36,106 nucleotides of DNA from Desulfobacca sp. (GTDB lineage Bacteria > Desulfobacterota > Desulfobaccia > Desulfobaccales > Desulfobaccaceae), in assembly GCA_028695935.1 (NCBI GenBank), contig JAQVHY010000016.1, positions 1 through 36,106 on the forward strand, read 5' to 3'. The notes under the pieces were generated by a model that was given only the letters and a program-made list of their open reading frames with translations, did not search any database and was not told where the DNA came from. The translations under genes and the position numbers were made by a program. Within the stretch, counting starts at the first letter, position 1; the number at the start of each line of letters is the position of its first letter. Below, in pieces: positions 1 through 36,106 of this stretch.

Positions 1-78
1 TAGTAGCCCATCTCCCTCACCCCGGTTCGTTAGGCCCACCCACCCCTCAATCATAAAGATTCTCCTGTTATCTCTAAC

Positions 79-1530
79 TTACTTGCGGTAGAATTCAGGT
101 ACAAACAGAATAATGACGGTGAAGATTTCCAGACGGCCCAGGAGCATACACCACATCAGCACCCACTTGGCAAAGGTGGGGATCATGGCGTAGTTATCGG
201 TGGGGCCGACCGCGCCGATACCAGGGCCGATATTACCTATACAGGCCAGGACCGAGGCAAACGAAGTGACTAGGTCCACGCCGGTGGCTGCGACCAAAAA
301 AATAGAGAGAATCAGCAGCCCCAGCCAGAGGATAAAAAAGCCCCAGATGCCATTTAAGACATCGGGGGGGACCACTTGCTTGCCGAGTTTGACCGTGATT
401 ACCGCTCGAGGGTGGATGACCCGGATGAGTTCCTGATAAGATTGTTTAAGTAACAACATGATGCGCATGCATTTCATCCCGCCTCCGGTAGAACCGGCCG
501 AGCCCCCGATAAACATGCACAGCAACAAGAGGTATTGGGGCAGCGCCGGCCAGAGCTCATAATCGGCGGTGGCGTAGCCGGTGGTAGTGAGGATGGAGGC
601 TACCTGGAAGGAGGCATATTGCACGGCTTGGCCCAGGGACGGATAATTGGCCTGGTAAACGCTAATAGTGGTGATGAGGCCAAAGATCAGAAACAGCCCT
701 AAGAAAAAACGGCATTCCGGATTTCGCCACATAATTAACGGCTTACCCCGGAGAAGCTGGAAGTGCAGGGAAAAGTTGATACCGGCAATCAGCATGAAGA
801 TGGTGATCACCGTTTGGATGTAGGCGCTGTCGTAGTAGGCAATGGAGGCATTTTTGGTGGAAAAGCCGCCAGTGGCCATGGTCCCGAAGGTATGACAGAG
901 GGCGTCAAACAGGGACATGCCCCCAAACATCAGCAAGACGGCCTCGACCAGGGAAAACAGCAGATATACCTGCCACAGGAGCATGGCGGTGTCCTTGATC
1001 CGGGGCGTGAGCTTATCCGGGACCGGACTTGGGACCTCGGCTTTGTAGAGCTGCATCCCGCCCACGCCCAAAAACGGCAGGATCGCCAGCGATAAAACAA
1101 TGATTCCCATGCCGCCCAGCCAATGGGTCAGGCTGCGCCAGAACAGCAGACCTTTGGGAACTATTTCGATGTTGGTCAGGACCGAGGCCCCGGTGGTGGT
1201 AAAACCGGAGAAGGATTCGAAGAGACAGTCTACCGGATGTGAAAAGACCCCGCCGAAAAGAAAGGGCAAGGCCCCGAAACTTCCGGCCGCTAGCCAACCC
1301 AGGGCGGTGATGGCCATGCCCTCGCGGTGACTGACAAGTCCTTTGGAATTACCATTTCTGAAGGCAATAGCTAACGATACCCCGATGATCACGGTGACCA
1401 TTATGGCCTGAAGTAAGGGTACTAGTCCATTGTCCCAGTAGTACAAGGAGAAACCCAGCGGCAAGAGCATGCTCAAGCCGATACAGATGATCAGCGCCCC
1501 AATAATGTGCCAAATGTATCGCCAGCGCAT
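79..1530 (-). CDS. trkH: Trk/Ktr-type potassium uptake membrane subunit TrkH
   Basis: 483-aa multi-TM ORF with P-loop-like segments (GGSAGSTGGGMKCMRI, FSGFTTTGASVLTNIE); adjacent to trkA. Confidence 0.93.
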   Translation of the reverse strand: MRWRYIWHIIGALIICIGLSMLLPLGFSLYYWDNGLVPLLQAIMVTVIIGVSLAIAFRNGNSKGLVSHREGMAITALGWLAAGSFGALPFLFGGVFSHPVDCLFESFSGFTTTGASVLTNIEIVPKGLLFWRSLTHWLGGMGIIVLSLAILPFLGVGGMQLYKAEVPSPVPDKLTPRIKDTAMLLWQVYLLFSLVEAVLLMFGGMSLFDALCHTFGTMATGGFSTKNASIAYYDSAYIQTVITIFMLIAGINFSLHFQLLRGKPLIMWRNPECRFFLGLFLIFGLITTISVYQANYPSLGQAVQYASFQVASILTTTGYATADYELWPALPQYLLLLCMFIGGSAGSTGGGMKCMRIMLLLKQSYQELIRVIHPRAVITVKLGKQVVPPDVLNGIWGFFILWLGLLILSIFLVAATGVDLVTSFASVLACIGNIGPGIGAVGPTDNYAMIPTFAKWVLMWCMLLGRLEIFTVIILFVPEFYRK

Positions 1531-1531
1531 C

Positions 1532-2896
1532 CTAGAAATACTCCAATTTGACCATTAAAGACTTTTCGACCAGCGGGATATTCTTACGGGTAGACAGAAT
1601 CATGATCCGATCCTGGGGTTGGACGACGGAATCGCCGCTCGGGATGATGACCTCCTCGCCGCGCAGAATGCATAAGATCAGGGCCTCCGCCGGGAATTTT
1701 AGTTCCCGCAGCGGAGTGCCGACGATATCAGAGGTTTCCAGAGCAATCGCCTCTAAGACCTCCGCCTGTTCGCCTTTAAGGGAGACAATGGAGAGCACTC
1801 GCCCCCGGCGGATGTAGTGCAAAATGGAATAAATGGCCGCCAGCCTGGTGCTGACGATATGGTCGATGCCCACGGTCTGGACCAGCGACATATAGGCAAA
1901 TTTATTGATCCGGGCCAGGGTTTTGTAAGCCCCCAGCCGTTTGGCTAACAGGCAGGAGAGAATGTTCAGCTCCTCATCTCCGGTTACCGCGATGACCATG
2001 TCCATACTACCGATATTCTCTTGTTCCAACAACTCCTGATCAGTGCCGTCCCCGTGCAGCACGATGATCCGGTTTAACCGGGCGGCCAGGTATTGGCTGC
2101 GCTCCGGGTCGGATTCGATTAATTTGGTATTATAGTGTTTATTATCCAGGGCCTGGGCCAGTTGCAGCCCGATTTTACCCCCGCCGACAATCAAGATGTT
2201 TCTGAGGGAATGTACCTGGCCGCCAAAAAGTTTCAGAATCTGCTCCAAGTCCTTTTTTTCGCACACGAAATAAACCAGATCGTGGGCCTTGATCTTATCA
2301 GTTCCCTTTGGAATGATTAATTGGCCCTCGCGTATCAGGGCGGCAAAAATGAGCCGTTTTCTACCTATCTTTTCCGGGAGATGCACTAGCTTGAGATCAT
2401 TTAAGGGACTATCTGGCTGTAAGTATTTCCCTACCATCACAATGCGGCCCCCGGCAAACTCATTGATTTCTTCCACATCGGGAGCGCTCATGTAGCGGAG
2501 CACCGAGGTGACCACCTCCACATCGGGGTTGATCACCATGGTGATATTGAGGGGATCCTGGGCCAAGGCCTCGCGGTAAGCATTATACTCCTCGCTGCGG
2601 ATGCGGGCTACTTTGGGAATCCCCGGCGCCAGAAAGCTGACGAAAAAGCAGACGATCAGATTGGCTTCGTCGCTATTGGTGACCGCCAGAACCGTCTCGG
2701 CACTTTTAATGCCCGCCTCTTCCAACACCTGGGGATTAGAACCTGAACCTCGGAGAATTTGGACATCCAGATGATCGCTAACCCGTTTAAGGGCTTCGGG
2801 ATCTTTATCGATGACCACCACTTCTTTGTTTTCCAAGGCCAGCCGCTGGGCGATGTGGAATCCCACCTCCCCGGCACCCACGATAACAATTTTCAA
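1532..2896 (-). CDS. trkA: Trk system potassium uptake regulatory protein TrkA (two RCK_N/RCK_C modules)
   Basis: 454 aa; two Rossmann motifs (MKIVIVGAGEVGFHIA and ILIVGGGKIGLQLA); immediately upstream of trkH in the same direction. Confidence 0.95.
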   Translation of the reverse strand: MKIVIVGAGEVGFHIAQRLALENKEVVVIDKDPEALKRVSDHLDVQILRGSGSNPQVLEEAGIKSAETVLAVTNSDEANLIVCFFVSFLAPGIPKVARIRSEEYNAYREALAQDPLNITMVINPDVEVVTSVLRYMSAPDVEEINEFAGGRIVMVGKYLQPDSPLNDLKLVHLPEKIGRKRLIFAALIREGQLIIPKGTDKIKAHDLVYFVCEKKDLEQILKLFGGQVHSLRNILIVGGGKIGLQLAQALDNKHYNTKLIESDPERSQYLAARLNRIIVLHGDGTDQELLEQENIGSMDMVIAVTGDEELNILSCLLAKRLGAYKTLARINKFAYMSLVQTVGIDHIVSTRLAAIYSILHYIRRGRVLSIVSLKGEQAEVLEAIALETSDIVGTPLRELKFPAEALILCILRGEEVIIPSGDSVVQPQDRIMILSTRKNIPLVEKSLMVKLEYF

Positions 2897-2976
2897 TGTG
2901 GCATCTCCCTATTCTTTCAGCTCCAGAAATCAATAATATTTCTACCTTTGAACCGATTTACTGGGGTTTATGGGCT

Positions 2977-4281
2977 TCAGGTCCTGGTTGGTGAATCGGA
3001 TTTCTTATGGAAAGATGGTCGAGCACTCCGGCGTCGCCGTCGCTTGCGGGGAGGGCGTTTAGCTGGACCCCGGAGTTCGGTTTTGGTGGGCAGGAGCTCC
3101 GCTACAGCAACATCCGCGGGAGCCCGTTTGAGTTGATAAAGTAACCAGGCTTCAAAGTAGCAGGAACGGCGTTTTAGCTTGGATGGAATACGGGGCCCCC
3201 GGTCCAGGCTCTGTTTTAGAGCCTGCTCGGTGGCCAGGATTAGACAAACCTCATCCCGACGGCTACGGGGAAATTCCATATTGCTAAGTAGTTCCATAAC
3301 CTTTTCTTGGACCCAGGCGCGATAATCGACCTCTTCGGCCGGACTGGGACACCTTTCCAGAAATTGAGTAAATAATACGGCCCAAAAGAAGGCCTCACTC
3401 AAGGCATATCCGGCCTGAGTTAATTTATCTACCTGGTGAAAAAAGTCCAGCAACTTTTGTCGAGTCTGCCCATCTGGCGTTTTAGGGTTGAGATCTGGTT
3501 CCCAAGCCGGGAAGATGGCCGCCAACAAGCCACTATCGATCATCAGTTCAATAAAAGCGCGGGCCGCACCACTGCGAAAATCCTTGATCAGTTCATCGCG
3601 GACCCGGGCCGGAGCGCAGACCCGAATCAGATGGCGTTGGGCCTGAATCTCGACCCACACCGCGGGATCAATGGTAAATCCGGTGCGCGCCGCGTGGCGG
3701 ATGACCCGGACCATGCGCACCGGATCACGCCGCAGACGAACCTCGGGCGGCCCGATTACCCGAATCCGGCCCCACCGCAGGTCTTCCAAACCACCCACGT
3801 AATCAACCACAGAGAAGTCAGCAATATTATAGAATAGGCCATTAATAGTCAGGTCTCGACGTCGGGCATCTTCAGCCGGAGTTCCGAAGGTATTGTTCGG
3901 AGCCAACATCTCTTCCGCCGCGTCAAATTCGGAACGTCGGCGAAAAGTAGAAACCTCGACTACCTTGCCACCCCGGAAAAAAACCTGGACCAATCGGAAC
4001 CGACGGCCAATAATCCGGCTATTGCGAAACAGACGGCGGATGGTCCCGGGATGTGCATCGGTAACTATATCAAAATCTTTAGGTTTTTTCCCCAGTAACA
4101 GATCGCGCACGCTCCCTCCGACCAAATAGGCTTGGTAGCCCTGGTGATGCAGACGGTATAAAACCTTGAGAGCTTCGACATCGATCTGGGCTCGAGAAAT
4201 CGAATGTTCCGGACGGGGAATTATCTGGGGTTCGGGACAGTCAGACTCCGAATGACAAAGTGACATAAAATCAGGTTCCAA
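2977..4281 (-). CDS. pcnB: Poly(A) polymerase / CCA-adding enzyme family nucleotidyltransferase (PcnB-like)
   Basis: YLVGGSVRDLLLGKKPKDFDIVT catalytic motif; RRDLTINGLFYN; Arg/Lys-rich C-terminal tail typical of PcnB. Confidence 0.88.
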   Translation of the reverse strand: MEPDFMSLCHSESDCPEPQIIPRPEHSISRAQIDVEALKVLYRLHHQGYQAYLVGGSVRDLLLGKKPKDFDIVTDAHPGTIRRLFRNSRIIGRRFRLVQVFFRGGKVVEVSTFRRRSEFDAAEEMLAPNNTFGTPAEDARRRDLTINGLFYNIADFSVVDYVGGLEDLRWGRIRVIGPPEVRLRRDPVRMVRVIRHAARTGFTIDPAVWVEIQAQRHLIRVCAPARVRDELIKDFRSGAARAFIELMIDSGLLAAIFPAWEPDLNPKTPDGQTRQKLLDFFHQVDKLTQAGYALSEAFFWAVLFTQFLERCPSPAEEVDYRAWVQEKVMELLSNMEFPRSRRDEVCLILATEQALKQSLDRGPRIPSKLKRRSCYFEAWLLYQLKRAPADVAVAELLPTKTELRGPAKRPPRKRRRRRSARPSFHKKSDSPTRT

Positions 4282-4499
4282 CCATGTTTGTTATCTAGAT
4301 TTAATTTAATATATCATTTTTCTTTGTTAAATGTATCTATTCTGTGGCGCTGGGGATAAATTTAAGTTGGTCGGCAAACACAAAAGAGTTATGATGTTGA
4401 TTCAGCGGGGGTCGGTTAAGGTCGGAATCCAGAAAAACATTGACCGGCCAGCCTGATTCTACCGAAATCTTACAGTGCCGACTGCCAGGAGAAGTATCG

Positions 4500-5147
4500 A
4501 TGGGACTTATTGTCGAGGCTGTTGAAGTAGGGCCCATGCAGGTGTTGTGTTATGTATTGGGTTGCGGCCGCACCCGCACCGGCTTGTTGATCGATCCGGC
4601 GGCCGAGTCAGAAGCTATTAGGGAAATAATCCAACGCCATCAGCTTAAGATCCGCTGGATTGTTAATACCCATGGTCATCCCGACCATACGGCCGGAAAC
4701 GAGTATTGGAGACAAGCCACCGGGGCCCAAACGGTCATGCATTACCTGGATTGGGAGTTCTTTTCCACTCCAGACATGCAGCAGGCCGCTGAGGCGGAGG
4801 GCTTTCCACCCTTAACGGCCATTGATCTCAAAGTGCAGGATGATGAGCGGCTGGCTCTGGGAGACCTGGAACTCCGAGTGATCCATACTCCCGGCCATAC
4901 TCCCGGATCAATCTGTTTATATACTCCGGGGCACCTGTTTACCGGCGACACGCTTTTTGTCGGGGCCGCCGGGCGCACCGATCTGCCCGGCGGCTCTCTA
5001 GCCACCCTGATCCAATCCATCCAGGACAAGCTGCTGCTACTCCCGGAGGAGACTATTATCTGGCCCGGACATGATTACGGCGACACCCCGACCTCTACTT
5101 TAAAGGCCGAAAAGGAAAACAATCCCTATATAACCGATTTTTGCTGA
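4500..5147 (+). CDS. MBL-fold metallohydrolase (glyoxalase II-like)
   Basis: THGHPDHTAG (HxHxDH) motif, HTPGHTPGS, FTGDTLF, WPGHDYG. ATG at 4500 is the likely start inside ORF 4440-5147. Confidence 0.9.
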   Translation: MGLIVEAVEVGPMQVLCYVLGCGRTRTGLLIDPAAESEAIREIIQRHQLKIRWIVNTHGHPDHTAGNEYWRQATGAQTVMHYLDWEFFSTPDMQQAAEAEGFPPLTAIDLKVQDDERLALGDLELRVIHTPGHTPGSICLYTPGHLFTGDTLFVGAAGRTDLPGGSLATLIQSIQDKLLLLPEETIIWPGHDYGDTPTSTLKAEKENNPYITDFC

Positions 5148-5342
5148 TCATTAAGTGATGGTAACAACTTGGATAAGAAAGTTTTTTTCCTGTTGCAGCC
5201 ATGATTCTGGTAGAAAAGTGTTTATATTCTATTAAAGAATAAACTAGATAGTGTAACCGATTGAGGTGGCCCCGGTCACCTGGTCTTGAGGATGAAGTTT
5301 ATCATCAGCAGGCCGTTAGTCTAGGTAGCCCAAGGTTTGATA

Positions 5343-6818
5343 ATGGAAGCAGAAGTCCGGCTGTTCTGCCAGATTCTGGATAGCATTCAAGATGACTATA
5401 TCCTGGTGGTCAACCAGGAACGGCGGATTTTTTATGTTAATAAACCATTTTTAGAGCATTTCAGGTACCAGCGGGACGAGGTCATCGGTAAACTCTGTTA
5501 TGAAATGTCCCGGCCTTTCCATGAGCCGTGCACTGCGGCTCAGGGTCAATGTCCTTTAGAGAACACCCTATCTTTAGGTATAACCCAAAAGACCACCTTA
5601 ACCCGCAATTGGGAAGGCAGAAAGTTATCTTACGAAGCCATGTTCTATCCCCTCAAGGAGGATGGGCGGGTAACCCCTCATATGGTGATTGGGGTGTTTC
5701 GGGATATTACTACCAAACGCCAATTAGAACAGGAACTGCGTCATCGTCTGGAATTTGAAAGCCGGCTCATAAGGATTTCCATTGATGGCATCGTGGCTAA
5801 TGATCGGCAAGGGAATATCCTGATCTACAATGAAGGGGCGCAAAAGATTCTCGGTTATCAACCGGAAGAGGTGATTGGCAAGCTTAATGTGGCCGAGTTG
5901 TACCCCCCGGGTTTAGCCCGAGAAATCAAAAAAAAGATTTATCAGGATGATTTTGGCGGGGCTGGCAGATTGGAAAATTTTGAGACCACTTTGCGCTGTC
6001 AGGATGGGTCTTTAGTACCGGTCTGGCTCTCGGCCTGCTTGATTTATGAGGACAGCCAGGAGATCGGCGTGGTAGGTTTCTTCCGGGATATTTCCGAACG
6101 CAAGCGCTTAGAAGAACGTTTTTTGCAAAATAAACGCCTGGCCGCGGTGGGGCAAATGGCGGCCCACATCGGCCATGAAATCAAAAACCCCCTGATGTTA
6201 ATTGGCGGTTTTGCCCAGCAGGTGCAACGCTCGGCCTCCTTGGAGGAGAAAGACCAACGGAAGCTGCAGATCATCCAGGAAGAGACCCGACGTCTGGAAA
6301 GGTTTCTCACCGACCTGGGTAGCTTTACCCGGGTCTCTACCCCCCACAAAGTGCCGGGCAAAATTATCCTGCTGCTTCAGGAAGTAGCGGAAATGATGGA
6401 ATCTAGCTTCAAGGAACAAAAGGTTAAGTTTTGCCTCCAACCACCCCCTGAGGTGCCAGTTTTCTCCTTTGATCCAGGGCAAATACGCCAGGTTTTTCTT
6501 AATCTTTTTAAGAACGCTCTGGAGGCTATGCCCGCCGGGGGACAACTAACGGTTAAAATAGAGGTTGGGGATCATGATATCGCATTGATTATTGCTGATA
6601 CCGGCCAGGGAATCCCGCCTGAGGTGCAAAAGGAGCTGTTCAGCCCTTTTTTTACTACCAAAGAGAAAGGGACAGGCTTGGGGCTAGTCATCTCCCGACA
6701 GATCATTGAACAACATCAGGGGGAAATCGCTATCGAGAGCGAAGTCGATCGGGGGACGCGCTGCATTATTCGATTGCCTCTGACCAATCAGCAAAATTTG
6801 TATCGCCGACCAATATGA
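5343..6818 (+). CDS. PAS-domain sensor histidine kinase (cytosolic, two PAS domains)
   Basis: PAS repeats, H-box AAHIGHEIKNPLM, N-box LFKNALEAM, DTGQGIPPEV, GTGLGLVIS. ORF opens at TTG 5337; ATG at 5343. Confidence 0.93.
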   Translation: MEAEVRLFCQILDSIQDDYILVVNQERRIFYVNKPFLEHFRYQRDEVIGKLCYEMSRPFHEPCTAAQGQCPLENTLSLGITQKTTLTRNWEGRKLSYEAMFYPLKEDGRVTPHMVIGVFRDITTKRQLEQELRHRLEFESRLIRISIDGIVANDRQGNILIYNEGAQKILGYQPEEVIGKLNVAELYPPGLAREIKKKIYQDDFGGAGRLENFETTLRCQDGSLVPVWLSACLIYEDSQEIGVVGFFRDISERKRLEERFLQNKRLAAVGQMAAHIGHEIKNPLMLIGGFAQQVQRSASLEEKDQRKLQIIQEETRRLERFLTDLGSFTRVSTPHKVPGKIILLLQEVAEMMESSFKEQKVKFCLQPPPEVPVFSFDPGQIRQVFLNLFKNALEAMPAGGQLTVKIEVGDHDIALIIADTGQGIPPEVQKELFSPFFTTKEKGTGLGLVISRQIIEQHQGEIAIESEVDRGTRCIIRLPLTNQQNLYRRPI

Positions 6819-7065
6819 CCTATTTCGGGTTGGCATGCCGTGGGCATTATCTATATGGCAGCCTTAAAGGTGTCCTCGAAAAATGCCGATAAATAAATAT
6901 ATCAGCACAATGCTGGTACCATAATACCAGTCAATCTACCTGGGTCTCCGACCAAGGCCGCGGTTAGGCGCGCAGGAAATGGGTTAACCATTCAGTTGAC
7001 GCGCCGTGGAACAGAGCTGGTGGTTAAATTGTACCTTCCCCATGGCCCTTAGATAGCGGAACGTT

Positions 7066-8628
7066 GTGGAAAAAAAATATAATATCTTGGTAGTCGATGA
7101 TGAACCCGAAGTGCTGGCCATCCTGGCCGCTCTGATCCAAGCTGCGGGTGAGGAATATAATGTTATTCCGGCCGCTAATGCCTTTGAAGCCTTAAAGATT
7201 TTGCATCAGACGCCCATTGCTTTTGCCTTTCTAGATCAGAATATGGCCGAGCTCAGCGGTCTGGAACTACTGGAACATATCCGGCAACGGTATCAAGATG
7301 TTCAAGTAGTAATCGTAACGGGCCAGCCCTCCTATTCGGTAGTTCTGTCGGCTTGGCGACACCAAGCCGCAGATTTTCTCTCCAAACCGGTTGGCTTAAA
7401 AGAGCTCCAAAATGTTTTAGTAAAGTTAAAAATCGAGAAAACCCTCCAAACCCCAAATTTAACTCTAAGTCACCAAGTATGCGAAAAAGAGCTTAATCAA
7501 GGTCGGAACGGGCAAATAGATAAGTTGACTCGGGAACAACGGATCCTCTGTGAGACCCTCACCAGTTTGGGAGAAGCACGCCAGACCAACGAGCTCTATA
7601 CTAAGATTCTGCAAATGGCCTTAGATCTAACCAATGGCACTCTGGCCTACTTTCTCTTGATTGACCAGGATCATCAGCAATTAGAACCCATCGCTAGTCT
7701 GGGAACTGGTGATTTAACCCCGAGTTTCTTGAAAGCAGCCCAACAAGTTGTCCACCAACAGACCTCAGTGTTTATCAAGCGTCAAAAAAATGGCGATCTA
7801 AGTCAGGAGATTGAGAAGATCGGCCTAGCCGTGCCCTTCCGGGTGCGCGGCGAACTCTTCGGGGTGCTGTTGGTCAGTCATAATCCCGACCGCAATTTCG
7901 ATTCCGATGATGTGTTAATGTTAAACCTGTTGGCCGCGCGCTTTTCCCTGATCTTAGAAAATACCGCCCTCTATGAAAGTGTGGTTCTGAAACATTATGA
8001 AACCTTGCGAGCCCTGGTCAATTCTCTGGAAGCTCGTGATCCTTATAGCTGCCAACACTCGGAACGGGTAACTCAGATAGCCCTCCGCTTCGCCCAGGAA
8101 TTGACCCTGCCCCAGGAGGACCTGGATGCCATTCGGGTTGCCGGTTTATTACATGACATCGGCAAGGTGGGCATCAGAGACGCTATACTCCTCAAACCGG
8201 GAAAACTCACCCAGGAGGAGCAATCGATTATCCAGACCCACCCCCTGGTAGGAGAACGGATTGTCGAACCTTTAGCCCTGCTTACCCCTGAGAAGGACAT
8301 TATCCTCTATCATCATGAACGCTGGGACGGTCAGGGTTATCCGTCCCAGCTAGCCGGCAAAGAGATTCCTTTCCTCTCCCGCATTCTGGCCCTGGCAGAT
8401 GCTTATGATGCCATTACTTCTGATCGACCCTACCGGGGGCACTGGAATCAGCAAGCAGCCCTGGCCGAGATCTTGGCCAATGCCGGTAGCCAGTTCGACC
8501 CCGAGCTAGCCCGCTCCTTTGTAAAGATTATTGAAAAATCCCCTCCTGCTTTTCAAGCTTCCAACCTCCTGCCCCACCCTCCCGCCCGCCGTCAAAATAT
8601 TGGCAGACTAGGCAAATCTGTTAGTTAA
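7066..8628 (+). CDS. Response regulator with REC-GAF-HD-GYP architecture (predicted c-di-GMP phosphodiesterase)
   Basis: REC: ILVVDDEPEV, FLDQNM, SKPVG; GAF-like middle; HD-GYP: LLHDIGKVGIRD, HHERWDGQGYP, ALADAYDAITSDRPYR. Confidence 0.93.
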   Translation: MEKKYNILVVDDEPEVLAILAALIQAAGEEYNVIPAANAFEALKILHQTPIAFAFLDQNMAELSGLELLEHIRQRYQDVQVVIVTGQPSYSVVLSAWRHQAADFLSKPVGLKELQNVLVKLKIEKTLQTPNLTLSHQVCEKELNQGRNGQIDKLTREQRILCETLTSLGEARQTNELYTKILQMALDLTNGTLAYFLLIDQDHQQLEPIASLGTGDLTPSFLKAAQQVVHQQTSVFIKRQKNGDLSQEIEKIGLAVPFRVRGELFGVLLVSHNPDRNFDSDDVLMLNLLAARFSLILENTALYESVVLKHYETLRALVNSLEARDPYSCQHSERVTQIALRFAQELTLPQEDLDAIRVAGLLHDIGKVGIRDAILLKPGKLTQEEQSIIQTHPLVGERIVEPLALLTPEKDIILYHHERWDGQGYPSQLAGKEIPFLSRILALADAYDAITSDRPYRGHWNQQAALAEILANAGSQFDPELARSFVKIIEKSPPAFQASNLLPHPPARRQNIGRLGKSVS

Positions 8629-8852
8629 GCAACTCCCATGCTAGGCTAAAATCTCCTGGCCGATAAGCTCAAAAACCACTGCTCGTGGGTGTTAACCTTA
8701 GGGGTTTGAAGCCCCGCGCGGCTAAAAGTCTATACTTGCCGAGGCTTTTATAAACCGGCAATTTGAAACTAGCTGTATTGTTGCCCCCCCTGAGACATAT
8801 GGCATGTTTTGTGCATAAAAGAGTCAAAAATATATTTTTAGGGGCGGTAGTG

Positions 8853-10406
8853 ATGTCGATGTCGAAACCATTCCAGGGGCGGGTATTGATCATTGATAAA
8901 GATGAAACCATGTCATTTCTGATTAGGGCCTGGCTCCAAGCCCGCGGGTTTGAGATCCAGACCCTGACTAACGAGGCTGAGGATTGGCGTCAGGTGGTCA
9001 ATCAGGGGTTCACGGTGGTAATTTGTGATGATCGTCTCCCCCATGTCCCACCCATTGAATTGCTGCACTTTTGGCAAAGTCTGGATCGGGATGGATTCAT
9101 CATATTTATGGGCTCCCACCCATCTCCGGAATGGGTGCTAGAGTTAATTCATCACGGGGCTTATACGTACCTGATGAAACCGGTGACCGAAGAAAAACTC
9201 TTGCCGGCTTTAAGCCAGGGACGGAAGAACCACCAAGTCTTTCTTGAGATTTTGAATTTATCGGAACAACTAACCCAGGCTAACCAACGCCTACAGCAAC
9301 AAACGCACCGTCTCCGGGCCGAACGGGGACGCCTCTTAGAACAAAAGCTAAGTCTAAGTTTTATCAATTCTTTTAGTTATGCCTTAACCACTACTCTGTC
9401 CCCGGTTAAATTGGCCGCGGTCATCACCAAGGGATTGACCCACTTGGTTAACTTTACCTTCCTTGGTCTGGATTGGTACCAAGCCCCGGAAAACCGAAAA
9501 ATTTTTCTCTCTAGCGTTTTTGATTCAGTTGGCCAGGAAATCTTTCTTCGTCAGCTTAAGCGTTGGCACCCCTACCCCTTACCCTGGCCGGAGGCTCCCT
9601 TGGAATTTAAGTTTTTCCAGGCCTTGACGACTTCAGCGCGTCTGTCCCGACCACCACGTTATCTGAAACATCTCCCTTTGAAGATCGCCGATGTGCCGGT
9701 AGGTCTAGTGGTCCTGGGTGGAGACCAACCTATAAATTTATCGACCTCTCATGGCAAATTACTGCGTACCTTAAGTCCTTATATGGCCATGGCCATGAAA
9801 AATGCCCTAGACCATGAGCATCTGAGCACCTTGGCGGAATATGATTCCCTGACTCAGGTGATGAACCGCCGTATGTTTGACTACCATCTAAGCAAGGAGT
9901 TTTCCGCCAGCCGACGTTACGGTTATCCTCTTTCACTAATCCTCTTGGATATTGATCAATTCAAAATGATCAATGATCGCTATGGACATCCCGTCGGGGA
10001 CGAAGTGCTTAAGCAAGTAGCCGGGGTCTTGAGAGACGAAATCAGACAGTCAGACATCCTGACCCGGTATGGGGGTGATGAGTTTGCCCTGATTCTGCCT
10101 CATACCTCGCTCAAGGAAGCCATGAAACTGACGCAACGGTTACGGTTGCGCTTGCAGCAGGAAAATTTTTCCAACGGCCTGACAATTAAAGTAACGCTGA
10201 GTGCCGGTCTGGCTGATAACCGGCGGCTGGCCGAAGCCAGCGAAGCCGGATTGGTACGCCAGGCTGACCAGGCCCTCTATCAGGCCAAGCTTAAAAACCG
10301 TAATGTCCCCAACCTGGGGTCGGTATCTTTGTCTGCAAGCCCCAATCTGACTCTGATTTCTCCAAATCGTCCCCTGGCAGATCCGCTCAACTCACCGTCA
10401 CTCTGA
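8853..10406 (+). CDS. Response regulator with REC and GGDEF domains (predicted diguanylate cyclase)
   Basis: REC: VLIIDKDE, VVICDDRLP, LMKPV; GGDEF intact (TRYGGDEFALI) with RQSD five residues upstream matching an RxxD I-site. ORF opens at TTG 8763; ATG 8853 more likely. Confidence 0.92.
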   Translation: MSMSKPFQGRVLIIDKDETMSFLIRAWLQARGFEIQTLTNEAEDWRQVVNQGFTVVICDDRLPHVPPIELLHFWQSLDRDGFIIFMGSHPSPEWVLELIHHGAYTYLMKPVTEEKLLPALSQGRKNHQVFLEILNLSEQLTQANQRLQQQTHRLRAERGRLLEQKLSLSFINSFSYALTTTLSPVKLAAVITKGLTHLVNFTFLGLDWYQAPENRKIFLSSVFDSVGQEIFLRQLKRWHPYPLPWPEAPLEFKFFQALTTSARLSRPPRYLKHLPLKIADVPVGLVVLGGDQPINLSTSHGKLLRTLSPYMAMAMKNALDHEHLSTLAEYDSLTQVMNRRMFDYHLSKEFSASRRYGYPLSLILLDIDQFKMINDRYGHPVGDEVLKQVAGVLRDEIRQSDILTRYGGDEFALILPHTSLKEAMKLTQRLRLRLQQENFSNGLTIKVTLSAGLADNRRLAEASEAGLVRQADQALYQAKLKNRNVPNLGSVSLSASPNLTLISPNRPLADPLNSPSL

Positions 10407-10423
10407 TCATCAGGAGGCCGTAG

Positions 10424-11008
10424 ATGCAATTGGCTAATCAGCTTAATCCGAAGCTCTATCCTTTCCAGGGCCAGGAAGGACGCCGCAGTTATCGCGTGCC
10501 CTGTCGATTGCCGGTCTATTATCGTCTACTACCGCCCCTAACCAGCCCCAATTTGCTCCAGGCGGAGGCCACTCACCCTCCGACTGAGACTACCCCCCGG
10601 CAATCTGTTATTTTTGGTTGGACCTTGGACCACTTGTTTAATAACTTCTGTCTATCCGAGCAGACTCAAGCAGGACGGGATGAGCCTGAGGAGCTAGACC
10701 TAAGCACCAAGCGGACCGAGCACAAGGTCTACCTCGGAGAAACCCTCGATCTAAGTGTAGATGGCCTGCGCCTTTATGGGGCAACATCTTTGCCGGCCGG
10801 ACAAGAACTGGAGTTGGCCATTCTCCTTCCTAGCCGCCCCTGCCAGGTCCAGAAAATTTTCGGTCGGGTAGTTTGGACCGATCAGGAGGATGAACGGCAA
10901 GTCGGGATCGGATTTGTTAATATGACCAAGGCGGATCGGGAACACCTGTTCAGTTTCGTATTTTACTGGCAGCGCCAATTGTTGCGCGGAAAGATCTTTA
11001 ATATCTGA
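10424..11008 (+). CDS. PilZ-domain protein with an expanded linker
   Basis: RRSYR (RxxxR) and DLSVDG (DxSxxG) motifs followed by GRVVWTDQEDERQVGIGFVNM. Confidence 0.85.
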   Translation: MQLANQLNPKLYPFQGQEGRRSYRVPCRLPVYYRLLPPLTSPNLLQAEATHPPTETTPRQSVIFGWTLDHLFNNFCLSEQTQAGRDEPEELDLSTKRTEHKVYLGETLDLSVDGLRLYGATSLPAGQELELAILLPSRPCQVQKIFGRVVWTDQEDERQVGIGFVNMTKADREHLFSFVFYWQRQLLRGKIFNI

Positions 11009-11049
11009 TTTATCCTCAGGTGGGAGCAAAGTTGCGCTAGGGAGTAAAA

Positions 11050-11829
11050 ATGGACGAGCGTGAGCGCTTATGGTTGGAACTAGTACGATATTATCGGCAT
11101 TCGGCGGTGGGGCAGCGCTGTACCGGCATCGTCCATAACTTCAATACCCCGCTGCAAGTGCTGTCCCTTTACTGCGAACTGCTCCAGCGGAAGGACGTGG
11201 AGGAGAAGGCCCAGCTGGCGAGCCGGCTCACCCCGGAATTACAGGCCGATTGGGGAAAATACTATCAATATCGGCAAGATAAAACCAGGCAACTCCATGA
11301 CGAAATCAGAAAACTGCAATATCTGGCCCAACTGATTATCCAACAAGGGGTGCACGAGAACGAACTGGGGCGGCAATCATTCGATCTCAACGCCATACTG
11401 CGGGACGAACTGGAACTCTACGAGGCCAACCGTTTTTTCAAACATATGGTGGACAAGCGTTTTCACTTTGATCAGGCCCTGCCGCCGATTGTGGGCTACT
11501 ATATCGATTTCAGCCAAAGTTTCCGCCTGTTAGTAGATAATGCCCTGGAAGCCATGGAACCGGTCCAGTTGCGGGTGCTGACGGTCGAAACCGCCTGGCA
11601 AGAACGACGCCGCCTCATTCGGATCGGCGATACCGGGGTCGGGATGGCGCCTGAGGTGCAGTCCCACCTGTTCGAGCCGTTTTTTACTACCAAAGATAGC
11701 TCAGCAACGCCCCATGCCGGCTTGGGCCTGTATATGGCCCGGCGCTTACTGAGTCCTTATGGGGGCAAAATCAAGATTCATAGTCAACCCGGCGAAACCT
11801 GGGTGACGGTGGTCTTGCCCTTAGGCTAG
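11050..11829 (+). CDS. Sensor-less soluble histidine kinase
   Basis: H-box variant CTGIVHNFNTPLQVL, N-box LLVDNALEAM, GDTGVGMAPEV, AGLGLYMAR; no obvious input domain. Confidence 0.88.
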   Translation: MDERERLWLELVRYYRHSAVGQRCTGIVHNFNTPLQVLSLYCELLQRKDVEEKAQLASRLTPELQADWGKYYQYRQDKTRQLHDEIRKLQYLAQLIIQQGVHENELGRQSFDLNAILRDELELYEANRFFKHMVDKRFHFDQALPPIVGYYIDFSQSFRLLVDNALEAMEPVQLRVLTVETAWQERRRLIRIGDTGVGMAPEVQSHLFEPFFTTKDSSATPHAGLGLYMARRLLSPYGGKIKIHSQPGETWVTVVLPLG

Positions 11830-11850
11830 AAACCTTGGCCTGCGGTTGGC

Positions 11851-13077
11851 TCACTTAGCCTCCACCGGCACGATACCCAGGTCGGGCGACTGCAAAAAGA
11901 CCTCGGCGGCCCGCCCCGCCTTAAAATACTGGGCAATCTTTTTCAATCGGGCCAGGCGCTCCAAGGGCGCCGGATGTGAGTCTAGAAAATAGGTCCGTTC
12001 AAAGGGGTCATTTACTACAGCCGCTAAACGTTCTAATAAGTTTAGGGCTTGGTCAATATCATATCCAGCCTGGTAAGCGTACCAGAGGCCGTAAGTATCA
12101 GCCTCCTTTTCATCCTGCCGAGAATAGACGCTATAGACCGTGTCTTTGAGTAATTCACCAGGATCAAGTTCGCCATAATATTGCCAATTTTGTAAATTCT
12201 GACTGATAAACCAGCCGGAAAAAAAACTTATCACCCCAGTAAGGGACGCACTCAAAACCTTTTGGCCGGCGCTTCTGGCTAGATGACATTTGATCTGGTG
12301 GGCCAATTCATGGCCGATAATAAAAGCCAATTCGTCGTCGCTGCGGCAGAGATCAATCATGCGCTGGGTTAGAATAATTTTGCCGGGAGCCGCAAAGGCG
12401 TTGATTTGATTCCCACCAGAAATCACTATTCCGTAATCTGCCGGGAGTTGCAAGGGGTAAAGAGTAAATTCGGTTTTTTCCCTACCCCGTTGAATCAATA
12501 AACCGACCGGGCCGGCTTTATAAAATCCTTCTGCTTCCTGACGGAGATAACGAACATCTAGTACTAGAGAATATAATAATTCACCGGGCAGCATTAAAAG
12601 GGAACGTATAGTTTGGGGCGAGTTCCTCAAATATAGTTTTATGCCAGGGAACAGGCTTGGAATTATATCTCTGACATGATTAGAAAATGACTCCCAGTCC
12701 CTGACCCAAAGAGGTACAGGCCAGTTATTCACCGCCAGGATAATATCGCCTTGTTGCAATCCCGCGTCGTAAGCTGGGGAGGGAGACCAGACATTATCTA
12801 TCATGGCCTTGCCGGTTTCAGTTACCCACCAGTCAAAGCCCAGAAAAGGATAGGTGCGACTTTGAGTCTGAGGGATGGTAAGAAGAAGCTTGATGAATAC
12901 CCGGGAAGTGCGGGCCAGATTCCAGGTTTTAAAGGGATGCCGGGTTACAGCTAATTGTTGGGCGTTTTCGATCTCCGGCCCCGCCGGGCCCGGCTGCTTG
13001 ACTTCGGCACAACTACTAACAATAATACCAACCAACAAAAGCCAGATCAAAAAAGGCATTTTCCTTAAAAATGCCAT
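11851..13077 (-). CDS. M48-family metallopeptidase lipoprotein with PDZ-like segment
   Basis: Lipobox-like LVGIIVSSC; IIGHELAHQIKCHL (HExxH); YDAGLQQGDIILAVNNWPV PDZ-like; DSHPAPLERLARL near C-terminus. Start overlaps the upstream TPR gene by 13 nt. Confidence 0.88.
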   Translation of the reverse strand: MAFLRKMPFLIWLLLVGIIVSSCAEVKQPGPAGPEIENAQQLAVTRHPFKTWNLARTSRVFIKLLLTIPQTQSRTYPFLGFDWWVTETGKAMIDNVWSPSPAYDAGLQQGDIILAVNNWPVPLWVRDWESFSNHVRDIIPSLFPGIKLYLRNSPQTIRSLLMLPGELLYSLVLDVRYLRQEAEGFYKAGPVGLLIQRGREKTEFTLYPLQLPADYGIVISGGNQINAFAAPGKIILTQRMIDLCRSDDELAFIIGHELAHQIKCHLARSAGQKVLSASLTGVISFFSGWFISQNLQNWQYYGELDPGELLKDTVYSVYSRQDEKEADTYGLWYAYQAGYDIDQALNLLERLAAVVNDPFERTYFLDSHPAPLERLARLKKIAQYFKAGRAAEVFLQSPDLGIVPVEAK

Positions 13078-16000
13078 CGCAATGCTGCCCCTAAACTCAT
13101 TAAGCGGTAATTATCGACCCATTCGCGAAAATAAAACCAGTGAGCCCCGGCATAAAAATTCTGGACTAGTTCCCATTCTAAAGCCACCAGGCCTTGCAGG
13201 GCCGGGCCCCACTCCGAGTGCTGCCCTACCGCCTGGCCCGTCACCTGCAGAATAAGGGTAGGCATGCGATACATCTGCCGATCAAAATCTAATCCCAAAC
13301 CCAAGGCCCGGTACGTTCCAGGACTGAAATAGGCTTCCCGCCCTTGACGATAAGCTGCCATATAGAAATGCGGGGTGACTGCTAAATTCATACGGGGTTG
13401 GCGCACTGCCTGCCAAGCCAGTCCCTGATACAGAGTTAGGCGGCGGTTATGGTCCGAAAAATATGCCCCGCCCAAGTTACCCCGCCATTCCAGACCCGGA
13501 CGGAGCTGATGTTTATAAGATAACTCCAGCTGATGCAGAGTAGTAAGTCGAGACTCTGGCAGATCAAGGACTGACTGGTAAAGCCGGGGGTATAAGTGCG
13601 CCTCTTGGTCGAACAGGTCTTGGCGGGAATATCTCAGACTGGCGTCAGTGTTGCGGGTTAGAGGAAAATTAACTGCTAGCGAGCCCAACAGGCGGTTGCG
13701 ATCGTCTCGGTCAGTTGTTTCATGAAAGACGTTAGTGATGGGACCAGGACCAACGATCTTTTCTACGATCACCCGGTCAGTTCGCTTCCAATAACGTCTA
13801 CCGATAATTTCCGCGCTAATCCCTACCCGATCCCTTAAGGCCATTGGCCCCAGCCCCACTGAGACTTCGGCCCGATGCAAAATACTATCATTTTGCTTAT
13901 AGTGACGATATCCAGCAGCAAGTTTTAGCGGCAACACCTTGCTAAGCCAAAGACTTCCAGAAAGGCGGAGGTTATGGACATAAAAATTATTACTATCGCT
14001 AGTCCAGGAATATTCGGGCAGCAGTACCTGATTAGGGTGCAATGACAGACCCAGGCTAAATATCGAGCTGGTAAATCCAACCGCCGGCTCCCGATCAAAC
14101 CGGCAAAATTGCCAAGGTCGCAGTAATTCTTCAGGCCGACGCACCCCACGGCCATAGGGGAAATTACGGGCGCCGACCTGGGTTCGCATTCGCTGACGGA
14201 TATCTTCCAGTTCATTCAAGAGCTGGCGGTCCTGGGGAGCTTGCTGAAGGGCGGCGGCCAGTTGTTTATAGGCCCTCGACCAATTGCCATTGACGCGGGC
14301 CAGGCGGGCCTGGGCCACGCAAGCGGTCTGGGAGTCCGGGGTCTGACGGATAATTTCTTCATAGGCGGTTCGGGCCGCCCCCTGGTCAGCCATCGCTTCC
14401 AGGGTCTGCGCCTTTTCCATCAAGATATCATCTGGTGAAATCCTCCTAAATCCCCCTTTAGGAAAGGGGGACTTTTTTATCGAGCTCTCATCTCGGTTTA
14501 AATCTTCATTTCCGTTGCGCCCTTTTAATCCCCCTTTAGCCAAGGTAAAAGCGCCACTTGCACCATCTTGGCTAAACGAGGACAAGCGATTATCTCCCCC
14601 CTTTTCTAAAGGGGGGTGGGGGGGATTTTTTATCTCGCGGATAAGACAACCTTGATCAGATTGATTATAGGCTTCCAACTGCTCCAGGGTCTGCAAGGCT
14701 TGCGGATAATCGCCCTGGCGGCGATAGGCTTGCGCCAACATCAGCAGGGCCTGGGGCCGCTGGGGATCAGAGGCGGGAAATTGGTTCAGCACCGCGATAG
14801 CGCCCTCATACTGCCGTCGATATAGATAGATCTTGGCGGTCTCTAAGATCGTGGCCGGATCCTGGGGCTGTGATTCCAGCACCTTCAGCACCTGGCCAAA
14901 GTCCTGCATGACCATCAGATTCTGCATTTTGAGGGCGGCCAGCCGCTGATCGTCCGGACGCAATTCCACGGCCCGACGATAATAATAATCGGCACTGCGA
15001 CGATCCCCTAATTCGGTGGCCAGTCCGGCCAGGTAGATTAAATCCGCGGGGTTGCGGGGACGATAATGTCGCCGGCGCTCCTCCAGCACGTTGAGGAGAT
15101 AATCGAGTTTACCGCCGTGGCGGCCCAACTTGCTGGTGAAAAAACTGAGGGAAGCAATGTATTCTGGAGAACCGACATTTATACCGGGGATGCGGTAAAC
15201 TAGGCTGGCCAGATCGTCGTAGTGGGTTAAGCGGGGCATTAAGTAGGCCAGCATCAGCAGAGTAGCATGGTAATTGCGGCTGCGGGTGATGCCTTTGGTG
15301 TACAGGTTGTCGATTAAACGGTCTACCGCCTCTCTGATCAGCGCCGGCTGGCTCTCCAGATCGGGATGGTGGCACAAGGCGCGGGCCACCCAGGTCCGTT
15401 CCTCCGGGTTGAGTGGTGATGGTTGGTTATCCGGCCGCGCGGGATTTTCCGCCTGCGACCATTTCAGGGCTTCCCCCCAGTCATGGGCGGCCCGGCCTTT
15501 GTCGGGAAATTGACCGCAGTATAATTTTAAGGCCCAGCGGTTGGCCTCCGCCCAGTTCTGGGTCGCCAGGTTAGCTTCAATAGCTACCATCACCAGGTCC
15601 CGATCGCCAGGCTGATCTAATATAGTCTCCGCCCCCGGTTCCTTGGGGGGTAAACGGCGTAAGATTTCCAAGGCCTCGGGACCGCGCTGCAGATAGACCA
15701 GGACCCGGACCTGTTCCAGCCGGGCCTGGCGATCATTCGGTACTCGATGCAAATATTGCTCATAGCTGGCCAGGGCCTGATCCAGATCTCCTAACCAGAG
15801 ATTAAGCCGGGCCTGTTGCACTAGAACTTCCGGGTCGTCGCAACTAGCCGGACAACGCCGTAATTCGGCCTCGGCCGCGGCCCATTTCTGGGGGGCCAGA
15901 TCCCGCTTCGATTTCTCCCGGTCCGTGCTCAATTCCTGGGCCTGCTGGATCAAGACTGCGGCCCGTTTCAGGCGTAAGCGGGCATCGTCGTTAATTTTTA

Positions 16001-17405
16001 AGGCTGCCTCATATTGGCAGGCCGAATCTTCCAGAGTATCAGGCTCATAAGACAGCATTTCGGCCAGTTGTACCCGCACGTGCAGATCTTGGGGGTGGTC
16101 CTCCAGGTAGGCCTGATAATAATCCGCGGCCCGCTTCCAATCCTTCTGGTAGAAATGCATCTGCCCCAGAAACAACTGAATCTGGGGATGCTTATGTCGA
16201 TCTACCGGCCCTAAAATTTTGATGGCCTGGCGATAACGATGCGCATAGGAGAAGGTTAAGGCCGCCTCCCAGCGTTGTTCACCTCGGATTAACTGGCGAC
16301 GTTCAGCTTCTTCCCACATTTCTGCGGCTTTGATAAATTGACGTCTTTCGGCATAAAGCCGGGCCAGATTGAGGATGGTCTCCTGATGCGTATCCCCGGC
16401 CTCCCAGGCGGCCCGATAAGCCTTCAGGGCTTGGGAGTGATTCCCGGCCAACAACAGTTCCAAGGCATACCAGCGCTGCTGTGAGAGGTCAGGGTGATCT
16501 CGCATCAGAGGAGCCAACACCGCCGCGGCTTCGGCATGATTGCCTTTCTGCGACCAGAGTCGGGCCAGGGCCAGGGCGTGTTCTTTTTTACCTTTTTCCT
16601 GAGCATATAACTGCAAATAATGGTTAATCGCCTGGTCCAGATCCTGGGCCGCATCCGCAACCTGGGCCGCTTCCAGACGGAGGGCCTGGTTGTCGGCTTC
16701 GATCTCTAATAAACGCTGATAGATCGGTACCGCGGCCTGATAATCCCGCTTCCAGTAGTGGAGCAGGGCCAGTTGATGCAAGGCCTGAGGATTGTCTGGA
16801 AAATCAGCAATTTCAGCTTCTTGGAGGGGAATAGCCTCTTCATAATGCGCTTCCGCGACCAACAGATCCAGGAGTTGCCGTCGCACCAAGGGATCGCGGG
16901 GATTAAGCTGATAAAGACGACGGTAATAATCTAAGGCCTGGGCCCGATGGAGCCGTTGGCGGCCGGCAAAATCCGCGGCAAACTGCAGGACATGGATATC
17001 GTCAGGGTGGGTAGCAAGATAAATATCCAACAGAGTCAAGGCGGCCGGGGTGTTACCGAGTTGTTCCAAGGCCTGGGCCTGGCCTTTGAGACTATCAGTA
17101 GCGGTAGGTTGGCGGGACCAGACCTGGCGAAAGACGGTCAGGGCCTCCTGCGGTTGTCCGGCTTTCAGATAAAGCCAACCCAAGAAGGTCCCATAGCCGG
17201 CGTTGGCCGGCTCCCGTTTATAGGCCTTCTCAGCCAGACTCAGGGCCAGTTTCAGGTCCCCTTGTTGAGTGGCAGCCTGAGCTGATTGATACAAGGTGTG
17301 CGGGGATCGCCAGAAATCCGGATCTTGCCGCCAGATCAGGCCAAACAGCAGACCCAGAAACAGGGCGATGCCCGCCAGCCAGATTAGCCTAAGATTCAAA
17401 CCCAT
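13065..17405 (-). CDS. Large TPR-repeat protein with C-terminal predicted outer-membrane beta-barrel (PgaA/BcsC-like secretin-role candidate)
   Basis: 1446 aa; N-terminal TM/signal anchor; many TPR-like repeats (e.g. AGYGTFLGWLYLKAGQPQEAL); last ~350 aa rich in alternating aromatic/hydrophobic strands, ending in LRWHF (terminal aromatic residue). Confidence 0.82.
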   Translation of the reverse strand: MGLNLRLIWLAGIALFLGLLFGLIWRQDPDFWRSPHTLYQSAQAATQQGDLKLALSLAEKAYKREPANAGYGTFLGWLYLKAGQPQEALTVFRQVWSRQPTATDSLKGQAQALEQLGNTPAALTLLDIYLATHPDDIHVLQFAADFAGRQRLHRAQALDYYRRLYQLNPRDPLVRRQLLDLLVAEAHYEEAIPLQEAEIADFPDNPQALHQLALLHYWKRDYQAAVPIYQRLLEIEADNQALRLEAAQVADAAQDLDQAINHYLQLYAQEKGKKEHALALARLWSQKGNHAEAAAVLAPLMRDHPDLSQQRWYALELLLAGNHSQALKAYRAAWEAGDTHQETILNLARLYAERRQFIKAAEMWEEAERRQLIRGEQRWEAALTFSYAHRYRQAIKILGPVDRHKHPQIQLFLGQMHFYQKDWKRAADYYQAYLEDHPQDLHVRVQLAEMLSYEPDTLEDSACQYEAALKINDDARLRLKRAAVLIQQAQELSTDREKSKRDLAPQKWAAAEAELRRCPASCDDPEVLVQQARLNLWLGDLDQALASYEQYLHRVPNDRQARLEQVRVLVYLQRGPEALEILRRLPPKEPGAETILDQPGDRDLVMVAIEANLATQNWAEANRWALKLYCGQFPDKGRAAHDWGEALKWSQAENPARPDNQPSPLNPEERTWVARALCHHPDLESQPALIREAVDRLIDNLYTKGITRSRNYHATLLMLAYLMPRLTHYDDLASLVYRIPGINVGSPEYIASLSFFTSKLGRHGGKLDYLLNVLEERRRHYRPRNPADLIYLAGLATELGDRRSADYYYRRAVELRPDDQRLAALKMQNLMVMQDFGQVLKVLESQPQDPATILETAKIYLYRRQYEGAIAVLNQFPASDPQRPQALLMLAQAYRRQGDYPQALQTLEQLEAYNQSDQGCLIREIKNPPHPPLEKGGDNRLSSFSQDGASGAFTLAKGGLKGRNGNEDLNRDESSIKKSPFPKGGFRRISPDDILMEKAQTLEAMADQGAARTAYEEIIRQTPDSQTACVAQARLARVNGNWSRAYKQLAAALQQAPQDRQLLNELEDIRQRMRTQVGARNFPYGRGVRRPEELLRPWQFCRFDREPAVGFTSSIFSLGLSLHPNQVLLPEYSWTSDSNNFYVHNLRLSGSLWLSKVLPLKLAAGYRHYKQNDSILHRAEVSVGLGPMALRDRVGISAEIIGRRYWKRTDRVIVEKIVGPGPITNVFHETTDRDDRNRLLGSLAVNFPLTRNTDASLRYSRQDLFDQEAHLYPRLYQSVLDLPESRLTTLHQLELSYKHQLRPGLEWRGNLGGAYFSDHNRRLTLYQGLAWQAVRQPRMNLAVTPHFYMAAYRQGREAYFSPGTYRALGLGLDFDRQMYRMPTLILQVTGQAVGQHSEWGPALQGLVALEWELVQNFYAGAHWFYFREWVDNYRLMSLGAALRWHF
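14437..14629. repeat. Palindromic/MITE-like repeat embedded in frame within the TPR-barrel CDS
   Basis: Terminal inverted repeats: left AAATCCTCCTAAATCCCCCTTTAGGAAAGGGGGAC (14438-14472); right, reverse-complemented, AAATCCCCCCCACCCCCCTTTAGAAAAGGGGGGAGA. Encodes low-complexity KNPPHPPLEKGG...KKSPFPKGGFRRISP. Confidence 0.8.
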
Positions 17406-18879
17406 ACACCAACCGTGGATCCGTACTGGTACTCCATTGCGGTTTCTGGAGACCCAAGATTACCATCTCCCCCAGTACCCAGATGGTAAAGGCCGAAAAC
17501 AGCGCGTTGGTAGCAATCAGTCGTAGGGAAGCCCAGCCGGAATACATTGAGATAAATGGTAGAGTCAGATGCAGGAGGATTAAGCTCAGATGGGGTAAGA
17601 GGTACACGGCGTTCGAGGTCTCCTTCCAAGGGGTTAAATTGTTAACCCGGTAACGAGGCTTACGTCCCGGTGGATACCACAGGGCGGCCAGGGTGGCCAG
17701 GGCATAGACCGGAAATAATCCACAAAGCATTTTAAACTGTTTTAAGGCGGCTTTTTTAAAGAACAGGTAGCGGAAGCTCCAGACGGTTAGGAACAGATAG
17801 ACACCTCGGATTACTAAGAAATGCCATTCCTGGTCATATAAAAAAGAGATGCCCGAGTAATAGCAATAAAGGGGCATGAGATAAAAAATGGGCAATACCA
17901 CGCCGCTGATCAGGTAGGTGACCATGAGCACCAGAAAATGAAGGCGTTGCCTCAGGTTCAGGCCTTTTTTCAGTAAGGGGTTGTCCCAGAAAAACAGCCG
18001 CATAGTGTCCAGACACCACTGAAACCGCTGCCGCCACACTCCCGCCAAGGTCTCAGGAGCCAGACCGCGGGACAGAACGTAAGGGAAATAGATGCCTTTC
18101 CAACCCTGGCTCAGCAATTCATAAGAGGTGGTCACATCCTCGACGATGTTCCAGGTAATAAAACCGCCGATCTCTTCCAGGGCCAGACGACGATAAAAAA
18201 CTCCGGAACCACAGGAGATCACCGCATTGGCCTGATCATTGCTTAATTGGATGGTTTCATAAAAAATTTCATCCCGGTTGAAAAAGGGATCGTCATCGGG
18301 AAGGAAAAAGCTCTGCTGACTCTGGACATAAGCAACGCGGGGAAAGTTAAAAAAACCGATCATACGGCGGATAATATCGGGTTGCGGCACCTGATCAGCA
18401 TCTAAGACCAGGATAATCTCTCCCTGACTGAGGCCCAGCCCAAAGTTAAGGTTGCCACTCTTATTATTAAGTAGCGGCACGCCTTGCAGGGGGCGAGAAT
18501 AATAATGGAAGCCCAGAGATTGGGCCAGGGTCGCAACCGTTGGTTGGCCGCGGTCATCTAACACATAAACCTGGTAGGATTCATAGTTAAGATTCTTAGC
18601 CGCTAATAGGGTAGTCTGAATGATGGGTAACGGTTCGCCACAACAGGTAATAAAGACGTCAACCGAATAATTGCTTAGGGCTCTCAAACCCTCCGGGCGA
18701 TGGCAACGCAGGTGCCAGACATCAAACGCCAGAGGCAACAATAAGAAATAGGCCAGGAGCTCGGCCGCCAGGAAGACATAGGCATGAAGCTCTCCGGTCT
18801 GATAAGCTTGCCCCGCTAACCAGCACAGGTAAAAAGCGCCGCTGGTTAAGGTCAGCAGACTAAAGAATTGAGCTCGCAA
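17389..18879 (-). CDS. Family 2 glycosyltransferase, BcsA/cellulose-synthase-like membrane synthase without a PilZ domain
   Basis: VDVFITCCGEPLPIIQTTLLAAKNLNY, VYVLDDRG, NNKSGNLNFGLG, LDADQVP, VEDVTTSYEL, ETLAGVWRQRFQWCLDTM...DNPLLKKGLNLRQRLHF; multiple TM segments. C-terminus overlaps the start of the TPR-barrel gene. Confidence 0.88.
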   Translation of the reverse strand: MRAQFFSLLTLTSGAFYLCWLAGQAYQTGELHAYVFLAAELLAYFLLLPLAFDVWHLRCHRPEGLRALSNYSVDVFITCCGEPLPIIQTTLLAAKNLNYESYQVYVLDDRGQPTVATLAQSLGFHYYSRPLQGVPLLNNKSGNLNFGLGLSQGEIILVLDADQVPQPDIIRRMIGFFNFPRVAYVQSQQSFFLPDDDPFFNRDEIFYETIQLSNDQANAVISCGSGVFYRRLALEEIGGFITWNIVEDVTTSYELLSQGWKGIYFPYVLSRGLAPETLAGVWRQRFQWCLDTMRLFFWDNPLLKKGLNLRQRLHFLVLMVTYLISGVVLPIFYLMPLYCYYSGISFLYDQEWHFLVIRGVYLFLTVWSFRYLFFKKAALKQFKMLCGLFPVYALATLAALWYPPGRKPRYRVNNLTPWKETSNAVYLLPHLSLILLHLTLPFISMYSGWASLRLIATNALFSAFTIWVLGEMVILGLQKPQWSTSTDPRLVYGFES

Positions 18880-19492
18880 GCGGCGGGGGGGGCCCTCAAA
18901 ATCAAGGTAACGCCGTTAAGGAAATCTCTGACGCCAATCGGCCCAAAAGGTTTGTATGGCACTGGGGGTCATGACCATAAGCTCCCGAAATATTCAGGAG
19001 TGCAGTAGTCCTTTACCGCAGGTTTACCCCGCTAGTCAAGCATTAAGATAAAGTGGATTGATGTTTTCTTTGTTAAGAAAAGAATCTGGTTGATGTTTTA
19101 TAAAATGAACTAAAATCGACACTACTATAATCAATAACTTATTGTCAATTTTTTTTGACACAGTTTTAAAATTTATTGGACCATTAATTATTAGATTAAA
19201 ACGAATTTAAGGCAGGGGGTTAATGCGCGCGTAGCCCACATCGGGCGGCGGGTTTGAAATGGCCTACCCCTTGGGCTCCCCCGTCCCTGGAAAAGCTGCG
19301 GCCCAAATTTGTGATTTGGTATAATCCGACTGGAAGCTGACCTTAGATTCCAAACCCGCCAGGTGAATCCTATGGTCAATTCATTTTTTATTGGATAATT
19401 TAAAAAATGTCAATAATAATTAATGTTATATGATCAAAATTTAAAACAATTGAATTAATGTTTTAGATTTGAAACATCACTGTAACAATATA

Positions 19493-20491
19493 TTAACACT
19501 CTGATGATTTATGATAATCTAGATACCACTGCACAAATCGGGGGATGCCAAGATCGATAGGGGTGGTGGGTTGAAAGGCCAACTTGGTTTGGGCCCGGCT
19601 GATTTCGGCAAAAGTGGCCGGAACATCACCGGGTTGAATAGGTAGGAGGTTAGGGATGGCCTTGATGTTAAGCTCATTTTCCAACAGGGTGATAACCTTG
19701 TTAAGCTCTTCCGCCTGATGGTTGCCCAGGTTGAAAATTTCATAGGGCTCTAATCCTGGAACTAATAGGGCCGCCACCACTCCCTGGACAATGTCGTCAA
19801 TGTAAGTAAAGTCACGTCTCATGTTACCGTAATTAAAGACTTTAATGGGTTTGCCAGCCAGCATTGCCTCGGTAAAAAGCCACATGGCCATATCCGGTCG
19901 CCCCCAGGGACCGTAGACCGTAAAAAACCGCAATCCCACCGTCGGCAAACCAAAAAGATGGGAATAGACGTGGGCCATCAGTTCATTGGCCTTTTTCGTG
20001 GCGGCGTATAAACTGATGGGGGTATCGACTCGCTGCTCTTCGCGGTACGGAAGCTCGGTCAGGCCCCCGTAAACGCTGGAACTGGAGGCATAGACCAGGC
20101 GTTCTACCCTGTAGCGCTTGCAGAGTTCCAAGAGGTTAAGAAAGCCCTCCAGATTGGCTTTTTGGTAGGCAAAGGGATTGATCAGGGAATAGCGGACCCC
20201 CGCCTGGGCGGCTAAGTGGCAGATTTTCTTGGGTTGATAGGTCTGAAAGAGCTGATCCAGGGTAGCCAGATCGGTGAGGTCGGCATTTATGGAGATAAAT
20301 TTTGGGAACTGCCGTAATTGTTGGTCCCGATCCTGTTTCAGGCGGGGTGAATAGTAATCATTGTAATTATCCAGACCGATCACCCGTCCACCCTGGGATA
20401 GGAGATAGTGACCGATATGATAACCAATAAAACCGGCACTGCCGGTGACCAGATAAATATGATCTTTGATTTCAGAAATCCACTCAGACAT
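19493..20491 (-). CDS. NAD-dependent epimerase, UDP-glucuronate 4-epimerase-like
   Basis: VTGSAGFIGYHIGHYLL; GLDNYNDYYSPRLKQDR; YASSSSVYGG; YAATKKANELMAH; RFFTVYGPWGRPDMA. Confidence 0.9.
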   Translation of the reverse strand: MSEWISEIKDHIYLVTGSAGFIGYHIGHYLLSQGGRVIGLDNYNDYYSPRLKQDRDQQLRQFPKFISINADLTDLATLDQLFQTYQPKKICHLAAQAGVRYSLINPFAYQKANLEGFLNLLELCKRYRVERLVYASSSSVYGGLTELPYREEQRVDTPISLYAATKKANELMAHVYSHLFGLPTVGLRFFTVYGPWGRPDMAMWLFTEAMLAGKPIKVFNYGNMRRDFTYIDDIVQGVVAALLVPGLEPYEIFNLGNHQAEELNKVITLLENELNIKAIPNLLPIQPGDVPATFAEISRAQTKLAFQPTTPIDLGIPRFVQWYLDYHKSSEC

Positions 20492-20591
20492 TTGGGGTAC
20501 GCCTTTCCTGATCGGGATAATTTATTAGAACTCAAAAGCGATTTAGGGCACGATCACGGGTAACTTAGCAGATCGGTTAACAAATCGCAAG

Positions 20592-21869
20592 ATGCCGGGC
20601 GACATAATCCCCTTGACTCAGCTAATCCGAAAAGATAACCTTGTCAAAACCATGCGCTATTGTATCGCCATCCCCACTTTTTGGACCCATCCCTCGGGGA
20701 CCGGGCCGGGAGAAATCATCTACGACCATCCGACCCCCCTGCATACTCGAGGGACTCTGAGACGGACCCTGGACAGTCTGAGTCCCCTGGTGTCGGACGC
20801 GGTCCAGGTAGTGGTAGTGGCTGCGGTTACGGCCCCTCAGCTTGAGGCCCCGGTGGCGGCTCAACTCCAGGAGCTCATACAATCTCCCCCCCTCCCCTAC
20901 CCGGTGGTTATGTTTGGTGGGTCTCAGTTACGGGCCTTGCAGGATATTCTCCACACCCGGGGGCAGGGGCATCTGGCCGGGTTGCTGTCCTTATCCGGCT
21001 ATTCCCAGGTCCGCAATCTGACCCTGGTTCTGGCCAATATCTGGGCAGCCGAGGTCCTGGTGAGTCTGGATGACGATGAGATCATTGCTGATCCCCATTT
21101 TTTGGATAAGATTGCGGAAGATTTCGCGGTCCTGTCCCAGGCGCATCCAATATTTGGTCTGGCCGGAATCTATCAGAACCGGGATGGCAGGGTCTTGGTG
21201 CCTGAACCTACCGCGCCCTGGACGGTTTATTGGCCCAAAATCCGCTGGATGAACATGGCTTTTAAAGACCTGATGCTCTCCGGCCCCCGGCTTAAACCTA
21301 CCCCGCTGGCCTTGGGCGGCAATTTAGCCCTCAGCGCCCGGCTATTTCGACAATTGCCTTTTGATCCCGCGCTTACTCGGGGAGAGGACATCGATTACGT
21401 GCTCAATGCCCGCCTTTTCAAGATCCCATTTTTCCTGGACAATACCCTGGCGGTTATTCATCTGCCACCCGAGAAACCGCATCCCGACTGGCTCCGACTC
21501 CGTCAGGATCTGGCGCGATTTCTTTATACCCGGCGAAAGCTCCGGGAACCCGCGCCGCAGCCGGGCCTGGCCTCCATTACCGCCGCGGAATTGAAGCCCT
21601 ATCCGGGTAATTTTTTGGAGGATGATTTAGAAGACCGGGCCGGCCACAGCCATACCCTGTTAGCCCTGGAATATCTGGCTAAAGGGCAGCCGCAAGCAGC
21701 CCTAGATACCCTGGAAAACCTGGCCCTGATCCAGGCGGCAAGCCAGCCCTCCTCTTCGGTCCTGGCGACCTATGTAGAAATGGTATCGGACTGGCAAAAG
21801 TTGCAGTCCTGGCTGGCCCGGCCGGAGGTCGCGGTCCGGGCCCGACACGCGGTAGAGGGCCAGCCTTGA
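20592..21869 (+). CDS. GT-A fold glycosyltransferase (GT2-like)
   Basis: CIAIPTFW; EVLVSLDDDEIIADPHF (DxD-like); LGGNLALSARLFRQLPFDPALTRGEDIDYVL. Internal ATG at 20652 is an alternative start. Confidence 0.7.
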   Translation: MPGDIIPLTQLIRKDNLVKTMRYCIAIPTFWTHPSGTGPGEIIYDHPTPLHTRGTLRRTLDSLSPLVSDAVQVVVVAAVTAPQLEAPVAAQLQELIQSPPLPYPVVMFGGSQLRALQDILHTRGQGHLAGLLSLSGYSQVRNLTLVLANIWAAEVLVSLDDDEIIADPHFLDKIAEDFAVLSQAHPIFGLAGIYQNRDGRVLVPEPTAPWTVYWPKIRWMNMAFKDLMLSGPRLKPTPLALGGNLALSARLFRQLPFDPALTRGEDIDYVLNARLFKIPFFLDNTLAVIHLPPEKPHPDWLRLRQDLARFLYTRRKLREPAPQPGLASITAAELKPYPGNFLEDDLEDRAGHSHTLLALEYLAKGQPQAALDTLENLALIQAASQPSSSVLATYVEMVSDWQKLQSWLARPEVAVRARHAVEGQP

Positions 21870-22948
21870 ACGCGGCTCCAACATTAATTAACCCCGCAGA
21901 TTGGGGGCGAGCCGCCAGGTTGCCGTCTCTGGGTTTATTACGATCAGGGAGTCTGAGCCTGGAGGAGCTGCTCCATATTAAGCAGGTCGAAGATCTGCCG
22001 GTACACCTGGTCTTTCCGGTGGGTGCGGCCCGCGAAGCGGCTAATTTGGCCCGTCTGTTGGCAATTTTGACGCCCCTTCATCGCAAGCTGATCGATCAGG
22101 TCTGGATCGCCTTTGGTGGACAACGGCCCGGCAACTTGGCGCGGCTGGCCCAGTCCGGCTCTGGGGTGCGTTTATTTCAGGCCCGGAAGTCGTTGCCCCC
22201 CGATCAACGGTCCGCCCCGATAGGGAAAGGGGCGGTGATGCGGGCTTTCCTGTACCATCTTTTGACGGAGGAGCAGGTCAGTAAAACGCGGGCGGTGGTA
22301 GAATTTATTGATGCCGATATCCGTCCCCCCTACTTTAATCCCCGCTGGGTGATTGACCCGATCGGGGCGATTCTCTGGTTTAAGGCCGTGGAAGCCGCCA
22401 AGGTGGTCTATCAGCGGCCGCGGGGCGGTCGTCTCAATGCCATCTGCCGGTCATTTCTGGCGCTGTGCCCACATCCCGGGGTGCAAGCCCTACAAAAATT
22501 GCTCTATCTGCTCTCTGGGGAAATCGCCGGGACCTTAAATTTCTGGACCGCGGTGCCGTTTAAGAGCGGCTATGGCGTAGAGACTCTGATCCTCTTATCT
22601 TTTGCCCTAAATCGCTTGCACCTGGTTCCCGGCACCGACGATCTGCAACACCTGATGCAGGTCTATTTAGGTCAGATGGATCACCGTCATGCCCCTCTTA
22701 ATTCAACTGCCCAAAAACGCGGGCTGGATCAGATGGCCGGAAACGTCTTTCATACCATGGTCGAGGTGTTGCGAGAGGCCGGAATCCTGACCTGGCAGCC
22801 GGACTTACCACCGGAGCCGGTATTAAATATTCCCGTGCCTCGGCAACAACTCGGGCAGCCGCCGGACTGGCTTCAGGTCCCGATGGCGGATGTGGCGTTG
22901 CCGCCGTTGCGCACCCTCCCAGAAATTCAGGCCCTAGGGAATTTTTGA
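21866..22948 (+). CDS. GT81/glucosyl-3-phosphoglycerate synthase-like glycosyltransferase (divergent)
   Basis: GKGAVMRAFLY; VVEFIDADIRPPYFNPRWV (DAD motif); LSGEIAGTLNFW; KSGYGVETLILL. TTG start overlaps the upstream stop codon (TTGA). Confidence 0.62.
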   Translation: MNAAPTLINPADWGRAARLPSLGLLRSGSLSLEELLHIKQVEDLPVHLVFPVGAAREAANLARLLAILTPLHRKLIDQVWIAFGGQRPGNLARLAQSGSGVRLFQARKSLPPDQRSAPIGKGAVMRAFLYHLLTEEQVSKTRAVVEFIDADIRPPYFNPRWVIDPIGAILWFKAVEAAKVVYQRPRGGRLNAICRSFLALCPHPGVQALQKLLYLLSGEIAGTLNFWTAVPFKSGYGVETLILLSFALNRLHLVPGTDDLQHLMQVYLGQMDHRHAPLNSTAQKRGLDQMAGNVFHTMVEVLREAGILTWQPDLPPEPVLNIPVPRQQLGQPPDWLQVPMADVALPPLRTLPEIQALGNF

Positions 22949-22956
22949 GGCCTACC

Positions 22957-23967
22957 ATGCAAATCGCTCAAATCGCTCCTCCCTGGATTCCGGTGCCGCC
23001 CCGCACCTATGGGGGTACAGAGCTGATGGTAGCGCTGTTGATCCGCGGTTTACTGGCCCGTGAGCATCAGGTACGGCTGTTCTGTGCAGGTGATTCGACT
23101 CTGCCTTTGCCCCATCAAGGCCCTTACCCAAAAGCCTTTTGGCCCCCGGATAAATTTTCGGAAAACTTACATCTCTCTTATGCTTGGGCGCAGTTGCACT
23201 GTGAGCCGCCCCAGGTAATCCATTCCCACCTGGAAAATGCCGCAGGTTTTTGGGCCGCGGGTCCGGCTCCGGCTCCTTTGGCGATTACTTTGCATACGCC
23301 TTTAACCCCAATCAAACGCGATTATCTACTACACTTTCCCCAGGTCCACCTGGTGGCAGTCAGTGACTTTCAATACCGGCAACTCCAAGCCCATCCCCGG
23401 CGGCATCTGATCCCGCATGGCCTGGATGTCAAGGACTATCCTTTTCGGACCGCAAAACAGGATCTCTTGCTGTTTCTGGGGCGCATTTACCCTGATAAAG
23501 GTTTACACACCGCCATCCGTCTGGCTCAAGATCTGGGTCAGCGCCTGCTGATTGCCGGGCCGGTTTTCGGCCCGGATCGGCCTTATTTTGATCAGCAGAT
23601 CCGGCCCCAGGTGGACGGCCAGCGAATTATCTATTTAGGACCGGCCGATTTTGCTCAGAAGGTTGACCTGCTAGGCCGGGCGCGCGGCCTGGTGTTGCCC
23701 CTGGAGGTTGACGAGGCCTTTGGACTGGTGCTATTAGAGTCTATGGCTTGTGGCACGCCGGTGTTAGCCTATGATCGCGGCGCGGTCGCCGAAGTCGTGG
23801 TCCAGGGGGAGACCGGTTTTGTAGTCCAGAACTATTCGGAGTTAAAGGACAAGTGTCGCCGATTAGCCGAAATCGACCCTTACCGTTGTCGGGAACAGGT
23901 AATGCAGCGCTTTTCTTTAGAGCAAATGGTTGAGGCCTATCTATCTCTCTACAACCAGATGCAATGA
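22957..23967 (+). CDS. GT4-family (GT-B fold) glycosyltransferase
   Basis: MQIAQIAPPWIPVPPRTYGGTELMVALL; LLFLGRIYPDKGLHTAIRLA; EVDEAFGLVLLESMACGTPVLAYDRGAVAEVVVQGETGF. ORF opens at TTG 22945; ATG 22957 likely. Confidence 0.9.
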   Translation: MQIAQIAPPWIPVPPRTYGGTELMVALLIRGLLAREHQVRLFCAGDSTLPLPHQGPYPKAFWPPDKFSENLHLSYAWAQLHCEPPQVIHSHLENAAGFWAAGPAPAPLAITLHTPLTPIKRDYLLHFPQVHLVAVSDFQYRQLQAHPRRHLIPHGLDVKDYPFRTAKQDLLLFLGRIYPDKGLHTAIRLAQDLGQRLLIAGPVFGPDRPYFDQQIRPQVDGQRIIYLGPADFAQKVDLLGRARGLVLPLEVDEAFGLVLLESMACGTPVLAYDRGAVAEVVVQGETGFVVQNYSELKDKCRRLAEIDPYRCREQVMQRFSLEQMVEAYLSLYNQMQ

Positions 23968-24103
23968 TTTATGAACCAGGGAACAGATTCTAGCTTTTTC
24001 TAGTTTAGGCGTCCGTCGGGGCGCCGCGACGCCATAGATAGGGGCAGTCCAGGTTAAGCGAGGCAATAAGAAACCATTGGGTGTTCACTAGATTCAGATT
24101 AGT

Positions 24104-24144
24104 GTCTCCCTCCCCCCAACCCCCTCCCGCCAGGGGCGGGGGAG
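24104..24144. repeat. GC-rich imperfect palindromic intergenic repeat
   Basis: TCTCCCTCCCCCCAACCCCCTCCCGCCAGGGGCGGGGGAG: C-run/G-run hairpin of a type common between genes in many bacteria. Confidence 0.6.
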
Positions 24145-24251
24145 TTAAGTGCCGTAACATATGGATTCTGCTCAGTAAATCAACCACTAGAGCTGATGAT
24201 AACTGGAGTCCATTGCATATCTCTCAAAACCAATTTTCTATGTATAACTAG

Positions 24252-25559
24252 ATGTTAATCTCTCCTCTGGTGCTGAAATTAGGGCTGGTGCGCTTCGCCA
24301 CTTCATTATTAGTGGTGCTGCTGGCCAATGTTCTCAATCGGGTATTGATTGTGGAACTCCAGGTATCGGCCTCTTTGGTCACCTTTTGCTTTGCCTTCCA
24401 GCACGTCATGACGCCTATCGGCTTGGTCGCCGGTTATTTCTCCGATACCCGGTCGATTTGGGGGTGGCGTCGCCTGCCCTATATTTGGGGAGGGATGGCG
24501 CTGGCCCTGATAGTCATGCCCTTTTTCCCGATCTGGGGCCGGTCCCTGGCCTTGGAGCCTCAGAGTTGGGTGGTTCTTAATCAGGGGATATTGCTGTTTT
24601 CCCTGTTCGGCATTGGCACCACGGTGTCGGCTACGGCCATCAATGCCTTGCTGGTGGATCAGATTCCCGAGGCCGATCGCGGGTCGGCTCTTACCCTGGT
24701 GTGGATCATGACCCTGGCCGGGTTTATTGTCGGGTCCTCCTTGTTGCAGCATCTGCTACCGCTGTATAACCCGGCCTGGCTGGATGAGGTCTTTGGCATC
24801 GTCACCATCCTGGCCTTGTTGATCAGCCTCTGGGGGACTTGGGGGATTGAGAGCCGCACCGCTGGCACTCCGACCCCATTGCCCAGCTTATCCCACCTGT
24901 GGCCGACCCTGCGACTTCTGGGGAGCAATAACCAGGCCTTGATTTTTTTCGCCTTCCTGTGGGCCTCGGTTTTGTTTCTGGCCATCCAGACCTTTATTCT
25001 GACCTCTTATGGCGGCGAGGTGTTGCAGTTGCCGGTAGCGGAAACCACCCGGTTCGGGATTTATATCTCTTATGGGATAATTACCGGCATGATCGGAGGC
25101 CATCTGCTCTTAGGGCAGTGGAGCCGATTAGGAGCTAAGACCATCTTGGCCCTCAGTCTGATCTTGAGCAGTTTGGCCTTTGGCCTGCTCAGTCTGACCT
25201 CCTTCTCCCCCGCCCTGAACTTGGCCATTGGTTCTTTGTGGCTCTTGGGCCTGGCTCGGGGGCTTTATAACGTCGGGATTTCCTATCTGACCATGAGTCT
25301 GGCCCCTAGTGCCTGCAGCGGTGTGTTCATGGGGCTGTGGAATCTGGTCAGCGGCCTGGGTCTGGTGGCCGGGGAAATGGCCGGAGGGGTCCTGAGAGAC
25401 CAGACTCTGCAAAGGATCGGCGATCTCAACTGGACTTATGGCCTAATTTTTCTGCTGGAAGGACTTGGTCTATTGGGCAGTTTGGCCTTATTGTTTCCTT
25501 TGAATCGGGAAAGGTACTGGGAACGTTACAAGTTTTTGATTGCCAAACGGTCTGATTAG
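24252..25559 (+). CDS. MFS protein of the BCD/PucC/LhaA (bacteriochlorophyll delivery-like) family
   Basis: 435-aa, about 12 TM; NRVLIVELQVSASLV and GYFSDTRSIWGWRRLPYIWGG resemble the conserved NRVMIVEL...SDTHxSxxGWRRxPYIW signature of PucC-type proteins. Confidence 0.8.
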   Translation: MLISPLVLKLGLVRFATSLLVVLLANVLNRVLIVELQVSASLVTFCFAFQHVMTPIGLVAGYFSDTRSIWGWRRLPYIWGGMALALIVMPFFPIWGRSLALEPQSWVVLNQGILLFSLFGIGTTVSATAINALLVDQIPEADRGSALTLVWIMTLAGFIVGSSLLQHLLPLYNPAWLDEVFGIVTILALLISLWGTWGIESRTAGTPTPLPSLSHLWPTLRLLGSNNQALIFFAFLWASVLFLAIQTFILTSYGGEVLQLPVAETTRFGIYISYGIITGMIGGHLLLGQWSRLGAKTILALSLILSSLAFGLLSLTSFSPALNLAIGSLWLLGLARGLYNVGISYLTMSLAPSACSGVFMGLWNLVSGLGLVAGEMAGGVLRDQTLQRIGDLNWTYGLIFLLEGLGLLGSLALLFPLNRERYWERYKFLIAKRSD

Positions 25560-25597
25560 TTTTAGTTATAGGTTTTAGTTGTAAGTTTTAGTTTATA
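25559..25597. repeat. Three tandem 13-bp AT-rich repeats
   Basis: GTTTTAGTTATAG GTTTTAGTTGTAA GTTTTAGTTTATA directly after the MFS stop codon. Confidence 0.75.
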
Positions 25598-25695
25598 GTT
25601 ATTATTTTATATGACGAACGAACCTCAGTCGAGGCCGGATAACTTATCCGAGTTCCTCCCAGCGGTAAAAATTTCTGAAGTTCAGCGGTGACCAA

Positions 25696-27015
25696 ATGTT
25701 TCGGCTGTTTCTGCTAATCGTCCTCTGCGTAATGGGTTGTGAAACTCCCACCGATATCGGGTCGCGGAAGACCATAATCTACACCTTTGATGGACTGACC
25801 CAAGATCTTATTCGCCAGTTGGCGCAGGATGACCCGGTTTATCAAAATTTTGATCGCCGTTTTAAGGGGCTATTCGTGCCGGGAAGATTGTTGGAATATG
25901 AGCCATTTGTATTGGCCCTGTCCACGGCCAGCAAAATTCCCACCGTGCTTTTATTAGATGCGCCCTGGGTCCATCGCTATGCCGTGAGTGGCTGGCTGTA
26001 TGAGCTAGAACGGACCGGCATCTACTCCAGAGGGGCCCTGGTGCCGGCCGTGGCCCAGGCCTTTTCAGTCCCGGTGCCTCAAAGTAACGGACAGTTGGCC
26101 GAGGAGTTGATGGCGGTTCCGACCTCCATTAAGGGTAACATTCTGTTTTATCGGCAGGACCTGTTGAAACGTTACCACCTGGCACCGCCCCGAGATTGGA
26201 CCGAATTAAAGGCCGTGTGCCGGAAAATTCTCCCTCAGGAACCAGGGCTGAAATATGGTTTAATCTTTCATGTGACAAATTTTAACAATGATTTCTATCC
26301 TATCCTCTGGGGCTTTGGTGGGGACATCCTGAACCGCCGGGGTGAACTGGTACTGCATGAACCGGAGATCTTGAACGCCGGCATCGCAGCCTTGCAGGAA
26401 ATTTGCGCCATGTCAGGGACTTTAACTCCTAGTGTGAAGGACTTAAAAAATTTCGAGGCCCCCCAAAGTCTGCGCCAGGCTTTTTATCAGGGCAAGACGC
26501 TGTTCATGATCAACTGGAATACCCGGATGCAGGACCTCAAAGAAATGATTCAGCATGGCGAAAATGTCGGCCCAGCAACACTAACCGATCTGAGCCAGAT
26601 CGGCGTAGCCCCGATCCCCTGTCAAAGCGGCCATTCTAACCGGTACTCTAATGTGGGCTCGTTTGGCTGGGGGATAAATCAATTTGCCATTACCAATTCC
26701 CAGATCAGGGAGACCGCGGCCAGATTTATTCAACTGGTGGCCGCGGAGCCGGTTCAGGTGCTGGCCGCGAAAAAAAAAGGACAGATTCCGGCCTTGGAGA
26801 GTGCCTTAGAACAAGTCAAAGGCACAGATGTCTGGCAGGTCTATCAGCAAATTTTTGCTTCGCAAGAGGTCCGGTTGCGTCCCCGACCCCAGAGTCGCCT
26901 GGTAAATAATATTCTCGAAGAACACCTTTTAGAGGCGTTATATGGCCAAAGCTCACCGGAGGCCGCCCTGACCGCCGCCAGTGTTGAGCTCAAAGAGTTG
27001 CTAAGGACGGAATAA
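25696..27015 (+). CDS. Extracellular solute-binding lipoprotein (ABC sugar-type SBP fold)
   Basis: Lipobox LCVMGC at residues ~10-15; AVPTSIKGNILFYRQDLLKRYHLAPPRDWTELKAVCRKIL and NRYSNVGSFGWGINQFA resemble MalE/UgpB-type SBPs. Confidence 0.82.
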   Translation: MFRLFLLIVLCVMGCETPTDIGSRKTIIYTFDGLTQDLIRQLAQDDPVYQNFDRRFKGLFVPGRLLEYEPFVLALSTASKIPTVLLLDAPWVHRYAVSGWLYELERTGIYSRGALVPAVAQAFSVPVPQSNGQLAEELMAVPTSIKGNILFYRQDLLKRYHLAPPRDWTELKAVCRKILPQEPGLKYGLIFHVTNFNNDFYPILWGFGGDILNRRGELVLHEPEILNAGIAALQEICAMSGTLTPSVKDLKNFEAPQSLRQAFYQGKTLFMINWNTRMQDLKEMIQHGENVGPATLTDLSQIGVAPIPCQSGHSNRYSNVGSFGWGINQFAITNSQIRETAARFIQLVAAEPVQVLAAKKKGQIPALESALEQVKGTDVWQVYQQIFASQEVRLRPRPQSRLVNNILEEHLLEALYGQSSPEAALTAASVELKELLRTE

Positions 27016-27016
27016 C

Positions 27017-28747
27017 ATGCTTGCCCCACCGCCCTTCTCTCGCGATTCCCTGCGTCACCGTCTAATGGCGCTCGGCGGTACCGCCTTCCTTATCTATTTA
27101 GTGGTGATTCTGTTATTTTTTCCTTTGCTCCATTTCACCCTGAAAGACCTGATGGAACGCACTATCAGATCCATCGAAGAACAAAAGGCCAATGAAGCCA
27201 CAACCATTGCCCGGCTCCTGGTACTGGAGTTTTCCCATCTGAGTGAGCTGTTGAATGTGGAGCCAGGGGTAGAGCAACAGATCGACCAGCGGGTTATGCG
27301 GCTGTTATGGGAAAAAGTCACTTTTAATGAGGTCATCGAAGGGATTGAACTTATCCATAGTGTATCCGATGCCGAAGGGCGCCATCTAACTTATTGGTAC
27401 TATCGTCGGGAAGAACCAGAATTGGAGCCGATGCCCGGACCCTTGCGAGGCTTGAAAAAATTCACCGGCTCGGAAAGGCAATTGCTCGAATCCATCAATA
27501 GCCAAAGGATAGTCAGAGAGGACCTCTTGGGAGCGGTCAACCGGGGTCCGAAACAGGAAGGGCAAATGCTGCTCCGTTATTTCCCCCTCTATATACCCTT
27601 ACCCGAGCTGGGAGCAATCTATTGGGGCGTTGCCAAAATCGGCATTGATGTGGACAGCATGCGCCGCATGTTGCTCTTTCAGAGCCAGGAGCAGAGTCGG
27701 ATCCGCAATGCTGTCGGGCTGGAAATTATGCTAAGTCTGCTAATCTCCGGCTTTCTGGCCCTGACCGTGGTCTATTTATGGACCAAGAAATTGACCCGAC
27801 CATTAGACTACCTCAGCCGAGTGGCCTATACCCTGGAAACCGGTCAGACTACCAATCTGGAGTTGTGGCATGATAATGTGGAACGGGTTGATCCCCAGGG
27901 TCAGGTCGAGGTTACCTACCTGCGCCAGGTGCTGATGCGCCTGGCCCAGACCATCGCTAGGGTTAGCCAGCAATTAGTCAGGGCCGAGGGCCAGGCCTGC
28001 CAGGGGCGAGTCGCCGGTAAAATTATCCCGACCCTGAAAATGCAGAGCCGGACCTGCCAGGAACTACAGGGCGAATTACAGGAGAGTTACCAGATCCTGC
28101 TCAACCTGTTGAAAGTTTATGAGTCCTTGCCTTCCCTGACGCCAGCCCAAAGGGAGGAGATGCGTGTGGTCCGAAAGCAACTGGAAGGCCCGGATAAGCG
28201 GTTGTCACCTGCCAAATGGCCGGCGCTGGCCACCACCCTGCAGACTCTGGACTCTTATCTCCGGGATTTAGGGCATTTTCTGGAACCCCCGGAGGCGGTA
28301 TGGGACTATGTCAACCTGATCCCCAGTCTGAACCGCACCTTAAATCTCATAGCCCCGACTCTAGCTCCTGAGGTCGAGATCAGGAAAGAATTTGAGATCT
28401 TGCCGGCGATCTGGGGCTGTCAGCGGGACCTGGATCAGGCCTGCCTTTATCTATTAGACTATGCCCGGCAGGAACTGGCCACGGGCGGCGAGTTAGTCAT
28501 CCAGACTCGTCAGCCTTCATCGAATCTGGTGGAAATCACTCTGAGTTTCTCCGGGCCACCAAAATCGGAGGCTGAAATCCAGACATTGCTGGCGCCTTTT
28601 CAAACCAGCGCCGCCCCCCCGATCCATTGGGGGGTGACTCTGGCCGCGGCTATTTTCCGCCAACACCACGGAGATCTCAGCATTAACCCAGGGGACGCAG
28701 GCGGGCTGATCATTACGGCCCAACTGCCCATTGCGGCATTGCCATGA
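27017..28747 (+). CDS. Membrane HAMP-domain protein with degenerate histidine-kinase-like C-terminus (putative pseudokinase)
   Basis: TM1 ~aa 15-45, extracytoplasmic domain, TM2 then KKLTRPLDYLSRVAYTLETG (HAMP); HATPase-like tail lacks recognisable H-box, N-box Asn, DxGxG and GxGLGL motifs. Confidence 0.75.
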   Translation: MLAPPPFSRDSLRHRLMALGGTAFLIYLVVILLFFPLLHFTLKDLMERTIRSIEEQKANEATTIARLLVLEFSHLSELLNVEPGVEQQIDQRVMRLLWEKVTFNEVIEGIELIHSVSDAEGRHLTYWYYRREEPELEPMPGPLRGLKKFTGSERQLLESINSQRIVREDLLGAVNRGPKQEGQMLLRYFPLYIPLPELGAIYWGVAKIGIDVDSMRRMLLFQSQEQSRIRNAVGLEIMLSLLISGFLALTVVYLWTKKLTRPLDYLSRVAYTLETGQTTNLELWHDNVERVDPQGQVEVTYLRQVLMRLAQTIARVSQQLVRAEGQACQGRVAGKIIPTLKMQSRTCQELQGELQESYQILLNLLKVYESLPSLTPAQREEMRVVRKQLEGPDKRLSPAKWPALATTLQTLDSYLRDLGHFLEPPEAVWDYVNLIPSLNRTLNLIAPTLAPEVEIRKEFEILPAIWGCQRDLDQACLYLLDYARQELATGGELVIQTRQPSSNLVEITLSFSGPPKSEAEIQTLLAPFQTSAAPPIHWGVTLAAAIFRQHHGDLSINPGDAGGLIITAQLPIAALP

Positions 28748-29568
28748 GTCAGACGGCGACGGTCTCGGAAATCGGCCGCATCCTGGGCCAGTTCCTGTCC
28801 CGCCGGTGGGCCAGCCTAGGCCGTCGCCTGGCCCTGATTCTGGACATCTTGGCGCTATTTTACCGCCTCTTGGTGGCCAGTTGGGTCAGCCCGGTGGGCT
28901 TTCCGGTAATCCTGCGAGAAACGGCCCGGCAAATTTACTTCACCGGCGTTCAAGGCGGCATAGTGGTGGGTATCGCGGCCCTAATCCTGGGGCTGTTGGT
29001 GATCGTTCATACTACCCCGAAGCTAATCGAACTTCAGGGGGAAGAATTCATTGGCCAACTGCTGGTCTTGATCGTTATCCGCGAAGTGGGGCCGGTGCTT
29101 ACCGCCTTTTTTGTCTTGCTACGCTCCGGCACGGCTATTATTGTGGAAATCGGTATCATGGTCGTAAGCCGGGAGCTAGCGGCTTTGCAACTTATGGGCA
29201 TCGATCCCCTGCGGTTCTTGGGCGTACCCCGATTTTGGGGAATTACCATCAGTATGCTAGCCTTATATATTTTGTCTAGTATAACCGCAGTGTTGGGCGG
29301 ATTTGTATTTGCCCAAATGTTCGCCGAGATCTATTGGCAAGGATTCTGGCTGTCATTGCTAAATGCGTTGGGATGGCCTGATCTGATCGTCGGCTTGGCT
29401 AAGGTCGTGCTGTTTGGTATGATGATCGCTACCGTCTCCCTGCATTACGGTTTAAAGGCCCAGGAGCATTTAGGTGCGGTAGTCCGGCAGACATCCCAAG
29501 GCGCGGTTTTGATACTTCTCCTCTGCGGGGCCATAGACGCCTTTTTAAGCACCGTTTTTTACTTATGA
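28744..29568 (+). CDS. MlaE-family ABC transporter permease
   Basis: IREVGPVLTAFFVLLRSGTAIIVEIGIMVVSRELAALQLMGIDPLRFLGVPRFWGI matches the MlaE core. ATGA overlap with upstream gene. Confidence 0.92.
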   Translation: MSQTATVSEIGRILGQFLSRRWASLGRRLALILDILALFYRLLVASWVSPVGFPVILRETARQIYFTGVQGGIVVGIAALILGLLVIVHTTPKLIELQGEEFIGQLLVLIVIREVGPVLTAFFVLLRSGTAIIVEIGIMVVSRELAALQLMGIDPLRFLGVPRFWGITISMLALYILSSITAVLGGFVFAQMFAEIYWQGFWLSLLNALGWPDLIVGLAKVVLFGMMIATVSLHYGLKAQEHLGAVVRQTSQGAVLILLLCGAIDAFLSTVFYL

Positions 29569-30341
29569 AGAACACTGTTGCCCGGCCCGAATCGGCCATC
29601 CTGATTCAACATAGCTTGGTACTGGACCAGGTAATTTTACCTGAGCATCCCGCGGATTGGCCCTGTCCGTTAAGTCTGACCTTAGGGTTAAAAGAATTTC
29701 TCCTCCTGGAGGGCCTGGATCTTGCCGCCGCCCAGCAACTTTTATCTTTAGCTGCAACCCTGCAGTTGGCGGTCCAGGGTCGGGTTCTGCTTTGGGGTCA
29801 GGATGTCGCCGCCGCAGCGCGGGATGACCTTTACCAACGGCGTCGCCGTCTAGCTTATCTGGCCCCTGGGCAGGTGCTCCTCCATCGCCTGACGGTGTTG
29901 GAAAATATCACCTTGCCGGGGCGATATTTTCAGCAACGAAGCATCAGCGAGATCATCAAGGATAACTCCGAGCTGCTCGCGACTCTGGGGTTAACGCCTT
30001 ATTTTTCCTGTTACCCCACGGAACTCCCGGCCGATATTTATTTCCGGGCGCTGTGGGCCCGAGCCTTCCTTAAGGATCCGGAGCTAATTCTGGCCGCGCC
30101 TGGGGCCGGGGCCACCACACCAGAAAATAATCGTTTAATTCTGATGCTGTTAAGGGATTACCGGGAGCAGCGGCGGGGCGCGGTGCTGCTGACCGGCCCC
30201 GGTCTGGAGGCGTTTCCTTCCCTGGCTGACCGCTGCTTCCGCCTGGAATCCCGGGGCCTGATCGAAATCCGCGTCCCAGGGCAAACCGCCCCGTCCCTCA
30301 CTCCATATCTCCTATTTTGGAGCAGTGTTAAGCAGAGATGA
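29565..30341 (+). CDS. ABC-transporter ATPase-like protein lacking canonical catalytic motifs (putative pseudo-ATPase partner of the MlaE permease)
   Basis: Overall MlaF-like layout (LGLKEFLLLEG; RRRRLAYLAPGQVLLHRLTVLENITLP; PTELPADIYFRALWARAFLKDPELILAAPGAGATTPENN), but no GxxGxGK[ST], no LSGG, no DEP. ATGA overlap with MlaE gene. Confidence 0.78.
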   Translation: MKNTVARPESAILIQHSLVLDQVILPEHPADWPCPLSLTLGLKEFLLLEGLDLAAAQQLLSLAATLQLAVQGRVLLWGQDVAAAARDDLYQRRRRLAYLAPGQVLLHRLTVLENITLPGRYFQQRSISEIIKDNSELLATLGLTPYFSCYPTELPADIYFRALWARAFLKDPELILAAPGAGATTPENNRLILMLLRDYREQRRGAVLLTGPGLEAFPSLADRCFRLESRGLIEIRVPGQTAPSLTPYLLFWSSVKQR

Positions 30342-30506
30342 ACGGTGCAGGTCAAGCCCGACAAATATGTTAGTAAAAACTAAAACTCAACCCGACTTTT
30401 TATCTGCTATTGACCCAAGTCATAGAAATAACTTGACAGGTAGGCAACAATGTGGTACTCCCGATTTTAAGTCAGACAGTTATCATCAAAAATAAAGGCA
30501 TTATAG

Positions 30507-31058
30507 ATGACTCCAGCACCAGGTAAAGAGCCTCCGGCAGTCAAAATCTCTGATCCAGAGATTGAAGAGGAAATTATTGAATTAACCGAGGTGATCTCCG
30601 CGGGGAAAAGCGTGGCGCCCCAAGCTGAAGGGAATGTTGAAACTTTAATCGAACTCCCCCCCGAACTCGAGGCTCTAGATTCCTTAAATTTAGAGGCCTT
30701 AGCACCGGATGAGGCGGAGAATCTGGAGTCTGCGCCCCCGGAAACCGAGTGGGATCAATCTTCTCTGGCCCGAGCCGAGCAGCCAGCGCCGACGGTTCCG
30801 GCTCCATCCGCCAGCGAACCTGAATCGGCCCCCGCGGCTAACGAACCTTTGGCGCAGGTGGTCGAAGCCCATAGCGTTGAGCAGTTAATACAAACGGTTG
30901 TAGCCCGTTTTGATGATGCGCGCCTACAGGAAATTGTGGCCGGGGTTATCCAGGAAGTGGCGGAAAGAGTCTGCCGGGAACTTTTCCCGCCCATTGCTGA
31001 AAAGATAATCAATAGGGAAATTGAGGCCTTAAAGGAAAATCTGGAAGACGCCCCCTGA
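30507..31058 (+). CDS. Acidic, Pro/Glu/Ala-rich protein with C-terminal amphipathic helices (PopZ/DUF2497-reminiscent)
   Basis: Low-complexity acidic N-terminus; C-term VEQLIQTVVARFDDARLQEIVAGVIQEVAERVCRELFPPIAEKIINREIEALKENLE. Confidence 0.6.
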   Translation: MTPAPGKEPPAVKISDPEIEEEIIELTEVISAGKSVAPQAEGNVETLIELPPELEALDSLNLEALAPDEAENLESAPPETEWDQSSLARAEQPAPTVPAPSASEPESAPAANEPLAQVVEAHSVEQLIQTVVARFDDARLQEIVAGVIQEVAERVCRELFPPIAEKIINREIEALKENLEDAP

Positions 31059-31089
31059 TAATCAGCAGGGTTATGATTAAGGCCATTTC

Positions 31090-31116
31090 AGGGATTAGTA
31101 TCTAATCCCTTTTTTT
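31090..31116 (+). terminator. Rho-independent terminator downstream of the acidic protein gene
   Basis: AGGGATTAG-TAT-CTAATCCCT perfect 9-bp stem followed by a T run. Confidence 0.85.
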
Positions 31117-31117
31117 A

Positions 31118-31126
31118 TGGTATAAT
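31118..31126 (+). promoter_or_regulatory. Candidate extended -10 promoter (TGGTATAAT) for valS
   Basis: TGnTATAAT directly after the terminator and ~90 nt upstream of the valS ATG; no good -35. Confidence 0.4.
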
Positions 31127-31214
31127 ATGCCGGTGATTCACAGTAACCGATCGAAGGTCAGATTTTGACTAAAGGGTACCAAGGACTGGGCCACCCGTGG
31201 ACCAGGAGTAGTTT

Positions 31215-33872
31215 ATGGCAGAATTTTTAGATAAGGTCTATCATCCTGAAGACATAGAAGACCGCTGGTATAAGTATTGGGAAGAACTAGGATTGTTCCG
31301 GGCGGAGGTCGAAACCACGCGACCGTCCTACAGTATTGTCATTCCGCCTCCCAATATTACTGGCTCCTTACATATGGGCCATGCCCTGAACAACACCATG
31401 CAAGATATTCTGGTCCGCTCTAAGCGCATGCAAGGGTATAACGTGCTCTGGATGCCGGGTACGGATCACGCCGGCATTGCTACCCAGAATGTCGTAGAGA
31501 AGATGCTGGCCGCTGAGGGTCAGGATCGCCACACCTTGGGTCGGGAGGCCTTTATTGCCCGGGTCTGGAAGTGGAAGGCCGAATCCGGGGGGCGGATTAT
31601 CTCTCAGCTCAAGCGCTTGGGCTGTTCCTGCGATTGGAGCCGGGAACGCTTTACCATGGATGAGGGGCTATCCACGGCAGTGCGCGAGGTCTTTGTCCGA
31701 CTCTTTGAAGAGGGTCTGATTTATAAAGATGACTATATCATCAACTGGTGTCCTCGCTGTCAGACCGCCCTGGCCGACCTGGAGGTGGAACACGAGACCA
31801 AGGAAGGGCATCTCTATTACATTAAATATCCGCTGGCCGGCAAAGAGGGACATCTGACGGTAGCTACCACCCGCCCCGAAACCCTGCTGGGCGACACTGC
31901 GGTGGCGGTCAATCCCGAAGACCAGCGCTATCAAAAATATCACGGGGTTACTCTGGTCTTACCCATCCTGGCTCGCAAGATTCCTTTAATTGCCGATAGT
32001 TATGTCAACAGTGAGTTCGGCACCGGGGCCTTGAAGGTAACCCCGGCGCATGATCTGAATGACTTTGAAATCGCTAAACGCCATCAGCTACAGGCTCTCC
32101 AGGTAATCGACGGACAGGGCCGGATGACTGAAGCCGCGGGCAAATATGAAGGCATGGACCGGTTTGCCTGTCGGGAAAAGATCGTCAAAGACCTCAAAGC
32201 TGACGGACTGTTAGAAAAAATCGAAAAATATGTTCATAGCGTCGGTCACTGTTATCGTTGCGGGGCCATCGTGGAACCGATGTTCTCCAAGCAGTGGTTT
32301 GTGGCCGTCAAACCCCTGGCCGCGGCCGCAGTCGCCGCGGTCCAGGAGGGCCGTACGGTTATTATTCCCCAGATGTGGGAAAAAACCTTTTTTGAATGGA
32401 TGAATAACATTCGGGACTGGTGTATCTCTCGGCAGATCTGGTGGGGACATCGGATCCCGGCCTGGACCTGCAGCCAGTGCCACCAGTTAATTGTGGCCCG
32501 GGAAACTCCCAAGTCCTGTCCCCACTGCCAGGGGACGGATCTAGAGCCCGAAACCGATGTCCTGGACACCTGGTTTTCGTCGGCCCTATGGCCTTTCTCC
32601 ACTTTGGGGTGGCCACAGCAGACCCCGGAGCTACAGCGCTTCTATCCTACCAGTGTGCTCATCACCGCCTTTGACATCCTGTTCTTTTGGGTGGCCCGAA
32701 TGATGATGATGGGGCTGCACTTCATGCACGAGGTGCCCTTCCGGGAGGTCTATATCCACGCCTTGGTTCGGGATGCGGAGGGCCATAAAATGAGCAAGTC
32801 CAAGGGTAACATCATTGATCCCTTGGAAGTCATGGATAAATATGGCACGGATGCCTTCCGCTTTTCCCTGGCCGCGTTCGCGGCTATGGGTCGGGATGTA
32901 TTACTCTCCGAGGATCGCATTATTGGCTACCGCAATTTTGTTAATAAGGTCTGGAATGCCAGCCGCTTTACCCTGATGAATTTAGAGGGCTATGACCCGG
33001 AGGCCACCTGCTCCGAGACCTTACCCCTGAGCATTGAAGAATCCTGGATAATCAGTCGCTTGCAACGAGTCATCCAGGGAGTGACCGAGGCTCTGGACGG
33101 TTATAAATTTGACCAGGCCGCGCATCTGGTCTACCAATTTACCTGGCACGAATTCTGCGACTGGTACCTGGAACTGATTAAACCGGCCCTAATGGAAAGT
33201 GCCGAGCCGGCTCTGCGTCGCCACACCCAGCAGGTCTTGGTAGAAGTGTTGGGCACCATCCTCTGCCTGCTGCATCCCTTCATGCCGTTTGTCACCGAAG
33301 AAATCTGGCACAAACTCCCCGGCAGTCAGGGGAGCATCATGGTGGCGCCCTTCCCCCAAAGCCGTCCGGAGTTGATTAACCCTGATGCCGAGGCCGAGAT
33401 GGGGTTGGTAATGGAGGTGATTATTGCCATCCGCAATCTTCGGGCCGAAATGAATGTGCCTTTAACTAGCCGGGTCGCGGTAGATTTATTTACTCCGCAA
33501 CCAGCATCTCTGAGGGTTTTGCGCACCCATCGCCACTCCCTGGAGCTGCTGGCCCGTCTAGGGGAGCTACATATTGAATTTTCCGGCCAGCCGCCCCAGG
33601 CCGCGGCTAAAGCCATTGTCGATACCGTGGAAATCTACCTGCCGCTGGCCGGGGTCATCGATTTTTCTGAAGAAGATCGCCGCCTGGCCAAGGAAATGGA
33701 GAAATTAAGCAAAGATCTGACCGTGGCCCAGAAAAAATTGGCCAACGAAGATTTCCTGGCTAAGGCCCCGGAGGCCGTGGTAGATCGCGAAAAAGAAAAA
33801 GTCCATATGTGGAGCGAAAAACTGGCCAAACTCCGCAGCCATCGAGACAAGATCCGCGAGTTGCTGGCCTAA
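31215..33872 (+). CDS. valS: Valine--tRNA ligase
   Basis: PPPNITGSLHMGHALNNTMQD, MPGTDHAGIATQ, HKMSKSKGN, C-terminal coiled coil. Confidence 0.98.
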   Translation: MAEFLDKVYHPEDIEDRWYKYWEELGLFRAEVETTRPSYSIVIPPPNITGSLHMGHALNNTMQDILVRSKRMQGYNVLWMPGTDHAGIATQNVVEKMLAAEGQDRHTLGREAFIARVWKWKAESGGRIISQLKRLGCSCDWSRERFTMDEGLSTAVREVFVRLFEEGLIYKDDYIINWCPRCQTALADLEVEHETKEGHLYYIKYPLAGKEGHLTVATTRPETLLGDTAVAVNPEDQRYQKYHGVTLVLPILARKIPLIADSYVNSEFGTGALKVTPAHDLNDFEIAKRHQLQALQVIDGQGRMTEAAGKYEGMDRFACREKIVKDLKADGLLEKIEKYVHSVGHCYRCGAIVEPMFSKQWFVAVKPLAAAAVAAVQEGRTVIIPQMWEKTFFEWMNNIRDWCISRQIWWGHRIPAWTCSQCHQLIVARETPKSCPHCQGTDLEPETDVLDTWFSSALWPFSTLGWPQQTPELQRFYPTSVLITAFDILFFWVARMMMMGLHFMHEVPFREVYIHALVRDAEGHKMSKSKGNIIDPLEVMDKYGTDAFRFSLAAFAAMGRDVLLSEDRIIGYRNFVNKVWNASRFTLMNLEGYDPEATCSETLPLSIEESWIISRLQRVIQGVTEALDGYKFDQAAHLVYQFTWHEFCDWYLELIKPALMESAEPALRRHTQQVLVEVLGTILCLLHPFMPFVTEEIWHKLPGSQGSIMVAPFPQSRPELINPDAEAEMGLVMEVIIAIRNLRAEMNVPLTSRVAVDLFTPQPASLRVLRTHRHSLELLARLGELHIEFSGQPPQAAAKAIVDTVEIYLPLAGVIDFSEEDRRLAKEMEKLSKDLTVAQKKLANEDFLAKAPEAVVDREKEKVHMWSEKLAKLRSHRDKIRELLA

Positions 33873-33992
33873 TCTGTGGTGACCGCCGCCAGCCTTAGAT
33901 TTCAACCCCGGGAGTTATATAAGATCGCCATGGGGTCTTCCGCTAGTTGATAAGTTCAATTAATATCACTACTTATGTTTAGGAGTTAAGAA

Positions 33993-34184
33993 ATGAACTT
34001 AAAAAGCATTCGGGAAATGGCCCGCAATTTAGGGGTGAAGAATTATTCGCGCCTCAGAAAGGAAGACCTTATCCATGCGATTCAGGAGAAAGAAGGTCAT
34101 TCTCCGTGTTTCAAGAAGATCACGGACTGCCGGGTAATGGATTGTCTGTGGCGCGAGGACTGCCAGGAATCTGCTGTAGCCTAG
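33993..34184 (+). CDS. Small Rho_N/SAP-like domain protein with four-Cys tail
   Basis: MNLKSIREMARNLGVKNYSRLRKEDLIHAIQEKEG...CFKKITDCRVMDCLWREDC. Confidence 0.75.
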   Translation: MNLKSIREMARNLGVKNYSRLRKEDLIHAIQEKEGHSPCFKKITDCRVMDCLWREDCQESAVA

Positions 34185-34269
34185 TGGCCCACCTGGCTTT
34201 GAGCTTTGGATTGACATCGGCTGACGGTTAGAAGGAGCGGTCCGCGCCAGGACTAGAGCCGCGCCGGAA

Positions 34270-34584
34270 GTGTCTTATTTTCCAGATTTGAGCATGCAAG
34301 CGTTATCCAAGGAACTAAAAGACAAGATTATCAAGGCCCTCGAAGCGCGGCAAGCTAAACTTCCTTGTCCCCGCTGCGGCCATCAATCGTTTATCATTTT
34401 AGATGGCTTCTTTAATCCAACTCTACAGACCGAAGGGGAAGTCCAGGTCCGCGCAGGGCCATCAGTGCCCACGGTAGTGGTAATCTGTAAACAGTGCGGC
34501 TTTATCAGCCAACATGCCTTGGGGGTCTTGGGCTTGTTAGGCCAGGAAGAAATTCCTTCGCCCGGCCAGAAAATTCCTTCCTGA
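34270..34584 (+). CDS. Small zinc-ribbon-like protein
   Basis: CPRCGHQSF...VVVICKQCGFISQHAL (two CxxC); GTG start. Confidence 0.65.
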   Translation: MSYFPDLSMQALSKELKDKIIKALEARQAKLPCPRCGHQSFIILDGFFNPTLQTEGEVQVRAGPSVPTVVVICKQCGFISQHALGVLGLLGQEEIPSPGQKIPS

Positions 34585-34617
34585 CCGAGGCCCAAGCCAA
34601 TGTTCTCCATCAATACA

Positions 34618-34645
34618 GTTTTCTGTTTTCGGTTTCCTGTTTTCT
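34618..34645. repeat. Four tandem 7-bp repeats (GTTTTCT/GTTTTCG/GTTTCCT/GTTTTCT)
   Basis: Read directly in the intergenic sequence upstream of nadC. Confidence 0.75.
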
Positions 34646-34764
34646 GTTAAGAGAATCAATTTAATCAATTAGTTATATTATTAGTTTTCTGCATTTGATT
34701 GCAAATTAATATAAAACCTAATCCAAATTTATTACGCCCACAGGCTGATGTTTTATTGCTTACG

Positions 34765-35625
34765 ATGAGTCTCAGCTTAAATCCCTTACCTCGGGCGGTA
34801 GCTCGTCTCATTGACCTGGCCCTCGAAGAAGATTTAGGGCCGGGAGACCTGACCACTCAGGCCACCATCGACCCGCATTTGCAGGCCGAGGCCCAGATGC
34901 GGGCCAAAGAGGATCTAACCGTGGCGGGCCTGCCGGTGGCCGCCGCGGTATTCGCTCGCCTGGGTGCAACCCTGAACTTTCAGGCGCAGGTTCAGGAGGG
35001 GGATCAGGTTGTCCGCGGCACCATCTTGGCCACCGTGACCGGCCCCGCCGGCCTTATCCTCATGGGGGAGCGGGTGGCCCTCAATTTTGTCATGCGGCTC
35101 TCTGGCATTGCCACTCATACCCGGCGCTTCGTAGAGGCAGTGCAACCCTATCCGGTACGCATCGTCGATACCCGCAAGACCACGCCAGGCTGGCGGGTCC
35201 TGGAAAAATACGCCGTGCGCTTGGGCGGCGGCACCAACCATCGCTTCGGTCTGTTTGACGGGGTGCTGATCAAGGACAACCACATTGCCGCGGCCGGGGG
35301 CATTACCCAGGCCCTGCAGCTCGCCCGCGGCGCGGTTCCCCATACCCTCAAGATTGAAGTGGAAGTGGCTGATCTGGCCGGCCTGAACGAGGCCATGGCG
35401 GCCGGGGCTGACATCGTGCTGCTCGACAATATGGCTGATGCCACCCTGGCCCAAGCGGTTAAACTGGCCCAGGGCCGCGTAGTGCTCGAGGCCTCGGGGG
35501 GCATGACCCTGACGCGCCTGCCCCAAGTCGCAGCCACCGGGGTTAACCTAATCTCGATAGGGGCCTTAACCCACGCCGCCCGCAGCGTCGATATCAACCT
35601 GAAACTGACCCGCACCTGGATTTGA
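34765..35625 (+). CDS. nadC: Nicotinate-nucleotide pyrophosphorylase (carboxylating)
   Basis: LEEDLGPGDLTTQATI, VRIVDTRKTTPGWRVLEKYAVRLGGGTNHRFGLFDGVLIKDNHIAAAGGI, EVEVADLAGLNEAMAAGADIVLLDNM. ATG 34765 more likely than TTG 34699. Confidence 0.96.
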   Translation: MSLSLNPLPRAVARLIDLALEEDLGPGDLTTQATIDPHLQAEAQMRAKEDLTVAGLPVAAAVFARLGATLNFQAQVQEGDQVVRGTILATVTGPAGLILMGERVALNFVMRLSGIATHTRRFVEAVQPYPVRIVDTRKTTPGWRVLEKYAVRLGGGTNHRFGLFDGVLIKDNHIAAAGGITQALQLARGAVPHTLKIEVEVADLAGLNEAMAAGADIVLLDNMADATLAQAVKLAQGRVVLEASGGMTLTRLPQVAATGVNLISIGALTHAARSVDINLKLTRTWI

Positions 35626-35628
35626 TTA

Positions 35629-35752
35629 CGTGCCCAAGTACAACTTGGGCACGAGATGGCAAGTACAACTTGGGCACGAGAAGGAAAAACTTGGGCACGA
35701 GAAGGAACACTGCCTCTAGCTCGCGCGCTCAAGTGTCCAACTCGGGCACGTG
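35629..35752. repeat. REP-like array with repeated ACTTGGGCACG units between convergent genes
   Basis: CGTGCCCAAGT-ACA-ACTTGGGCACG perfect palindrome, then ACAACTTGGGCACGAGA, AAACTTGGGCACGAGA and CAACTCGGGCACGTGA. Confidence 0.8.
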
Positions 35753-35762
35753 AAAGACCACC

Positions 35763-36106
35763 TCACCTTACCGCCCCGGCGGCCTGCAAAGCCTGGTTCA
35801 GGGCCAAAACCTTCTCCACAACGCTCATCGGCTCCGGGCCTAGGACCCGGATCATCGGTTCCTTGCCCCATTCGCCGCGGTCATAGATCAGGTCCGGCGG
35901 CGGTTCCCCCGATTTTAAGACGGTAGCCACCCCCCAGGCCAGGGTACTGCCTTCTTTAGCTTTAATATCAGAAGGTTCCTGGGACCGGTCAAAGCTGGCC
36001 ACCTTAAAATGCAGCAACGGCGCCAGCCGCTCCACTTCCTCAAAAAAGCGGATGTTCATCGCCGCCCGGAGCTGTGGATGGGTGCGCAAGGCGGTCAGGA
36101 TTATGG
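35763..36106 (-). CDS. ThiN-like thiamine-phosphate synthase domain (probably C-terminal part of a gene truncated by the window edge)
   Basis: RTHPQLRAAMNIRFFEEVERLAPLLHFKVASFDRSQEP, GSTLAWGVATVL, PPDLIYDRGEWGKEPMIRVLGPEPMSVVEKVLAL; frame stays open to the window edge (IILTALRTHP...). Confidence 0.8.
   Translation of the reverse strand, partial: IILTALRTHPQLRAAMNIRFFEEVERLAPLLHFKVASFDRSQEPSDIKAKEGSTLAWGVATVLKSGEPPPDLIYDRGEWGKEPMIRVLGPEPMSVVEKVLALNQALQAAGAVR

Follow-up and report, generated by a model that had tools for sequence, protein, structure and literature searches.

We identified a four-gene operon in a contig of Desulfobacca sp. (the window, i.e., the whole stretch of 36,106 nucleotides that was analysed) which encodes, in this order, an SBP lipoprotein, a histidine-kinase-like receptor, an MlaE permease, and an ABC ATPase-like protein. 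Both the kinase-like and the ATPase-like proteins have lost their catalytic residues and are maintained in this state in relatives, and an unlinked MCE gene in the same genome appears to provide the partner of the permease. We propose, with a probability of roughly 0.42, that these genes encode the inner-membrane part of a lipid transporter of the MCE (Mla) type which has abandoned its own ATP hydrolysis and become coupled to a ligand receptor.

The coordinates of the open reading frames confirm the same-strand arrangement described in a first-pass annotation of this DNA, with a 1-nt gap between the SBP and receptor genes followed by two ATGA overlaps (Table 1). The quartet proposed there is real but incomplete, as the unit extends in the 5' direction to a PUCC-type MFS gene and usually to three more genes, two of them encoding glycosyltransferases. 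In relatives, the PUCC gene is also located immediately upstream of the SBP gene, with a gap of 1-2 nt or an overlap in several genomes of family f2, and the upstream block usually continues with GT4, GT2, and a TPR-containing protein, being syntenic in most of the 14 genomes that carry the operon. The exception in G018 consists of PUCC-SBP-receptor-MlaE-pseudo-ATPase without the other three upstream genes beside it. A PDB search with the GT2 protein retrieved GpgS chains (E ~1e-8), and TPRx gave only a weak TPR match and no match in Pfam. Between the operon and valS, an acidic 183-aa protein without a family match is encoded at window positions 30507-31058, which is also kept in G002.

Table 1. 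Features of the operon and its upstream block (window coordinates)
Feature	Position	Strand	Remarks
Four-gene set	25696-30341	+ (all genes)	ORFs 25696-27015, 27017-28747, 28744-29568, 29565-30341
TPRx, conserved protein with C-terminal TPR-like stretch	20592..21869	+	First gene of upstream block; syntenic in most relatives
GT2 glycosyltransferase, distantly like glucosyl-3-phosphoglycerate synthase (GpgS)	21866..22948	+	NCBIfam 3e-14; syntenic
GT4 family glycosyltransferase	22945..23967	+	Pfam Glycos_transf_1 2e-23; syntenic
PUCC-type major facilitator transporter	24252..25559	+	Pfam PUCC 3e-62
SBP lipoprotein, sugar-binder type	25696..27015	+	Lipobox VMGC; SBP_bac_8 6e-16 and SBP_bac_1 (Pfam)
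Pseudo-histidine-kinase receptor	27017..28747	+	Two TM helices, periplasmic domain, coiled/DHp-like helix, degenerate CA domain
Receptor periplasmic sensor domain, about residues 39-228	27131..27700	+	Only in Desulfobaccales among 395 phylum genomes
MlaE-family permease	28744..29568	+	Pfam MlaE; MlaE chain of PDB 7ch8; tree
Pseudo-ABC ATPase in MlaF position	29565..30341	+	Without Walker A, Walker B, signature, Q-loop, and H-switch residues
Pseudo-ATPase residues 93-118, Q-loop into helical subdomain	29841..29918	+	Permease-docking stretch of ABC proteins; highly conserved

Orthologues of the SBP, receptor, MlaE, and pseudo-ATPase genes are each present in the same 14 of 29 Desulfobaccales genomes and missing from the same 15, in which distant SBP, kinase, and ATPase homologues score far lower and are separated by a wide gap in E-values. 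Such a neighborhood search had been suggested in the first-pass annotation as the way to recognise genes that do not co-occur or a one-off rearrangement, and the set came through it; a chance or one-off arrangement was rejected on the basis of synteny over the 14 genomes. Fisher's test on the co-occurrence gives 1.3e-8, a figure that overstates the case because related genomes are counted as independent and gain or loss events are few. A better argument for co-retention is provided by genus g2 (G003-G006), in which the pseudo-ATPase gene lies outside the operon, yet has been retained and is dead as well. These lone genes are located at L039:9387-10214, L040:9123-10043, L041:7697-8479, and L042:1729-2559, three of them near CbiK-like, tatC-like, or mutL-like genes. 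The window genome belongs to Desulfobaccales; among named relatives, a Desulfobacca MAG is the closest, with 91% identity over the receptor, and a scan of a contig collection (84,980 species), which is not exhaustive and detects only genomes carrying two short peptide patterns, revealed eight loci in MAGs labelled Desulfobacca, Desulfobaccales, Syntrophobacterales, or Deltaproteobacteria. When compared with the nearest and a more distant relative, dN/dS is 0.13 and 0.18 for the receptor and 0.30 and 0.20 for the pseudo-ATPase, respectively, indicating purifying selection on both. Because the decay pattern is conserved over 14 genomes and dN/dS is this low, neither chance nor sequencing error accounts for it, and frameshifts were rejected given the intact reading frames.

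The product of the fourth gene has no match in Pfam. NCBIfam groups it with ABC ATPases (DevA 5e-17, FtsE, MetN, LolD, and MlaF 2e-8), a relationship also recovered by a profile search of solved structures. The residues by which an Mla ATPase is recognised (Walker A Lys, Walker B Asp/Glu, signature, and H-switch) are lacking: Walker A Lys is replaced by A, Q-loop Gln by P, signature Gly by A/D, Walker B Asp/Glu by A/P, and switch His by P. All catalytic residues are present in the other five Mla ATPases that this genome encodes, which serve as an internal control; therefore, it is specifically the fourth-gene protein that is dead. Neither a Walker A motif nor the Walker B Asp-Glu pair is present in any of the 14 aligned orthologues, although the one from G016 shows a His in line with the switch residue. 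The dead ATPase suspected in the first-pass annotation is thus borne out residue by residue, with a pattern that is conserved over 14 genomes. Residues 93-118 rank third among 186 sliding windows by conservation, and the post-signature helix and Walker B strand, which belong to the fold core, are likewise conserved; the most conserved parts of the protein do not include the Walker A, signature, and D-loop stretches. Since the docking stretch is conserved while the nucleotide loops decay, we infer that the pseudo-ATPase may still be seated on MlaE, with a role in structure or gating. An AlphaFold model built from 10 sequences was too poor for use (pLDDT 38).

A similar loss has affected the receptor, whose match to HATPase_c is only 0.0015, below the Pfam cut-off. 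Its periplasmic domain comprises about 190 residues and the coiled/DHp-like helix is long. Based on motif positions that we assigned from the alignment, the H-box His is replaced by Pro, the N-box Asn residues by Tyr, and the G1 Asp by Phe in the window protein; nine of the ten aligned receptors have Pro instead of the phosphoacceptor His, and in the alignment Tyr or Phe takes the place of the N-box Asn residues and Phe or Val that of the G1 Asp. The protein therefore lacks the phosphoacceptor His and the ATP-binding N and G boxes of a sensor histidine kinase, in agreement with the dead kinase module noted earlier. The DHp-CA fold is kept, with the CA region modelled at a pLDDT of ~90 and Foldseek matches to ZraS, DivL, and HK853 (~1e-10 to 1e-12); confidence in the predicted sensor domain is low. 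Neither the receptor nor its sensor domain (E<=1e-4 for the latter) was detected outside Desulfobaccales among the 395 genomes of the phylum. Inspection of the ORFs beside the operon, some of which were run against Pfam, revealed no apparent response regulator or other output gene.

The closest solved structure to the SBP is the maltose-binding MalE3 (6e-23), followed by trehalose/maltose binders, and the protein resembles glycoside binders including the sulfoquinovosyl-glycerol binder SmoF. Its distant homologues sit in operons with MalF/MalG-like permeases. Judging from this kinship, the SBP belongs with the CUT1 type and appears to be derived from the sugar-importer side. The absence of MalFG permeases pointed out in the first-pass annotation is correct for the conserved operon, in which MalF, MalG, and MalK were not found in any of the relatives' loci inspected. 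Comparison of the 12 BPD_transp_1 proteins of the genome and their neighboring genes with MalF/MalG of relatives recognised no CUT1 permease pair, and the possibility that the SBP serves MalFG elsewhere in the genome was rejected. An apparently full importer (SBP, two permeases, and ATPase) is encoded in G001 (L181:6933-11027), its SBP being a distant homologue of the window SBP.

The third protein contains an MlaE domain (PF02405; 2.8e-49, 168 bits against a cut-off of 22.5) and aligns with the MlaE chain of PDB 7ch8 (3.5e-25), without gaps in the region around DPLR..PR. MlaE and MlaD/MCE genes number six each in this genome; five of each lie side by side as pairs, and each of these five pairs has its own active-looking ATPase. 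The unpaired MlaE is the window gene, and the unpaired MCE gene is located at G000:C148, followed by a TPR lipoprotein gene. In G015 and G016, the orthologous MCE and TPR lipoprotein pair adjoins the operon, in convergent orientation to the pseudo-ATPase gene. Of the 14 operon-positive genomes, 13 contain the MCE orthologue (the exception, G025, is 72% complete), and its tree mirrors the MlaE tree with the same grouping (support 99/100). On the grounds of pairing, synteny, co-occurrence, and tree topology, the MCE protein and TPR lipoprotein of G000:C148 are the predicted partner of the window MlaE, and lipid would be the cargo judging by the MlaE and MCE families. The earlier remark that MlaD is absent is consequently true of the operon and false of the system, and the reading of a transporter without MlaD was rejected. 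The same genome also contains an MlaE-MlaF-MCE-TPR lipoprotein operon with an intact ATPase (L054:7793-11300), which represents a natural control.

The dead ATPase is not confined to the quartet. Outside the order, the genes for the nearest MlaE relatives belong to MlaE-ATPase-MCE operons, and in most cases a TPR lipoprotein gene comes next. The MlaE tree groups the Desulfobaccales proteins with families f18, f63, and f94 in a clade of 21 rows (support 100/98), and the catalytic residues are gone from every ATPase read in this clade. ATPases of the sister clade keep Walker A and mostly Walker B, but their H-switch and second signature Gly are gone. The earlier picture of a novel quartet is thus incomplete with regard to the dead ATPase, which is shared with plain MlaE-ATPase-MCE-TPR operons of other families. 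Because the window MlaE clades with operons of other families that have dead ATPases too, loss of ATPase activity probably predates the gain of the SBP and receptor. In the simplest history, ATPase activity may have been lost first, after which the MlaE-pseudo-ATPase module of Desulfobaccales would have joined the SBP and pseudo-kinase while the MCE pair became separated; as the tree was rooted at midpoint, this order of steps is tentative.

How such a system might work can be outlined as follows. MlaE and the pseudo-ATPase would form the usual ABC-shaped core, with the latter kept as a structural or gating subunit, and the MCE protein and TPR lipoprotein from G000:C148 would form the route of lipid through the periplasm. 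The SBP, presumably taken over from a sugar importer, might signal the presence of a glycoside in the periplasm to the sensor domain of the pseudo-kinase, which could relay the change via its coiled helix to the core and gate a lipid flow that would run down its own gradient without any use of ATP. Binding of a glycoside, docking of the SBP on the receptor, and action of the receptor on the core are suggested by gene order, domain type, and co-retention. In the Mla system, lipid reportedly passes from MlaD to MlaC spontaneously and independently of ATP, and ATP hydrolysis is reported to suppress the transfer (PMC10212509); therefore, a system without an ATPase would be expected to pass lipid down the gradient, and a receptor able to gate this flow would be useful. 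A counterpoint is that E. coli Mla needs the ATPase activity of MlaF, as the Walker A allele K47R fails to complement (PMC5016091). The ligand-gated, non-canonical envelope transport or sensing complex imagined in the first-pass annotation is supported in part, in that a non-canonical, co-occurring set with two degenerate modules does exist, and has to be amended in that an MCE/MlaD partner is not lacking. A bolder and doubtful version of this proposal is that, in one branch of the ABC-shaped lipid transporters, gating by a periplasmic ligand receptor has taken the place of ATP hydrolysis for good, the SBP and pseudo-kinase opening and closing an ATP-free MlaE-MCE conduit, i.e., a receptor-gated intermembrane lipid channel.

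The chief rival, which we consider unlikely, is that the MlaE core is still driven by ATP through an active MlaF paralogue acting in trans, the pseudo-ATPase being a regulator or an asymmetric second subunit. Five intact MlaF-type ATPases are available in the genome, the mycobacterial ATPase MceG is shared by the Mce1 and Mce4 transporters (PMC9947336), and ATPase activity is required by E. coli Mla, as mentioned above. However, all five intact ATPases have their own adjacent MlaE and MlaD, the pseudo-ATPase holds the MlaF gene position with its docking stretch kept, and, within the dead-ATPase clade, all families read have a dead protein encoded at this operon position. Moreover, MlaE is a homodimer in the 2:2:6:2 complex (PMC10212509), and a mixed ATPase pair would have no obvious place there. 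The idea that the ATPase and kinase are simply decaying toward loss without any function fits the loss of all catalytic motifs, but is scarcely credible in view of dN/dS values of 0.13-0.30, frames intact across two families, co-retention after relocation, and the dead ATPases of sister families.

It is also conceivable, if quite improbable, that the glycosyltransferases and PUCC make or handle a glycoside or glycolipid which is sensed by the SBP and receptor and carried to the outer membrane by MlaE, the pseudo-ATPase, and MCE. The GpgS-like GT2 upstream, the synteny of GT4 and PUCC in most of the 14 genomes, and the similarity of the SBP to glycoside binders such as SmoF are in line with this possibility, although the G018 operon has no such three genes beside it and no lipid-modifying enzyme was identified; this reading is compatible with the best explanation, the main difference being the cargo. 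Sensor-transporter complexes such as BceAB-BceS exist, and with both enzymes dead the SBP and pseudo-kinase could instead act as a pure glycoside sensor, for which MlaE, the pseudo-ATPase, and MCE would be a signalling scaffold and not a transporter. This appears very improbable: no response regulator or output gene is apparent among the inspected ORFs beside the operon, and plain MlaE/dead-ATPase/MCE/TPR operons occur in other families without SBP or receptor; therefore, transport probably precedes sensing.

Among known systems, MlaFEDB/MlaEFD share with the window system the MlaE permease, an ATPase-family subunit in the MlaF position, and an MCE protein with an MlaD domain. The window system differs in that its ATPase is devoid of any catalytic residue, an SBP and a pseudo-kinase have been added, the MCE gene is unlinked in most genomes, and a TPR lipoprotein gene lies 3' of it. 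The partners MlaA, MlaB, and MlaC are restricted to E. coli-type systems, and a minimal MlaEFD core that lacks all three has been described (PMC10665443). LetAB and PqiABC also represent MCE transport without a known ATPase, and for PqiA, passive action, an unidentified ATPase, or the PMF are the options given (PMC10897342); however, neither LetA nor PqiA is an MlaE permease, and both are without an ABC subunit, whereas the window system keeps the ABC shape with a dead NBD. The closest MlaE/MCE relatives, operons L198, L199, and L203 from other Desulfobacterota families, have a dead ATPase in the same slot and the same TPR lipoprotein family, but lack SBP and pseudo-kinase and carry MlaE, ATPase, MCE, and TPR lipoprotein genes all in one operon. 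With CUT1 importers (MalE/MalFGK type), the SBP family is shared, MalF/MalG/MalK being missing from the window operon. SBP-coupled sensor kinases are known from systems of the LuxP-LuxQ and TorT-TorS type, and the likeness is a periplasmic binding protein beside a two-TM receptor with a kinase-shaped cytoplasmic part; in contrast, the window kinase is catalytically dead, is linked to MlaE, and has no response regulator among the inspected neighbors. We found no match in the open-access literature for MlaE with a dead ATPase or for histidine pseudokinases linked to ABC transporters; the attachment of a sugar-binding protein and a dead kinase to a lipid transporter is a coupling without description in the papers searched. 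A dead-motor lipid pump with an SBP and a dead receptor in a group of sulfate-reducing bacteria suggests a lipid conduit that is gated by a signal and not powered by ATP. The direction of Mla lipid transport (outward or inward) and the role of ATP are debated, and a natural clade with a decayed ATPase but retained MlaE and MCE is an experiment made by evolution, which predicts ATP-independent flow and offers a clean system in which to measure it.

A further branch of the MlaE tree (families f58 and f92) shows partial or complete ATPase loss that is apparently separate. In L207:12333-13442, L208:4924-6018, and L209:12131-13216, a sensor-kinase-related protein is encoded directly 3' of the MlaE-ATPase-MCE-TPR operon, and the L209 protein contains response regulator, HisKA, and HATPase domains according to Pfam. 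The ATPase beside the kinase-related gene has lost Walker B in f58, and the Walker A Lys is also lost in L208. This arrangement is apparently a second, independent link of a transporter of this type to signalling.
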